From Alkalicaulis satelles (GTDB lineage Bacteria; Pseudomonadota; Alphaproteobacteria; Caulobacterales; Maricaulaceae): a stretch of 64,000 bases of DNA. Positions 1 through 64,000 of this stretch are shown here, in pieces. Within the stretch, counting starts at the first letter, position 1, and each line of letters begins with the position of its first letter. The position numbers and the translations under genes are program-made. Under the pieces are notes generated by a model. It did no database searches. It had not been told where the DNA came from and was given only the letters and a program-made list of their open reading frames with translations. Location of the stretch: contig NZ_VWOJ01000005.1 of NCBI RefSeq assembly GCF_008630495.1, forward strand, positions 124,001-188,000, in the 5' to 3' direction.

Positions 1-969
1 GCGCTCCTTGGGCCAGATCATCCCCAGATCAAACTGCCAGCCCATCCAGTAGCCGCCTTGCCCGCGCGCCAGCGGGGCGAGATCGCTGATCAGGGCCAGC
101 GCCCGCTCGCGCCAGCCAACGCCGAGACAGGCCATGGCGAGCTCGGCGGTTTCAGCCGCTGTGATCCAGGGTTCTTCGGCCACGCACCGGCAGCCCAGAT
201 CGGCGACCACGAAGCGGTTCCATCCCGCCTCCAGGCGCTGGCGCGCCGCCTCGCCGCGGATCGCGCCGGTGAGGACGGGATAGTACCAGTCCATGGCATA
301 GCGCGTGCGGTCCTCGCCCAGCCGGTCGAAGCGCTCGGGCGCATGGTTGAAGGCGTGGGCTACAGCCTGGCGCGCACGCGCCCAGCCGGCCTTTCGCTGG
401 CCCAGCGCGTCGGCAATGCGCAGGCCCGCCTCGAAGCTCTTGAACAGCGACGCGTTGCCCGCGCGCAGCGAGTCGATCTCCTCCAGCGGCTGGCCGGGAT
501 CTGGATCGCGCCAGACGATATCGCCAAATTCGGTCTGGCGCGCCGCGACCCAGTCCAGGGCGCGGGTCACCATGGGCGCGTGGCGCGCGATCAGGCGCGG
601 CTCGTCCAGCGCCAGCGCGCAGCGCAGCACGGTGACGGCGGCATATCCCGTGAAATTGGTGTCGCGCGCGGTGACGGGAATGGCGGGCGGGGCGATGCGC
701 TCGCCGCTTTCATCCATGGGCACGCCCGCGCCCAGCTCACCGGTCCAGCCGCCATCAGATTCCTGACGGTCCGCCAGCGCATCCAGCGCCCGAGCTGCAG
801 CTTCGGCGCGCCCGGCCACCGCCAGCGCCATGGCGCTCTCGCCATGATTCCACGGGTCCCACACCCCGGCCTCGACCCAGGGAATCGTCCCGTCACGGCG
901 CTGCAGCGCCTCGATCCGGTCGGCGCAGGCGGCGACATCAACGCCCGGATGAAGCGCGCGCGGGCTCAT
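1..969 (-). CDS. Prenyltransferase-like alpha/alpha-toroid protein (3' end outside window)
   Basis: The minus-strand frame is open from the ATG at 969 to the window edge (323 codons), so the C-terminus is missing. The protein is rich in Trp and Gly with helical repeats (for example [20 protein letters not shown] near residue 30 and [11 protein letters not shown] near 70), typical of terpenoid-cyclase or six-hairpin-glycosidase alpha/alpha toroids often labelled prenyltransferase. No catalytic motif settles its activity. Its start overlaps the stop of the methyltransferase gene by ATGA, so it is the third gene of a coupled operon with a GT4 glycosyltransferase. This suggests a role in making or modifying a glycosylated metabolite or surface glycan. 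Family call moderate; substrate unknown. Confidence 0.6.
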
Positions 970-1688
970 GGGGCGCCTTTCGTGAAATACATGGCCACCG
1001 ATTTGCCCATGAGCGGGTTGAGCGCGGCTTCCAGCCAGCGCGTCAGGCGCGGGCGCTTCATCAGATCCCATTCCAGGAAGCGCTTGTAGAGCGCCACCGT
1101 GCGGCTCTCCTCCTGGCGCGCCCATTTGGCGCAGCGCAGCCACCAATAGGGGCTGTGCAGGGCGTGGGCGTGGTGGGCGGCGAAGCGTGACATGCCGCGC
1201 GCCTCCACCTGACGGCGCAGCGCCCGGGGGCGGAAAATGCGCACATGGCCGCCGGGCGTGTTGCTGTAATCGTCCGAGAGGCGCCAGCAGATCGCCTCGG
1301 GCCAGTAGCGCGGCACCGACAGGGCGAAGCGCCCGCCGGGTTTGAGGATGCGGGTGATTTCAGCCAGCGCTCCGTCCACATCGGGCAGATGCTCAAGCAC
1401 CTCAGAACAGATCACCACGTCAAAGCTGGCGTCCGGCCAGGGCAGGCGCGCCGCATCGCCCACGCACCACACTGCACTGCGCGGCGGATGTTGCGGCGGC
1501 GGGGGCAGTTCGAAGAAGCCGTCGACGGCGCCCTTCAGGTCGTCCAGCGACAAATCCAGCATGACCACGTCCAGCGCCTTGTCATGCCAGTAGAGCGCAT
1601 GGGAATGCCGGCCCCGCCCGCAGCCGAGATCAAGCACGCGCTGACCGTCTTTCAGGTCCAGCGCATCCAGGCGCACGGTCACCATCAT
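966..1688 (-). CDS. Class I SAM-dependent methyltransferase
   Basis: A 240-residue Rossmann-fold methyltransferase of the Methyltransf_11 type. SAM-binding motif I reads [15 protein letters not shown] (about residues 18-32). An acidic loop follows, then [18 protein letters not shown] and the post-motif [12 protein letters not shown]. These are the usual signatures of small-molecule or lipid methyltransferases. The C-terminal half carries basic helices that probably form the substrate lid. Both ends overlap the neighbouring genes by 4 bp (ATGA), which implies translational coupling with the glycosyltransferase upstream and the toroid protein downstream. The substrate cannot be read from sequence. 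Confidence 0.85.
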
Positions 1689-2965
1689 GACAGGGGTGCG
1701 CCTTCGCGCGCGGCCAGGATCTCGTCATAAAGCGCGATGGCGGCCCGGGCGTGATCCTCCCAGCGGAAGGCCGTGCGCGCGCGCTGGGCGCAGGCTTTGC
1801 CAACCCGGGCGCGGCGTTCGGGATCGTCCATCAGGCCGGCGATCGCCTCGGCCAGCGCCGCGCTGTCGCCCGCGGGCGTCACGATCCCGGCCTTGCCCGC
1901 CACCTCGGGCAGGGCGCCGCCATCGGACACGATCACCGGCGCGCCGCAGGCCATGGCCTCGGCGGCGGGAAAGCCGAAGCCTTCAAAGCGCGAGGCGGAG
2001 ACGAAGATCGTGCAGCGCCGGTAAAGCTCGGCGATGGCCTCGCGCGTCAGGCCGGAGACGAACTCCACTTGCGCCATCAGCCCGGCGCGCTCCAGGGCGC
2101 GCTTGGCCTGACCCTCGCGCAGCTGGCCAATGACGGTTAGCCGTATCTGGCGGTCCCGGCTTTTCAGCGCATGAAGCGCGTCAATGAGCACGTCGAGGCC
2201 CTTGATGGGCACGTCAGCGGACGCCAGCGCCACCAGCCGGTCCTCGTCACGCGCGATGGACGGGTCGGGGTAATAGACGGCATGATCAATACCGTTATGG
2301 GCCACACACACCTTGGCCGGGTCCACGCCGCAGCGCGCGTGATAAGCTTGGCGCGACGCTTCTGAAACGCACAGGAAATGCTCCAGCCTGCGGGCTGCGC
2401 GCGCCTGCACCTCGACAAAGGAATGCCAGCGGCGGGTGAGGATGCGCCCCATGCGCGTGGCTGCGCCCGCCACTGCGAAATCGCGGTCGATGGCGATGGG
2501 GTGATGAAGGGTGGTGATCAGGGGCGTGCGCCTGGCGATGCGCGCCATGGGCAGGGCCAGGGTCTGGTTGTCATGGATCACGTCATACCGGCCCGGATGC
2601 GCGGCCAGAAACGCCTCCAGCCGCAGGGCGAAGGCGGTCATCTCCCCGAACGCGCCGGTATTGTGAGCGGCCCATTCATGGCGGTCGGCGCGTGAGGTGA
2701 GATGCCTGAACCGCAGCGCCATGAAGGCGTTGGACGTGCTGAACAGGTCCAGGGAGGGCAGTTTTTCCAGCGTCACGCCCTCATCCAGCTCAGGGTAAGG
2801 CGCGCCGGAGGCCACGCTCACCTGGCAGCCCTCGCCCATCAGGGCGCGGGCCAGCTCGCGCACATACACACCTTGCCCGCCGACATGAGGGTGGGAGCGA
2901 TAGCTGGTGACCAGAACCCGCAATGGCGAAGGCCGGCGCGGAGAAGGGGCGAGGGCGTCTTTCAT
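1685..2965 (-). CDS. Family 4 glycosyltransferase (GT-B fold)
   Basis: A 426-residue retaining glycosyltransferase, first gene of the operon. The N-terminal domain opens with [18 protein letters not shown], the glycine-rich acceptor-site loop of GT4 enzymes. The C-terminal nucleotide-sugar domain carries [20 protein letters not shown] followed by [15 protein letters not shown], with the two Glu residues of the EX7E motif. Such enzymes transfer a sugar from an NDP-sugar to a lipid, glycan or secondary-metabolite acceptor at the inner face of the membrane. Donor and acceptor are not predictable here. Grouping with a SAM methyltransferase and a toroid protein points to a small dedicated glycoconjugate pathway. 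Confidence 0.88.
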
Positions 2966-3094
2966 CGGCGCGGGACGCTATAGCGGGCGCGCCCCGCCGC
3001 CAAGAGCAAACGCTGTTCACCGGGGCTGATTTTCAGCGCCGCAAAACCTCCTCGCGGCTTTCACTAACCGCTCCGGCGCGCTAGAGCCTGCCCC

Positions 3095-4264
3095 ATGGTC
3101 CTGCGCCTCGATCCGATCCCGCGCCCGGCGCGCTTCGCGTTGTTTTACGCCGCGTTCTATATCGGGTTCGGCGCCTATCTGCCCTATATGCCGGTCTGGT
3201 TCGAGGCCAGGGGCCTGAGCCCTGAACTGATCGGGGCGGCGGGCGCAGCAGCCATGGCGGGGCGGGTGCTGGCGGCGCCGCTGGGCGCCTATTTCGCCGA
3301 CCGGGCCGCCAGGCGCCGCCATGCGGTCTCCGGCTTCACCCTGGGGTCCGTGCTCATTTTCCTGGCCCATATTCCCGCCCATGAGCCCTGGCTCATCATC
3401 GCGCTGGCGGGTCTGGCGGGCGGGGCCTTTACCGGCATCAACCCGATTGTTGATGCGTTCGCCATGAGCGAATCGCGCCGCCGGCGCTTCGCCTTCGGGC
3501 CGCCGCGCGCCATTGGCTCGGCGGCGTTTATCCTGGGCAATATGGGCTGCGGCGCGCTGATCTCCCTGATCGGTGGAGAGGCGGCGCTGTACTGGACGCT
3601 GACCGGAGCGGGGCTGGCGCTGATCGCCTCATTCTGGTTGCCCGAGGGCCGCCGCGCCCCCGCGCCGCCGCCTGGCGCTCCGCGCGCCGGGCTCATGGCC
3701 GCGCTGCTGGCCGGCGGCATGCCGCTGGCGTTTGCCGCTTCGGCGTTGATCCAGGGCGCCCACGGTTTTTATTACATATTCTCCGCCGTGGCCTGGAAGA
3801 CCCAGGGCATCGCTCCGGTCTGGATCGGCGCCCTGTGGGCCACGGGCGTGGCCGCCGAGATCGTGTTTTTCGCCCTGTCGGCGCGCTATCTCGCCCGGCT
3901 CAATCCCGCTCTTCTGATCGCTATTGCGGGCGCGGCGGCGGTCGTGCGCTGGATCGCGCTGGCCGCTGCGCCGCCCTTGCCGGCGCTGTTCGCCCTTCAG
4001 GGCCTGCATGCCCTGACTTTCGGAGCGAGCTATTTGGGCTTTCTGCGCTATGCCGCCGAGCATGTGCCCGAGCGGTTCGCCGCTACCACCCAGGCCGTTA
4101 ACTCCGCCCTGGCGGGCGGCTTGGTGCTGGCTGCAGCGAGCCTTATATCGGGATATGCCTATGAAGCGTTCGGCGCAGGCGGGTTTGCGGTGATGGCCAT
4201 CCCTTCGCTTGCAGGCATGATCTGTGCGCTGGCTCTCGCGCACCGGGCCAGAAACAGGCCATAA
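3095..4264 (+). CDS. MFS transporter, LacY/HcaT-like (MFS_1_like)
   Basis: A 389-residue inner-membrane protein with about 12 predicted hydrophobic segments, beginning FALFYAAFYIGFGAYLPYMP near residue 15. The motif after TM2, ADRAARRRHA (about 68-77), matches the MFS cytoplasmic loop between TM2 and TM3. The overall pattern, with a central YYIFSAVAWKTQGI and a second-half AEHVPERFAATTQAVNSAL, resembles the MFS_1_like/HcaT group of proton-coupled uptake permeases. The substrate is unknown. It is transcribed divergently from the GT operon and ends 60 bp before the lipid-transport operon, with no obvious functional link to either. Confidence 0.8.
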   Translation: MVLRLDPIPRPARFALFYAAFYIGFGAYLPYMPVWFEARGLSPELIGAAGAAAMAGRVLAAPLGAYFADRAARRRHAVSGFTLGSVLIFLAHIPAHEPWLIIALAGLAGGAFTGINPIVDAFAMSESRRRRFAFGPPRAIGSAAFILGNMGCGALISLIGGEAALYWTLTGAGLALIASFWLPEGRRAPAPPPGAPRAGLMAALLAGGMPLAFAASALIQGAHGFYYIFSAVAWKTQGIAPVWIGALWATGVAAEIVFFALSARYLARLNPALLIAIAGAAAVVRWIALAAAPPLPALFALQGLHALTFGASYLGFLRYAAEHVPERFAATTQAVNSALAGGLVLAAASLISGYAYEAFGAGGFAVMAIPSLAGMICALALAHRARNRP

Positions 4265-4324
4265 TGACGCCGCAACCGGAGACAAGTCTCGCTAAAGCCT
4301 CGCGAAAGGGCGCATGACGGGGAC

Positions 4325-5476
4325 ATGAACGCCGACACGCTACATCCCGACAGAGCCAGCCTGTCTATGCGCCGGGACGGCGCGCAGCTTGTCCTCGAGC
4401 CGCGCGGAGACTGGCTTGTGGATACGATTGCGCGCCTGGAGCCGTCCCTTCACCAATTGGAGCGCGAAAGCGGGTTCAGCGTCCTGACTATTGATGTGTC
4501 CGGAATCGGACGAATCGATACGGCGGGCGCTTATCTTCTGGGCCGGCCGCTCAAACATGCCGGCGCGGCGGACGCCGCCATCAAGTTTGCCGGCGAACAT
4601 CCCACCGCCGAACGTCTGATCACGGAGATGCGCGCGCGCCAGATCGATGGCGGGCCGGAGCCTGATATCGACCGCTCGCTGGCGGGGGTTATGGCGCGCA
4701 TCGGGCGCGCCGCTGACAGCATATGGCGCGAGACCTATGACAGCTTCGCCTTTCTCGGGCGCACCACGACCACTGGCGCGGCTGTAGCCTTGCGGCCAGC
4801 GCGCTGGCGGGTGACCTCCATGGTCTATCTGATGGAGACCGTAGGCGTGAACGCCCTGCCCATCATTGCGGTTCTGTCCTTCTTCATCGGCGCGGTGGTC
4901 GCTTATATGGGCGCCAACCTGCTCGATTTCATCGGCTTTTCGGTGTTCACCGTGGAGCTGGTGGGGATTGCCGTGCTGCGTGAGTTTGCGGTCCTGATCA
5001 CCGCCATCCTGCTGGCCGGACGCTCGGCCTCGGCCTTCACCGCCGCCATAGGCTCGATGAAGATGCAGCAGGAAGTCGACGCCATGAAGGTGATGGGGCT
5101 CGATCCCTATGAGGTGCTGGTGCTGCCGCGCGTGTTCGCGTGCGCCATCATGGCGCCGCTTTTGACTTTGGCGGCCATGCTCAGCGGAATCTTCGGAGGC
5201 ATGCTGGTGGCCTGGGCCTCGCTGGGCATTTCGCCAACCTTCTTCATCGTGCGTCTGCAGGATACGGTGCCGATTGATCATCTGTGGGTGGGCCTTTCGA
5301 AAGCGCCGGTCTTCGGTCTGGTGATCGCGATCATCGGCTGCCGCCACGGCCTGAAGGTGGGCGGGGACGTTGAAAGCCTGGGCTCCAGCGTGACCACTGC
5401 TGTGGTGCAGGCCATCTTTGCGGTGATCCTGATCGATGCGCTGTTCGCCATGCTCTATCTGGAGATGGGCATATGA
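4325..5476 (+). CDS. MlaE-family lipid ABC permease with N-terminal STAS domain
   Basis: A 383-residue fusion. Residues about 15-100 form a STAS/MlaB-like domain (strand-rich, with LTIDVSGIGRIDTAGAYLL). Residues about 125-383 are an MlaE permease with the conserved GAVVAYMGANLLDF region and the ELVGIAVLREFAVLITAILLAGRSASAFTAAIGSM core (given here only to mark the segment around 215-250). The permease sits in the inner membrane and partners an ATPase and an MCE protein to move phospholipid between inner and outer membranes. In E. coli the STAS partner MlaB is separate; fusion to the permease is common in alphaproteobacteria. The stop overlaps the next start (ATGA), so it is the first gene of a four-gene operon. 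Confidence 0.92.
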   Translation: MNADTLHPDRASLSMRRDGAQLVLEPRGDWLVDTIARLEPSLHQLERESGFSVLTIDVSGIGRIDTAGAYLLGRPLKHAGAADAAIKFAGEHPTAERLITEMRARQIDGGPEPDIDRSLAGVMARIGRAADSIWRETYDSFAFLGRTTTTGAAVALRPARWRVTSMVYLMETVGVNALPIIAVLSFFIGAVVAYMGANLLDFIGFSVFTVELVGIAVLREFAVLITAILLAGRSASAFTAAIGSMKMQQEVDAMKVMGLDPYEVLVLPRVFACAIMAPLLTLAAMLSGIFGGMLVAWASLGISPTFFIVRLQDTVPIDHLWVGLSKAPVFGLVIAIIGCRHGLKVGGDVESLGSSVTTAVVQAIFAVILIDALFAMLYLEMGI

Positions 5477-6252
5477 GCGCGGACCTGATCATCGAGGTGC
5501 GCGGGCTGCGCACCCAGTTCGGGACCCATGTGGTTCATGACGGGCTGGACCTGGAGGTGCGCCGCGGCGAAGTGCTGGGCATTGTCGGCGGTTCGGGATC
5601 GGGCAAGTCGGTCCTGCTCAATTCCATCATCGGCCTGCTGCAGCCGGCGGCGGGGGAGATATTCATCGATGGCCGCTTGCGCTCGCGCCTGACAGACAGC
5701 GAGCGCGCGGCGCTGGAGCGGCGCTGGGGCGTTTTGTTCCAGTACGGCGCGCTGTTTTCGGCCCTGAGCGTGCGCGAAAACGTCATGGCGCCAATGCGCG
5801 AGCATCTCGAAATCAGTCACGCCCTGATGGCCGAGCTGGCTGATCTCAAGATCGCCCTGGCCGGTCTGGGGCCGGAGGCGGCGGGCAAGCTGCCCTCCGA
5901 GCTGTCAGGCGGCATGCGCAAGCGCGCCGCGCTGGCCCGGGCGCTGGCGCTGGACCCGGACATATTGTTCCTGGACGAGCCCACAGCGGGGCTTGATCCC
6001 ATTGCAGCGGGCAAATTCGACACACTGATCCGGGAATTGTCACAGACGCTGGGGCTTACGGTAGTGATGATCACGCACGATCTTGATACCCTGCATGCGA
6101 TTTGCGACCGGGTGGCCGTGATCGCGGAGAAGCGGGTGATCGCCAATGCGCCGCTGGATGAGCTCACGCGCCATCCCCATGTGTGGATACAGGAATACTT
6201 TGGCGGGCCGCGCGGACGTGCTGCGTTGCGCCAGGGCGCAGGCAGCCGGTAA
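5473..6252 (+). CDS. ABC transporter ATP-binding protein, MlaF type
   Basis: A 259-residue cytoplasmic ATPase. Walker A is GGSGSGKSVLL (about 38-48), the signature motif LSGGMRKRAALARAL (about 142-156), and Walker B DILFLDEPTAGLDP (about 162-175), followed by the switch His in VVMITHDLDT. The loop FQYGALFSALSVRENV is typical of MlaF/Ttg2A enzymes. It powers lipid movement with the preceding MlaE-type permease, with which it shares a 4-bp overlap. The C-terminus has the short extension seen in this subfamily. Confidence 0.93.
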   Translation: MSADLIIEVRGLRTQFGTHVVHDGLDLEVRRGEVLGIVGGSGSGKSVLLNSIIGLLQPAAGEIFIDGRLRSRLTDSERAALERRWGVLFQYGALFSALSVRENVMAPMREHLEISHALMAELADLKIALAGLGPEAAGKLPSELSGGMRKRAALARALALDPDILFLDEPTAGLDPIAAGKFDTLIRELSQTLGLTVVMITHDLDTLHAICDRVAVIAEKRVIANAPLDELTRHPHVWIQEYFGGPRGRAALRQGAGSR

Positions 6253-6279
6253 CAGAAGCCAAAGAAGGCGGACGGACCC

Positions 6280-7236
6280 ATGGAAACAAAAGCCCATCAC
6301 GCACTGGTCGGATTCTTTGTCGTTTTCCTGACGATCGCGGGCGGCTTTTTTGCGCTCTGGCTGTCCCAGATCGCGTTTGACCGGGAGTATCGTGAGTTCG
6401 ATGTCATTTTTGACGGCCCGGTGCGCGGCCTGCGCGAGGCTTCGGAAGTGCGGTTCAACGGCATTCAGGTCGGCGAGGTCACGGAGCTGGGCCTCAATCC
6501 CGAGGACACCACCCAGGTGATCGCGCGCATCCGGGTGGATGCGGCCACGCCGGTCAAGGTGGATTCCACCGCCCAGCTTGAACCCCAGGGCCTGACCGGG
6601 CTGTCGCTGATCCAGATTTCCGGCGGCTCGGCGGAGGCGGCCCGTCTGGAGAGCCGGTTTGGCGACCGGGCGCCGCGCATCTATGCGCGCCAGACCCAGC
6701 TTGATGAGCTGTTGTCGGGCGGAGAGACCTTGCTGGAAAGCTCCCAGCTGGCTTTCACCCGGGTCGCGGCGCTGCTGACCGATGACAATATCGCCTCGGT
6801 GTCGCGCACATTGAGCCATATCGAGACCCTGACCGGCCAGCTGGCCGAAGAGGACGGGCTGGTTGCGGAGATGCGAATCGCGGCGCGCAGTCTGGACCAG
6901 GCCGCCCGCGACGTGTCGGAAGCGGCGGTGGGCATCGAGCGGTTCGGCCGCACCGCCGAGGTCTTCCTGACCGATGAGGTCGGCCCCATGGTGGCCGATG
7001 TCTCGGCAGCCTCCATCGAGGTCGACAAGGCCTCCCAGGAAACCTACGCCATGCTGTCCGCCCTGCGCCCCGGGCTGGAGCGGTTCACCGATGAAGGCCT
7101 TGGCCAGCTGACCGCCGCGATCCGGGATCTGCGCGGGGCGCTGGCGGCCATGGAGCGCATCATGCTCGATTTGGAAGAAGATCCGTCGGCGTTCGTTGCC
7201 CGTACGTCCGGTGAGGAAGTGGAGGTGCCGCGATGA
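6280..7236 (+). CDS. MlaD-family MCE-domain lipid-binding protein
   Basis: A 318-residue periplasmic protein anchored by one N-terminal transmembrane helix (about residues 8-28, LVGFFVVFLTIAGGFFALWL). An MCE domain follows at about 38-115 (VIFDGPVRGLREASEVRFNG, then the hydrophobic GLTGLSLIQISGGS). The long remainder is amphipathic and helical, as in MlaD/Ttg2C-like proteins that form hexameric lipid tunnels. It is coupled to the next gene by an ATGA overlap. It is longer than E. coli MlaD (about 183 aa) because of the extended helical tail, which fits the alphaproteobacterial version. Confidence 0.9.
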   Translation: METKAHHALVGFFVVFLTIAGGFFALWLSQIAFDREYREFDVIFDGPVRGLREASEVRFNGIQVGEVTELGLNPEDTTQVIARIRVDAATPVKVDSTAQLEPQGLTGLSLIQISGGSAEAARLESRFGDRAPRIYARQTQLDELLSGGETLLESSQLAFTRVAALLTDDNIASVSRTLSHIETLTGQLAEEDGLVAEMRIAARSLDQAARDVSEAAVGIERFGRTAEVFLTDEVGPMVADVSAASIEVDKASQETYAMLSALRPGLERFTDEGLGQLTAAIRDLRGALAAMERIMLDLEEDPSAFVARTSGEEVEVPR

Positions 7237-7892
7237 GGGGCCTGACAATCAAGCGCCTGGGGCGCGCCGCCGCCGTGCTGGCGGGGGCTGTTGTCTTGAG
7301 CGGGTGCATCTCGCTTCTGCCAGAGACCCAGCCGCGCACGCTTTACCGGCTGGCGTCGGCTGAAATTCACGCCGACGCCATGCCCCGCCGCGCGGCCATT
7401 CCGGTCAGCCTGGAGCGTATTGACGCGCCCCGGGCGCTGGCCACCGACAAAATCGCGCTGGAACGCAATGGCGCGATCGCCTACATGGCCGGCGCGGGCT
7501 GGGCGGCGCCTGCGCCGGTGCTCTTCCAGAGCGTGCTGGAGGACGCCTTCTTTTCAGAAGCTCCGCAACTCTCAGCCGTGCGCGCCGAGGACGGGGTCAG
7601 CGCGCGTTACCGGCTGGACGCCGAGCTGCGCCGGTTCGAAGCGGTCTATGATCAGGGCGAGAACGCCGCGCCACTGGTGCGCGTGACCGTGCGCGCCCGT
7701 CTGATCGACCGGGGTGAACGCACGATGGCCGCTCGCCGGGTGATCACCCGCGAGGTGCGCGCCAGCGCCCATCGTCAGAGCGCCATTGTGGACGCCTTCT
7801 CGCGCGCTTCCCACGACGCGGCGCGGGAGCTGGCGGGCTGGACCGGGAGGGAGGTCTGCGCCATCGAGCCTGAAGCGCGCGCCTGCCGCTAG
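7233..7892 (+). CDS. ABC-type transport auxiliary lipoprotein (PqiC/DUF330-like)
   Basis: A 219-residue protein with a lipoprotein signal peptide: basic start, hydrophobic stretch AAVLAGAVVLSGC, and the lipobox Cys at about residue 25. The mature part matches the ABC-type transport auxiliary component family (YRLASAEIHAD... RAAIPVSLERIDAPRALATD, with a C-terminal AFSRASHDAARELAGW helix). These lipoproteins sit in the outer membrane and act with MCE transporters. It overlaps the mlaD-like gene and closes the operon. No MlaC-like soluble carrier or MlaA is visible in the operon, which is usual for this arrangement. Confidence 0.82.
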   Translation: MRGLTIKRLGRAAAVLAGAVVLSGCISLLPETQPRTLYRLASAEIHADAMPRRAAIPVSLERIDAPRALATDKIALERNGAIAYMAGAGWAAPAPVLFQSVLEDAFFSEAPQLSAVRAEDGVSARYRLDAELRRFEAVYDQGENAAPLVRVTVRARLIDRGERTMAARRVITREVRASAHRQSAIVDAFSRASHDAARELAGWTGREVCAIEPEARACR

Positions 7893-7911
7893 CTTGCCGC
7901 CGTGAAGTTCA

Positions 7912-7938
7912 GCCAAGCGCGCCAGATACGCGCTTGGC
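7912..7938 (+). terminator. Hairpin after the lipid-transport operon
   Basis: A perfect 10-bp stem (GCCAAGCGCG / CGCGCTTGGC) with a 7-nt loop lies 20 bp after the operon stop. No clear T-tract follows, so termination strength is uncertain. Confidence 0.55.
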
Positions 7939-8014
7939 GTAGGCAACATGGTTTACACCCTGTTATCCGCATTCCTTCAAAGCTGGCTTTGTCTAGTCGC
8001 TTTGGGAGGCGGTC

Positions 8015-9694
8015 ATGAGCATTCGCGTCAAGATTCTCTGTGTTATCGGTGTTCTCGGTGTGGTGGCCATTATTCTGGCCGGGCTCGGCATTCAGAGCAT
8101 GCAAGCCTACAACGAGCGGGTAGCGGCTTATGAGAGAGCTTCTGACCGGGCCTATTACGGGTCGCACATCAACCGGCTTGTGACCGGCGTGGTGATGGAA
8201 TCACGCGGCATCTACGCCTCCACCACTACCGAGGAGGCGGCGCCCTTCGCGCAAGGCTTGCTGCGGCGGCTGGACGAGATTGATGCGCTGCTGGAGAGCT
8301 GGAGCCGTCTGGTTCCGGAAAGCGGAGAACAGCGTGACCTGTTCGAGGCTGTGCGCACACGCACCGCGGAGTTTCGCAGCTTCCGGGAGGAAACGGCCCG
8401 TCTGGGGACCCAGGTCGACCCCGCTCAGGCCAATATCCAGGGCAATAACATGGCCAACAGGACCAACCGGCGCGCCTATCAGGAAGAGATTGATGCGCTG
8501 GTGAACCGCAACCGCGAAGTCCTGGAGGCGATCGAAGCCGAGCTGAGCGGGTATTACTCCTCGCGCGTCATCATACTGTCCATCATCGCGTTTATCGGCG
8601 TGGCGGGCGGCCTGCTGTTCGGTCTGTACATCGCCATCTTCCAGGTCAGCCGTCCCCTGAAACAGGTCACGAACGTGCTGGGCCAGGTGGCGGGCGGTGA
8701 TCTGTCGGTTGAGTTGCCTGAAACCCGCTCGCGCGACGAGATCGGCCAGTTGTGGAGCACGGTGGGTGTGCTGCGCAGCGCCCTTCATGAGGCCGAGACG
8801 CTCAAGGCTGAACAGGCGCAGGCGGAAATGCGCCAGCGCGAAGCGGCGCGCAAGGCGACCATCGAGATGGCTGAGCGCTTCGAGGCCGAAGTGGGTGATT
8901 TGATCGAGGATGTCTTCCAGGCCGCCTCGCAGGTCTATAATGCTGCGGGCATCGTCAACACAAACGCCAGCCGCTCCAATGAGGAATCCACATCCGCTGC
9001 GGCGGCTTCAGAGGAGGCCTCGGCCAATGTGCAGACTGTGGCGGGCGCGTCTGAAGAGCTGTCAGCCTCCATCCAGGAAATCTCGCGTCAGATCAGCGAT
9101 GCGTCGGGTCTGATCGGCGAGGCGGTCTCCCAGGCCCAGGCCACGGATGCTGATGTGCGCAAGCTGGCCGAGAACGCCGGCAAGGTCGGCGAAATCGTTA
9201 CACTGATCCAGGGCATAGCCGAACAGACCAATCTTCTGGCCCTGAACGCCACCATCGAGGCGGCGCGCGCCGGCGAGGCGGGCAAGGGCTTCGCCGTGGT
9301 CGCCGACGAGGTCAAGGCGCTCGCAACCCAGACGGGTCAAGCCACTGGCGAAATCGAAGCGCAAATGTCAGCCATGAAAGCCGCCACCAATCAGACTGTG
9401 GAGCGCATCGCTGATATCGTGAAACGGATCAACGATCTGAACGTGTTGACCGGTGGTGTCGCCGCATCGGCGGAGCAGCAGGGCGCGGCCACGACCGACA
9501 TCGCCAACTCCATTTCCGAGGCGGCTGCGGGGTCAAGCCAGATCGCCGTGGCGGTTGAAACCCTGAAGCAAATTTCTGACGGCAATACCGAGGCGTCGGG
9601 CGAGCTGATGTCGGCTTGCGAGACGCTCAATGGCCGCGCCGGCCAGCTCAAGGACGAGATGACGCGCTTCGTGGCGGGCATCAAGGCGGCCTGA
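8015..9694 (+). CDS. Methyl-accepting chemotaxis protein
   Basis: A 559-residue chemoreceptor preceded by a good ribosome site (gggaggcggtc). Layout: TM1 about residues 8-30; a short helical sensor region about 32-185; TM2 about 188-210; a HAMP domain about 212-265 ([20 protein letters not shown]); then the helical signalling domain. The signalling tip is recognisable as [20 protein letters not shown] with [18 protein letters not shown], which contacts CheA/CheW. The ligand is unknown. No CheR/CheB pentapeptide is visible at the C-terminus. It stands alone between two terminator-like hairpins, as expected for an orphan receptor. Confidence 0.92.
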
Positions 9695-9705
9695 TCAAGG
9701 TCTGA

Positions 9706-9746
9706 CGCAGCCGGGCCGGGCGGGCTTGTCTCCCGGGCCGGCTGCG
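9706..9746. terminator. Bidirectional terminator-like hairpin between convergent genes
   Basis: Arms 9706-9720 and 9732-9746 pair over 15 positions with one mismatch and an 11-nt loop. It sits exactly between the convergent chemoreceptor and ubiA genes. There is no strong T-tract on either side. Confidence 0.6.
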
Positions 9747-9753
9747 CCGCAAC

Positions 9754-10677
9754 TCATATCCCGCCCAGCAGGAAAGCCGCCGTCAGCAACAGCCCGGTGT
9801 GCACGCTCATCTTGAAGCGGGCGAGGCAGTCGTCCGGCTTGCCCGGATCAAAGCTCTGAGCGATGTGGAAGAGATGGGCGGCGTAAAGCGCAAAGCCCAG
9901 CGCAAACCCCAGCCCCGCCCCGCCGGCCAAACCCGCCGCCAGCGCCAGCGCCGCCGAGGCGATATAGCAGGTCAGAACAAAGGGCTTGACCGCGCTCCCC
10001 AGCCGCAGAGCCGAGGATTTCACCCCCGCCAGCGCGTCGTCTTCCTGATCCTGGCAGGCATAGATGGTGTCATAGCCCAGCGTCCAGATCACGGCGGCGG
10101 CGTAGAGGAAGAGGATGGCCGGGCTGAACACCGCATCCGCCGCCGCGCCCGCCACCAGCACCCCCCAGTTAAAGGTCAGCCCCAGCCAGGCCTGCGGCCA
10201 CCAGGTGATGCGCTTCATGAACGGATAGGCCGCCACCAGCGCCAGCGCCGCCAGCGCCGTCCAGATCGCTGGCCAGGGCAGCATGACCAGCACGATGAAC
10301 CCTACCAGCAATTGGCCGGCGAGGAAGTATTGCGCCTGGCGCAGGGTGATCGTGCCCGCCGCCAGCGGCCGGTCCGCCGTGCGCGCTACGCGCGCGTCCA
10401 GATCGCGGTCGATCATGTCATTCCAGGTGCAGCCCGCCCCGCGCATGGCCACCGCGCCGATGGCGAACAGCAGCGCCAGGCGCAGATCATCCCAGCCGAG
10501 CCCGGTCTCCAGCCGCGCTGCGGCCAGGCCCATCCAGCACGGAATCGCCAGCAGCCAGAAGCCCACAGGCCGGTCATAGCGCGCCAGGCGCAGATAGGGC
10601 CGCGCGAACTCCGGCGCGCGGTCCACCCAGCTCTTGGGCAGGGAATCAGGGACGGGGCGGTCTGGGCTGAGGGTCAT
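9754..10677 (-). CDS. ubiA: 4-hydroxybenzoate polyprenyltransferase UbiA
   Basis: A 307-residue integral membrane prenyltransferase of ubiquinone synthesis that attaches the polyprenyl tail to 4-hydroxybenzoate. Both Asp-rich Mg-diphosphate motifs are present: NDMIDRDLDARVARTADRPL (about 85-104) and DTIYACQDQEDD (about 205-216). About eight hydrophobic helices surround them. The ATG at 10677 (MTLSPDRP) is preferred over an upstream frame extension because family members start just before the RPYLRLARYDRPVGFWLL segment. It is divergent from rsmE with an 80-bp shared upstream region. Confidence 0.94.
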   Translation of the reverse strand: MTLSPDRPVPDSLPKSWVDRAPEFARPYLRLARYDRPVGFWLLAIPCWMGLAAARLETGLGWDDLRLALLFAIGAVAMRGAGCTWNDMIDRDLDARVARTADRPLAAGTITLRQAQYFLAGQLLVGFIVLVMLPWPAIWTALAALALVAAYPFMKRITWWPQAWLGLTFNWGVLVAGAAADAVFSPAILFLYAAAVIWTLGYDTIYACQDQEDDALAGVKSSALRLGSAVKPFVLTCYIASAALALAAGLAGGAGLGFALGFALYAAHLFHIAQSFDPGKPDDCLARFKMSVHTGLLLTAAFLLGGI

Positions 10678-10757
10678 GACTTGATGATATGGCGCCGCCC
10701 GGGGCCCGGCAAAGCTCGCCTTGCCGCAGGACGCCCGCGCGCGATACACCCGCGCTC

Positions 10758-11489
10758 ATGAGCACCGATCCCCGCCTCTTCGTCGACGCGCCCCTCAATC
10801 AAGGCGCCGCCCTGATCCTGGAGCGCGATCAGGCCCATTATCTGGTCTCGGTCATGCGCCGCCAGCCCGGCGACGGCGTGCGGGTCTTCAATGGCCGTGA
10901 CGGGGAATGGCGCGCCGTGCTTGAGACGTCGGGCAAGCGCGAGGCGCGTCTGGCGCTGACGGACCGCCTGCGCGACCAAACCGCCGGGCCGGACCTGACG
11001 CTGTATTTCGCGCCGGTCAAGAAAGCGCGCACCGACTTCATCGTGGAAAAAGCCACCGAGCTGGGCGCGCGCGCCATCATTCCTGTCATCACCCGCCGCA
11101 CAAACGCCGAGCGGGTGCGCACCGACCGGCTGGGCGCACTGGCGCGCGAAGCGGCCGAACAGACCGAGCGCCTGGACGTGCCGCAGATCGGCGAACCGCT
11201 GCGCCTGGACGCTCTGCTTGATGACTGGCCGCCAGGGCGCCGCCTCATCTTCTGTGACGAAACCGGCGGCGCTCCCATGCTGGAAGCGCTTCTGAGCGAG
11301 CGGGAGCGAGGGCAAAGCTGGTCTATCCTGATCGGGCCGGAGGGCGGGTTTGCGCCTGAGGAGCGTGACCGGTTCAAAGCGGCGCCGGGCGTGCTGGCGG
11401 TCAGCCTCGGCCCGCGCATCTTGCGCGCCGACACCGCCGCCGCTGCCGCGCTCGCCCTGTGGCAAGCCGTGATGGGCGACTGGGAATGA
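10758..11489 (+). CDS. rsmE: 16S rRNA (uracil-1498-N3)-methyltransferase RsmE
   Basis: A 243-residue SPOUT-class methyltransferase that methylates U1498 of 16S rRNA. The N-terminal PUA-like domain (about 1-70) includes HYLVSVMRRQPGDGVRVFNG. The knotted C-terminal domain carries KKARTDFIVEKATELG (about 90-105), LIGPEGGFAPEE (about 191-202) and the SAM-binding LGPRILRADTA. The ATG at 10758 gives the family-typical length; the frame is open further upstream but that part is not conserved-looking. Confidence 0.94.
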   Translation: MSTDPRLFVDAPLNQGAALILERDQAHYLVSVMRRQPGDGVRVFNGRDGEWRAVLETSGKREARLALTDRLRDQTAGPDLTLYFAPVKKARTDFIVEKATELGARAIIPVITRRTNAERVRTDRLGALAREAAEQTERLDVPQIGEPLRLDALLDDWPPGRRLIFCDETGGAPMLEALLSERERGQSWSILIGPEGGFAPEERDRFKAAPGVLAVSLGPRILRADTAAAAALALWQAVMGDWE

Positions 11490-11519
11490 GCCTGGCGAAA
11501 GGCGGTGCTGGCGCAGGCT

Positions 11520-11846
11520 TCAACCGAATATCTGGTTCCACAGAAAGATCACCAGAACGCCCTGAAAAAAGATCGGGACCGATACAGAGAGTGCGCCGAT
11601 GAGGGCGGCCAGGATCAGCAGGAGGCTGCGCGGGAGGCCCTGAGCGCGCGCGCCCAGGCGTTCAGCGGGCGTGGCGTAGGGCGAGCGGATGATTTCGTCG
11701 AGATCGCCAAAACCGCCGCGGGTCAGCAGTACGGCGATCCAGGTCAGGGCCAGAACGCCAAGTGCGATGCAGATCAGCATCCAGTTTCGATAGACGCCGG
11801 GCTCGCCGAAGACGGCCCAGTCAATCTCGATCCCCCAAAGCTCCAT
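11520..11846 (-). CDS. Small two-helix membrane protein, unknown function
   Basis: A 108-residue protein with two clear hydrophobic segments: about 22-42 (NWMLICIALGVLALTWIAVL) and about 74-102 (LLLILAALIGALSVSVPIFF). A polar linker of about 30 residues containing DLDEIIRSPYATPAERLGAR lies between them. It lies convergently 30 bp after rsmE and just downstream of the aminotransferase gene on the same strand, so it may be the last gene of that transcript. I do not recognise a family. Confidence 0.55.
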   Translation of the reverse strand: MELWGIEIDWAVFGEPGVYRNWMLICIALGVLALTWIAVLLTRGGFGDLDEIIRSPYATPAERLGARAQGLPRSLLLILAALIGALSVSVPIFFQGVLVIFLWNQIFG

Positions 11847-11873
11847 GACCGGCCCTTATGACAGGCGAGCGCG

Positions 11874-13184
11874 TCAGGCTTCCGCCCAGCGCGCCATCGC
11901 CTCGATCCCCTCGACAACACGCCGAGCATGGCGGTTCAGGAAGCCTGCGTCGAGGGTTTCACCCGCCGCCAGAGCGTCGAGGGCCGCTGCGCCATCGAAA
12001 TCCACAAACGCTAGCCGCAAGGACAGCTCATGAGCCGGGCGGCCAAAGGCAGAACCGGGCAGGGTGGCCGCGCCGGCCTCTTCCAGCAGGCGCTCGCACA
12101 GGGTCTCGCTATCGGTGATCCCGCGCGCCGCCAGCCGCTCGCGCAAGGGATCGAAATTGGGGAAGGCGTAAAACCCGCCCCGGATCGGATTGACCAGGGC
12201 GCCGGCTCTCGTGAGGCGCTGCGATACATGATCAGCCAGCGCGGCCAGTATGGCGCGCGAGCGTTCCAGATAGAGCTCGATCTCCGGCCCGCCCTCGAAG
12301 GCGGCGATGGCCGCATGCTGGATGGGGGCCGAGACCGAGGTGTAGGTCTCGCTCGCCGCGGCCGCCATGCCCCGGCGCAGCCATGCCAGCGCCTTGGGGA
12401 AGGCGAAAAAGCCCAGCCGCCAGCCGCCTGCGCCCGCCCATTTGGAAATCCCGTCCGAAATGATCGTGCCGCCGCGGTAGAAGCAGGCGGTGGAGCGGTG
12501 GCGGCCGTCAAACTGCACCCCGCCATAAATCTCGTCCGACAGGAGCAGCATGCGGTGCTCAAGCGCCGCCGCGGCGATCTCGCCCAGCGCCTCGGGCGTG
12601 TAGGCCGTGCCGGTGGGATTGCCGGGCGAGTTGAGGATCAACAGGCGCGGGCGTTCGGGGTCCTGCGCGCAGACATCGCGCAGCGCCCCCGCCGTCACGC
12701 CCAGCCCGGTTTCGGGATCGGTGGGCAGCCAGGTGATGGGCCGGCCCAGAATCTGGGCCTGGGGCGCGTAGCTGACCCAGCTCGGGGTCGGGATCACCAG
12801 ATCGCCGTAATAGACCATCTGCAACAGGAACATCAGCTCCTTGGTGCCCGGTCCGACCAGAATGTCCTCCGGGTCGAAATCGAGATCCTGGGTGCGCTTG
12901 AGATAGCCGCAGATCGCCTGGCGCAGGGCCGGCAGGCCCTGGACCGCCAGATAATCCTTCTCATGGACATGATCGCGCAGGCGGCGCTGCATCACATCGG
13001 GCACGGGGAAGGGGGACTGGCCCAGCCCCAGCCGGGCGATGGTGCGGCCCTCAGCCTGCAGCTGTGCGGAGCGCTCGTTAATGGCCAGGGTCGCCGACAA
13101 GCCAAGCCCGCGCACATTGAGGTTCAATTGCACGCTGGGCGAGACGCTCTGCAGAGCAGCGGCGGCGGATTTGGGATCGGTCAT
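11874..13184 (-). CDS. PLP-dependent class I/II aminotransferase
   Basis: A 436-residue fold-type I aminotransferase. Seen: the substrate/PLP region LNSPGNPTGTAY, the Asp/Tyr pair LLLSDEIYGGVQF, and the Schiff-base lysine in ISDGISKWAGAGGWRLGFF. A C-terminal Arg segment (HELSLRLAFVDFDG) probably binds the substrate carboxylate. Length and order fit aspartate/aromatic-type enzymes; the exact amino acid is not predictable. It starts 7 bp after a TetR-type regulator gene on the same strand, so the two probably form an operon. Confidence 0.85.
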   Translation of the reverse strand: MTDPKSAAAALQSVSPSVQLNLNVRGLGLSATLAINERSAQLQAEGRTIARLGLGQSPFPVPDVMQRRLRDHVHEKDYLAVQGLPALRQAICGYLKRTQDLDFDPEDILVGPGTKELMFLLQMVYYGDLVIPTPSWVSYAPQAQILGRPITWLPTDPETGLGVTAGALRDVCAQDPERPRLLILNSPGNPTGTAYTPEALGEIAAAALEHRMLLLSDEIYGGVQFDGRHRSTACFYRGGTIISDGISKWAGAGGWRLGFFAFPKALAWLRRGMAAAASETYTSVSAPIQHAAIAAFEGGPEIELYLERSRAILAALADHVSQRLTRAGALVNPIRGGFYAFPNFDPLRERLAARGITDSETLCERLLEEAGAATLPGSAFGRPAHELSLRLAFVDFDGAAALDALAAGETLDAGFLNRHARRVVEGIEAMARWAEA

Positions 13185-13191
13185 GGAAGGA

Positions 13192-13818
13192 TCAATCAGA
13201 TTGCTTCAGCCCGTGCGAGAACAGGGTGGCCAGATCGGCGAAGAAGGCGCTCATGTCCAGCGGACGCGCTTCGGCGCCCTTCAAAAGGCGCTGGTGCAAA
13301 ACCGCGATCAGCACGGGCGCATAGAGCGCGAGAGCGGCATGACGCACCCGGTCAGGCGTCTCGCCTGCCGGATCGACGCCCGGCGCCAGTCGCTGCTCCA
13401 GCGCCTGCAGGGACGGTTCGATAATGGTGTCGAGATAAGCCCGCGCCACCATCGGGTCATGGATCGATTCCACCAGGGCGAAGGCGTGGGCCTGCGCGAA
13501 CAGATCGGTATTGGCGCCTTCCAGCGCCAGCGCTCCATAGCCGCTTACCGCCGCCTCCACGCTGGCCTGCGGGGCGGCGGAGCGGGCGAGCCAGTCGCGT
13601 GCGCCCTCGGCGAAAAAGGCGATGATGGCGATCACTACCCCGCGCCGGTCGGTGAAGTAATGGCGCAAGGTGGGCTCTGATACGCCAGCCTGTATGGCGA
13701 ACTGGCGCAGGCTCACAGGAGCATTGCGCTCGGCGATGGCCGTGCGCGCCAGGATCATGAGCAGCTCGGTCTTGCGGTCGGTCACGCCGCGTTCTGCGCG
13801 GGCGGTGGACATCGCCAT
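13192..13818 (-). CDS. TetR/AcrR-family transcriptional regulator
   Basis: A 208-residue regulator. An N-terminal helix-turn-helix at about residues 20-65 contains VSLRQFAIQAGVSEPTLRHY, the TetR recognition-helix pattern. The all-helical C-terminal part is a ligand and dimerisation domain without recognisable specificity. It is the first gene of an apparent operon with the aminotransferase, 7 bp apart, so it probably controls that gene and itself. Confidence 0.85.
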   Translation of the reverse strand: MAMSTARAERGVTDRKTELLMILARTAIAERNAPVSLRQFAIQAGVSEPTLRHYFTDRRGVVIAIIAFFAEGARDWLARSAAPQASVEAAVSGYGALALEGANTDLFAQAHAFALVESIHDPMVARAYLDTIIEPSLQALEQRLAPGVDPAGETPDRVRHAALALYAPVLIAVLHQRLLKGAEARPLDMSAFFADLATLFSHGLKQSD

Positions 13819-14077
13819 ATCAGCCCCTTTGTCTCAGTCCCGGCCTGCAGACGGCGCTGATACGCCGGGGAATCAACGCCCGCCCAGCGGGCATCTTAAG
13901 CCCCGCATCCTTTCAGGTCACCTCAGGTGTGGCGTTTGCGGGGCATGGGCGGGGCCGGGCACTGAAAAATATGGCTCCCGCCCTTGTTTCCAGTAGTGTG
14001 TATTGCATATACGATACTCGAGTTTCAACGGCTCGTTTCATACGCCCGGATCCGGGCTTCACACTGGGAGGATCCCG

Positions 14078-14866
14078 ATGAGCAAGATCGCCAAATCCGT
14101 CTCCGCCCTCGCTCTGGGCGCAGCGATCATGGGGGCGGGCGCTGCGGCGCACGCCCAATACTATGTCTCCGGCTCGGCCGGCTTCAATTTCCAGACCGAC
14201 AGCAAGAATTCCGGCGCCTTTACAAGCGACTTCGTCACCGGGGACGGCGTCGCCGTACCTGCTGGCGTGACGCTGCCCACGGGTACGGATGTGGGCTGGA
14301 CGACTGAATTCGACACCGGTCTGTTTGTGGCCGGCGCGGCAGGCTTCCGTTTCAGCGAGGTTCTGCGCGTTGAGGCCGAGCTATCCTGGCTGAGCGCGGA
14401 CGTGGACACGCACCGCGATGTGCAGGCGGGCGGCAATGCGCTTGGCGCAGCGGATGCTGCGGTGCTGATCACCGGTTCTGCGCCTCTGGGCGTGAGTGTG
14501 GCTGATCTGGTCGCGGACGGACGTGGTGATTTGCGTTCGCTGGGCTACGCCATCAACGGCTATTACGATTTCGCAATCCCTGACACCGATTTCAGCCTGT
14601 ATGGCGGCATCGGACTTGGCGTGGCTGAAGTCAAGGTGCGTTACCGTCCCTCCGACGTCGACATCGTCGATGACACCAAGATGGTGGGTTTCTGGCAGGT
14701 GATGGCCGGCGCGTCGTTTGATGTGGCCCCCAACACCGCCCTGTTCGCGGGCTATCGCTACCGTCGTCACAATGACGCCAGCGTCCAGTCCTCCCTGATC
14801 CCGGCAGATCTGGATGTCCAGTCGCGCAGCCATATTCTCGAGGCCGGGGTGCGCTTCACCTTCTAG
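14078..14866 (+). CDS. Outer-membrane beta-barrel protein (OmpA/OmpX-like porin fold)
   Basis: A 262-residue secreted protein with a clear signal peptide (about 1-25, ending AAHAQ). Alternating aromatic/hydrophobic beta strands follow and it ends in VRFTF, the C-terminal Phe signature recognised by the BAM machinery. Strand blocks such as YYVSGSAGFNFQ, GLFVAGAAGFRF and YDFAIPDTDFSLYGGIGLG suit an eight-stranded barrel. The ATG at 14078 follows a good Shine-Dalgarno (gggaggatcccg). It is a single gene with its own strong terminator, as expected for an abundant envelope protein. Confidence 0.82.
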   Translation: MSKIAKSVSALALGAAIMGAGAAAHAQYYVSGSAGFNFQTDSKNSGAFTSDFVTGDGVAVPAGVTLPTGTDVGWTTEFDTGLFVAGAAGFRFSEVLRVEAELSWLSADVDTHRDVQAGGNALGAADAAVLITGSAPLGVSVADLVADGRGDLRSLGYAINGYYDFAIPDTDFSLYGGIGLGVAEVKVRYRPSDVDIVDDTKMVGFWQVMAGASFDVAPNTALFAGYRYRRHNDASVQSSLIPADLDVQSRSHILEAGVRFTF

Positions 14867-14905
14867 CCCCCTGTCCCTGGTGGACTCACCCACGGTCCGC
14901 GAGAG

Positions 14906-14940
14906 CGCCCTGCAGGCCCCTGTCTGCAGGGCGTTTCCTT
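14906..14940 (+). terminator. Intrinsic terminator of the barrel-protein gene
   Basis: A perfect 10-bp GC-rich stem (CGCCCTGCAG / CTGCAGGGCG) with an 8-nt loop is followed directly by TTTCCTT. It lies 40 bp after the stop codon. Confidence 0.85.
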
Positions 14941-15005
14941 GTGTGCAGGGGCGAAGCGGGCCTATCGTGCGCCGCAACACGGCCTTTCAAGCAGGAGACA
15001 CCCCC

Positions 15006-15980
15006 ATGCGCGCCCTTATCTGCAAGGATTTCGCCCCCTATCAGCAGCTCACCGTGGAGGAGGTGCCCGAACCGGCCCTCACCGACGGTTTCGTAATGCT
15101 GGACGTGAAGGCGGCGGGGGTGAACTTCCCCGACATCCTGCTGGTGGAGGGCAAATACCAGATGAAGCCTGAACTGCCCTTCGTGCCGGGCATGGAGGCG
15201 GCGGGCGTGGTGAGCGCCGTGGGCGGGGACGTGAGCGGCGTCAAGGCCGGCGACCGGGTGATTGCGGCCACCATGCTGGGCGCTTTCGCCGAGAAAGTGC
15301 CTGTCCACGCCAGCCAGGTCGTGCCCATGCCCGATGGCATGAGCTTTGAGGAGGGCGCGGCCCTGACCACCATCTATGGCACCAGCTGGCACGCCCTGAA
15401 GGACCGCGCGAAGCTGAAGGCGGGCGAAACCGTGCTGGTGCTGGGTGCTGCGGGCGGCGTGGGCATCGCCACGGTGCAGCTGGCCAAGGCGGCGGGCGCG
15501 ACGGTGATCGCGGCGGCGAGTTCTGACGAGAAGCTGGCCTTCTGCCGCGAGAACGGGGCGGACGAGACCATCAATTACGCCACCGAAGACCTCAAGGCGC
15601 GCGTCAAGGAGCTGACCGGCGGCAAGGGCGTGGACGTGGTCTATGATCCCGTCGGCGGCGATCTGGCCGAAGCCGCGCTGCGCGCGTCGGGCTGGGATGC
15701 GCGCTATCTGGTGATCGGTTTCGCAGCCGGCCCGATCCCGAAAATCCCGCTCAATCTCGCTTTGCTCAACTCGCGCAACATACTGGGTGTGTTCTGGGGC
15801 GCCTGGGCAGGCCGTTTTCCGCGTGAGAACGCAGGCAATATCAAGGAAATCTTCGACATGTTCGAAGCTGGCAAGATCCGGCCTCCGGTATCGGCGAGCT
15901 ATCGTCTGGACGACTATGCGCGCGCCTTCGAGGACCTGCTGGAGCGCCGGGTCCGCGGCAAGGTGGTGCTCACCCCGTAG
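15006..15980 (+). CDS. NADPH:quinone oxidoreductase, zinc-independent MDR family
   Basis: A 324-residue medium-chain dehydrogenase/reductase. The N-terminal GroES-like domain has VKAAGVNFPDILLVEGKYQ (about 36-54) and PFVPGMEAAGVV. The Rossmann domain has VLVLGAAGGVGIATVQLA (about 143-160), and GADETINYA lies downstream. The zinc-binding Cys/His ligands of alcohol dehydrogenases are missing, which fits the quinone oxidoreductase branch (two-electron reduction of quinones or enones by NADPH). The ATG at 15006 follows caggagac. It converges on a LysR gene 9 bp away. Confidence 0.87.
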   Translation: MRALICKDFAPYQQLTVEEVPEPALTDGFVMLDVKAAGVNFPDILLVEGKYQMKPELPFVPGMEAAGVVSAVGGDVSGVKAGDRVIAATMLGAFAEKVPVHASQVVPMPDGMSFEEGAALTTIYGTSWHALKDRAKLKAGETVLVLGAAGGVGIATVQLAKAAGATVIAAASSDEKLAFCRENGADETINYATEDLKARVKELTGGKGVDVVYDPVGGDLAEAALRASGWDARYLVIGFAAGPIPKIPLNLALLNSRNILGVFWGAWAGRFPRENAGNIKEIFDMFEAGKIRPPVSASYRLDDYARAFEDLLERRVRGKVVLTP

Positions 15981-15989
15981 GCGGCGCGA

Positions 15990-16976
15990 TCAGACCAGGC
16001 GCGGCCGGGGGCGTTCGCCGCGGATATGGACCGTCTCCACGTCGGAGAACTCCGAAGGCGGCACGTAATCGCGCCGGAACCAGGGATAGCGTGAGGAATC
16101 GAAGATCTCGCGCAGCCAGTCGATGGCCTTGCGCGAGCGGGTCACCTTGCGCTGTTCGGGGTGGTAGACCATCCACAATGTGATGGGCACCTGCAGCTCC
16201 AGATCCAGATGGATCAGCGAGGGCTCGACCTTGGCGGCGTAGGTGGGCAGGAGCGAGATCACCGCTCCTGCCTTGACCGCCTCGATCAACGCAATGGCGC
16301 TGTCCGTGGTCAGGGACGGATTCAACATCTGCTTGATGGCGGCCGCTTCGCGCGGCCAGTGTGTCTGTTGCTCGCGGTAGCTGACAATATCGGCTGTGCG
16401 GTGCATCAGAACATCCGCCAGTCCCTTGGGTGGTCCGTAAGTATCAAGATAATGGCGTGAAGCAAAGGGAACATAGTGCAATGTGGCCAGTTCTGTGGCT
16501 ACATGGCTCATGCGTTTTGATTCGGACATCTGGAGGGCGATATCGCACTGTTCCAGGGTGTTTTCACCATCAGTGCGCGTGCTGATCTCCAGCGAAATAT
16601 TGGGGTTGGCCTCCACAAAGCCGGTCAGATGGCGCGCAATCCAGTAGCCGGCCACGCCTTCCGGGGCGGACAGCCGCACCCGGTCAGAATCAGCCCGGTC
16701 CGCTTGGTGGGCGATGCGCTCGATATCGCCCGCCGTGCTCTGCATGATCTGGACCTGGGTCCAGATGCGCTCGCCAACATCGGTCAGCTCGATGCCTTCG
16801 GCCAGGCGCGTGACCAGGCGCGCGCCGATGCGCGTCTCCAGCTGGTCGAGGCGCCGGCTGACCGTGGGCTGGCCTATGCCCAGCTTGCGCGCCGCCCCGC
16901 TCATCGACCCGGCCGAAACCAGGGCGTGAAAGATGCGCAGATCGTCCCAGTCGAAAAGTGGGGCTTTTCCAGTCAT
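15990..16976 (-). CDS. LysR-family transcriptional regulator
   Basis: A 328-residue LysR regulator. The N-terminal winged HTH reads LRIFHALVSAGSMSGAARKL followed by QPTVSRRLDQLETRIGARL (about 12-52). A type 2 periplasmic-binding-like effector domain spans about 95-300. It is divergent from the 17,080-18,870 operon with about 100 bp between starts, the classic layout for a LysR regulator and its target, so it may control that operon. The coinducer is unknown. Confidence 0.88.
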   Translation of the reverse strand: MTGKAPLFDWDDLRIFHALVSAGSMSGAARKLGIGQPTVSRRLDQLETRIGARLVTRLAEGIELTDVGERIWTQVQIMQSTAGDIERIAHQADRADSDRVRLSAPEGVAGYWIARHLTGFVEANPNISLEISTRTDGENTLEQCDIALQMSESKRMSHVATELATLHYVPFASRHYLDTYGPPKGLADVLMHRTADIVSYREQQTHWPREAAAIKQMLNPSLTTDSAIALIEAVKAGAVISLLPTYAAKVEPSLIHLDLELQVPITLWMVYHPEQRKVTRSRKAIDWLREIFDSSRYPWFRRDYVPPSEFSDVETVHIRGERPRPRLV

Positions 16977-17079
16977 GCGTGCAACCTAAACGTTTTTCGC
17001 ATGGGGGTCATTCCAAGATCACAGAGGCGCAGGCGCATCAGAATTCGTAAACGAAGTCTTAACCTTGAGTGGGGGTGAG

Positions 17080-17667
17080 ATGCGAGACCACATTACGCTT
17101 TCCAGTGCCGAAGGGCCAGACGCCCTGCGGACAGAACGGCTGCGGGCCGTGCTGGGGGCGCGTGGCTTCTCAGCATCCGCTGATATTGACGATATTCGCG
17201 ACGCCCTTGAATTGGGCGCCAGCGCGTTGGGCGAGGCGCTGGTGGCGGCTGAAACGGTGGCGGCCTGCGAGGCGCGCACCGGACGCTGTTTCTTCATCCG
17301 CCGCGGTCCTGACGGACGCGCAGACGGCTTTATCGCCCTGCTATATCTCAATGATGAGGGTTATCAGGCGCTCATGTATGGCCGTTTTACGCCCGAGGCG
17401 CCTGAGCTGTCCCATCTCGCTGCGCGCGATGAGCGGGCGCTGGCGATTTATGTGTGGTGTCTGGCCGGGCGCGGCGTGGACGACAAGCGCGCCGTGGTGC
17501 GCGCCGTCACCGAAGCGCGCCGCGAGGCGTTTCCCGACATCGCCCTGTTCGCCCGTCCGGTGAGCCGGGAGGGGCGCATGATGACCGCGGCGCTGGATGC
17601 GCCCTCCGCCGGTGCGGCTTGGCTCGGATGGGTGCCGGCCTCGCCCCCCGAATTGCGGGGGAGCTGA
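17080..17667 (+). CDS. Conserved-looking protein of unknown function
   Basis: A 195-residue soluble protein. The ATG at 17080 follows gggggtgag; an in-frame TTG at 17065 is possible. An alpha/beta pattern (TGRCFFIRRGPDGRADGFIA, then LLYLNDEGYQALMYGRFTP) is faintly reminiscent of GNAT-type folds, but no acetyl-CoA loop is seen and I assign no function. It ends 2 bp before a GNAT gene and begins a three-gene operon with an isochorismatase-like protein. Confidence 0.6.
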   Translation: MRDHITLSSAEGPDALRTERLRAVLGARGFSASADIDDIRDALELGASALGEALVAAETVAACEARTGRCFFIRRGPDGRADGFIALLYLNDEGYQALMYGRFTPEAPELSHLAARDERALAIYVWCLAGRGVDDKRAVVRAVTEARREAFPDIALFARPVSREGRMMTAALDAPSAGAAWLGWVPASPPELRGS

Positions 17668-17669
17668 TC

Positions 17670-18299
17670 ATGGACGGCACGCCCCTGTCCCAGTTCGAAC
17701 CTCCGGTCACGGTCCGGGTGGCGCGCACCATGGATGATCTCCAGCGCGTGGCCGTGGTGCGCGCGCTGGTCTACATGTCCGAACAGGCTTGCCCCTATGA
17801 GGAGGAGTTTGACGGCAATGACTTCGCCGGCGCCACCCATTTGATCGCCGAGGCGGGCACGGAGCCGCTAGGCTGTCTGCGCCTGCGCTGGTTTGCTGAT
17901 TTCGCCAAGGTGGAGCGGGTGTGCGTACGGCCGGGCCACCGCTCGGGCCGGGTCGCGCGCACCCTGATGACCGACGCCATCGCGCTCATCCGCCGGAAAG
18001 GTTACCGGCGTTTTGTCGGGCATGTGCAGCAGCATCTGATCCCATACTGGAAAAGATATGGCTTCATCCACCGGGCCGAGCGCGGCGTGTTCGTGTTCTC
18101 CGACCGGGCCTATGCCGAGATGGAAGGGCGCTATGAGCGCCTGCCCAACGCTTTGAGCGTGGATTCCGACCCGCTGGTGCTGGATCGCCCCGAGGGCGAG
18201 TGGGACCGGCCCGGACCGCTGGACAAGTCGGTTCAGCGCGGCGTCTCGCCCGACCAGTTCAACCGCCGGCCCGCGCCGGCCCCGCAGAAGGCGGACTGA
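17670..18299 (+). CDS. GNAT-family N-acetyltransferase
   Basis: A 209-residue GNAT protein. The acetyl-CoA binding motif A is visible as VERVCVRPGHRSGRVARTLM (about 82-101), and motif B around RRFVGHVQQHLIPYWKRYGF (about 113-132). The N-terminal region VTVRVARTMDDLQRVAVVRA fits strand 1 and helix 1. The acceptor is unknown. The C-terminal 50 residues are polar and proline-rich, beyond the usual fold. It is spaced 2 bp from its upstream neighbour and 1 bp from the next gene, so the three are surely cotranscribed. Confidence 0.8.
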   Translation: MDGTPLSQFEPPVTVRVARTMDDLQRVAVVRALVYMSEQACPYEEEFDGNDFAGATHLIAEAGTEPLGCLRLRWFADFAKVERVCVRPGHRSGRVARTLMTDAIALIRRKGYRRFVGHVQQHLIPYWKRYGFIHRAERGVFVFSDRAYAEMEGRYERLPNALSVDSDPLVLDRPEGEWDRPGPLDKSVQRGVSPDQFNRRPAPAPQKAD

Positions 18300-18300
18300 T

Positions 18301-18870
18301 ATGTTGCCAGGCGTTCCCGTACTGCTGTGTCTTGATCTGCAACAGGAGTTCGTGGCCCAGGGCCGCCCCTGGGCGGATCCGGACGGGGACTGCGTGGCCG
18401 CGACCTGCGCGCGGATTATCGCCGGGGCGCGCGATTCAGGCTGGTCGCTGGTTCATACCCATCTCTATCAGGGCGCCCCGATGATCGCCGGGCACGGCTT
18501 GACCCAGCCGATACCGGGCTGCGAGCCGCGCCCGGGCGAGGTTTTGCTGCGCCGCGCAGGCGTCTCGGCCTATGCCCACCCTGATCTCGAGGGTCTGCTC
18601 GAAGGCTGGGGCGGCCGGGCCTATCTGATCGGCTTTTCTGCGCCCATGTCGCTGACCGCCACCCTGTTTGATTCCAGTGATCGCGGCCATGGCCTGACCC
18701 TGATCGAGGAGGCGGTGGGCGCCGCTGATGTCGGTGAATGGGGCGCCGAGCACACCCGCGCCCTGTGCATCGACACGGCGCGCAAGATGGACCGTGCGAT
18801 CCGCCTTAATGATGTGGAGGGGCTGTCGCTTCCTGCGCCTGTATCCGCTGGGGGGCTGCGCATCGCGTGA
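18301..18870 (+). CDS. Isochorismatase-like hydrolase with altered catalytic triad
   Basis: A 189-residue cysteine-hydrolase/isochorismatase-fold protein. The first-strand Asp is present in LCLDLQQEF (D12). Aligned by eye with nicotinamidase-type members, the catalytic Lys is Arg (VLLRRAGVSAY, R85) and the catalytic Cys is Ser (GFSAPMSLTATLFD, S117), giving Asp-Arg-Ser instead of Asp-Lys-Cys. True isochorismatases (EntB, PhzD) also lack the Cys but keep the Lys. This copy may be inactive, ligand-binding, or use different chemistry. It is the last gene of a tight operon with a GNAT protein. Confidence 0.75.
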   Translation: MLPGVPVLLCLDLQQEFVAQGRPWADPDGDCVAATCARIIAGARDSGWSLVHTHLYQGAPMIAGHGLTQPIPGCEPRPGEVLLRRAGVSAYAHPDLEGLLEGWGGRAYLIGFSAPMSLTATLFDSSDRGHGLTLIEEAVGAADVGEWGAEHTRALCIDTARKMDRAIRLNDVEGLSLPAPVSAGGLRIA

Positions 18871-18939
18871 GCGCCCGCGCTTGCCTTTGACGGCGCATGA
18901 TGGTGGTCTGGCCTGGAACAGACATGCCCGGAGGCCGTC

Positions 18940-19995
18940 ATGATCCGCACCATTTCAGCCCTTCTCGCCGCTTCAGGTTTGAGCCTTGCCAGCACGCAAG
19001 CTGGCGCTGAAGAGCGCCCCTGGGCGCTGGTCCTGCATGGAGGCGCGGGCGTGATCGAGCGCGCCGACATGGATGCCGACACCGAGGCCGCCTACCGCGC
19101 CGCCCTGAGCGATGCGCTGGCGCTCGGCGCGGCCATGCTGGAGAGCGGCGCTCCGGCCATTGATGCGGTCGAAGCAGTGATCCGCATCATGGAAGATGAG
19201 GCGCTGTTCAATGCCGGGCGCGGGGCGGTGTTCACCTCGGACGGCCGCATCGAGCATGACGCTTCCATCATGCGCGCCTCGGACCGTCAGGCGGGCGCGG
19301 CGGCGGGCGTGCGCGGCGTGCGCCATCTCATCTCGCTGGCGCGCGCGGTGATGGACGAAAGCCCCCATGTCATGCTGCAGGGCGCGGGCGCTGAAAGCTT
19401 CGCCGACGAGCAGGGGCTGGAGCGAGTGGAGGAGAGCTATTTCTTCACCGAGCGGCGCTGGGCGGCGATGGAGCGTCAGGTGCAGTCCCTGGGCCTGCCG
19501 GTTCCGCCCCGACCCGAAGGCGCACCGGAACCCGAACCGGTGCGCGAGGGTTCCTTGCTGGAAGATGCGCGCAGCCATCGCTTCGGCACGGTAGGCGTGG
19601 TGGCGCTGGACCGCACAGGCGAGCTGGTGGCGGGCACGTCCACAGGCGGCACCACCGCCAAGCGCTGGGGCCGGGTGGGTGATTCACCCGTGATCGGCGC
19701 GGGCACCTATGCGGGCGGAGCGTGCGGGGTGTCAGCCACGGGCACGGGCGAGTATTTCATCCGCCTGTCAGTGGCTGCGCGCATATGTGCGCGCATTGAT
19801 CTGGCGGGCGAGGACGGCCAAACCGCCGCGGACGCCGTGATCCAGGACGAGCTTACCGCTATGGGCGGCGATGGCGGAGTGGTGATGATCCATGACGGTA
19901 CTCCGCTTTGGAGTTTCAACACCTCGGGCATGTACCGCGCTTCCCAGATCGCGGGCGGCGAGCCGGTGGTGGCGATCTTCGATGATGAAGGCTAG
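18940..19995 (+). CDS. Isoaspartyl peptidase/L-asparaginase, Ntn-hydrolase type
   Basis: A 351-residue exported plant-type asparaginase (family T2). The signal peptide covers about residues 1-23 (ending TQAGA). The mature start WALVLHGGAGVI is the family hallmark. The autocleavage site lies at SHRFGTVGVVALD, making Thr217 the N-terminal nucleophile of the beta subunit after self-processing. Downstream, STGGTTAKRWGRVGDSP and GAGTYAGG form the substrate pocket. It hydrolyses isoaspartyl dipeptides and asparagine, probably in the periplasm. It ends in a TAG shared tail to tail with the next gene (4-bp overlap CTAG). Confidence 0.92.
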   Translation: MIRTISALLAASGLSLASTQAGAEERPWALVLHGGAGVIERADMDADTEAAYRAALSDALALGAAMLESGAPAIDAVEAVIRIMEDEALFNAGRGAVFTSDGRIEHDASIMRASDRQAGAAAGVRGVRHLISLARAVMDESPHVMLQGAGAESFADEQGLERVEESYFFTERRWAAMERQVQSLGLPVPPRPEGAPEPEPVREGSLLEDARSHRFGTVGVVALDRTGELVAGTSTGGTTAKRWGRVGDSPVIGAGTYAGGACGVSATGTGEYFIRLSVAARICARIDLAGEDGQTAADAVIQDELTAMGGDGGVVMIHDGTPLWSFNTSGMYRASQIAGGEPVVAIFDDEG

Positions 19996-20942
19996 CGCGA
20001 CTTACGCCGCAGGGACGGGTCGTCGCGCAGGCGCTCCACGCAGGCTTTCAACTCGGGCGTGGAGGAGACCGGAAACACCTGGTGTATCTCTGTGTCCAGC
20101 GGGAACAGGGTGACGCCGGGCACATCCTCGAGATGTCGGGCATGGCCCGTATCCATGGGGTGAGGCTTTGGGTAGTAGAGATGGACTGCGCCCTTCCAGT
20201 CCCTGAACAGGGGCTTGGTGTCCAGAAGCCGCCCGGGGATGCGCGCATCCAGGCGGTCGCGCAGCGTCTTGACCCGGGTTTCCTCGGGCGGGGTATGGGT
20301 GGCGCCTGAAAAGGAAATCGCATTGCCGACTGATGTGACCGCCGCATATTGCAGGGCCGGAAAGCCGGACGCGGAATTACCCACATAGAAGGCGAAGGGA
20401 TAGGGCTCAGCCTGCGCCTCGATCCAGCGCATGCCCTCCTCCAGGCGCCCGAAGAAGGGGCCGAAACCGTGCTGGAAAATCAGATTTTGACGGTCCCCCA
20501 GGATCAGGAGCGACATGTCCAGCTCCTGCAGCGCCCGCCACAGGAAGAATTCTCCCCATTCGGCGCCCTTGGACGGCCCGTTGCTGCGCGCCATCATGAT
20601 CGCCAGCCCGCTCTTGCCGGTCTCGAAAAGCCGTGCGCCATTGCGCGGCAGCAAGACCTTGCCGGTGCGCGCAAACCGGCGCAGCTCGGCCATGTCGGTG
20701 CGTTCCACCCGGCCCTTGAACTGCCCCTGGAACACCAGCGCATCCGGCAAAGGGCTCAGGAGCTCTTCGCAGGCCTTAAAAAAAACGTCGATGCCAGCGC
20801 CAGAGCGCTGGTTCCAGACGGCTTCGGCCAGCTGGAAGAAATCGTAGAAGGATGCGTGGCCGTAGCGTTCATACCGCTCCAGGCATTGCGCCACATGGGC
20901 TTCCAGCGCATCCCGCGATGCGTCAACAGATATCCGTTCCAT
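19992..20942 (-). CDS. Serine-hydrolase-like protein of unknown function, paralogue A
   Basis: A 316-residue protein starting at MERISVDASRDAL, chosen by alignment with its upstream paralogue. The nucleophile-elbow-like FYVGNSASGFPAL (Ser near residue 190) is followed by GNAISFSGATHT. A C-terminal TEIHQVFPVSSTPEL contains a candidate catalytic His. Together these suggest an alpha/beta-hydrolase fold. The N-terminal third (YERYGHASFYDFFQLAEAVW) is helical and unique. No signal peptide or membrane segment is seen. It is the second gene of a tandem pair; the upstream paralogue's stop lies 20 bp inside this gene. Function unknown. Confidence 0.65.
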   Translation of the reverse strand: MERISVDASRDALEAHVAQCLERYERYGHASFYDFFQLAEAVWNQRSGAGIDVFFKACEELLSPLPDALVFQGQFKGRVERTDMAELRRFARTGKVLLPRNGARLFETGKSGLAIMMARSNGPSKGAEWGEFFLWRALQELDMSLLILGDRQNLIFQHGFGPFFGRLEEGMRWIEAQAEPYPFAFYVGNSASGFPALQYAAVTSVGNAISFSGATHTPPEETRVKTLRDRLDARIPGRLLDTKPLFRDWKGAVHLYYPKPHPMDTGHARHLEDVPGVTLFPLDTEIHQVFPVSSTPELKACVERLRDDPSLRRKSR

Positions 20943-21924
20943 TATTGTGCAAGCGCCTCTTGGCTGAGCGTCCATCGGGAGATTGCACATTTGCACAAGG
21001 GTCGTCGAGAAGGCGCGCCACGTGCGACTTGAGGTCCTGGGTGGAGGAGATCGGGAAGATTTGGTGGACCTCGGTCTCCACGGGAAAGAGGCTGACGCCG
21101 GGAATATCGGCTAGGTGACGGGCGTGAATATTATCCACCGGATGGGGCGCGGGAAAATACAGATGCGCCGCCCCGCGCCAGCCCTCAAACAGCGGCTTCA
21201 CGTCAAGAACCCTGCCGGGAATGCGTGAGTTCATGCGCTCGCGCATGAGCAGGACGCGCGTCTCCTCGGGCGGATGATGCGTGCCCCCTGAATAGGTGAT
21301 GGCGTTGGCGATGGTCGTGGTGGCTGCAAACTGCAGGGCCGGAAAGCCGGACGCGGAATTGCCCACATAGATGGCGAACGGATAGGGCTCTGCCTGCGCC
21401 TCGATCCAGCGCAAGCCCTCCTCAAGGCGCCCGTAAAACGCGCCAAAACCGCGCTGGAAAATCAGATTTTGACGATCCCCCAGGATAAGCAGCGACATGT
21501 CCAGCTCTTGCAGCGCACGCCACAGGAAGAACTCGCCCCATTCAGCGCCGCGCGATGGTCCGTTGCTACGCGAGAGCATAATCGCCAGGCCGCTCCTGCC
21601 GGTCTCAAACAGGCGCGCCCCGTCATGTGGAAGCAAACGTTTGCCGCCACGGACAAAGCGGCGCAGCTCGGCCATGTCCGTGCGCTCGATCCGGTCCTTG
21701 AATCGGCCCTCGAAGACCAGCTCTTCGGGTAGAGGGCTCAGGAGTTCTTCGCAGACGGCGAAAAATGTGTCGATCCCGGCGCCGGAGCGCTGGCGCCAGA
21801 CCGCTTCAACCAGTTGGAACAAGTCGAAAAAGGATGCCTGCCCAAAGCGTTCATAAGAGGCCAGACAACGTCTGATATGCGCTGTGAGCGCGTCTTGAGA
21901 GGCGTCAATCGGCAAGCGGTCCAT
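20923..21924 (-). CDS. Serine-hydrolase-like protein of unknown function, paralogue B
   Basis: A 333-residue tandem duplicate of the following gene. Nearly every block is shared: RSGAGIDTFFAVCEELLSPL, ETGRSGLAIMLSRSNGPSRG, LQELDMSLLILGDRQNLIFQ and YVGNSASGFPALQFA. Only the last 20 residues differ, where the frame runs into the start of paralogue A. Identity over the shared part is high by eye, so the duplication is fairly recent or under conversion. The GNSASG elbow suggests serine-hydrolase chemistry. It lies upstream of a secreted S10 peptidase on the same strand with no clear link. Confidence 0.68.
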   Translation of the reverse strand: MDRLPIDASQDALTAHIRRCLASYERFGQASFFDLFQLVEAVWRQRSGAGIDTFFAVCEELLSPLPEELVFEGRFKDRIERTDMAELRRFVRGGKRLLPHDGARLFETGRSGLAIMLSRSNGPSRGAEWGEFFLWRALQELDMSLLILGDRQNLIFQRGFGAFYGRLEEGLRWIEAQAEPYPFAIYVGNSASGFPALQFAATTTIANAITYSGGTHHPPEETRVLLMRERMNSRIPGRVLDVKPLFEGWRGAAHLYFPAPHPVDNIHARHLADIPGVSLFPVETEVHQIFPISSTQDLKSHVARLLDDPCANVQSPDGRSAKRRLHNNGTDIC

Positions 21925-22012
21925 ACAGCCTCATCTGCCCTGTTTCGGGGGTCAGGCATGAAATGTAACCGATCTCGGCCCTGCTTCCTATGGGGGCGCC
22001 CGCGCAGGCGCC

Positions 22013-23515
22013 TTAGCGCCGCCCGTCGCGGATGAAGTCGCGTGTATCGCGCGCCAGCGCCTCAATGGAGGGCTGGTGCAGATACATCATGTGGCCGGCC
22101 TCGTAATAGGTCAGCGTGATCTGGTCGCGGTCAAAGCCGGGCCGGTTGAACACCAGCTCCACCGGATAGAAGGGCGTGGCCAGATCATAAATCCCGTTAG
22201 CGGCGAACACGCGCAGATCATGATTCTGGCGCATGGCGCGCGCGATCCAGGTGGCCACATTGACGTAGGAATTGCGCCCGCCGGCCTCTCCGGCATCCCA
22301 GTTCCAGCTGGGGATTCCGCCCAGCGTCACATAGGGGCGGGTGATGTCGACGCCCAGATTGCGGGTGAAGTGGTCGAGCATGGCGGCGGTATAGGCGCCG
22401 TCAATGCCATAGCCGGACGGATCGCCCTCCGGGTTTTCGCGCGCAGCGTCCGGCTCGATGCCGGTGAAGCGCGAATCAAACCGGCCCACCGACAGGCCCT
22501 GATCGCGCAACAGCTCGGTGCGGAAGCGGTTGAGACTGACGCGCAGCTCGGCGCGGCGGACGAAATCGGCCGACAGGCCGGTAAAGGCCGCATAGCGCGC
22601 CGCGATCTCGTTCTGGCGCTCGCGCGGCAGGCTTTGTCCGGCGAGAATCGCGGGCAGGTATTCGTTGCTGGCGAAGGCGCGCGCCTCATTGAGGAAGCGG
22701 TCGTGATCGCCGTCCCAGGCTGAACGGTCCACCAGATCGTGATACCAGGCCGTGGCCGCATATCCGGGAATGGCGGCGGCGAAAGCGATCTCATTGCCGT
22801 CATGGGTGCGGTTCAGGGAGAAGTCGAGAATGGTGGAGACCAGCACCACGCCATTGACCGCCACATTGTTCCAGCTCAGCTCCAGCTGGCGCATCAGCGC
22901 GCCGATGCGCGTGGTGCCATAGCTTTCCCCGATCAGGTATTTGGGCGAGTTCCAGCGCTGATGCTCCGACAGCCAGCGGCGCATGAACTGGCTGATGGCT
23001 TCCGCGTCCTCATTGACGCCCCAGAAGGTGGAGCCTTGCGTCTCGCCCAGCGTGCGGCTCCAGCCCGTGCCCACCGGATCGATGAACACCAGATCGGCCG
23101 CGTCCAGCAGCGTCTCGGGGTTTTCGCGCACCGTGTAGGGCGCCGCGCCGTCATCAGCCGGATCAGACGGCAGCACCACGCGCTGGGGCCCGTACATGCC
23201 CATATGCAGCCAGAGCGAGGCTGAGCCGGGCCCGCCATTGAAGATGAAGGCCACGGGCCGGTTGCGCGGATCACTGACGCCCTCGCGCAAATATGTGGTG
23301 TGGAAGATGGCCGCCGTGGGCGTCTCGTCCGCGTCGCGCAGGAACATCTCCCCGGCGATGGCGCGATAGCGGATGCGCTCACCATTGACGCTCACCTGTC
23401 CGCGGCTTTCCCAGGTGCGCGGCTCGCTCTGGGCGGGGGTTCCCGCATCGCGGGCGGAGGCGGCGGGCGCAGCGAGCAGAACGGCGCTCAGCATCAGGAC
23501 GATCAGACGGACCAT
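22013..23515 (-). CDS. S10-family serine carboxypeptidase, secreted
   Basis: A 500-residue exported peptidase. The ATG at 23515 follows a strong Shine-Dalgarno (gggggagg) and begins a signal peptide (MVRLIVLMLSAVLLAAPAA). Family S10 signatures are plain: FIFNGGPGSASLWLHMG (oxyanion region), YLIGESYGTTRIGAL with the catalytic Ser, YDLATPFYPVE with the catalytic Asp, and YYEAGHMMYLH with the catalytic His near the C-terminus. It removes C-terminal residues from peptides outside the cytoplasm, likely for nutrient scavenging. Confidence 0.92.
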   Translation of the reverse strand: MVRLIVLMLSAVLLAAPAASARDAGTPAQSEPRTWESRGQVSVNGERIRYRAIAGEMFLRDADETPTAAIFHTTYLREGVSDPRNRPVAFIFNGGPGSASLWLHMGMYGPQRVVLPSDPADDGAAPYTVRENPETLLDAADLVFIDPVGTGWSRTLGETQGSTFWGVNEDAEAISQFMRRWLSEHQRWNSPKYLIGESYGTTRIGALMRQLELSWNNVAVNGVVLVSTILDFSLNRTHDGNEIAFAAAIPGYAATAWYHDLVDRSAWDGDHDRFLNEARAFASNEYLPAILAGQSLPRERQNEIAARYAAFTGLSADFVRRAELRVSLNRFRTELLRDQGLSVGRFDSRFTGIEPDAARENPEGDPSGYGIDGAYTAAMLDHFTRNLGVDITRPYVTLGGIPSWNWDAGEAGGRNSYVNVATWIARAMRQNHDLRVFAANGIYDLATPFYPVELVFNRPGFDRDQITLTYYEAGHMMYLHQPSIEALARDTRDFIRDGRR

Positions 23516-23710
23516 GGTTTTCCTCCCCCTTGGGATATCTGGATTTTCTGGCGCGCATCGGACCGCCCCCGAAGCCACGGGTCAAGCGCAGCGGCGCTCA
23601 CGCTGGCGTTACCGGCGTCTTGGCGGGCGCAGAACATTGCCATCACCCGGGTGCGGGGCTAATCGGGTGAATGACGGATTGCCCAAGCCTGAATGCGGAC
23701 CCATGACGCC

Positions 23711-24994
23711 ATGACCCTGACGCTCGCCGACCCCAAAGCCACGCCCTTCCTGGCCGATCTTCAGGCGCGCGGGCTCGTTCACCAGACCACGCCGGAGCTC
23801 ACCGATGCGCTGATCGCGGCGGAAAAACCGCCGCTCTATGTGGGCTTCGACCCCAGCGCGCCGAGCCTGCATGCGGGCAATCTGATCCCGCTTCTGGGCA
23901 TGGACCGCTATCGTCAGCGCGGCGGGCAGGTGATCGTGCTGCTGGGCGGCGCCACCGGGCTGATCGGCGACCCGTCAGGCAAGGACGCCGAGCGCAATTT
24001 GCAGGCGGAAGCCGATGTGCTGGCCAATATCGAGAGCCAGAAGGCCCAGTTCGAGACGATGTTCGCGCGCACGGACGGCCCGGCGCCGATCTTCGTCAAC
24101 AATGCCGACTGGTATCGCGGCATGGATGTGATCACCTTCCTGCGCGAGATCGGCAAACACTTCTCGGTCAATGCGATGCTGACCAAGGACTCGGTGCGCA
24201 ACCGCATCGAGAGCCGTGATCAGGGCATCAGCTTCACCGAGTTCTCCTACCAGCTCCTGCAGGGCTATGACTTTGTCCACCTGCACCGCGAGCACGGCTG
24301 CCGCATCCAGATGGGCGGCTCGGACCAGTGGGGCAATATCGTCGGCGGGGTTGATCTGTTGCGCCGCATGGAAGGCGTTCAAGGCCACGCCCTGACCTAT
24401 CCCCTGCTGACCAATTCGGAAGGCAAGAAATACGGCAAGTCGGAGAAGGGCGCGGTCTGGCTCGATCCCGAACGCACCAGCCCTTACGAATTCTACCAGT
24501 TCTGGCTCAACACCGCCGACGCGGACGCGCCACGCTTCCTGTCCTGGCTGACCGATATTGATCTCGGGGCCCTGAAAGAGCTGAGCGACGCGCCGGCCCA
24601 TGAACGCCGGGCGCAGAGGGCGCTGGCCGAGCTCTTGACCGTGCGCGTCCATGGCTCACGAGCCGCCGCGCTGGCCGAGGAAGCCAGCGCGGTGATCTTC
24701 TCGGGACGCTCGGACAATCTCAGCGCCGAATTGATCGAGATGATCGCCAGGGCCGTCCCGACTCTGGAGGCGGGCGAGGGGCCTTGCGTGCTCATTGACG
24801 CCATGGTGGCGCTGGGTGCGGCGGGCTCCAAGGGCGAGGCGCGCCGGCTGATCGCCCAGAATGCTGTGTCGGCCAATGGCCAGAAGCTGAACGAGGACAG
24901 CGCCGACCTCGGCGATCACCGGGCCGGCGCGGGCGCCGTGGTGCTCTCGGTGGGCAAGGCCAAGCGCTTCCTCGTGCGGTTTCCCGCCCGGTAG
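23711..24994 (+). CDS. tyrS: Tyrosyl-tRNA synthetase
   Basis: A 427-residue class I synthetase. The HIGH-equivalent is SLHAGN within YVGFDPSAPSLHAGNLIPLL. The tyrosine site is EFSYQLLQGYDFVHL and GGSDQWGNIVGG. The KMSKS-equivalent is KYGKS in GKKYGKSEKGAVWL. A C-terminal S4 RNA-binding domain (about 360-427) follows. The ATG at 23711 (MTLTLADP) is chosen; an in-frame ATG at 23693 is also possible. It stops 3 bp before the stop of the convergent glycine-zipper gene. Confidence 0.95.
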   Translation: MTLTLADPKATPFLADLQARGLVHQTTPELTDALIAAEKPPLYVGFDPSAPSLHAGNLIPLLGMDRYRQRGGQVIVLLGGATGLIGDPSGKDAERNLQAEADVLANIESQKAQFETMFARTDGPAPIFVNNADWYRGMDVITFLREIGKHFSVNAMLTKDSVRNRIESRDQGISFTEFSYQLLQGYDFVHLHREHGCRIQMGGSDQWGNIVGGVDLLRRMEGVQGHALTYPLLTNSEGKKYGKSEKGAVWLDPERTSPYEFYQFWLNTADADAPRFLSWLTDIDLGALKELSDAPAHERRAQRALAELLTVRVHGSRAAALAEEASAVIFSGRSDNLSAELIEMIARAVPTLEAGEGPCVLIDAMVALGAAGSKGEARRLIAQNAVSANGQKLNEDSADLGDHRAGAGAVVLSVGKAKRFLVRFPAR

Positions 24995-24997
24995 GGC

Positions 24998-25738
24998 TCA
25001 GTAGCCGGGGCGCCAGATACCGTCCGCGCCCTGGCACATGAAGACCTGGGCGCCATTGCCCGAGGCCATGTAGCGGCAGGCCGCGCCCGGGGGCGGAAGC
25101 TGGGCAGAGCTGGCGGTATAGGTGCGGGCCGGGGGCTGCTGGGGATGGCCGTAGTCTTCCCCGCCCATCAGGACGCCGCCGGAGGACGGCGCGCCATACC
25201 CGTCATAGCCGTAGCCGTAATCATCACCCGCATAGCCGTCATAGCCATAGGAGGAGTGGCTGTAGGCGTGAGGATCATGGCTGTGGGCGTAGCCGCCATG
25301 ATATGCGCCGTGATGGCCATGATGACCGTGAACGGCTTGCTGGCGCGGGAACTGGTTGCAATTGGTGTTGCCGGTCACCGCCGCGCCCGCCAGCGCGCCG
25401 ATGGCGCCGCCAGCCACCACTGCGCCGGCATTGGACGAGTTCGAGCGCTGCTGATGGTGATGATGACGCCCGCCCCTGTGACCCCGGTGCCCGTATCGCG
25501 GGGGCGGGGCGGTGTTGCGCGGCTTGGTGGCGTTATGAACCTGCGCCCCGGCCACAGCGCCCAGAAGGCCGCCGACCACGGCGCCTGTGACCTGGCGGTT
25601 CTGCTGCTGACGCACGCACTGCTCATAGGTCATCTGCGGCGCATAGTGGGAATGGGCCGAATAATGCTGGGCCATGGCGCCAGGCGCTGCGAACGCGCCA
25701 GCCGACAGGGCGGCGAGTGAAGCAAGGGCGTATTTCAT
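24998..25738 (-). CDS. Secreted glycine-zipper protein, His/Gly/Tyr-rich
   Basis: A 246-residue exported protein with signal peptide MKYALASLAALSAGAFAAPGAMAQ. Two glycine-zipper segments are seen: VTGAVVGGLLGAVAGAQVHN and AGAVVAGGAIGALAGAAVTG. They are separated by a His/Arg-rich stretch and followed by a His/Tyr/Gly low-complexity region of about 70 residues. The C-terminus (CRYMASGNGAQVFMCQGADG) has two Cys that could form a disulfide. Glycine-zipper proteins of this kind sit in or under the outer membrane (17-kDa antigen relatives). The His-rich part may bind metal. A similar protein is encoded just upstream. Confidence 0.75.
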   Translation of the reverse strand: MKYALASLAALSAGAFAAPGAMAQHYSAHSHYAPQMTYEQCVRQQQNRQVTGAVVGGLLGAVAGAQVHNATKPRNTAPPPRYGHRGHRGGRHHHHQQRSNSSNAGAVVAGGAIGALAGAAVTGNTNCNQFPRQQAVHGHHGHHGAYHGGYAHSHDPHAYSHSSYGYDGYAGDDYGYGYDGYGAPSSGGVLMGGEDYGHPQQPPARTYTASSAQLPPPGAACRYMASGNGAQVFMCQGADGIWRPGY

Positions 25739-25866
25739 GGCGGTCTCCTTCGCATGACCGGGGAGGCGGGGCCTCCATGACAAGTCTTACGCAAATCCTA
25801 AGCCGTTGGCGATGAGCCTGAGATGAACAGAGCTCGGGTTCTTTGTTCTTGCGGCGGCGGATACAG

Positions 25867-25896
25867 AAACGGGCCCGGTGCGAACCGGACCCGTTT
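25867..25896 (-). terminator. Terminator of the upstream glycine-zipper gene
   Basis: Arms 25867-25879 and 25884-25896 pair over 13 positions with one mismatch and a 4-nt loop. Read on the minus strand the stem ends in TTTCTGT. It lies 51 bp after the stop of the 25,947-27,164 gene. Confidence 0.7.
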
Positions 25897-25946
25897 CCCC
25901 TGTCCCCGGTCCCGTCCCCATGGGCCTGGTAAGGGAGCTCAGAGGG

Positions 25947-27164
25947 TTATTGCAGGCGGGCGACCTGCCACTGGCCATAATGGTCGCGGCACATGCGCAC
26001 CCGGTCATAGACGATCTGGCCGTTGGGCATGAAGATCTCCGCGTCGCCCCAGCGGCACTGGCGCGAATTCCAGGTGTGATAGTCACGCGCATAGACCACG
26101 CCGCGCACGCCCGAATGCGGATTGTGCCAGTAGAACGGGTTGCCGGTATTGAACGACTGGTAGACGCCGTAGGTGTAATGGCCCCGGTCGCATTCATTGA
26201 GCGACGCCCCGATGCCTGCGCCCAGCAGCCCGCCGCCCAGATAGCCGTACGGATCGCCGTCGGTTACAGCCGCGCCGAAGATGGCGCCGATCAGAGCGCC
26301 CGCGATCACGGCGTCGCCGCGCGGACGGCAGAAGCTGTCCACATAGTTGAAGGTGTGGCGCGAGTAATGCGTGGTGAAGCGCGTATGGTAGCGCCAATTG
26401 CGCTGCACCGGGAAGTGATGGATGTGCCTGTAAACCACCCGGGTGCGCGGTGCGCGGTGATGATGGTGGTGCACCGTGCGCGAACGGTGAGTCGCGTGGC
26501 GATTGGACTGGTGGTGGCGCTGCTGGCTGTGATGCTGGCGCTGCTGAGATCCGCGGTAGGACGGGCCGGAACGCTGTTGGCCGCCGCGCGCATGCTGGCT
26601 GCGCTGCTGATTGCCCTGATACTGGCGTTGCCGGTTCTGCTGAGCGCTCTGCGGACGGCGTTGCTGCTGTGCGCCTTGAGAGCGGCGCTGTTGCTGCGCG
26701 CCCTGCTGGCGGCTTTGCTGCTCGGTCGAGACCTGGCGCGCGCCGCCTTGGCGGCCTTGCCACTGGCCGCCACGCTGCTGCTGGGCCTGCGGACGCGGGG
26801 TTCCGGCGGGCTGGTTGCGCATTTGCGGGTTCCGGGCGCTGCGATTGGCCTGTGAAGCTTCACGCTGCCTGGCTTGCGCGCTCTGCTGGCGCTGGCGCTG
26901 GGGCGCGCTTTGCTGCCGCTGGGGCGCGGGGCGCGACTCCCGGCGTTCAGAGCGGTTATTGCGCGATTGGGCAGCGGGCCGGCTCTGGCGCTGCTGGGGC
27001 GCGGCGCGGCGGTTATTACCCCGGCTTTCACGGCTGCGGCGTTCCTGGGCCGCCTCAGCAGCGGCGGAAGCGGCGGCCTGGGGCGCAGGGGCGGGAGTGA
27101 CGAGATCGGGAGCGCCAGCCAGGACAACCGCCAGCGCCGTTGCAGCGAGGAGCTTTGTAAGCAT
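25947..27164 (-). CDS. Secreted Gln/Arg-rich protein with C-terminal glycine zipper
   Basis: A 405-residue exported protein (signal peptide about 1-20, MLTKLLAATALAVVLAGAPD). Residues about 40-230 are a low-complexity Gln/Arg/Ser-rich region full of short QQRR and RQQ repeats, strongly basic. It is followed by a His/Arg block (HHHHRAPRTRVVYRHIHH). The C-terminal third has a glycine zipper (GALIGAIFGAAVTDGDPYG and GGGLLGAGIGAS) and a small folded tail with Cys residues (ECDRGHYTYG, SRQCRWGDAEIF). It may bind acidic polymers or peptidoglycan in the periplasm. Its neighbour downstream shares the zipper architecture. Function not known. Confidence 0.72.
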   Translation of the reverse strand: MLTKLLAATALAVVLAGAPDLVTPAPAPQAAASAAAEAAQERRSRESRGNNRRAAPQQRQSRPAAQSRNNRSERRESRPAPQRQQSAPQRQRQQSAQARQREASQANRSARNPQMRNQPAGTPRPQAQQQRGGQWQGRQGGARQVSTEQQSRQQGAQQQRRSQGAQQQRRPQSAQQNRQRQYQGNQQRSQHARGGQQRSGPSYRGSQQRQHHSQQRHHQSNRHATHRSRTVHHHHHRAPRTRVVYRHIHHFPVQRNWRYHTRFTTHYSRHTFNYVDSFCRPRGDAVIAGALIGAIFGAAVTDGDPYGYLGGGLLGAGIGASLNECDRGHYTYGVYQSFNTGNPFYWHNPHSGVRGVVYARDYHTWNSRQCRWGDAEIFMPNGQIVYDRVRMCRDHYGQWQVARLQ

Positions 27165-27339
27165 CGCGCAGGGCCTTTCTGTTCGGGCGCCGGATTGTCT
27201 CCGGCAGATTAATGTACGTTAAGGATTGAAGCCTGACCTGAACATGAACAGGCCGGTCATGTTCGTGCAGCCCAGTCCTGACAGGGTTTGCGGCCATGCC
27301 GCTTGACCGTTGCGGCCTGCAGCGTTCACAAGCGCGGCC

Positions 27340-28599
27340 ATGAAAAGACGCCGCCCATCTCCCGCCCGCAGCGCGCCCCGTCGCGCCACCCTGACCGCCC
27401 AGACCCTGGGCGCGCGTGGCGACGCCGTCTTGCCCGGGCCGATCTATGCGCCCGGCCTGCTGCCGGGGGAAACCGCCGAGCTGGAGGTGCGCGGCGAGCG
27501 CGGTCGGGTGGTGCGCCGGCTGACCGATTCCCCTGACCGCGTTGCGCCGTTTTGCCCGGTGGCTGACCGGTGCGGCGGTTGCTCGGTTCAGCATTTCAGA
27601 CCTGAAGCTTATCGCGCCTGGAAGCGCGATCTGGTGGTTCAGGCGCTATCACGCGCCGGGATCGAGGCTGAGGTGAGGCCCCTGATGGACGCCCATGGCG
27701 AGGGGCGCCGGCGCGCGACCTTTCACGCCATGATGATTGGCGGCCGGCTGGTGTTCGGCTTCATGGAGCGCGCAGGCGACCAGATTGTCGACCTTGAAGA
27801 CTGTCCTGTCGCCCACCCCGCCATACGCGCCGCCATCCCGGCCCTGCGCACGCTCGCCCGCGCCGCAATTCACCCCAGGCGCAGGCTGGAGATCGCCGTG
27901 GCGGCCAGCGATGCGGGCCTGGATGTGGCGCTGACGGGGGCGGACACGCTGGAACTGGCCATGCGCGAAAGCGCGGCGGACAGCGCCGGCCGTCATGGCT
28001 GGGCGCGCGTGACGATCAATGGCGATCCGGTGTTCAAGATGGCCGATCCCGCCCTGAAAGTCGGCCGCGCCTCGGTCATGCCGTCTCCCGGCGGGTTCCT
28101 GCAGGCGACGGCGGCGGGCGAGGCGGTGCTGGCGGCCATCGTGATGGAGGCGGCGCAGGGCGCTGCGAAGGTCATTGATCTCTATGCCGGGTCGGGCGCC
28201 TTCGCCCTGCGCCTGGCGGAGCTGGCGCCGGTGCTGGCGGTGGAGGGCGATGCCGGGCCGTTGGGCGCCCTTAATCACGCCGCCCGGCGCACGCCGGGGC
28301 TCAAACCCGTCGACGCCAAGGTGCGCGATCTGGCGCTGGAGCCCTTGAGCGTGTCTGAGCTGGCCGGCGCTGACCTGGTCGTTCTCGACCCGCCGCGCGC
28401 CGGAGCGAAAACCCAGTGCGAGCGCCTGGCCGACTCGAGCGTCCCGGTGATCGTCTCCATCTCCTGCAACCCGGCCACCTTCGCCCGCGACGCGGCGATC
28501 CTCATCGAGGGCGGTTACCGCATGGGAACCGTCACCCCGGTCGACCAGTTCGCCTGGACCGGCCATGTGGAAGTGGCGGCGGTGTTCAGGCGGGGGTGA
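27340..28599 (+). CDS. Class I SAM-dependent RNA methyltransferase, TrmA/RlmD family
   Basis: A 419-residue RNA uracil-C5-methyltransferase relative. An N-terminal TRAM-like basic domain spans about 1-60. Cys residues for a 4Fe-4S cluster appear in FCPVADRCGGCSVQH (about 69-83). The SAM motif is VIDLYAGSGAFALRLAE (about 279-295). The catalytic region VVLDPPRAGA is followed by the nucleophilic Cys in VSISCNPATFARDA. Alphaproteobacteria often have one such enzyme; whether it acts on 23S rRNA or tRNA is not decided by sequence. The ATG at 27340 is preferred (MKRRRP basic start). Confidence 0.88.
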   Translation: MKRRRPSPARSAPRRATLTAQTLGARGDAVLPGPIYAPGLLPGETAELEVRGERGRVVRRLTDSPDRVAPFCPVADRCGGCSVQHFRPEAYRAWKRDLVVQALSRAGIEAEVRPLMDAHGEGRRRATFHAMMIGGRLVFGFMERAGDQIVDLEDCPVAHPAIRAAIPALRTLARAAIHPRRRLEIAVAASDAGLDVALTGADTLELAMRESAADSAGRHGWARVTINGDPVFKMADPALKVGRASVMPSPGGFLQATAAGEAVLAAIVMEAAQGAAKVIDLYAGSGAFALRLAELAPVLAVEGDAGPLGALNHAARRTPGLKPVDAKVRDLALEPLSVSELAGADLVVLDPPRAGAKTQCERLADSSVPVIVSISCNPATFARDAAILIEGGYRMGTVTPVDQFAWTGHVEVAAVFRRG

Positions 28600-28602
28600 A
28601 CC

Positions 28603-29610
28603 TCACCCCTCCAGCGCCTTCACCAGATACGGCAGGCTCACATCCATGCGGTAGTCGATGCCCGAATGGTCGTCGGGGAATTCCTGATACTCGTGCGGCA
28701 CGCCCAGCGCGTTGAGGCGGGCGTGGAGGCGCCGGGCGCCGTAGACCAGGTCATACTGGTCCACATCGCCGCAATCGATGAACAGGCCTTTCAGGCGCTT
28801 GAGATCGCCGTGATGGCGCTCCACCAGGGTGAGCGGATCCCATTGCAGCCAGTTGGCCCACAGCGCATCAATCCTTTCGCAGGTATCGGGCGTCACCGGC
28901 AGGCGCACGCCGAAGGGCTGACTGGGGTCCGGGTCATAGGTGGCCGCCATGGCCAGCGTCATCAGCACATGGATGTCGGAGCCGGCGGGTTTGGGATTGG
29001 CCTCGAACGCTTCCATGAAGCCTTTCACTCCGCCCTTCTTGGCCAGCGCACGCAGGGCGCCGGGGAAGTCGCGCGCATAGCACAGCTCGAACCCCATATC
29101 GCCCGAATGACAGGCCGCTGCGGCCCACACATCGGCGTGGAGCATGGCGTGCACCATCGCGCCATACCCGCCCGAGCTCTTGCCGAACACCGCCCGGCGC
29201 CCGGCGCCGCCGCAATTGAAGCGCGCCTCCACCGCGGGCACGAACTCGGTGGTGACCACATCGGCCCAGGGGCCCATGACCGTCGAGTTGATATACTGAT
29301 TGCCGCCCAGCCGCGTGAAACAGTCGGGGAAGGCCACCACCGCCGGCGCCATGACGCCAGAGCCGATCAGCCGGTCGAGGCGCTCGGGCACGTTCTCGCC
29401 GAAATTCTTCCAGGCGGTATGCGACAGCCCGCTCCCCGTATAGCCGGTCAGATCCACCAGCAGCGGCAGGCCCGCGCCATCGTGGCCGTGGGGCGTATAG
29501 ATATCGATGGCCCGCACATGCGGATCGTCCAGGAAATTGCCCTTCAGGAGCGCGCTCTCCACATTCATGCGCGTGATCGTTCCGGCGGGGTGATTATGGC
29601 GGGCGGTCAT
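28603..29610 (-). CDS. Alpha/beta-hydrolase esterase (esterase D/Fes-like)
   Basis: A 335-residue cytoplasmic esterase of the putative-esterase family. The nucleophile elbow is FGKSSGGYGAM (Ser near residue 148); the oxyanion region precedes it as PLLVDLTGYTGSGL. The C-terminal EFPDDHSGIDYRMDVSLPYL holds the candidate catalytic His. Similar proteins act on carboxylic esters such as S-formylglutathione or siderophore esters; the substrate here is open. An internal ATG (MNVESALL, residue 15) is an alternative start. It lies 12 bp downstream of recR on the same strand. Confidence 0.82.
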   Translation of the reverse strand: MTARHNHPAGTITRMNVESALLKGNFLDDPHVRAIDIYTPHGHDGAGLPLLVDLTGYTGSGLSHTAWKNFGENVPERLDRLIGSGVMAPAVVAFPDCFTRLGGNQYINSTVMGPWADVVTTEFVPAVEARFNCGGAGRRAVFGKSSGGYGAMVHAMLHADVWAAAACHSGDMGFELCYARDFPGALRALAKKGGVKGFMEAFEANPKPAGSDIHVLMTLAMAATYDPDPSQPFGVRLPVTPDTCERIDALWANWLQWDPLTLVERHHGDLKRLKGLFIDCGDVDQYDLVYGARRLHARLNALGVPHEYQEFPDDHSGIDYRMDVSLPYLVKALEG

Positions 29611-29622
29611 GGCAGGCTCCTT

Positions 29623-30222
29623 TTACGCGGGGCGGCGGCTGCGGAAGGCGGCGGTCAGCGTGCCGTCATCAAGATAATCAAGCTCGCCCCCCACCGGCAC
29701 GCCGCGCGCCAGCGAGGTGAGGGCGACGCCCGTCCCGGCCAGCTTGTCGGCGAGGAAATGGGCGGTGGTCTGGCCGTCCACCGTGGCGTTGAGGGCCAGG
29801 ATGATCTCGCTGACATCGCCATCGCGCGCGCGCTCGATCAGGCGGGCGATATTGAGCTCGTCCGGCCCGATCCCGTCGATGGCCGACAGCACGCCGCCCA
29901 GCACGTGATAGCGCCCCTTGAACGCGCCCGCGCGCTCCAGCGCCCACAGATCGCTCACCGTCTCCACCACGCAGATCACGCCGGGTTCCCGGCGCGGATC
30001 GCGGCACACCGTGCACGGATCGGTGATGTCCAGATTGCCGCACACCTGACACGGCGTGATCTTCTCGGCCGCCTCGGCCAGAGCCTGCGCCAGCGGGCGC
30101 ATGACCGTGTCACGTTTTTGCAGCATCTGCAGCGCCGCCCGCCGTGCCGAACGCGGTCCCAGCCCGGGCAGTTTGGCCAGCAGTTGGATCAGCCGCTCAA
30201 TCTCAGGTCCGGCCGCCGCCAT
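29623..30222 (-). CDS. recR: Recombination mediator RecR
   Basis: A 199-residue protein with the full RecR order. An N-terminal HhH motif ([17 protein letters not shown]) is followed by a C4 zinc finger ([18 protein letters not shown], about 56-73). A Toprim domain begins [17 protein letters not shown]. The Walker-B-like tail reads [18 protein letters not shown]. It loads RecA with RecF/RecO on gapped DNA. The ATG at 30222 matches the family start. It is the last chromosomal gene before the island boundary. Its usual partner dnaX/ybaB is not in view. Confidence 0.95.
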
Positions 30223-30407
30223 GGGACTTGGTCTCCACACTTTGATTCGCTGATGGGGAGTGTAGCGCGGGCGGATGAAGCGTGCGCGAGGGCGGAGCGG
30301 TAGGGCTGGGTTTGTCTTTTCTCCGCGCTTGCACGGTAGGGGGACCCTCGAAGGACTGGAGGGGGAATCGGCAGATCACATGAACTCATGTCCTGCCCCC
30401 CGCGTTT

Positions 30408-30466
30408 CCCCGGCGCAAGCCGGGGTCCAGATGCGCCGGTGTTTCCGGGTCCCGGCGTGCGCCGGG
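30408..30466. repeat. REP-like paired palindromes
   Basis: Two GC-rich palindromes, CCCCGGCGCAAGCCGGGG (30408-30425) and CCCGGCGTGCGCCGGG (30451-30466), are separated by 25 bp including GTCCAG. This resembles the interspersed extragenic palindromes of Caulobacter/Maricaulis-type genomes. They lie outside the island, in the recR upstream region. Confidence 0.6.
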
Positions 30467-30522
30467 CAAACGCAGATTGGGGGATGTTGGGGAGAGACAG
30501 TCAGACGCCGGCGCGCCTCACC

Positions 30523-30546
30523 CTTGTGGGACAGTTTGTGGGACAG
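30523..30546. repeat. Tandem 12-bp direct repeat beside the island boundary
   Basis: Two adjacent units, CTTGTGGGACAG and TTTGTGGGACAG, differ only in the first base. They lie 46 bp outside the left island repeat. Short tandem repeats of this type are common as integrase arm sites, so they may mark an earlier element at this tRNA locus. Confidence 0.45.
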
Positions 30547-30591
30547 TCCAAAGGCGAGAAAGCCAATTATGCCAGTGAGATAAGGGCTTAG

Positions 30592-30646
30592 GAAAAATTG
30601 GTAGCGGGGGAGAGACTCGAACTCTCGACCTCAGGATTATGAGTCC
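30592..30646. repeat. attL: 55-bp direct repeat, displaced tRNA-Met 3' end
   Basis: Identical over 55 bp to 55553-55607. It contains the anticodon-to-CCA part of tRNA-Met (48 nt) plus 7 bp of flank. After position 30646 the sequence leaves the tRNA, so this copy is a non-functional remnant left by integration. The integrase gene begins about 200 bp inside. Confidence 0.93.
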
Positions 30647-30682
30647 GGTTTCAGCTCAATAATATCAATATATTAGCCCCTC

Positions 30683-30701
30683 CGTGCAGCGTCCGTGCAG
30701 C
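30683..30701. repeat. 19-bp subterminal direct repeat, left copy
   Basis: CGTGCAGCGTCCGTGCAGC, itself two CGTGCAGC units 11 bp apart, occurs again identically and in the same orientation at 55411-55429. Both copies lie just inside the att repeats, so they may be integrase arm-type sites or traces of the ancestral element ends. Confidence 0.6.
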
Positions 30702-30850
30702 GTGATTTAGCCGGAGCGGGTGTAACTGGGCGGGAATGCGTTCCCGTTTATTTCTCGCTCCGGGAAAGCGAAGTCCTAGAAAAACCCGGGTCCTGGGAAC
30801 CGGGTCATGAGGGTGCTCGCGGTGATTTTGGCGCCCTAACCCATATGGGC

Positions 30851-31960
30851 CTAGCCAGAGCCCAGCAGCCTGGCCGCAACACCTTCAGCCGCCTGGGCAT
30901 CCCGGTCGTCATCGCGGAACAGATACCCATAGGTGTCGAACGTCATCTGGATCGAGGCGTGGCCCATGAGGTCCTGGATGCGTTTTGGACCCATACCCTG
31001 CTCGATGAACAGCGCCGCTGCTGCGTGCCGGAGATCGTGAAAGCGGAAGACGGGTTTGCCTTCCTGATCGACAAGCCCTGCGGCCTTCATCGCCGGGACG
31101 AAACGCCGGTTCCAGATGTTTGAGCCGCTTTCAACGCGCCCAGCCCCGTTTGGGAACACCAGCTGTGCCGGGCCTGTGGGGCATCTCAGCTTCCAGGCCT
31201 TGAGCTCGTGAATGAGATTGGCGCCCATGGGAATGTCACGATGCCCCTTGCGGGTCTTGGTTGCCTTGATGGTCCCCGTCTCACGCGCAGAGCGCCGGAC
31301 GCGGATCACACGCTCCTCAAAACGCACATCATCCCAACTCAGGGCGCGCAGCTCGCCCCGGCGCAAGCCGGTGAGCATGGCGGTCAGAAACAGGACGCGC
31401 GTGTCCGGATCGGATGCGGCCAGCAGCCGTTGCAGCTCTCTGCGCTCGGGCAGGCGTTTTTGAAACTGGCTCGCCCCACACACCCTGATCTGCTTGTCGA
31501 TGATGACATTGCGGCCAACCTGCCCGCGCCGCTGGGCGTCGGTGATGATCCGCTTGAGCGTGGCCAGAACCTTGCGCGCCATCACCGCTGATGCTTCCGC
31601 TGTAAGACTGTCTATAAATTCATAGACCCGGCGCTCTGATAGGTGGGTGAGCAGCAATTCGCCCAGGCGCGGAGAGATATGCACCCGCACATGCTGCTCA
31701 TACTGGTTCCAGGTGGACGGCTCGAGCGTCTTGACGGCGGCGGATTCCATATAGGCCGCACAAGCCTCGCGCACCGTGACGGTCTGATCGTCCATCACCA
31801 GCGTGCCCGCCCGGATTTGCGCCTTCACCTGATCCAGAAAGGCGTCTGCGTCTCTCTTGCGATCAAAATTCCTGTTCCGACGGTTTCCCGCCGGATCGAC
31901 GAAATCCACCAGCCACCGCGTCTTCCCGGACGGCAAGACACGTTTCCTGACCGATGCCAT
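30851..31960 (-). CDS. Tyrosine-type site-specific integrase of the island
   Basis: A 369-residue phage-type integrase. It has an N-terminal arm-binding domain (about 5-55), a SAM-like core-binding domain (about 60-150, TWNQYEQHVRVHISPRLGEL) and a catalytic domain from about 165. Catalytic residues are visible: Arg200 in TGLRRGEL, a Lys in KATKTRKGHRDIPM (about 232-245), His308 and Arg311 in FHDLRH, His334 in LMGHASI, and Tyr344 in FDTYGYLF. The ATG at 31960 follows GGGAGCGGAAAA. The gene lies beside attL, so it probably catalyses integration and excision at tRNA-Met. Confidence 0.95.
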   Translation of the reverse strand: MASVRKRVLPSGKTRWLVDFVDPAGNRRNRNFDRKRDADAFLDQVKAQIRAGTLVMDDQTVTVREACAAYMESAAVKTLEPSTWNQYEQHVRVHISPRLGELLLTHLSERRVYEFIDSLTAEASAVMARKVLATLKRIITDAQRRGQVGRNVIIDKQIRVCGASQFQKRLPERRELQRLLAASDPDTRVLFLTAMLTGLRRGELRALSWDDVRFEERVIRVRRSARETGTIKATKTRKGHRDIPMGANLIHELKAWKLRCPTGPAQLVFPNGAGRVESGSNIWNRRFVPAMKAAGLVDQEGKPVFRFHDLRHAAAALFIEQGMGPKRIQDLMGHASIQMTFDTYGYLFRDDDRDAQAAEGVAARLLGSG

Positions 31961-31986
31961 TTTTCCGCTCCCTTGATAAAAGCCTA

Positions 31987-32029
31987 TTGACGCAGTCATT
32001 CGCTTCAGGCATAGACATGCAGCGAATGA
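31987..32029 (+). promoter_or_regulatory. Promoter overlapped by operator-like inverted repeat
   Basis: Between the integrase and the divergent gene, a perfect 9-bp inverted repeat (TCATTCGCT at 31996-32004 and AGCGAATGA at 32021-32029, 16-bp spacer) overlaps a possible promoter (TTGACG at 31987, 17-bp spacer, CATAGA at 32010). A repressor bound here could control both directions. The promoter call is by eye. Confidence 0.45.
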
Positions 32030-32053
32030 TTTCAGACGTCAAGGGGCAAACAA

Positions 32054-32935
32054 GTGGCAAGTGGCAATTTTGACGATATCGAGTGGGTCGCCTCTCAGCT
32101 CCGGCTAGATTGGCGTGAGCGGCAGTTCCTGACCGACGCAGAGGCCATTGGCAGCGCTGTTGAAGAACCTGTCGCCAGGAAGCGTACCGCCACCGAAAAG
32201 CAGGGGGGCGCGCTTTCCCGGTTCGCCAGCGAGGCGGCGCTTAGGCATTTGCAGTCCGCTGGATGGATACGATCAATCAAGGTCCAGAAGATCGGGGACG
32301 ATTATCGACCCGCGGTAGGCTGGATGCGCCTATGGCGGCTTCGGGACATACTTAAGGCGGAGCTGGCCTTGGGGCTGGCGGACTACGCCGATCTACACCT
32401 GCTCAGCGCGGTCAGCCTTTTGCGCGGTATACCCGGCCAATCAACACAGGAGCCGGGCTGCACGGTCGCTGATGTCATATGCGAAGATTGGGTGCGGTAT
32501 ACGCTATTCTGGTTTGCCTTGGAGAGCGCAGACGCACAGACCCGAGTTGACGCGGCAGAGGCAGTAACGAGCGCTCCAGAGAGCGCTGTTGAATATCATC
32601 ATGCGAGGGACCCGCTGTTGCGTCTGGTAGATCGCAGGTGGCTGTTCGGCACGAACCTTCCTGTGCCACCCCAGTACGTCACCGGCGAAAGCTGGGAGCT
32701 TCTGGCAGACGTGAGGTCGCTAGCGAACCGGACATTCGATGTCGAGTTCCTGTTCGACCGGTATGCCAGCACGAATACCGCTGAGTGCAGACTTGTTGAG
32801 CTTGATGACAATCGGGTCAATGTGGCGCGCAGATGCTTTGACCAGCCCGTCGCGGCAGTGGAGCTCAACCTGGCCCAGCCTCTGAGGCGGTTCCTTCACC
32901 GGAACCGGGATCAAGGGAGGCGCCAGATGCCGTAG
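32054..32935 (+). CDS. Island protein of unknown function, divergent from integrase
   Basis: A 293-residue soluble protein starting at GTG 32054 with AAGGGG seven to eight bases upstream. The N-terminal 100 residues (FLTDAEAIGSAVEEPVARKR, then ALRHLQSAGWIRSIKVQKIG) are charged and could be a nucleic-acid-binding module. The rest is mixed alpha/beta with a basic C-terminus (RRFLHRNRDQGRRQ). I recognise no family. Its place opposite the integrase, with an operator-like repeat between, suggests an element-specific regulator or accessory function. Confidence 0.6.
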   Translation: MASGNFDDIEWVASQLRLDWRERQFLTDAEAIGSAVEEPVARKRTATEKQGGALSRFASEAALRHLQSAGWIRSIKVQKIGDDYRPAVGWMRLWRLRDILKAELALGLADYADLHLLSAVSLLRGIPGQSTQEPGCTVADVICEDWVRYTLFWFALESADAQTRVDAAEAVTSAPESAVEYHHARDPLLRLVDRRWLFGTNLPVPPQYVTGESWELLADVRSLANRTFDVEFLFDRYASTNTAECRLVELDDNRVNVARRCFDQPVAAVELNLAQPLRRFLHRNRDQGRRQMP

Positions 32936-33142
32936 CCGCGCCCTCGCCAAGAGCGGTCAATCCCGACCGGCAAAACCACCCCCGAAAGGAGGTGTCCCAA
33001 AATCAGCAATAACGAGACAATCACCATGATACCAAAATTGAGCAGCTTGACGGAAATAGCTGCATCTCTCGGGATTGGCGCAATTGAATTGTGCGATCTC
33101 CCTTCTCGATCAGGCCTATCTGTGTGCCGCGAAGAAGGCATC

Positions 33143-33391
33143 ATGACCTTCGCCATGACCACTCATATGGGCGATGGCCAATCCCTGCCCGACCCCGACT
33201 ATCTGTGGGGCGCCGAAGCCATTGCCCGCTGCCTGGGACTGACCGAGCGGCAGGTGTTTCACCATGCTGAGCGGCGGACTCTGCCCATTGGCAAGGTCGG
33301 CAACCGGCTCTTTGCCCGGCGATCCAAACTGGACGCATTTCTCGACGCCCAGATCGGCGGTTCCAGCACGGGAGGCCGTCATGAAGCGTAG
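33143..33391 (+). CDS. Excisionase-like helix-turn-helix protein
   Basis: An 82-residue protein with a winged-HTH of the HTH_17/excisionase type: YLWGAEAIARCLGLTERQVF, HHAERRTLPIGKVGNRLFAR, then RSKLDAFLDAQ (about 20-72). The ATG at 33143 follows GAAGAAGG; a longer in-frame start at 33026 is possible but poorly preceded. It overlaps the next gene by 11 bp, so the two are translated together. Such proteins bend att DNA for excision or regulate replication genes; here coupling to a HUH-type gene favours control of element excision or replication. Confidence 0.72.
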   Translation: MTFAMTTHMGDGQSLPDPDYLWGAEAIARCLGLTERQVFHHAERRTLPIGKVGNRLFARRSKLDAFLDAQIGGSSTGGRHEA

Positions 33392-34010
33392 AAACGCCCA
33401 CGACAATACCCGGGTCAACCAGCGCAAGGACGCAGCTGCCCTTGTTCAGTTCATTGCCGGACTGCAGCCCGACATTATGGTTACGCTCGGCACGAACCGG
33501 CCGATGTCCGCCAATCGGCTTCTCGAGCTCGTCAACGATACGATCTTCGAGTTTGAGCAGATCGTGATGCGTACCCGCCGACCGTACAAGAAGTCCGCCA
33601 AGGACCGGCTTTGTGCGTTTATCCTGCCGGAAAAGCTGGACGTGAATGCGCACGCCCATCTGCTGATCTGGTTCCCCCACAAGAGCGCTTGGCAGCGCAG
33701 CGAAGCCCGGATGTCTCTTGTGAAAGGGCGGCACTGGGATCACTTCATCGGGTATGGGCGCAACTACGACCGCCACGACTCGTACGATGATCAAGTTGAC
33801 CGCGCCCCGCTCCTGGAGCAGCTGTGGCGCAAAAGGGGCAAGGGCTTCCACTACCACGCCCAGTTCATTGACGGGACGCCGGAGATGGTCGCGCAATACG
33901 TGTCGAAGGAGCAGTACCGCGTAGGAGCGCAGCCCTTCCACATGACCTGCTTTGACTGGTCCAGCAACCAGCCCGATATCAATGCCGTGATGGATGTATT
34001 GCGGTGTTGA
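33381..34010 (+). CDS. HUH-endonuclease-like Rep/relaxase-type protein
   Basis: A 209-residue protein with the three motifs of rolling-circle Rep proteins, read by eye. Motif 1 is DIMVTLGTN (about 31-39). Motif 2 is the metal-binding pair in NAHAHLLIWF (His91, His93). Motif 3 is VAQYVSKEQYR, with candidate nicking Tyr173 and Lys176. The ATG at 33381 follows GGAGG and lies inside the end of the HTH gene. It is much shorter than conjugative relaxases. A cluster of perfect hairpins follows directly, which could be its origin. Role in element replication or transfer is inferred. Confidence 0.62.
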   Translation: MKRRNAHDNTRVNQRKDAAALVQFIAGLQPDIMVTLGTNRPMSANRLLELVNDTIFEFEQIVMRTRRPYKKSAKDRLCAFILPEKLDVNAHAHLLIWFPHKSAWQRSEARMSLVKGRHWDHFIGYGRNYDRHDSYDDQVDRAPLLEQLWRKRGKGFHYHAQFIDGTPEMVAQYVSKEQYRVGAQPFHMTCFDWSSNQPDINAVMDVLRC

Positions 34011-34101
34011 TTATCACGCACTGCTAAGATATAATTTGCATGATCGTATAGTCTAACGTCGCATGCTCGAGTTAGATGATCATCGTCCTCCCCCAGCCAA
34101 T

Positions 34102-34279
34102 GAGCAGTGGATCAGAAAATGGTCCACTGCTCTTGTCTGTCCGGAACCAAGCAGCGGTGATCATCCCACCCCAAGAGAGACTTGTTTCGATCAATTGGCA
34201 GGGAACGGTCTTGGTGGCGTAGCTGTCGCCCGAAGGGCGCGCGGAGCCACCAAGACCTTCACCCGACGCGAAGCGTCGG
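34102..34279. other. Cluster of perfect hairpins after the HUH gene (origin-like or structured RNA)
   Basis: The 346-bp gap 34011-34356 has no convincing gene. It holds four inverted repeats: arms 34102-34111/34123-34132 (10 bp, 11-nt loop); arms 34207-34218/34246-34257 (12 bp) enclosing a nested hairpin 34227-34231/34235-34239 with a GAA loop; and arms 34263-34269/34273-34279 (7 bp, GAA loop). A weaker 6-bp pair lies at 34052/34071. This is the kind of structure found at rolling-circle origins, but a structured RNA or terminator array is possible. Confidence 0.6.
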
Positions 34280-34356
34280 TCCAGCGACCCCCGAACATGC
34301 CTTCCCATTTCAGACGTCCCGGTTAAGCTCTCTTTCATAAACCGGTGGGGGCTGGG

Positions 34357-35055
34357 ATGAATGATCTGAATGTGGAAGCGGTCGCGTCTGCCTTGCTTGA
34401 GGCTTTGACGTCGCAGGTTTTTCTCCTGGCCTATAGCTGGCTAGGCGTTGTGATAGCCCTTCTGTTGCTGCTTTGGTTCGGCTTCCGGCTCTTGAGCGTG
34501 ATCCGGGATTTCAACGAAGCCGAGATGATCCGCCGATCTCGTGGCAGCCCTCCCAGGAAGCCAGAGACAATCAGGAATCGCATTCTGAGCCTTGAGGAAC
34601 ATGCCAGGGGCGGCCTTCAGGCCGCCGTGAGGCGGAGCCTTGGGCTGGTCCTGTACGGTATAGTTGCACCCGGCGCTCTTCTTCTGATTATCCTAGTGTT
34701 CGATGACTGGTTCATACCCGGCATGCCCTCGCTGCTGGACGGAGAAGACCTGATAGATGGCTCCGGCGTCGAAGCATGGAGGCTTGCCGTCTTCATCGCC
34801 GATCAGGCCCTGAGAGGCGCCTTGACCGACACCTTCGAGGTTTTCGGCCTGTCTGTTTCCAACCTCAGCAACAACAAGGACAACATCCTCCTGTCCGGGC
34901 TGATCCTGGCATACCGGTCCCTGTGCGGTTTGGTCCTGATCTCGATCCTTGTCCTGCTCTGGAGAATACTCTCGGCGCTGCCCGGTCTGGCCGCAGCCAT
35001 TAATGCTTATCGGAGCGAGCTGAGAAAGCTGGAGGAGGCCGGAGATCGGAGCTGA
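34357..35055 (+). CDS. Island membrane protein of unknown function
   Basis: A 232-residue protein (ATG at 34357 after GGGGGCTGGG; an in-frame GTG at 34345 is possible). Three hydrophobic regions are seen: about 20-46 (YSWLGVVIALLLLLWFGFRL), about 95-118 (VLYGIVAPGALLLIILVFDD) and about 175-208 (LLSGLILAYRSLCGLVLISI, a possible double span). Charged linkers lie between them. No family is recognised. It lies between the HUH gene and two XRE regulators in a defence island, so an exclusion or abortive-infection role is possible but unproven. Confidence 0.6.
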   Translation: MNDLNVEAVASALLEALTSQVFLLAYSWLGVVIALLLLLWFGFRLLSVIRDFNEAEMIRRSRGSPPRKPETIRNRILSLEEHARGGLQAAVRRSLGLVLYGIVAPGALLLIILVFDDWFIPGMPSLLDGEDLIDGSGVEAWRLAVFIADQALRGALTDTFEVFGLSVSNLSNNKDNILLSGLILAYRSLCGLVLISILVLLWRILSALPGLAAAINAYRSELRKLEEAGDRS

Positions 35056-35172
35056 CCGGCTTCCCCGTGCTTCATGTTTCCTTCCTTTTTGGCCATCTCC
35101 GGCCCCTGCCAGGGAACCTAGGCGGAAGAAAAGGCGAGGTTTGTGCCGTAAGGGACACCCGGCACTGGCGAA

Positions 35173-35379
35173 GCCAGCTTAAGGCTGGCGATATATAGCC
35201 ATATATATCAGCATGTTGGATCGGCCTTCCGGCTACGACCCGGATACGTTCCGCCCCTGGAGGCCTTTCGGGATCGGGGCTTGGGATCTGCAGGCGAAAT
35301 CTTCTGGAGGCAGACGCAGGCGAAACAGGGCTCCCGGCGTGTATGGGGCTCGGCAGGCTACGGGCCAGTGCAGGCGAAA
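35173..35379. repeat. Two hairpins and three CAGGCGAAA repeats in a 533-bp gap
   Basis: The gap 35056-35588 shows no convincing gene. It contains a hairpin 35173-35178/35184-35189, immediately followed by an AT hairpin 35190-35197/35202-35209. Then come three identical 9-mers CAGGCGAAA starting at 35291, 35317 and 35371 (spacings 26 and 54 bp, about one and two times 27). They lie 210-300 bp before the first XRE-like gene and could be iterons or operator sites. Confidence 0.45.
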
Positions 35380-35588
35380 CGGCGCATCGGGTCCGCCTCT
35401 CCTCCGGCGCGCACAAAACGCCGCCCATACCCTGCGCCCTCTGCCCGCGAATGCCTGCCGGGGCGCACTGCTTGGCATGCAGCCCTGAGCGATTTCCCAA
35501 GTGAACGGGACCCTGTGGTCGATATCGTGATGGTCAGACGGTCGCAGCACGCGCTGGACCGGACACCAACACACATGGAGACCCCATC

Positions 35589-36050
35589 ATGACGACCCAC
35601 GACCAACCGCCTACTGCCCCCGCTCCGGCCTCGCTGATCGCGCGCTGGCTCACCGAGAACCTCAACACCCTCTCCGGCATGGACGACCTGCAGATCGCCC
35701 GCCGCTTCGGCTACGCCCAGCAGGGCGCCATCCGGGCCTGGAAGGACGGAACGCGGCCGGTTCCACCCGGCGCCATTTTCACGCTGGCCGAGATCACCGG
35801 CGTGACGCCCGAGGAGATATTCGCGCTGTGGGCCGCGCAGCTTCTGTCGCCTGAGAGCGTCGAGGGCAAGGCGCTGACCGAGCTTGCCGGACGCTGCGTG
35901 CGCCCCGAAGCGCATGCGCTCCTCTCCCGGATGAAGCGCACCGGCATCAAGCTCGGCGCGGTCACCGACGAGCACCTTGACCTGCTACGCTGGATGACCG
36001 CATCCGGACACCAGCGGCGCGACGCGCTCAGCGCGCTCGAACCGGTCTGA
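35589..36050 (+). CDS. XRE-like HTH regulator, copy 1
   Basis: A 153-residue protein. Residues about 15-80 fit a Cro/C1-type helix-turn-helix (DDLQIARRFGYAQQGAIRAW, KDGTRPVPPGAIFTLAEITG), as in phage and island regulators. The C-terminal half (LLSPESVEGKALTELAGRCV onward) is helical and may mediate oligomerisation. It starts 26 bp upstream of a second, related small regulator on the same strand. The pair resembles phage-style control modules. Targets are unknown; the repeats in the upstream gap are candidates. Confidence 0.62.
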   Translation: MTTHDQPPTAPAPASLIARWLTENLNTLSGMDDLQIARRFGYAQQGAIRAWKDGTRPVPPGAIFTLAEITGVTPEEIFALWAAQLLSPESVEGKALTELAGRCVRPEAHALLSRMKRTGIKLGAVTDEHLDLLRWMTASGHQRRDALSALEPV

Positions 36051-36075
36051 CGGAGAGCAAGAGGAGGACGCAGCC

Positions 36076-36510
36076 ATGGGCTACACCGCACCCAACCGCA
36101 TCAAGGGCAAGGGTGGTCCGCGCGCAGGCGCAGGCCGTCCTCCCGGCGATAAAGAGACCGGCCCCGGCTATGAGCTCGCCATGTGGATCGATGAGCGCGT
36201 CGACGAGCTACTCGCCAGCCGGGGCTGGTATGCCAACGACCTGACATCGAGGCTTGGCTATCAGAAACCGAACATCCTCTCGCAATGGCGTTCCGGCCGC
36301 AGCCGCATACCCATCGAGAAGCTCGTCCAGCTGTCTGAGCTGTTCAACATCGAGCTCGCGCTTCTGCTCCGGATGTGGCTGGAGCAGTATATCGGCGCTC
36401 ACCAGGACGCCCCCGCCCTGCTCGGCGTGTTCGACCGGGTCGTCACCGAGGAGGAGTTCGAGATCGTGAAGGCCCACCGCGCGGCCAAAGCGAAGGGGGA
36501 GACGGTCTAG
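36076..36510 (+). CDS. XRE-like HTH regulator, copy 2
   Basis: A 144-residue protein. A basic, glycine-rich N-terminus (NRIKGKGGPRAGAGRPPGDK) resembles phage small-terminase and DNA-binding tails. It is followed by an HTH (ASRGWYANDLTSRLGYQKPN, then ILSQWRSGRSRIPIEKLVQL). The HTH layout parallels copy 1 (a residue before WRSGRSRIP aligning with WKDGTRPVP), so the two are distant paralogues. A long hairpin follows the stop codon. It probably acts with copy 1 on island promoters. Confidence 0.62.
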   Translation: MGYTAPNRIKGKGGPRAGAGRPPGDKETGPGYELAMWIDERVDELLASRGWYANDLTSRLGYQKPNILSQWRSGRSRIPIEKLVQLSELFNIELALLLRMWLEQYIGAHQDAPALLGVFDRVVTEEEFEIVKAHRAAKAKGETV

Positions 36511-36520
36511 CGGACCTCAT

Positions 36521-36575
36521 ACACCGGGATGCTCGCCAATGACTCACCAGAGCTCGCTGGCGAGCGTCCCGGTGT
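36521..36575 (+). terminator. Long hairpin after the XRE pair
   Basis: Arms 36521-36538 and 36558-36575 pair over 18 positions with one G-T wobble and a 19-nt loop, starting 10 bp after the stop. No T-run follows. It may block read-through toward the convergent Druantia genes or serve as a protein site. Confidence 0.6.
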
Positions 36576-36960
36576 CTGGTGCTGGTGGGGTAGCGTAAAC
36601 GTGGAGAGCGCGTCTGGCAGCGTTATAGAGTTATTTACACGAGGTGCACTGGCAGGCTCACAAGGCCCTTCAGCTTAAAACCAAATAAATAATAGAGATA
36701 TGGCGATGTCTATTCGCCACCTAATGATATACTGATATCAATGTAAATCCTAAAAAATGCAATTATATAGATATTTAATATTTCGATTACATATAAAGCG
36801 AAATTATGAATGAAAGTATCTAGAAAGTTGCTGAAAACGAAATTTCGTAGGGGGGGGCTCTATAGGCCCTATACACTCGGCAATTAATGAATTGATTTGT
36901 AAGGGTTTAATATGCTATTGAATTTGCAATCTATATCCGCCGCCATTTACTGTACATGGC
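36576..36960. other. AT-rich non-coding block between convergent operons
   Basis: From about 36,650 to 36,960 the sequence drops to roughly one-third GC, far below the rest of the window, and has no open frame that looks coding. A G-run (about 36851-36858) stands out. It lies downstream of the druE stop and of the XRE pair, so it is a junction of foreign DNA rather than a promoter region. Confidence 0.6.
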
Positions 36961-39900
36961 CTATTTTTCATTAATCAATCCGAAATAGGTGCGCCCAGCA
37001 TCGCACTTTATCAGAGCATTCATTCGACCCAGCTCTTTAAATTGGATACTAATCGAATTAGAGAAATCAAACCGCACCGGACGAATAGGTTTCCACGCCC
37101 CCACTCCCTGGTCCAAAACAAGAACAGCTTTTGCGCCTGACTGCGTCTCTACACTCAGCGTGCGCCAATGGGGGCATTCCTGCCGCTCAAGCACACTTGC
37201 TGGCACTCCAACATCCCTGAAAAGCGCGCTGAGTACCTCGTTGCGATCCTCGATATGTGGCCAGTCATGGGTCAGAAGATCAGCGCGACGCGGCTCATCA
37301 TAGCGTTTCGCGCCTCGCGTGATCACATTGCATTTCGCGCCCGGCCCTGCCAAAGCACCTATGATCTCAGCGTAAAGGCGCACCGCTAGTGGATTGTAAA
37401 TGTAGCGATCATGGATCGTGATCCTGACAGCTGGCTCAGCCTTCGCTCCAAAAACATCCGGGGCAAGCTCCGCCGCCAACGCTTTGAACCGCTCTCCAAA
37501 CCCCAACACCGGTCCGTCCAGGTCAGGACCGACAAATCTGATGCCGCCGCGCTGGTCACCTTGGAGCCATGCGGTTACATCGACAGCCGCTCGTGCCAGC
37601 TCCGCATCTGTGATCAGCCGCGTCTCGGCTGACACATTTGGTGCATCGACCGCAAATCCCCATTCAGGGCCAGGAGCGCAAGTTATATCTTTGGCGCCAA
37701 AAAAGCGGGCTTGATCAGCGGAGCGGCAATATAGTGCTGCGTTTTCAAGCCATGACAGTGCCGCTGCGTCCAGAATGCGTGCGCCAATTCGTTCAGCGTT
37801 GAGCGCGAACTCAGCCTTGATATTAGGAGCGCATGCCTTGATTTCAGCGGCATTGACTACAAACCAAAGCGATCCGCCTCCAGCACTGAAACGTTTGAGG
37901 AACGGACCGGCTGACCACTCAGAGAAGTCCCAGGCATCAGGTGCACCGGTCAATCGGACCACCAAACTGGGGTCCTTGCGAGCATTTAGCCGCCCCAAAG
38001 CGGCCTCAAGCAAAGGCGCACTCTCATAGCGTGTGACGTCACCCAGGACTTTAAAGCGCCGGGGCATGTCCAAGCGCAAGCTCGCCTCTCTCAGCGCTTT
38101 AAACGCGGATGCGCGATCTGACCGTTCAGCGAGATGCTGAACATCTGGCCCAAGCACACAGGCTGAGCAGATTTTTTTCGCATCAGGGTCTCCGCATCGT
38201 CCCGTTTTCGAGCAATCGAGCAGCTCGGTAGCCAATCTTATGCGGTCTATTGGGTCATCGCCTATTGACGACGCGAATCCAGCCCCGCCGACGGCATGAT
38301 CATAAACCACCGCCGTATGCGTCGGGCGGCCCTGACGATCCCGCGTTTGCAGCGCGGCCACACCCATCTCAGTAGGTTCGACGCCTAAACGGCGTGCATT
38401 TGCCTCACGCAAAGCGAGCGCTGTAGCCAAGGCAGCTTCACGGCTTTTCAAACCGGCCAATTGCAGCTCGAATACGCTGGTGCGGGTCTCTTCACCCAGG
38501 CTAAGGCGGCGCTGCATCTTGAAGCCGCCGGACGATCCTGGACAGACCTCCAAGGCCTCGCCGCCTTTAGATCGGCGCAGGGGCCGGTGAGCGGACATGG
38601 ATTTTGGCAAATCGCCGTCAGGGCTTGTCTCCGGCTCAGCGCGACCGCACTCCAGACAAAGGGCGTAGCCATGCCCATGGGCACCAGGGTTGAACGTGAA
38701 CACCAAACCCGCTGCATCCGTGCGAAGCCGGCCAAGTTCGGGATCAGGCAAGTCGCGCCAGTCGGCGTTCAACGACCCGACCCAGGCGTCAGGCCGCGGC
38801 GAATACGGCGCTCCTTCGGGTTGATCGCTCGTCGCAACGGCGGTGTCGACGGTAAAGCCAGCGGGTGCCAGGTAGCTAATGTCAACCGACCTCGCTTCGC
38901 CGCAATCTGGGTTCGGGCACCCTCGATCCTCGGACGCAGTAGATTGACTTCGCAAGCGTCCACAGCCTCGGCACTGGCGCACAGTGCGAAGGCTTTGGGT
39001 TTCTTTAACTGGCTCATCGCCGTCTGGACGCTTCCAGTTCAGCGTGACGCCAGCGCTGCGCCTAACAATGCCATCAACCACCACCTCGGCGCCTGGGGCG
39101 TATTCGAAAATGGCCATGTTTCTTTGCCGGCTCGGCAATCCCCGCGCCCGCAGCCTCCGATCCTCAAGGATCGGCCGGCCGCTCTCCTCCTGACGCTTTT
39201 TTTGCTGAGCGATCTCTTGTCCAGAATAGGGCCAGAAGGTCACCACGCCCGTCGGGAAGCCGTAGGCCGGGAAAAATCCCTGGCCGGACAAAGCAGACAG
39301 CAGATAGTCGCGTGAAAGCCGGTCGCGCTGAGCTGATCGCGCACGTTCCTCCGCCGACTGATCCGTCAGCGCGCCGTCGAGCGCTTCCCATTCAATCTCC
39401 ACCGCCTCCTTGATCGCAAGGACCCTATCGCGCGACGCCAATATAACATCGACGCCCGGCGCCAAGGGCGTACCGGCCAGCAGCGCGTCGAGATCGGCGT
39501 CCTGAGCTAATACGTCAGCGCGCGCCTCAAGCCATCCTGCAAAAGCGTCCACGGGTGCGCGCTCGACCTCAATATCGAGCGCGAAGAATGCACCCACCGT
39601 CATCTTATAGAGCTCTTTGCCCTCGTCGCGAAGAAAGCGGGCGAGCAGCCATGCGTTGACGTGGCGCTGAACGATCATCGCACTGTCTAATGACACCCGT
39701 GGCGCGACCTGTTTGCGCTCGAAATAGCTCATGGGGTCATTGACAACCTCGCGGTCCAGCGGTCGGTCCTTGCAAATGGTCAAACCCAAAGAAATCGACT
39801 GGCCGCCCCGGCCCGCTCGGCCCACGCGTTGCTTGTAGTTCGCGATGGATGGCGGAGCGTTCGTCAGAATAACGGCCTCCATTTGACCGATATCGACGCC

Positions 39901-42900
39901 CATCTCCATGGTGGTGGAGCAGCTTAAGACATTGATTTTTCCAGATTTAAATCCCGCCTCGTAGGCTTGGAGAATGGGTTGCTCGAGTTGTGCGGAGTGT
40001 TCAGCGGTACGAAAATAGCTGTCTAGGCGAGCGGCCCGGTCATTGCGCCCATCCCAGAGCCGTTGAGTGCGAAGCTCGCCAATGAGGGGGTCGCTTTCCA
40101 GCCAATCGATAATGTCTCCGCTCGGGACCCCGAAGCCGCTTTCATCTTTCAGGAGTGGAAATGGGTGGAGCGGGAAGACTGCGCGCTGAGTTTCGGGGTG
40201 ACGGCCTTGGCTGTCGCGATAGATTGATCGCCCTTTGAACGCAGCTTGCAGCGGAACACGGGTGATCGGGCAAATGTCTGCCTCCTGCACCGGGACAACG
40301 GCCAGCTTGGTCCAATCGAGACGGAATCCTCCATCACCGTCTTTCAGCACGCCTGAGCCCTTCACCGCCAGGAAAGCGGCGTCGAAAAGATCGGCCAGCT
40401 CCGCACGGCCCGCCTTATCTTCAGGGGATATCTTCAAAGCTTGGAATGCCAAACTTACAATCGCGTTGGCGTCAGGCCGAGGTCCATAGGGGTTGGTCCA
40501 GACTTTCTGGCGTGCTTTGTCGTGAACGTCATTTTGACTTCTAACAACAAAGCGTCCGCCGCCTTTAATGTTGGCGAAAATCATCCATGCGCCATTGCGC
40601 ACGGTAATCATCTGGTTCTGGCGCAAGAAGTGCGTGACAAGCAGCTCCAGCAATGCCTGCCAATCGGATTTGAGCAGGCCAAGTTGGCCCGCAACCACTG
40701 GCGGAGGCGCGTAATCGGGCAATTGCAGGCGGACAAAGCCGAGTGTCTCAGCGCTTGCAGCCCATTTCGGCCGTCTTGCAAGCTCCCGCAGCAATAAAAA
40801 TTCGGCCAACTCGTCGGCAGTTTCAATGCGGCTTGTTCGAGGAGACCAGAGGGCTAGAAGCGCGCCTTGAACGTCGGAATGGCGCGCCAGATCCTGAACA
40901 AGTTCATAAATGGGTAGCGCACGAACGGCCCCGCCGCCCTCCTTCTGTTTGATTTGCTCGCGCACTGTTTTGATAACGCTCGCCAGTGCGGGGTTGCTTT
41001 CAATCAGTGCGAGCTGCGCCTTCAGCTCCGCCAGGCCGGCATCGTCTTTAGTAGCCGCCTTACGGGCCGAATTTTGGACCGAGTGATAGAGCCAGGCGCG
41101 GACAAATTCGCGCTCGGCGCCGATCTGGAGCGCGGAGGCGTGCTTTGCCGTCCCCTGTCTGGCGTCGGTGAAGCTGATCAGTTTCCGGCCTCGCGCTGGC
41201 AAGCCGGTGGAGTCCGGCTCTGGGGTGAGCATAGGCAGCAGGGCTGGAACAAGCTGCCTGAGCAAATAAGGCGCACCGGCGCGGAGCGGCCTGACGGGGC
41301 CATAAGTCTCATGCTTTTCGGGTGCTGCGCCGCAGTGCGGGCAAAGGTTCGGATTATCATGGCGACGCAATTCAATGGAGCCGTCCATTGGAAAGTCGAG
41401 AATGCGACCGGTTCGAGGCTCCATTTGAAGCGCGACGCCATTCCGGTTCGAGGTCAGCAAGCAGCGCATTGAAGCCGTGTCGTGCTCTGGCTCCAGCGCG
41501 AGGGTGGCGTCACTAAGTGGCAAGTCATCATCCTCGACGTCCGGCGGCGATGCATGAAATTCAGGGTCGAGATCTTGAGCGAAGTCCGCACCAGGGTCTT
41601 CGGTTGGGCGACTGAGTCTGACGCCATCATCTGCTGCGCTCAGCGCGCCGTCACCGCAGGTTCGGCAACTGACCCATTCAAACATAACTGAGCGGCAGTG
41701 GGGGCAATGCTCATGCGCTTCAGTGTCCACGAACCCGTAGGGCCAATCGGCCATGGCTGGCGGCTTGCCTGAACATGCTGAATTGGGACAGACGTGAACG
41801 CCTGAGAGCACGTTATGGAACATATGCAGGCGTATCGGCAGTACCGCTTCAGATCGCGACTCTTCCGGATTTCGGCGGGCCTGCAGGGCATGCACAAGCA
41901 GGCTGACCGCTTCATCCTGTCCAGCTGCGGGGTCGCCGAGAATATCGCATGCCGCCTGGCGCCATTGCGACCAGGTTAGGGGCCGGTCGGCCCGCAGGCG
42001 TTCGCGCACTTTGCGCAGTGCAGCGTTGGCGAACAACGCCCGCGCCCGCTCTTCATCACTGCTGCGCTGAAGCTGCGAAAGCGAGAGCGGCGACGGCTCC
42101 AGCGGATCCTCCGGCAACACCGCCCTCTGGCCCAGAACCACATGCACTTGATCCAGCGGCGCTCCAGAGAGCTGAGAGAGGAAAGCGCCCAGCGGTGCGG
42201 GATCACCATCCCCAATGGTCGCGGAGGTCGCGACGTAGCGAAGCTCTTCGGGGCGCTTTCCGAACGCCGCAGCCACCCTGCGCAATAGCAGAGACAATTC
42301 GGCGGCCTGAGCCCCGATATAGCTGTGGGCCTCGTCGAGAACGATGTACTCCAGCGTGCCGTCAGATTGCTCGAGAATCGGCGCGTCTTCGCGGCGTACG
42401 AGCATGTATTCGAGCATGGTGATATTGGTGACCAAGACCGGCGGCGGCGTCGCGCGCAAGGTCTTGCGGTCAGCCACTTTGGCCGGATTCATCCGGGCTT
42501 CATCGGCTTTGATCTCGTTGGGGGTGGCCCCATTATAGAGACAGTAGCGGAGCGATCCGCCAAAGGGCTCGAACCAGGCTTTTAGGCGCTCCTCCTGGCT
42601 ATTGATAAGGGCGTTCAGCGGATAAAGCATGATGGCGCGCACGCCGGTGAGGCGGCGCTCGCCGCTATTCGACAGCTCAACAAGCCGGTCTAGTAGCGGC
42701 GCCAGAAAGCACTCGGTTTTGCCTGATCCTGTGCCGCTGGAGACGATTACCGACCGCGGGTCGTCGGCACGCAAGTGCGACCAGGCTTCCACCTGATGGG
42801 CATAAGGCGGAAACATCTTCTCGCTCAGCGTGTCCACTGTGCGGGTTTGAAAGAGCTCGCGCACCCCATCCCAGCCCGCGTCCGCCGGCTTCCAGGGAAA

Positions 42901-43050
42901 TGCACCCTCCAAGATCAATTCGCTGCCGCGCGCGTTTAGCCGTGCCAGCGCGGCCTGTTCTAGGCCTGGAGTGCGCAGCTTGGAGATTTCAAGCAAAGAC
43001 CGGCTGGTCTCTCGGGGGATGCGCGAAAGCAGGGCTTGGATGTCGATCAT
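36961..43050 (-). CDS. druE: Druantia DruE: giant DEAD/DEAH helicase with DUF1998
   Basis: A 2029-residue superfamily 2 helicase. Motifs: Walker A SSGTGSGKTE (about 104-113), DEAH box at 239-242 in IVLDEAHSYIG, SAT motif near 275, and motif VI QRVGRAGRGGQS near 1073. Two Cys-rich zinc-ribbon-like clusters lie near 420-465 (CPNSACSGK, HCPHCRSVM, CRTCGDG). Another near 1620 (CSKTGRCGDPDAKKICSACV) marks the DUF1998 region. Size and order match DruE, the shared component of Druantia anti-phage systems. It starts 3 bp after the stop of druH. DISARM helicases also carry DUF1998 but have different partners. Confidence 0.9.
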   Translation of the reverse strand: MIDIQALLSRIPRETSRSLLEISKLRTPGLEQAALARLNARGSELILEGAFPWKPADAGWDGVRELFQTRTVDTLSEKMFPPYAHQVEAWSHLRADDPRSVIVSSGTGSGKTECFLAPLLDRLVELSNSGERRLTGVRAIMLYPLNALINSQEERLKAWFEPFGGSLRYCLYNGATPNEIKADEARMNPAKVADRKTLRATPPPVLVTNITMLEYMLVRREDAPILEQSDGTLEYIVLDEAHSYIGAQAAELSLLLRRVAAAFGKRPEELRYVATSATIGDGDPAPLGAFLSQLSGAPLDQVHVVLGQRAVLPEDPLEPSPLSLSQLQRSSDEERARALFANAALRKVRERLRADRPLTWSQWRQAACDILGDPAAGQDEAVSLLVHALQARRNPEESRSEAVLPIRLHMFHNVLSGVHVCPNSACSGKPPAMADWPYGFVDTEAHEHCPHCRSVMFEWVSCRTCGDGALSAADDGVRLSRPTEDPGADFAQDLDPEFHASPPDVEDDDLPLSDATLALEPEHDTASMRCLLTSNRNGVALQMEPRTGRILDFPMDGSIELRRHDNPNLCPHCGAAPEKHETYGPVRPLRAGAPYLLRQLVPALLPMLTPEPDSTGLPARGRKLISFTDARQGTAKHASALQIGAEREFVRAWLYHSVQNSARKAATKDDAGLAELKAQLALIESNPALASVIKTVREQIKQKEGGGAVRALPIYELVQDLARHSDVQGALLALWSPRTSRIETADELAEFLLLRELARRPKWAASAETLGFVRLQLPDYAPPPVVAGQLGLLKSDWQALLELLVTHFLRQNQMITVRNGAWMIFANIKGGGRFVVRSQNDVHDKARQKVWTNPYGPRPDANAIVSLAFQALKISPEDKAGRAELADLFDAAFLAVKGSGVLKDGDGGFRLDWTKLAVVPVQEADICPITRVPLQAAFKGRSIYRDSQGRHPETQRAVFPLHPFPLLKDESGFGVPSGDIIDWLESDPLIGELRTQRLWDGRNDRAARLDSYFRTAEHSAQLEQPILQAYEAGFKSGKINVLSCSTTMEMGVDIGQMEAVILTNAPPSIANYKQRVGRAGRGGQSISLGLTICKDRPLDREVVNDPMSYFERKQVAPRVSLDSAMIVQRHVNAWLLARFLRDEGKELYKMTVGAFFALDIEVERAPVDAFAGWLEARADVLAQDADLDALLAGTPLAPGVDVILASRDRVLAIKEAVEIEWEALDGALTDQSAEERARSAQRDRLSRDYLLSALSGQGFFPAYGFPTGVVTFWPYSGQEIAQQKKRQEESGRPILEDRRLRARGLPSRQRNMAIFEYAPGAEVVVDGIVRRSAGVTLNWKRPDGDEPVKETQSLRTVRQCRGCGRLRSQSTASEDRGCPNPDCGEARSVDISYLAPAGFTVDTAVATSDQPEGAPYSPRPDAWVGSLNADWRDLPDPELGRLRTDAAGLVFTFNPGAHGHGYALCLECGRAEPETSPDGDLPKSMSAHRPLRRSKGGEALEVCPGSSGGFKMQRRLSLGEETRTSVFELQLAGLKSREAALATALALREANARRLGVEPTEMGVAALQTRDRQGRPTHTAVVYDHAVGGAGFASSIGDDPIDRIRLATELLDCSKTGRCGDPDAKKICSACVLGPDVQHLAERSDRASAFKALREASLRLDMPRRFKVLGDVTRYESAPLLEAALGRLNARKDPSLVVRLTGAPDAWDFSEWSAGPFLKRFSAGGGSLWFVVNAAEIKACAPNIKAEFALNAERIGARILDAAALSWLENAALYCRSADQARFFGAKDITCAPGPEWGFAVDAPNVSAETRLITDAELARAAVDVTAWLQGDQRGGIRFVGPDLDGPVLGFGERFKALAAELAPDVFGAKAEPAVRITIHDRYIYNPLAVRLYAEIIGALAGPGAKCNVITRGAKRYDEPRRADLLTHDWPHIEDRNEVLSALFRDVGVPASVLERQECPHWRTLSVETQSGAKAVLVLDQGVGAWKPIRPVRFDFSNSISIQFKELGRMNALIKCDAGRTYFGLINEK

Positions 43051-43053
43051 GGA

Positions 43054-46000
43054 TCACTTTCCAGCAGAAAGATGGAGGTCAAGCATGGCGCGGGATACGC
43101 CGTGATCAAAGAAATCAGGGTCGTATAGTCGCGCCAACCGGAACTGGCTTGCCGCCTTTGGCCCAAACTCAGAGAGACCGAGCGCGATGCGCGCAGCGGC
43201 TCGAGGGGCCGCGAGAACGCAGTCAAATTGACACGCGAACCGACCCCGCAAATCACCAAGGACGCCCGTATCCAGAGTCAATCTTGGCGGCGGGACGCCA
43301 TCGACCCGCCGCTTAACCATCGCCTGAGCCAAATCCGAGTAGCTATATTCTCGAATCTCACAAAGCGCCCGGCTGAACGGCGCTTCACGATCACGGCGCT
43401 CGGCCTCGTCCATGCCTGATTGCAGCATCACCGCATGGGCGGCTTGAGCTGCATGCAGCCGAAGGTCAGGCCTATGGCTAACCTGTGCCAAATGCTCAAT
43501 GAGCGGGCTGGCCGCCATATATGGACTGTCGATTCCAGCTTTGAGAAGCTGCGTACGGGTAAATTCAAATTGCTCTGTGAAAGCAGTGACCCAAGTCTCT
43601 GCCTTGATAGTGGGCCAAACCAAAGCCAGCTCACTCTCCAGGTCGAAGACTGCGTCCAGATCAGTGCGCCCGGTTGCTCCAGCAAGCATGTAAACCGCTA
43701 GCTGGGGCGTTTGGGCCAGCACGCCTAGGATATCAAAGCTAATCGGCGGAACCTGATATTTGCGCGCGGCGTTGACAGTAGCCAGGGCCAAGCGTGCGAA
43801 CTCACGGCGATCTGTAGCCGTATCCCCGACAGCCATCAGTGCATTTCGACGGCCAGACGCCAGCAATGACGCCGCCTGAACCTTGTTGGCGGGGACGCTG
43901 CTTTCGCGGGCAGCAATAAACACTGGCCGCATACGGCTGTGGTTTGCGCCGCGGCCAGTCAGGACCCATGGCCCGGGGCCCGACCTATGGTGGGCTAACG
44001 CCTCAAACGAGATCGCGGTAGCCGCCTCCTCGAGGGTGAGCTGGCACCCGTTCTCAGGCGCCAGTAACGGGATGAAGATGAGGTGCTCAAAGCCTAAGGC
44101 GCGCAGATACGCGACCGTTTCATCTACCGGTCTTTCCCACGTGGATCGAGGCGGATCCAAGTCATAGCGGCGCACCGTGAGGGCGCGCCCGCCGCCTCGC
44201 CAGAGAATATCCACGCGGGCTTCGTGGTCGTTTGTTTGGCTCAAAAGAGCGCGAATATCGTCGCGATAGACCGTCAGGGGAGTGTCGCCCGTGACCTTTC
44301 GGACAAATCCTACACGGCTTCCATAACCGGCCAACTCAAACAATAAAAGGTCGCTGGACTGGCTCCACGCCGAATAGCGAAAAAGCGAGCTGGCACCGAC
44401 CGTCTGCGCCCCTTTTATCGGCAGATCATTCTCCAGTATTGCTTTTGAGAGCGACGTATCCCTTAATTTTAGCCGAACCCGACGATCACCCCAGCTTAAC
44501 CCAACCTCAAAGACTGCGCCTGGAGTGAGTTCGGCGAGATCAAGCTCCACGTTCGGTCCTTGGGCAATGGCTTTGACACCATCAGTTCGCGCTTTCACCA
44601 GCGCGCCTGCGAGGCCGGATAGGATAACGCGGCGCGCGCTGCTGCTTGGGGCAAAATCAATTTGGAATTCGTCCGGAAGCAAAACTACATGCGCGGAGCC
44701 GATCAGCACGCCCTCCTTCGCTAGGCCGATTTCCACATCACCGAACGGCGCTTCATTGCGATACAGTCTCCATTGTCCTCGCCCCTTCGGCCGCCATAGC
44801 AAATCGGCACGCGACGCTTCAACGAGGGCACCACGGTCACGACACAACACACGTGGCTGACCGATGAACGCCGTCGGCTTGCACGCGGTCGTGTATCGGC
44901 CATCCAATAGTAGCGGGGCGCCCGAACTCTCGGCGCACCCTGTGCGCCATACACGTGTAAGGCCGTCACACTCAAGACGCGCTTCGCCTGAAAAACCAAC
45001 GAGGACATATTTCTCATCGACCGGCTCTGGATTTTCGCGTTCTGATCCGGGCCGCCAATCGATTTCGTCCAAACGTTTCCGATCAACTAACAGGAACAAG
45101 CGCTCACCAGGGTGATCGACTGAAGCATTTGAGACCATCCGTAACCGATCAGCGGAATCTCCGCCGCTGTAGGACGCGAAGACCAACACATCTTCCAGCT
45201 GGGGGGACGCCCCGCGCGGCGCGATCAATACGGGCGGGCGCTCGCCGACTTGGCATACCAGTGTGACATCGTCAGCTAGAGCCAGGTCAAATTGGCTCCG
45301 GCCGAGCGGGCGGACGGTCAGAGCTTCGCCTTCACTTGAAAAGCTGCGTTCAATCAGGGCGATGGCGCGCGATGACGCCCGGCCTTTAGATGTGCGTAGG
45401 AAAAGCTGTGCGCGCGATGCGCCTTCCAACGCGTCCCGCAGCTCGGCGCTGATATCAAAGAGGTCGATTTCGCCTTCCAACCCGATCTCAAGGGCAGGCC
45501 TCCAGGCGCCGCCAGAGCGGTAGAGCACGCGCTCAGCGGAGAAGACGTCCTCTCCACGGGCGGATGTGCGCAGAGCGTCGGCGATGAGCGCGCGCAAGTC
45601 CTCCGCTTCGGCAGGCACTGGCAGTTCATCCAGCCAGCCGGGCCTGATGCGGGTCAGGCGAAGCACCGGATCTTCGCCTGACAGGCTGTCGCCGACCCCG
45701 ACCAAGCGCTTGAATTCAAATATTTTTTCGACCAGCTCACAGACGACTTCGGAAATGACCTCGGAAAGCGTCTCGCTGTTGGCCCGGCGTTTGCGCTCCT
45801 GCTCGACAGCAATCTTGAGCGGGACCCCTTTGAACATCTGCACCACGCTGCCGCACACCCACGCCCGAAGCCAGCTTGCGCGGCGCACTTCTGACAGCGG
45901 CAGGCCGCTCTCCCGGACCACAGCCCAGACGTTTCTCAATCCCTCAATATCTTTTGAACCGGGCCGCTTCCACCATCTGAGCCCTTTGAGGACGGCATCG

Positions 46001-46320
46001 CGCATCTCAGTGTAGCGAAGCGAATTGCGCCCGCCTGCCCCCCTGTCCTCGCGCTTGAATCCCAAGGCTGCTAAAGGCGGGTCCCAACTCCAGCCGCCGC
46101 CGTCGCGGTCACGGCGGAACCACTCCGCAAGCGCCATCACGAACAGCGCGCAGCCCTCAGGCTCGTCAAGCGCCCGCTTTCCGTCGCTCTCAAGCTTGGC
46201 GCAGGCGCGCTGATACTCCTGTGAAGTGAAACGGTACCGATATAAAGGACGTCCGTCCGGCCTTGCAATTCGATGACGAAAAAGCATCGCCTTCAAGGCT
46301 ATCGAGTATCGATTATCCAA
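43054..46320 (-). CDS. druH: Druantia DruH (STY4851/ECs_5259-like protein)
   Basis: A 1088-residue protein with no recognisable enzymatic motif. The N-terminal stretch (HRIARPDGRPLYRYRFTSQE, then YQRACAKLESDG) and the large size fit DruH, annotated elsewhere as STY4851/ECs_5259 family, the only partner of DruE in type III Druantia. The frame is bounded by a stop directly before TTG 46320; TTG is taken as start, with ATG 46287 (MLFRHRIARP) as alternative. It is cotranscribed with druE, 3 bp apart. Its role in defence is not known at molecular level. Confidence 0.82.
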   Translation of the reverse strand: MDNRYSIALKAMLFRHRIARPDGRPLYRYRFTSQEYQRACAKLESDGKRALDEPEGCALFVMALAEWFRRDRDGGGWSWDPPLAALGFKREDRGAGGRNSLRYTEMRDAVLKGLRWWKRPGSKDIEGLRNVWAVVRESGLPLSEVRRASWLRAWVCGSVVQMFKGVPLKIAVEQERKRRANSETLSEVISEVVCELVEKIFEFKRLVGVGDSLSGEDPVLRLTRIRPGWLDELPVPAEAEDLRALIADALRTSARGEDVFSAERVLYRSGGAWRPALEIGLEGEIDLFDISAELRDALEGASRAQLFLRTSKGRASSRAIALIERSFSSEGEALTVRPLGRSQFDLALADDVTLVCQVGERPPVLIAPRGASPQLEDVLVFASYSGGDSADRLRMVSNASVDHPGERLFLLVDRKRLDEIDWRPGSERENPEPVDEKYVLVGFSGEARLECDGLTRVWRTGCAESSGAPLLLDGRYTTACKPTAFIGQPRVLCRDRGALVEASRADLLWRPKGRGQWRLYRNEAPFGDVEIGLAKEGVLIGSAHVVLLPDEFQIDFAPSSSARRVILSGLAGALVKARTDGVKAIAQGPNVELDLAELTPGAVFEVGLSWGDRRVRLKLRDTSLSKAILENDLPIKGAQTVGASSLFRYSAWSQSSDLLLFELAGYGSRVGFVRKVTGDTPLTVYRDDIRALLSQTNDHEARVDILWRGGGRALTVRRYDLDPPRSTWERPVDETVAYLRALGFEHLIFIPLLAPENGCQLTLEEAATAISFEALAHHRSGPGPWVLTGRGANHSRMRPVFIAARESSVPANKVQAASLLASGRRNALMAVGDTATDRREFARLALATVNAARKYQVPPISFDILGVLAQTPQLAVYMLAGATGRTDLDAVFDLESELALVWPTIKAETWVTAFTEQFEFTRTQLLKAGIDSPYMAASPLIEHLAQVSHRPDLRLHAAQAAHAVMLQSGMDEAERRDREAPFSRALCEIREYSYSDLAQAMVKRRVDGVPPPRLTLDTGVLGDLRGRFACQFDCVLAAPRAAARIALGLSEFGPKAASQFRLARLYDPDFFDHGVSRAMLDLHLSAGK

Positions 46321-46365
46321 TCAGCCCCCCACTTCCGACCAACTAACACAACCCCGCAATCCGAA

Positions 46366-46542
46366 TCATGAGTTATTATATGCAGTTCGTTTTTGTTTCT
46401 GGGTTGACGTTTTTGGCCAAGTCCGTCCCGCAAAGAGTGTGCGCAGTTCAATCGAAGCTGATCCGCCCAGCGCCTGCAGCCCCTCAATGACCAGCGGCAT
46501 CAGCTCGGAGAATTTCGGCAGATCGTTCGGCTTTCCTGTCAT
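46366..46542 (-). pseudogene. Truncated Mrr-type N-terminal domain remnant
   Basis: A 58-codon frame starting at ATG 46542 encodes DLPKFSELMPLVIEGLQALG followed by GSASIELRTLF, the winged-helix Mrr_N pattern found at the start of Mrr-family restriction endonucleases. After about residue 40 the sequence becomes unrelated and stops. The nuclease domain is absent, so the gene lost its 3' part, probably when the druH end was joined here. It sits between the Druantia and type I operons. Confidence 0.6.
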
Positions 46543-46765
46543 CACTCAGCGTGTCCTCTCAACGTCCTCGACCTTCCCGATCAAGCCCTGCACACGCTAG
46601 CGCGGGCGCCAGGCCCAACGCCAGAGCGTAAAGCGCCTGGAAAAGGCGCTAATGCGGAATGCGCATGCCACCCTCATCGGCGCTGCGGGACGCAATACGC
46701 ACGGCGCTTGTACTCAGCCTGTAGCGAGCTTTAAAGTTACATCCTGATCAATCCCGGGGGGTTAG
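46543..46765 (+). promoter_or_regulatory. Upstream region of the type I restriction-modification operon
   Basis: A non-coding 223 bp between the Mrr remnant and hsdR. It contains a perfect 7-bp hairpin (46632-46638/46644-46650, 5-nt loop) and a GGGGGG ribosome site just before the GTG start. It must hold the promoter of the hsdRS-X-M operon, but I cannot pick a clear sigma site. Confidence 0.4.
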
Positions 46766-49525
46766 GTGACATCGCCTGAAGCGCTGGCGCGCGTACAGAT
46801 CGACGCTTTGCTGGCCGCCGCCGGATGGGTGGTGCAGGACCGGGCCGCGTTTGACCGGCAGGCCGCGCTTGGTGTTGCCGTGCGCGAGTTTCAGCTGCCG
46901 TCCGGGCCTTGCGACTATCTCCTGTTTGTGGCGGGCAAGGCGTGCGGCGTCATCGAGGCCAAGAAAGAGGGCGTCACGCTCAGCGGCGTGGCCGAGCAAT
47001 CAGAAAAATACATGGGCGCGCTGCCCGAGCATCTGGCGCGCTGGGCCGACACGCTGCGCTTTGACTATGAAAGCACCGGCGCCGAGACCTTCTTCCGGGA
47101 CCTTGACGACCCGAGGCCGCGCTCGCGCCGGGTGTTCGCCTTTCATCGGCCCGAAACCCTTCATCACTGGCTGCAGACGCCCGGCACGCTGCGCGGCAGG
47201 CTGCAGAGCCTGCCGCCGCTAGACACAAAAGGGCTGCGGGACTGTCAGATCGAAGCCATTACGGGGCTGGAGACATCCTTTGCGGAAGATCGCCCGCGCG
47301 CCCTGATCCAGCTGGCCACAGGCGCGGGCAAGACGTTCACGGCCTGCTCCTTCTCCTACCGCCTGATCCGCTATGCAGAGGCCAGGCGCATCCTGTTCCT
47401 GGTCGACCGCAAGAATCTGGGTGACCAGACCCTCAAGGAATTCCAGCAATTCCAGCCGCCCGGAGCGGCCAACCGCTTTACCGACACCTATATCGTTCAG
47501 CACCTCAGTTCCCACCGGATCGATCCGGACGCCAAGGTCGTCATCACCACCATACAGCGCCTCTATTCCATGCTGCGCGGCGAGGAGCTGGACCCGGACG
47601 CGGAAGAGGCCTCGGGCTTCGAGAGCCCTCTGGCCGAAGGCGAGCTGCCGCCGCTGGCCTATAACGCCGATTTCCCCATCGAGCTGTTCGACTTCATCGT
47701 CACGGACGAGTGTCACCGCTCGATCTATGGGCTCTGGCGCCAGGTGCTGGAGTATTTCGACGCCTCGATCATCGGGCTGACGGCGACGCCGTCCAAGCAC
47801 ACGCTGGGCTTCTTCAACCAGAACCTCGTCGCCGAATACCCCTATGAGCGCTCTGTCGCAGACGGCGTGAACGTGGGCTACGAGATTTACCGCATCCGCA
47901 CGCGCGTCACCGAGCAGGGCGGACTTGTGGAGACAGAGGAGGCCGGCTTCCAGGTGCCTGTGCGCGACAAGCGCACGCGCAAGGTCCGCTATCAGCAGCT
48001 CGACGCCGATCTGGAATACGCCGCCAGGGAGCTTGACCGCTCCGTCGTCAACCCGAACCAGATCAGGACCGTGCTGCAGACCTACAAGGACCGGGTCTTC
48101 ACAGAGCTCTTCCCCGACCGTACCGGCGAATGGCTGCCCAAGACGCTGATCTTCGCCAAGGACGACAACCACGCCGAAGAGATCGTCCATGCCGTGCGCG
48201 AGGTGTTCGGCGAAGGCAATGACTTCGCCAAGAAGATCACCTATCGCAATACCGGCGAGGATCCCAAGGCGCTGATCAAGGCGTTCCGGGTCGACCCTTT
48301 TCCGCGCGTCGCCGTCACCGTCGACATGATCGCCACCGGCACCGATATCAAGCCGGTCGAGGTGCTGATCTTCATGCGCGATGTGAAATCCGAGGGCTAT
48401 TACGAGCAGATGAAGGGGCGCGGCGTGCGCACCATTCCGGACGCGGACCTGAAGGCCGTCACACCGGACGCGAAGACCAAGACCCGCTTCATCCTGATCG
48501 ACGCCGTGGGCGTCTCGGAGACCAGGAAGAACGCTTCCCAGCCCCTGGAGCGCAAGAAGACGGTCAGTTTCGAGGCCCTGATCGAACAGATCGCCATGGG
48601 GCGGCGCGACGAGGACGCGCTGTCCTCTCTGGCCGCCCGTCTCGCCGTGCTCGACCGCAAGCTGGCGGACGAGGACCGCGTGCGCATCGCCGATATCACG
48701 GGCGGCAAGACCCCGCGTGATCTGGCCAACGCCCTCCTGGACGCCATCGACGCCGACCGGCAGGCGGCCGCTATCGATGCGCATCATGGCGCCATGGCCA
48801 CGCCCGAACAGGAAGAGGCGGTGATCGGGGGGCTCGCCGAAACCGCCTGCCGCCCCTTTGACAATCCGGCGGTGCGCACCCTTTTGAAGGACATCAAGCA
48901 GAAGACCGATATCGTCATTGACGAGTTTACCACCGACAAGGTGATGAGCGCGGGCTTCGACATGAAGCGGGCCGAAGAGACCATCACCAGCTTCCGCACC
49001 TTCATCGACGACAACCGCGATGAGCTGACCGCGCTGCAAATCCTCTATAACCAGCCCTATGGCGCACAGCGCCTGACCTATGGCGCCATCCGCGACCTGG
49101 TCCAGCGCCTGACCGACCCGCCGTACTACCTGACCACCGCCAATGTCTGGCAGGCCTACCGGCGGCTGGACGCGGCGAAAGTACGCGGCGCGCCGGTGGA
49201 TGAGCAATTGACCGAGGTGGTCAGCCTGGTCCGCTTCGCGCTGGGCCAGACCGATACGCTGGAGCCCTTCGCCGCCGTCGTGGAGCAGCGCTTTAACCTG
49301 TGGATGGGACGCGAAAAGCGCGCCGGACGTCTCTATACGCCTGAGCAGGAGGACTGGCTGCGCGCCATCGCGGCCTTCATCGCCGCCAATGCCGAAATCG
49401 CGCCGCGTGATTTCCAGGAGGCGCCGGGCTTTGCTGACCGGGGCGGGATATTGCAGGCACGCAAGGTATTAGGGCCGGGGCTGAACGACATGCTGGATGA
49501 GTTGCAGGGGGCGCTGGTCGCGTAA
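46766..49525 (+). CDS. hsdR: Type I restriction enzyme R subunit, EcoEI-like
   Basis: A 919-residue motor and nuclease subunit. The N-terminal PD-(D/E)xK nuclease shows PCDYLLFV and GVIEAKKEG (about 48-70). SF2 helicase motifs follow: LATGAGKTFTA (about 185-195), DECHRSIYG (about 314), TATPSKHT (about 337), and KGRGVRTIPD (motif VI, about 551). The C-terminal EcoEI_R_C-like part binds the methylase core. It translocates DNA and cuts at a distance from unmethylated sites. GTG start after GGGGGG. The stop overlaps the hsdS start (TAATG). Confidence 0.93.
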   Translation: MTSPEALARVQIDALLAAAGWVVQDRAAFDRQAALGVAVREFQLPSGPCDYLLFVAGKACGVIEAKKEGVTLSGVAEQSEKYMGALPEHLARWADTLRFDYESTGAETFFRDLDDPRPRSRRVFAFHRPETLHHWLQTPGTLRGRLQSLPPLDTKGLRDCQIEAITGLETSFAEDRPRALIQLATGAGKTFTACSFSYRLIRYAEARRILFLVDRKNLGDQTLKEFQQFQPPGAANRFTDTYIVQHLSSHRIDPDAKVVITTIQRLYSMLRGEELDPDAEEASGFESPLAEGELPPLAYNADFPIELFDFIVTDECHRSIYGLWRQVLEYFDASIIGLTATPSKHTLGFFNQNLVAEYPYERSVADGVNVGYEIYRIRTRVTEQGGLVETEEAGFQVPVRDKRTRKVRYQQLDADLEYAARELDRSVVNPNQIRTVLQTYKDRVFTELFPDRTGEWLPKTLIFAKDDNHAEEIVHAVREVFGEGNDFAKKITYRNTGEDPKALIKAFRVDPFPRVAVTVDMIATGTDIKPVEVLIFMRDVKSEGYYEQMKGRGVRTIPDADLKAVTPDAKTKTRFILIDAVGVSETRKNASQPLERKKTVSFEALIEQIAMGRRDEDALSSLAARLAVLDRKLADEDRVRIADITGGKTPRDLANALLDAIDADRQAAAIDAHHGAMATPEQEEAVIGGLAETACRPFDNPAVRTLLKDIKQKTDIVIDEFTTDKVMSAGFDMKRAEETITSFRTFIDDNRDELTALQILYNQPYGAQRLTYGAIRDLVQRLTDPPYYLTTANVWQAYRRLDAAKVRGAPVDEQLTEVVSLVRFALGQTDTLEPFAAVVEQRFNLWMGREKRAGRLYTPEQEDWLRAIAAFIAANAEIAPRDFQEAPGFADRGGILQARKVLGPGLNDMLDELQGALVA

Positions 49526-50898
49526 TGGACGGAGACGCGCAAAGCATTCCGAGAGGATGGGCAATCGCAAGATTAGGAGATGTAATCCCGAAGGCGCGCC
49601 CGAAAATTCAAGCCGACCCAAAGAGTTCACTTCCATTCATCGGGATGGATCATATTGAGCCGGAGTCTTTTCATCTGATTGGGCAAGATAGCTTCGCGAA
49701 GATGAAGAGCGCAGGCAGCTACTTTCGACCAGGTGATGTTCTCTATGGCCGCCTTCGCCCTTACCTGAACAAGATTCATCGCGCGAAATTTGAGGGCGTG
49801 GCCTCTGCTGAGTTCATCGTCTTGCCTTCGTCGGAGTTCTATGACGGCGACTTCGTGAAGTATCTATTGCATCAAAGGAAGTTTGTTGACTTCGCGATGA
49901 GCCGGTCATCGGGTGATCGCCCAAGGGTGAAGTTCGATGGTATTTCGGATTTTGAATTCCCCCTCCCACCCCTCAATGAACAATGTCGCATTGTCGAGAA
50001 GATCGAGACGCTGTTCGCCCGGCTGGACAAGGGCGAAGAGGCGCTGCGCGACGTGCAGAGACTGCTCGCCCGCTATCGCCAGTCCGTCCTGAAGGCCGCC
50101 GTCACCGGCCAGCTCACCGCCGATTGGCGCGCCGAGAACGCCGACCGCCTCGAACACGGCCGCGACCTGCTCGCCCGCATCCTGCAAACCCGCCGCGAAA
50201 CCTGGGACGGCCGGGGCAAATACAAGGAACCCACCGCCCCCGACACCACGGACCTGCCTGAACTCCCGGAGGGCTGGGTGTGGGCGTCTGGGAACCAGCT
50301 CTTTTCATGGTCAAGCGGCAAGTTTCTTCCGACCAAGAAGCAGGCAGGCGGAGAAATCCCAGTTTACGGCGGGAACGGTGTGAACGGATTTCACGACGAT
50401 TACCTCATCGCTGAGCCAACAATGGTGATTGGGCGCGTCGGAGCCCATTGCGGAAACGTCCATCTCACTACTGGCCCCGCGTGGGTCACTGACAATGCCA
50501 TCTATGCCACGCTTTTACCCAGCGAATGCGATCTGCGCTTCCTGACTATGCTATTTCGTCGGGCTAAACTTGGGGAAAGCTCGAAGGGCGGGGCACAGCC
50601 CTTCGTGAACCAGGAGGCTTTGAATTCGACGCTTGTTCCCTTGTCGCCGGTCGCTGAACAGCTTGAAATCATGGCTCGTTTAGATGCGGATTCCTCAAAC
50701 TCCAATGCAATTGAGGCCGCCTGCAAGACCGAACTCGTCCGCTCCGCCGCCCTGCGCCAGTCCATCCTGAAGGACGCCTTCGCAGGCCGCCTCGTCGCCC
50801 AGGACCCCGCCGACGAGCCCGCCGCCGCCCTGCTCGCGCGGATCAAGGAAACCCGCGCCGCCGCGCCCGGACAGTCCAGAAGAAGGGCTCGCGCATGA
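49525..50898 (+). CDS. hsdS: Type I restriction-modification specificity subunit S
   Basis: A 457-residue DNA-recognition subunit with two target-recognition domains. TRD1 spans about 5-150 (ARLGDVIPKARPKIQ... GRLRPYLNKIH) and TRD2 about 248-395 (GWVWASGNQLFSWSSGKFLP). Each is followed by a conserved coiled-coil spacer; the shared RQSVLKAAVTGQL and RQSILKDAFAGRL segments show the internal duplication. The TRDs are visibly less GC-rich than the spacers, a sign of domain exchange. It overlaps hsdR by 1 bp and the next gene by 4 bp. Confidence 0.93.
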   Translation: MDGDAQSIPRGWAIARLGDVIPKARPKIQADPKSSLPFIGMDHIEPESFHLIGQDSFAKMKSAGSYFRPGDVLYGRLRPYLNKIHRAKFEGVASAEFIVLPSSEFYDGDFVKYLLHQRKFVDFAMSRSSGDRPRVKFDGISDFEFPLPPLNEQCRIVEKIETLFARLDKGEEALRDVQRLLARYRQSVLKAAVTGQLTADWRAENADRLEHGRDLLARILQTRRETWDGRGKYKEPTAPDTTDLPELPEGWVWASGNQLFSWSSGKFLPTKKQAGGEIPVYGGNGVNGFHDDYLIAEPTMVIGRVGAHCGNVHLTTGPAWVTDNAIYATLLPSECDLRFLTMLFRRAKLGESSKGGAQPFVNQEALNSTLVPLSPVAEQLEIMARLDADSSNSNAIEAACKTELVRSAALRQSILKDAFAGRLVAQDPADEPAAALLARIKETRAAAPGQSRRRARA

Positions 50899-51806
50899 TG
50901 ACTTTGAATCGAGAAAGAGGGCGAAACCCTAATCTTGGTTTTGGAATGGTTCCGCCGAGCCCAACGACACTGAACAGATACTTGCGAGCCGCAAGCGAGG
51001 TTCACGATCTGCTCTTTGGAGCATCGTCGAACGAAAGATCGTTGGACGCCATAAGCGAAGTCAAAGGGCTATGCAATCGCGTCCTCCGAGAAGATCAACC
51101 CGATTGGGTCGTCGTCTGGCTTCGCCTAGGGTTGCCGAGCAAGCGTCGATTGAAGTGGATAGCGTCCGACCTCCCTAGATTGCGAAAAGCCGCTATGGAA
51201 GAGGAAAGAGGTGCTTTAGACGGGGTCGCGGAGCAACTGGTAAGGGCCGGGTTGGGGACGGCCCTCAATTTCTTCATAAGCGGAGAGGAACCGCCGGCAG
51301 AAGATGGTCGAGGATACCTCTACCTCCTGAGCACAAGATCAGATCGCAACCTGGTGAAGATTGGTCAGACCCAACGCAGCGTGCTGAAACGAGTTGAAGA
51401 GATCAACCGAGCAACCGGTGTGGTCGAGCCATTCAGCCCCCGAAACATTTGGTATGTCCGCGACCCAAGCCTCTGTGAACGGGCGGCGCATGACCTTCTC
51501 AAACAGCACCGAGTGCGAGCTGATAGGGAGTTCTTCCGAGTGGAGTTTCACGAGGCATCAAAGAAGATCACTGAACTCCTTAGAACGATGGGGATCGAAG
51601 CCCGTGATTCCGGACGCGTCAAGGCAGTTCTTTTGGAAAAGCGCTTTGGCTTCATTGAATCCCGTGGCGCGGATCATTTTTTCCACTTCTCCGAGTTGAG
51701 GGGCATCGAACCGAAGATGCTACGGATTGGAGACGACGTGCAGTTTCTACGACTTGATACCCGGCTTGGGCTCGCGGCTGCGGAAATTCAGAGGGTCGCA
51801 TCCTGA
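50895..51806 (+). CDS. GIY-YIG (T5orf172-like) nuclease fused to a cold-shock domain
   Basis: A 303-residue protein embedded in the hsd operon. Residues 1-130 are helical and unrecognised. Residues about 140-230 fit a T5orf172/Mug113-type GIY-YIG domain: YLYLL (141-145), KIGQT (155-159), conserved Arg166, Glu195 in LCERAAHDLL and REFFRV. Residues about 239-303 fit a cold-shock domain: GRVKAV, RNP1-like KRFGFIES and RNP2-like HFFHFSEL. It overlaps hsdS by ATGA and hsdM by TGATG, so it is translationally coupled to both, yet is less GC-rich than hsdM. Likely an accessory nuclease guided by single-stranded nucleic-acid binding; this is inference. Confidence 0.78.
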   Translation: MMTLNRERGRNPNLGFGMVPPSPTTLNRYLRAASEVHDLLFGASSNERSLDAISEVKGLCNRVLREDQPDWVVVWLRLGLPSKRRLKWIASDLPRLRKAAMEEERGALDGVAEQLVRAGLGTALNFFISGEEPPAEDGRGYLYLLSTRSDRNLVKIGQTQRSVLKRVEEINRATGVVEPFSPRNIWYVRDPSLCERAAHDLLKQHRVRADREFFRVEFHEASKKITELLRTMGIEARDSGRVKAVLLEKRFGFIESRGADHFFHFSELRGIEPKMLRIGDDVQFLRLDTRLGLAAAEIQRVAS

Positions 51807-53257
51807 TGACCAACGAACAGCTCGTCTCCAAGGTCTGGAACTATGCCCACATCCTGCGCGATCAGGGGGTGTCCTATGGCGATTATATCGAGCAGATCAC
51901 CTATCTCCTGTTCCTGAAGATGGACGCCGAGCGCGAGGAGCTGCTGGGCGAGGCTTCGGCCCTGCCGCCCAAATGGAGCTGGTCAAACCTGGCGGGCCGC
52001 GACGGCGAGGACCTGGAGCGCCAGTACCGCGAGACGCTGGATAATCTGGGCCGCGAGGCGGGACTGATCGGCGTCATCTTCCGCAAGGCGCAAAACAAGC
52101 TATCCGACCCGGCCAAGCTCAAACGTATTGTCAGCCTGATCGAGAAGGAGGGCCCCTGGGTGGGCCTGTCCGTCGATGTGAAGGGCGAGATTTATGAAGG
52201 CCTGCTAGAACGCAACGCCTCGGAGGTGAAATCCGGCGCCGGGCAGTATTTCACGCCCCGCCCGGTGATTGAGGCCATCGTCCAGTGCGTGGACCCGAAG
52301 ATCGGGGAGTCAGTGTGCGACCCCGCGTGCGGCACGGGGGGCTTCCTGCTGGCCGCCTATGATCACATGAAGGGGCAGACGCAGGACCGCGAGAAGCTGC
52401 GCTCGCTGCGCCATACCGCCTTCACCGGCGTGGATATCGTCGATGAAGTAGTGCGCCTGTGCGCCATGAATCTCTATCTCCATGGCGTGGGTAATGGCGG
52501 CAGCCCGGTGCTCCAGGGCGACGCCCTGGCCAGTGACGCCGGCCAGCGCTACGACGTGGTGCTGACCAATCCGCCCTTTGGCAAGAAGTCCAGCTACAAG
52601 GTTGTGGGCGAGGACGGAGCCGTGTCCACCGAGCGCGAGAATTACGAGCGCGAGGATTTCAAGTTCACCACCTCGAACAAGCAGTTCAATTTTCTCCAGC
52701 ACATCATGACGATCCTGGAGGCCAACGGGCGCGCGGGCGTGGTGCTCCCCGACAACGTGCTGTTCGAGGCGGGCCGCGCCGGGGAAGGCATCCGCAAGCG
52801 CCTGCTGGAGGGGTTCAACTTCCACACCCTGCTGCGCCTGCCCACCGGCATCTGGTACAGCCCCGGCGTGAAGGCGAACGTCCTGTTCTTCGACAAGCGC
52901 CCCGCCTCCCGCGACGTCCAGACCAAGGAGCTCTGGGTCTATGACTACCGCACCAACATCCACAAGACACTAAAGACCAAGCGGCTCACCTCGGCGGATT
53001 TCGATGATTTCGTGCGCTGCTACCACGAGCGTAAGGAGACCGAACGCTTTCGCCGGTTCGGCTACGATGAGCTCGCCCAGCGTGACAAGCTCAACCTCGA
53101 CATCTTCTGGCTGAAGGACGACAGCCTGGAGGATATCGACAGCCTGCCTGAGCCTGATGTCCTCGCCGCCGAGATCGTGGAGAACCTGCAGGCCGCGCTG
53201 GAGCAATTTCAGAGCGTGAGCGAGGCGCTATCAGAAGAAGCCCCCAGCACCCGATAG
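51806..53257 (+). CDS. hsdM: Type I restriction-modification methyltransferase subunit M
   Basis: A 483-residue N6-adenine methyltransferase. An N-terminal HsdM helical domain (about 1-130) is followed by the MTase domain with SAM motif DPACGTGGFLLAAY (about 172-185) and catalytic NPPFG motif (about 254, VVLTNPPFGKKSS). It methylates the site read by HsdS and is needed for both modification and restriction. It is last in the operon (order R-S-X-M). Its 3' end overlaps the convergent resolvase gene by 49 bp. Confidence 0.94.
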   Translation: MTNEQLVSKVWNYAHILRDQGVSYGDYIEQITYLLFLKMDAEREELLGEASALPPKWSWSNLAGRDGEDLERQYRETLDNLGREAGLIGVIFRKAQNKLSDPAKLKRIVSLIEKEGPWVGLSVDVKGEIYEGLLERNASEVKSGAGQYFTPRPVIEAIVQCVDPKIGESVCDPACGTGGFLLAAYDHMKGQTQDREKLRSLRHTAFTGVDIVDEVVRLCAMNLYLHGVGNGGSPVLQGDALASDAGQRYDVVLTNPPFGKKSSYKVVGEDGAVSTERENYEREDFKFTTSNKQFNFLQHIMTILEANGRAGVVLPDNVLFEAGRAGEGIRKRLLEGFNFHTLLRLPTGIWYSPGVKANVLFFDKRPASRDVQTKELWVYDYRTNIHKTLKTKRLTSADFDDFVRCYHERKETERFRRFGYDELAQRDKLNLDIFWLKDDSLEDIDSLPEPDVLAAEIVENLQAALEQFQSVSEALSEEAPSTR

Positions 53258-53784
53258 AGCGTCGCCCGCGACACCCCCAGCTGCCTGGCGATCTGGGGCA
53301 TGGAGTGGTTGCCCGCCTGTTTGAGCGCGCGGGCCATTTCGATCTGATCCGGCGTCAGCGCCGCCGGACGCCCGAGCCTGCGGCCTCGCGCCTTGGCGGC
53401 CTGCAGGCCCGCCTTTGTACGCTCCCGGATCATCTCGCGCTCGAACTCGGCCAGCGCGCCGAAGACGTGGAAGACAAGCTTGCCGCCGGGCGATGTCGTA
53501 TCGATGCCCTCGGTGAGGGAGACAAAGCCGATGCCCTTCTCCTGAAGCCCCTCCACGGTCTCGATGAGCTGGCGCAGCGAACGCGCCAGGCGGTCGAGCT
53601 TCCACACCACCAGCACGTCGCCGGGACGCAGATACTCTATCGCGGCCTTGAGCTCGGGCCGGTCACGCTGGGCGCCGGACGCCTTCTCCTCGTATATCCG
53701 CTCGCAGCCGATCCCCTTGAGGGCGTCGATCTGCAGATGGGTTTCCTGGTCGCGGGTGCTGACCCGCGCGTAACCGACTTTCAT
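53209..53784 (-). CDS. Serine recombinase (resolvase/invertase family)
   Basis: A 191-residue small serine recombinase. The catalytic Ser is in GYARVSTRDQ (about residue 9). The Arg cluster appears in WKLDRLARSLRQL and EFEREMIRERTKAGL. A C-terminal HTH (MPQIARQLGVSRATLYRVL) completes the Tn3-type resolvase layout. The last ten codons (after LYRVLG) lie inside the hsdM reading frame on the other strand, so the natural end was probably altered when the two pieces were joined. No transposase is present nearby. Repeats upstream look like its res sites. Confidence 0.92.
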   Translation of the reverse strand: MKVGYARVSTRDQETHLQIDALKGIGCERIYEEKASGAQRDRPELKAAIEYLRPGDVLVVWKLDRLARSLRQLIETVEGLQEKGIGFVSLTEGIDTTSPGGKLVFHVFGALAEFEREMIRERTKAGLQAAKARGRRLGRPAALTPDQIEMARALKQAGNHSMPQIARQLGVSRATLYRVLGASSDSASLTL

Positions 53785-53794
53785 GGCCCTATCC

Positions 53795-53915
53795 GTCTCA
53801 AAAACCTGACGGAATCTTATCGAGATGCCAGAGACTTTCAAGACTATTTTTGATACACCATGAGAGGTTCTGCAGCGGGCTTGGGAGACACAAATTGCGC
53901 TGTCTCAAAAACCTG
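53795..53915. repeat. Resolvase site-like repeats
   Basis: A 14-bp direct repeat GTCTCAAAAACCTG occurs at 53795-53808 and 53902-53915. The second overlaps an inverted repeat GAGACA (53885-53890)/TGTCTC (53901-53906) of 22 bp total. It lies just upstream of the resolvase start, the usual place for res subsites; a transposon terminal repeat is the alternative. The rest of the gap to 54125 shows nothing else. Confidence 0.5.
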
Positions 53916-54125
53916 CGTTTTTGGGCGCTAAAGTTGATGGCTTCCATTTGGTTCGACGGCATGTTTTGCGATGAAATGGGTCATCACAATACCTAATGGA
54001 CTCAGACGAGGCGCAAAGCATCATGCCTGCTTGGTTCGATCAGTCCAGTTTTGCGGTCACAGGAAGAGCTCGCCATGGCACACCCTCAGAGATCTCGAGC
54101 CCTGGGACACCCGTAAAACGTGTAG

Positions 54126-54713
54126 CTATTTGGGGGCAGGTTCAAACAAGTGGGTGGGGGTGATATCCCGACCGGTAACTGATAGCACCAGATGGCGAAG
54201 GGCGCTAACAACTCTGGTGCTGTTGCTGCAGTATAGGTCGAAAACCCGGTCACGCCCCTGGATAACATCTCCGCTTGTGTTTCGGAGATTTCTTAAGTCT
54301 AAATCCGACTCTACAACGTATCTATATTGAATTTGTGGTGAGCTGCTAATTACCTTTATAACGCTACTGTTGCGCTCATCAACAAAAACCTCTGATATAT
54401 CGGCAAGCGAAACTTCACTCCAACCTCGAGTTCGCCTCGCACCGAACGACGGCTCCCCAGGCGCTAGAGGATAGCGGATTACGATCAGAGAGCGCTCTTG
54501 TCGGATCGTCGAGCTGTCGATCTCCAGTCCGTTAATCTCTACAGCAATTTCTTCACGAGTGGTTCCCCAGCTTTGTTCGTACGATGCAATGGTGCCTGGG
54601 CCACAATTGCCCCTTATATAATGAAGGGTTTCACCTACACTCTGAGCATTGACTGGGGCGGCTATTAAAAGATAAGCGCTTATTGACGCAACCATACACA
54701 GCTTGTGAATCAT
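54126..54713 (-). CDS. Secreted protein of unknown function
   Basis: A 195-residue protein beginning at ATG 54713 after a good GGAGGG site. A signal peptide covers about 1-24 (MIHKLCMVASISAYLLIAAP, cleavage near NAQ). The mature part has two Cys (RGNCGPGT and DLYCSNS) likely forming a disulfide, and a beta-rich middle (SEVFVDERNSSVIKVISSSP). No family is recognised. It is markedly less GC-rich than chromosomal genes, consistent with island cargo. Confidence 0.6.
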   Translation of the reverse strand: MIHKLCMVASISAYLLIAAPVNAQSVGETLHYIRGNCGPGTIASYEQSWGTTREEIAVEINGLEIDSSTIRQERSLIVIRYPLAPGEPSFGARRTRGWSEVSLADISEVFVDERNSSVIKVISSSPQIQYRYVVESDLDLRNLRNTSGDVIQGRDRVFDLYCSNSTRVVSALRHLVLSVTGRDITPTHLFEPAPK

Positions 54714-55116
54714 AAATGACCCTCCTCGAATCCAAATCCAAAGAGCATGTTTCTTTGATTCTGGCAATAGGTTGGTGCATTCTGCGCAATAAAGTTTTTC
54801 AGAGGTGCGGCTGACGTACGGACCAGCGAAGTATCGAGATTAGCAGAATTATATTTTGGTCCGAGCGCCTTGCGCTGTGGATACAAATAAAGCTGCATTC
54901 CGAATGTCTATGTGCCAATATGAAATCCTTGCTAAATTGCGGACTTCACGTTTGAGCTTCAACGCCAGCCAAATATTTGCGTAGATACCCCCATAGGTGT
55001 GACTTTTACTCCAGCATACTCCACGAGAAACGCCATATCTATTTGGGTGGTGGCTAAAAAATCCGACTGATTTTACATCATAAGGGGAATGTTGGGGGAA
55101 AGTGTGGGGTTCCCCG
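54714..55116. other. Non-coding stretch with no recognisable content
   Basis: No frame here has coding character or a credible start. Composition is moderately AT-rich. Near 55,080-55,116 are G-rich runs (gttgggggaaagtgtgggg). I see no repeat or RNA gene. Confidence 0.4.
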
Positions 55117-55290
55117 TCAGATATAGAAATGCGACCGGTCCACGCCGTCATACCGCACCTGTTGAATCGCATCACGCAGCGGCGCCACCTCAAGCCGGTC
55201 CACGTGATGACGCGCCGAACTGCCCAGTGCGCGCCCCGTAAGCATAAGAGCGATCCGCTCCGAGATATTTGGTGAGCTGGAAGCTGCCGA
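55117..55290 (-). pseudogene. Possible decayed integrase C-terminal fragment
   Basis: On the minus strand a short frame ends at 55117. From ATG 55245 it encodes 42 residues including GRALGSSARHHVDRLEVAPL, continuing LRDAIQQVRYDGVDRSHFYI. The RHH-x-DR spacing resembles the tail of tyrosine recombinases around the catalytic Tyr, here replaced by Val, with the usual helix after it. The frame is open a little further upstream (SSPNISERIALM) without the rest of a gene. It may be the relic of an earlier integrase beside attR. Low certainty. Confidence 0.35.
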
Positions 55291-55410
55291 TTTGAAAGTC
55301 GAACGGAACGTAACGTCGTCCGTCTCCTATCATGTGGTGGCAGTTCGTGACCGGACGGCGCCAGATCATCGTGAAATGCCACTCTGATCATCAGCTTTGT
55401 GGGTACATCG

Positions 55411-55429
55411 CGTGCAGCGTCCGTGCAGC
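55411..55429. repeat. 19-bp subterminal direct repeat, right copy
   Basis: Identical and co-oriented with 30683-30701. It lies 123 bp inside the right att repeat. Confidence 0.6.
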
Positions 55430-55552
55430 ATGGAGCTGCCAGGGGTGCGCGTAACGCATTGTAATTGCTTGTGCCTGTGTCGCATCCTGCAGCGTATTCA
55501 AAAGGCACCTAGCGCACCGCCGCGCGCCTATCAAGTTATTGTTTTTAATAGA

Positions 55553-55607
55553 GAAAAATTGGTAGCGGGGGAGAGACTCGAACTCTCGACCTCAGGATTA
55601 TGAGTCC
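55553..55607. repeat. attR: 55-bp direct repeat within tRNA-Met
   Basis: Identical to 30592-30646. It covers the 3' 48 nt of the intact tRNA-Met gene plus 7 bp on the island side. The identity stops at the anticodon stem, which marks the crossover limit. Confidence 0.93.
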
Positions 55608-55636
55608 TGCGCTCTAACCGGCTGAGCTACCCCGCC
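55560..55636 (-). tRNA. tRNA-Met (CAT anticodon), intact, island integration target
   Basis: A 77-nt cloverleaf on the minus strand. The acceptor arm GGCGGGG pairs with CCCCGCT, D-arm GCTC/GAGC, anticodon loop CTCATAA between CAGGA and TCCTG, T-arm GAGAG/CTCTC with TTCGAGT, and CCA is encoded. The sequence looks like the elongator tRNA-Met of alphaproteobacteria; a tRNA-Ile(k2CAT) cannot be wholly excluded by eye. The island reconstitutes its 3' end, so the gene stays functional. Confidence 0.93.
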
Positions 55637-55676
55637 AGGGGATGGCGGCCCCGTACGGGCCGGAGGCAGGCGTATA

Positions 55677-55713
55677 CCCGCGCCGGACCTGGCGTGCAAG
55701 CGTCCGGCGCGGG
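55677..55713 (-). terminator. Hairpin downstream of the chemoreceptor gene
   Basis: A perfect 12-bp stem (CCCGCGCCGGAC / GTCCGGCGCGGG) with a 13-nt loop lies 28 bp beyond the stop of the minus-strand chemoreceptor gene. There is no T-tract. Confidence 0.5.
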
Positions 55714-55740
55714 TGTTGTGACGCCTGACGGCCGTACGGC

Positions 55741-57780
55741 TCAGGCCGCGCGCACGCCGGTGAGGAATTGCGAGACCGCGCCGCGCAGCGTGCCTGATTC
55801 CCGGTTCAGGGCCTCGGAGGCTGCACTGACCTGGGCGGCGCACTGGCCGGTCTCGGAGGCGGCGGCGTCCACCCGCGAGATGGACTGGGACACGTCGCGC
55901 GTGCCGCTGGCGGCGTCCTGGGCGGCGCGGGTGATCTCGCTGGCCGCAGCGCGCTGCTCTTCCATGGCCGCGGCGATGGCCGCGGAGATGGCGTTCATTT
56001 CGCTAATCACCTCGCCGATATTGCCGATGGCGGTGACCGCCTTGCCGGTGGCCGACTGAATGCCGCCGACCTGGTCGGAAATGGAGGATGTGGCTTTGCT
56101 GGTCTGTTCGGCCAGGGATTTGACCTCGCTGGCCACCACCGCAAAGCCCTTGCCGGCCTCGCCGGCCCGCGCCGCCTCAATGGTGGCGTTCAGGGCCAGA
56201 AGATTGGTCTGCTCGGCGATGTCATTGATCAGGCGCACGATATCACCAATGCGCGAGGCGGCCTCGTTGAGGGCGGCCACGTCGGTATTGGTCTCCGTCA
56301 CCCGCTCGGCGGCGGTCTGGGCGATCTCGGTGGAACGTGCGATCTGCTGGGCGATCTCGGAGATGGAGCCGGTCATTTCCTCGGCGGCCGCGGCCACGGT
56401 GTCCACATTTTCCGCCGCGCGCGCGCCGGACTGGTTGACCTGGGCGGTGGTCTCGCCTGCGCTGCGCGATGATTCGGTGAGGGCGAGGGCGGCGGAGTCC
56501 ATTTCCTGGGCCGCCTCGCTCACCGCCGTCAGGGCGCGCTGGGACACGGTCTCGAACTCGGCGATCAGCGTTTCGATGGCCTCGGCGCGGGCCTTGCGCG
56601 CGGCCTCGTCGCTCTCGCGCTCCGACGCCAGGCGCTGGCGCTCGATGGCGTTCTGGCGGAAGACGGCGACGGCGCGGGCCATGCCCGCGATCTCGTCACG
56701 CCCGTCATCGGTGAGCTCCTCGCCAATCTCACCGCCGGCCAGGCCGGTCATGGTCTGGCTGATGCGCTTCAGGCGGCGCAGGAGATTGCGTGAAATATAG
56801 AACCAGATCACGCCCGCGCCGAACGCCAGGCCGGCCAGGGCGAAAACGATCATGATCGCCGCGCCCGCCGTGATGGCGGCCCGGCCGGCCTCGCTGGCCG
56901 CGCCTTGCTGGGCCAGCGCATCCTCGCGCGTGGCGCGCACCAGTTCGGCCAGTTCTGCATCGGCGATGCGCGCCTCCTCGACCAGATCCTCGGCCGTGGC
57001 CGCCGCCTCAAGCTCGGACCGGCGCAAGGTGAACAGGCTGGACGCGCCCTCGCCAAAGCCCAGCAACGCATCGACCGGCGCGGTCACCTGCGCGCCTGCC
57101 GCCTCACCCAGAATGGCCAGATTGATGCGCACCTCGTCGGCAGCGATTTCGAAGGCGTCTTCCACAGCCGCTATATCGGAGGCAGACGCGGCTGCGCCCA
57201 GCTCGGCATAGCGCGTGGCGGCCAGATTGACCGCCATGGACGCGCGCAACAGGGTTTCGATCACCCCTTCATCATTACTGGTGTCCAGCGCCGCTTCCAG
57301 CGCTTCCGCCGCGCGCGCGCGCTCGCGCAGCGCTTCGTTCAGGGCGGTTTCGCGCGCGTTCTGGGCGTCCAGGCGCTGACCCACAGGGCCGGCGGCGGCG
57401 TCGACCGCCTCGCGTACATCATTGAGGGCCTGATAAAGGGCGTCGACAGCGCTTGCGTCCAGGCCAGCGGTGCGCAGATCGGCCACAGCGCCCGAAGCTT
57501 CCTCCATCAGCGCGTCCAGGCGCGAGGCCGAAACCGTGCGGTCGACCGCATCGCGTGCGCGCGAGAAGGCCGCGAATTCACCGGTCAGAGCAGCTGAGGC
57601 CGCCTGAAGGCTCTGGGCCGCAGCGGCACGGGGCGCGGTGCGCTCCACGACATCGTCCAGTGCGCCGCCCGCCTGTGTAAAGGCGATCAGCCCGGCTGCG
57701 ATCACGGCCAGCATGATGGCGATGGTGGCGCCAAAGGCTGCAATCAGGCGCGTCTGAACCGAGTGGAGTGCGATTTTCAT
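55741..57780 (-). CDS. Methyl-accepting chemotaxis protein
   Basis: A 679-residue chemoreceptor. TM1 covers about 10-34 ([20 protein letters not shown]). A long helical periplasmic sensor (about 40-300) is rich in Ala and Glu. TM2 covers about 303-330, followed by HAMP (about 330-385, [20 protein letters not shown]). The signalling domain has its tip at [20 protein letters not shown], near residue 545. The signalling tip is nearly the same as in the receptor at 8,015, but the sensor is much longer. It is the first chromosomal gene right of the island. Confidence 0.92.
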
Positions 57781-57813
57781 GGCAAGGCCCCGTTAAGGTT
57801 AACTCGTCCGGTC

Positions 57814-57848
57814 AAAGAAAAGGCGGCGCAGCCATCGCTGCGCCGCCT
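57814..57848 (-). terminator. Intrinsic terminator of the TonB-domain gene
   Basis: A perfect 12-bp stem (AGGCGGCGCAGC / GCTGCGCCGCCT), 4-nt loop, is followed on the minus strand by TTTCTTTG. It lies just after the stop at 57861. This is a textbook terminator. Confidence 0.88.
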
Positions 57849-57860
57849 GATCAGGAAAGT

Positions 57861-58193
57861 TTAGTCGGAGAAGGCGAAATCGAAACGCCGCTCCATGTTT
57901 TCATTGCGATCGCCCGCCGCATAGCGCCAGGCTTCCAGAGCGCGCATCACAGCGCGTTCGAACACGCCGGCGGGGGTGGCTTCCACCACTTCCACGTCGG
58001 ATACTTCACCGTCCTCGTTCACGGTGTAGCGCACCGTGACATGGCCCTCGAGATTGCGGCGCTGAGCCGCGCGCGGATATTCCGGGGCCTCGAAGGAGAC
58101 CAGCTCACGCTCGGCCGAAACCGCCATCGCCGGCGCCGTGCCCAGGCCAGCGGTCAGAGCCAGCGCAGCCGCCATTGCATAGAATTTTTTCAT
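57861..58193 (-). CDS. Small secreted TonB C-terminal-domain protein
   Basis: A 110-residue protein: signal peptide (about 1-24, MKKFYAMAAALALTAGLGTA, ending AMA) followed directly by a TonB_C domain (PEYPRAAQRRNLEGHVTVRY, TVNEDGEVSDVEVVEATPAG, FERAVMRALEAWRY). It lacks the membrane anchor and Pro-rich spacer of true TonB, so it probably acts as a periplasmic partner rather than an energy transducer. ATG at 58193. Confidence 0.82.
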   Translation of the reverse strand: MKKFYAMAAALALTAGLGTAPAMAVSAERELVSFEAPEYPRAAQRRNLEGHVTVRYTVNEDGEVSDVEVVEATPAGVFERAVMRALEAWRYAAGDRNENMERRFDFAFSD

Positions 58194-58438
58194 CGTCACA
58201 CCCAACCCATTGCTGAAAGACCGCGCCGCAGCGCCGGTCCGGATCTACCCAATTCCCAAGCGTCCGGGCGCGTTGATCCGCCCTTGGCCACTTCGGACAG
58301 GCATGTTTATGGGGCAAAGCCGTTGCCGTTCACTTAACGCAGCGCTTGATTGCAGCATTTCACTGAACCTGCCTCATTGAACGAGGTCAGCATAAGCTTT
58401 TACGGCCTTGAAAAGGCTGGGGTTTTCTTCGGCGCAGA

Positions 58439-59866
58439 TCAGGCGGAAATATGGATCGGATGGCCCAGCGCGGCCATGGCGCTTTCGGCGAACGCTTCCG
58501 AAAGGGTCGGGTGGACGTGAATCGTGCCCGCCACATCCTCCAGCCGCGCCCCCATTTCCAGCGCCAGGGCGAACTCGCCCGATAGCTCGGACACGTGCTG
58601 GCCGGCTGCGTGAATGCCCAGGATCACATGATCGCTCTCGCGCGCGGTGATGCGCACGAAACCGCCATCGCCGCCCGCCTCCATGGTCAGCGCCCGGCCC
58701 GAAGCCGCCAGCGGGAATTTGCCGGTGATCACGCGCTCGCCTTTGGCCCTGGCCTCATCCGGCGTCAGGCCCGCGCCCACCAGTTCAGGCTCGGTGAAAC
58801 ACACCGCCGCGATGGCGGCGGGGTCGAAGCGGCGCGTCTTGCCGGCGATGATCTCGGCTACGGCTTCACCTTGCGCCGTGGCGCGGTGGGCCAAGAGCGG
58901 CTCGCCGGTCAGATCGCCGATGGCGTAGACCCCGCGCATGGCGGTGCGGCACTGTTCGTCGATTTTCACGAACGGACCATCCATGTCCACGCCCATGGCC
59001 TCCAGCCCCCAGCCATCGGTCAGGGGTTTGCGCCCGACAGCCACCAGGATCCGGTCCGCCTCCAGCCGCTTGCTGTCGCCGTCCTTGGTCTCGACCTCCA
59101 GGAAGGTCTTGTCCCCCTCCTCAACCACGCCCTTGGCGCGGGTGTTGAGGTGAAGGCCGACCTTGTTCTTTTTCAGCCACTGGACGACGGGGCGGGTCAT
59201 TTCCGCGTCATAGAGCGGCACGATGCGATCGAGCGCCTCCACGATGGTAACCGCGCTGCCCAGCTTGGCGAACGCAATGCCCAGCTCCAGCCCGATATAG
59301 CCCGCGCCCACCACCACCAGTTTTTCCGGCAGTTCGGCCAGCTCCAGCGCCTGCGTCGAGCCGATCACCTTGCCGCCGAAGGGCATGAAGGGCAGCTCGG
59401 TTTCTTTTGACCCGGTCGCCAGGATCACATGCTCGGCGGTGATCTCCAGCTCGCCGCCTTCGGCAAGTTCAACGACGCAGGTCTTGGCGTTCTTGAACAC
59501 CGCCCAGCCATTGACCGCCTCGACCTTGGCGGCCTTGAGCAGCTGGCCCACGCCTTTGGTCAGTTTGGACACGATGGTGTCTTTCCAGGCCGTGAGTCCG
59601 GCCATGTCCAGCTGCGGCGGGGCGCTCAGCGATAATCCCATGTGCGATTTGTCCGCCAGATGGCGCATGGCCTCGTATTGGGTGGCGGCGTGGATGAAAG
59701 CTTTGGACGGGATGCAGCCGCGATTGAGGCAGGTTCCGCCCAGGCCGTGCTTGTCCACGATCACGGTATCGAGGCCCAGCTGCCCGGCCCGGATCGCGGC
59801 CGGGTAGCCCCCCGGTCCGCCGCCCACGACCAGAACCTGACAATGACGGGTCTTGCGATCAGCCAT
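58439..59866 (-). CDS. lpd: Dihydrolipoyl dehydrogenase
   Basis: A 475-residue flavoprotein disulfide reductase, E3 of 2-oxoacid dehydrogenase complexes. FAD-binding [20 protein letters not shown] (about 13-32). The redox-active disulfide is in [18 protein letters not shown] (about 43-60). The NAD-binding fold [20 protein letters not shown] follows (about 185-204), then the second FAD motif [10 protein letters not shown], and the C-terminal His-Glu of [11 protein letters not shown]. The ATG follows a strong GGAGG. No E1/E2 genes are adjacent. Confidence 0.94.
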
Positions 59867-60048
59867 GGGCTTTCCTCCGGATATGTTTTCTTGCGCCCGA
59901 TCTAGACGCTCCGCGCGCCAAGGGGAACCCGGCAGGTGCGGGGGCGCGCTGCGTCGCCTGTCATGGCCTGGCGCCGCAGCGCCCTTGCCGGGCAGGGCGC
60001 ATGCGCCTAACTGTGCGCTGGCGCGGACGCGGCCTGGAGGCGCTAAAC

Positions 60049-61422
60049 ATGAGCGGAACCTATAATCCCGGCGGCGAGGGCGATCCCATTGAGAGCAAGG
60101 CCCAGCTGATCGCCCATTCTGCCTCGGGCGAGAAGCCGCGCGAGCGCTGGCGCATCGGCACCGAGCACGAGAAATTCGGCTTTGACCGCGCTGCCCGCCA
60201 GCCTCTGCCCTATGAGGGCGAAGGGCCGGGCGTGCGCAAAATGCTCGAAGGCCTCACCCGCTTTGGCTGGGAACCCATCGAGGAAGAGGGCAAGCCGGTG
60301 GCGCTCAAGCGCCAGGGCGGGTCGATCACGCTGGAGCCGGGCGGCCAGTTCGAGCTGTCCGGCGCGCCGCTCGAAACCCTGCACGAGACCTGCCGGGAGG
60401 TGAACGGGCATCTGCGCGAGGTGCGCGAGGTCGCTGACGAGATCGGGGCGGGGTTTCTGGGTCTGGGCTTCTCGCCAAAATGGGCGCTGGCCGACACCCC
60501 CATGATGCCCAAGGCGCGCTATCAGATCATGCGCGACTACATGCCGAAAGTGGGCGGGCTCGGCCATCAGATGATGTTCCGCTCGTGCACCGTGCAGACC
60601 AATCTCGATTTCAGCTGCGAAGCCGACATGGTCAAAAAGATGCGCGTCTCGCTGGCGCTGCAGCCGGTGGCCACGGCCCTGTTCGCCAACTCGCCCTTCG
60701 CCGACGGGCGGCCCAACGGCTATCTGTCCTACCGCGCCCATGTGTGGACCGATGTGGACCCCAACCGCACCGGCATGCTGCCCTTCGCCTTCGAGGAGGG
60801 CTTCGGCTACGAGCAATACGTGGACTGGGCCCTCGACGCGCCGATGTATTTCGTCAAGCGGCAGGGGCGGTATCTGGACGCCTCGGGCCAGTCCTTCCGC
60901 GACTTCCTCAAAGGCAAGCTGCCCGCCCTGCCCGGCGCCGTCCCGGTGATGAGCGACTGGGAGGATCACCTCTCCACCCTGTTCCCCGAAGTGCGCCTGA
61001 AAACCTTCCTGGAGCAGCGCGGCGCCGATGGCGGCCCATGGAGCCGGCTGTGCGCCCTGCCGGCCTTCTGGGTGGGCCTGCTCTATGATGACGCGGCGCT
61101 GGACGCGGCCTGGGACTATGTGAAGGACTGGACGCGCGAGGAGCGCGCCTGCCTGCGCATCGGCGCGGCGCGCTTTGCGCTGAAGACCCCGTTCCGCACC
61201 CGCACCCTGCAGGATGTGGCCAAAGACATCCTCGCCATCTCGCGCTCAGGCCTGAAGGCGCGCGCCCGCCTCAACGCCCATGGCGAGAACGAGGCGCTGT
61301 TCCTCGACGATCTCGACGAGATCGCCCGCACAGGGATCAGCCCCGCCGAACGCCTGCTGGAGCGCTATCACACCGCCTGGAATGAAAGCGTGGAGCCGGC
61401 GTTTGAAGAGGCGGCGTATTAG
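60049..61422 (+). CDS. gshA: Glutamate-cysteine ligase, plant/alphaproteobacterial type
   Basis: A 457-residue enzyme of the first glutathione step (ATP + Glu + Cys). The GCS2-type signature is [14 protein letters not shown] (about 32-45), followed by [19 protein letters not shown] (about 100-118) and [18 protein letters not shown]. Cys residues in [20 protein letters not shown] sit near the active site. The ATG at 60049 follows CTGGAGG. In several related genomes gshA follows rsmE; here they are about 49 kb apart. Confidence 0.93.
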
Positions 61423-61428
61423 CTCCCC

Positions 61429-61872
61429 TCACACCACCCGCCCGGTGATGTGATCTTCCTGATCCTCTTCGGCGACCAGGGATTCGCTGATCAGCTTGCC
61501 CTTGACGCTGATCCCGGCGGTGATGACGCTGTGCGGGTCGCCGGTGCGCAAGGGGTGCCAGCCGGGCAGGGGCCGGCCTTCGGACAGGAGGCGGTAGGCG
61601 CAGGTGTCCGGCATCCAGGTGAGCGAGGCGATTGTATCGGGCGTCAGCTTCACGCACCCCGGCACGCGCGCATGGCGGTTGGCGTAATCGCGGCAGCGCA
61701 CGGTTTTCAGGTTCAGCAGCTTGCAGGCCAGGCGCGTGCGCCACACCGCCCCGTCCTCATCCTCCAAGAGAAGCATGCAGCACTTGCCGCAGCCATCGCA
61801 CAGGGATTCCCACTCCGCGCGCGTCATTTGCGCCAGCGTCTTCGTCTCGTAAAAGGGAGGTTCAGCGGCCAT
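61429..61872 (-). CDS. YcgN-family cysteine-cluster protein (UPF0260-like)
   Basis: A 147-residue protein with the CxxCxxCC cluster CDGCGKCCMLLLED (about 22-35) and further Cys in RTRLACKLL, VRCRDYANR and VPGCVKLTPD. Together these fit the zinc/iron-chelating YcgN/UPF0260 group. The tail DTCAYRLLSEGRPLPGWHPL is also conserved in the family. The biochemical role is unsettled. It converges on gshA with 6 bp between stops. Confidence 0.87.
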   Translation of the reverse strand: MAAEPPFYETKTLAQMTRAEWESLCDGCGKCCMLLLEDEDGAVWRTRLACKLLNLKTVRCRDYANRHARVPGCVKLTPDTIASLTWMPDTCAYRLLSEGRPLPGWHPLRTGDPHSVITAGISVKGKLISESLVAEEDQEDHITGRVV

Positions 61873-62023
61873 CGCCCGAATTTAGCCGCGATGGGGCGCT
61901 GAAAACAGCGCGCATCTGCGCACAGGCGCAAACACAGGGGAGCGGGCTATCACCTTCCGGGCGGACGAGAGCGAACCGATAGCTGCGCGCCTGCGCCGGC
62001 GCTGGCCCCTGATCGCAGGCGGC

Positions 62024-63910
<1,887 letters not shown>

Positions 63911-64000
63911 TCTTTCAGCTCGGCGCGCAGTTCGGCGACTTCCGAACGCAGGGCGCGCAGCTCGATGAGCAGCTGGGCGCGCTCGTCATGGGCGACCTGC

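Follow-up and report, generated by a model that had tools for sequence, protein, structure and literature searches.

Results

Organisation of the hsd operon and the embedded gene X

The window, that is, the whole stretch of 64,000 nucleotides of Alkalicaulis satelles DNA analysed here and to which all positions refer, contains an intact hsdR-hsdS-X-hsdM operon with all genes on the + strand. The hsdR gene (46766-49525, +) encodes the type I restriction subunit R with its ResIII/SWI2_SNF2 motor and EcoEI_R_C part (Pfam ResIII, 9.8e-36; EcoEI_R_C, 6.7e-31) and overlaps by 1 bp the hsdS gene (49525-50898, +) for a specificity subunit with two target-recognition domains (Pfam Methylase_S, 5.7e-18, in two stretches; PADLOC Specificity_I, 8e-82). 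The type I N6-adenine methyltransferase is encoded by hsdM (51806-53257, +; Pfam N6_Mtase, 8.5e-68; HsdM_N, 3.6e-13). Between hsdS and hsdM lies a gene, designated here as X (50895-51806, +), whose 303-aa product consists of a helical N-terminal domain, a T5orf172 GIY-YIG domain and a cold-shock domain (CSD). In Pfam, NCBIfam and PADLOC, this product gave no match to HsdR, HsdM or HsdS that would identify it as a type I R-M subunit. By placement, its gene is embedded in the type I R-M operon, with co-directional hsd genes on either side.

The coordinates bore out the ORF and the overlaps reported in the first-pass annotation of this DNA. The hsdS stop and X start overlap by 4 bp in ATGA (50895-50898, +; hsdS TGA at 50896-50898, X ATG from 50895), and the X stop and hsdM start overlap by 1 bp in TGATG (51804-51808, +; X TGA at 51804-51806, hsdM ATG from 51806). 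The GC3 of X (0.576) is below that of hsdR (0.841) and hsdM (0.851), with hsdS at 0.679, and X therefore appears to be a separately acquired insert.

A divergent Druantia type III pair is located directly upstream of the hsd operon (DruE, 36961-43050, -; DruH, 43054-46320, -). One flank of the Druantia and hsd region carries an apparent tyrosine integrase ORF (30851-31999, -), and a serine recombinase gene (Pfam Resolvase, 9e-49) is found at the hsdM end (53209-53841, -). The presence of recombinase genes on both flanks suggests that Druantia and the R-M operon perhaps form one mobile island.

Domains of the X protein

The motifs pointed out in the first-pass annotation were located in X at residues 141 (YLYLL), 155 (KIGQT), 249 (KRFGFI) and 261 (HFFHF), and the assignment of T5orf172/GIY-YIG and cold-shock domains was confirmed by HMM comparison with Pfam, all matches being above the curated cut-offs. 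The nuclease domain (residues 139-225; 51309-51569, +) matched T5orf172 PF10544 over residues 140-224 with an E-value of 2e-13 (51.2 bits against a cut-off of 20), as well as MUG113 (6e-10). In a 20-row alignment composed of X and viral relatives, from which cold-shock rows had been dropped after misaligning, the near-invariant positions kept in X were Y143, K155-I156-G157, T159, R166, E195, H199 and R211-E212-F213-F214; the conserved catalytic positions among them are encoded on the + strand at 51321-51323 (Y143), 51357-51365 (KIG, 155-157), 51390-51392 (R166) and 51477-51479 (E195). AlphaFold modelled residues 140-231 from this alignment with a pLDDT of about 90, and the mean pLDDT of the model obtained from a 3-row alignment was 40. 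The top eight Foldseek matches in the PDB were all Slx1 GIY-YIG nucleases (prob 0.85-0.99), with E-values of 0.05-0.4 that are weak because most of the X model is of low confidence. By profile, catalytic positions and modelled fold, X is a member of the T5orf172/GIY-YIG superfamily and a predicted nuclease. The PADLOC family PDC-S57 also matched X (1.5e-18) in the nuclease domain only, and assignment of X as a full PDC-S57 member was rejected, since the match covers positions 5-100 of the 212 in the model and is not full-length.

The cold-shock domain (residues 239-300; 51609-51794, +) was recognised by Pfam (CSD PF00313, E-value of 7.3e-9, 35.8 bits against a cut-off of 27) and by a PDB sequence match to CspB. 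Its RNP1 motif KRFGFI (residues 249-254; 51639-51656, +) and RNP2 motif HFFHF (residues 261-265; 51675-51689, +) retain the aromatic positions. The structural check upheld the proposed GIY-YIG fold, but the CSD was poorly modelled (pLDDT below 50 from the 20-row alignment, or about 50-75 with strands from the 3-row one), and its assignment therefore rests on HMMs and sequence profiles. Cold-shock domains are mostly RNA-binding and recur in the CoCoNuT systems, for which RNA targeting is predicted (PMC11090510). No known modified-base reader domain was matched in X by Pfam.

The N-terminal domain (residues 1-135; 50895-51299, +), which the first-pass annotation had overlooked, has no Pfam match and was modelled by AlphaFold, with low confidence, as all-helical. 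Similar sequences, sharing the pattern KG..R....D..DW..V, were found in the loci L001 and L003 described below, in a plasmid protein of Rhizobium leguminosarum (L023) and on five plasmids of Streptomyces. From these five, a single protein was read over its whole length; it is a UvrD-like helicase (L024:5436-8993) containing a stretch that resembles the X domain. The R. leguminosarum protein (L023:7929-8762) combines the N-terminal domain with a degenerate GIY-YIG domain that has lost the catalytic residues. A profile of the N-terminal domain matched only the genome of origin among 299 genomes, in a search that scored a restricted number of candidates in each of them.

Relatives of X and of the fusion

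Among 50 T5orf172 ORFs (X and 49 loci), the GIY-YIG/cold-shock fusion was found in X and L001 only, and no CSD was detected in the 48 other T5orf172 proteins. L001, a 5.4-kb contig of a Rhodobacteraceae MAG, encodes both domains with 65% identity to X, placing the fusion in a second lineage; a possible assembly artefact was rejected on account of this recurrence. In the L001 copy, a frameshift separates the N-terminal part from the nuclease part, which makes selection on the fusion uncertain. The protein from L003 (same family) shares 37% identity with X over residues 14-233 and has the nuclease domain without a CSD. Surveys of the family (137 genomes), the class (385) and the phylum (398) gave a single full-length match to X, that in its own genome, and a search of viral contigs (P0001) gave no relative.

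X itself was found in an hsd operon once. No Hsd match was detected near its relatives in the stretches available, namely the 5.4-kb contig of L001, the stretch around L003 (L003/L033) and L023. Thus, of the proposed neighbourhood survey, recurrence of the fusion was confirmed in one case, but its link to hsd genes was not seen in the L001 contig. At the same time, some link of the wider T5orf172 family to hsd genes was observed (as raw counts, an Hsd match within 1.5 kb in 6 of 41 loci and then in 0 of 7 further ones). The loci with such a match include L014/L036, from a member of the same order, where a T5orf172 gene is divergent from hsdM-hsdS-hsdR (L036:2116-9064).

The hsdS-hsdM junction in related operons

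Relatives of HsdM from the family, the class and plasmids were collected by HsdM similarity, and their loci are a sample of junctions rather than a statistical survey. One or two unrelated genes were located between hsdS and hsdM in 10 of the 15 loci in which a related HsdM gene adjoins hsdS, the window included. The junction contained PDC-S18 and a ThsB-like TIR gene in L045, a gene without assignment and an OLD-like ATPase in L030, DUF262/GmrSD-like genes in L046 and L052, GIY-YIG+DUF4357 in L053, HipA_C-like and HIRAN genes in L056, Septu PtuA and PtuB in L057, an AAA gene with one without assignment in L058, and one gene without assignment in L048. The L030 gene preceding the ATPase (L030:6847-7998) encodes a 383-aa protein with no Pfam or PADLOC match. 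No gene was found at the junction in L047, L038, L049, L050 and L055, two of which have, between hsdR and hsdS, genes of apparent VapBC type. Cargo at the hsdR-hsdS junction is also seen in L048, in the form of an AbiJ-type gene and an OLD-like ATPase (L048:2846-5528).

Since the contents of the junction differ even in the closest operon, L045 (HsdM, 82%), the operon frame is shared and the cargo is exchanged. Cargo GC3 was also lower than that of hsdR/hsdM in L045 (TIR), L030, L046 and L056, and was not clearly lower in L052, L053, L057 and L058. The cargo genes mostly have stop/start overlaps like those of X. The embedding and the overlaps stressed in the first-pass annotation are real, but the suggested coupling is not special to X, since the overlaps with hsdS and hsdM are shared by unrelated cargo genes located at this junction.

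Discussion

Because the same spot holds other antiviral genes in relatives, X is most likely a swappable add-on and not a part of the restriction enzyme. In our opinion, X is probably an autonomous, separately acquired and exchangeable cargo gene for an antiviral nuclease, which relies on the operon for its expression. The T5orf172 GIY-YIG domain would cut nucleic acid, and the cold-shock domain, possibly together with the helical N-terminal domain, could provide targeting or triggering through single-stranded DNA or RNA arising in phage infection; the cold-shock domain may instead serve regulation. The hsdS-hsdM junction would act as an expression platform, with the stop/start overlaps coupling translation of X to that of hsdS and hsdM, and X would add to R-M a defence against invaders that escape it, presumably independently of HsdRMS.

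Several other roles should be weighed against the same observations. X could be a guardian of the R-M system in the manner of PrrC, kept inactive by the Hsd complex until phage inhibition of the type I enzyme frees the nuclease and leads to abortive infection. Its co-encoding with hsdS and hsdM, both of which it overlaps, would fit such a role, a precedent being PrrC, which is encoded inside a type IC locus and for which an anti-restriction peptide is the trigger (PMC12707154); however, hsd genes are absent from the available stretches around the relatives in L001, L003 and L023, and many unrelated genes occupy the same junction, so that linkage alone says little, and we regard a guardian function as unlikely. 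The first-pass annotation had proposed an accessory nuclease whose substrate is the single-stranded or unwound DNA generated by HsdR translocation. This role found no support and appears very improbable, even though X is co-operonic with hsdR and the CSD is a single-strand-binding type of domain: no X relative is linked to hsd in the stretches available (L001, L003 and L023), which argues against any role that needs HsdR, and the foreign composition of X and the unrelated cargo at the same site also speak against this model. Moreover, type I translocation gives supercoiling, not long single strands.

An RNA-directed effector, with the CSD as its RNA-binding part and a GIY-YIG domain that stops phage or host translation by cleaving RNA or transcription-linked nucleic acid, would agree with the RNA-binding habit of most cold-shock domains, their recurrence in CoCoNuTs and the aromatic residues retained in RNP1 and RNP2. 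To our knowledge, however, the known GIY-YIG enzymes are DNA nucleases. The T5orf172 protein Odn of phage ICP1, for which nuclease activity has been demonstrated, cuts double-stranded DNA (PMC8263062), and an RNA-directed function seems to us quite unlikely. The least probable role is that of a selfish, homing-type GIY-YIG gene settled at an operon junction without any defence function. Phage T5orf172 genes are commonly homing endonucleases located near or in operons, but these enzymes usually carry zinc-finger type DNA-binding domains (PMC10448857), and X has no such Pfam match: at E-values up to 10, only T5orf172, MUG113 and CSD were obtained and no zinc-finger repeats (CapR/DUF723/DUF4397), the set having no CapR-named profile. 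In addition, what relatives carry at this junction are defence genes of non-homing kinds. Going beyond the preferred reading of X as autonomous cargo, one could envisage X as an antiviral nuclease of a new class. Its CSD would aim the GIY-YIG domain at single-stranded phage nucleic acid, gating would come from the new helical domain that UvrD-like helicases also have, and the protein would work alongside the type I enzyme or guard it; we would give this rather small credence.

The embedding of genes in type I operons is known, as for PrrC (PMC12707154) and RloF/GmrSD (PMC4619093). TgvAB, in a type I R-M operon of Vibrio cholerae, provides phage defence without HsdR (PMC11411939) and resembles X in being extra nuclease genes of an hsd operon with complementary restriction, which for X is a proposal; however, TgvAB is a two-protein GmrSD-type system shown by experiment, whereas X is a single predicted GIY-YIG/CSD gene. 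DarTG2, within the type I R-M locus of EPEC, is likewise a defence module between hsd genes, the defence role of X being proposed, but it is a toxin-antitoxin system between hsdS and hsdR with its own dedicated repressor (PMC12255303). The anticodon nucleases PrrC/RloC, also encoded within or linked to hsd genes, are ABC-ATPase tRNases for which no sequence relation to X was found. A GIY-YIG nuclease with an extra domain in one protein is also seen in CMoRE/PD-T4-3 (PMC12923530) and the wH-GIY-YIG type IV enzymes (PMC11037411), but their readers sense modified bases, whereas X has a CSD and no recognised modification reader. Odn shares with X the fusion of a T5orf172 nuclease to a separate nucleic-acid-binding domain and a role in conflict, but it is phage-encoded and its domain is an origin-binding RepA_N domain (PMC8263062). 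A RAMA domain as the C-terminal domain of common T5orf172 proteins had no Pfam support and was dropped.

The GIY-YIG/CSD fusion within hsd genes was absent from the literature searched, as the first-pass annotation had supposed. New here are the occurrence of this domain combination in such a position and the range of cargo that the junction accommodates. X is an effector candidate open to testing, and in type I operons of this R-S-M clade the hsdS-hsdM junction (as well as hsdR-hsdS) appears to be a site where antiviral cargo is loaded (Septu, GmrSD-like, TIR, OLD ATPases, GIY-YIG) and which could be mined for new defence genes.

The PDC families of PADLOC were obtained through guilt-by-embedding, and most of them are candidates awaiting validation (PMC12988326). 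PDC-S57 and PDC-S14 are, like X, single-gene GIY-YIG candidates, but neither a CSD nor the N-terminal domain of X was observed in these families; PDC-S57 shares only the nuclease domain with X, and PDC-S14 has a canonical GIY-YIG domain with DUF4357. PDC-S14-like genes do occur in hsd operons (L053, L065, L066 and L068). The Streptomyces Alt2 gene (P0004, PDC-S14) is located between hsdS and hsdM, and four further relatives lie outside an hsd operon (L067), after hsdS (L065), between hsdS and hsdR (L066) or between hsdM and hsdS (L068). A GIY-YIG gene beside hsdS has been noted earlier on a Lactococcus plasmid (PMC4420470).
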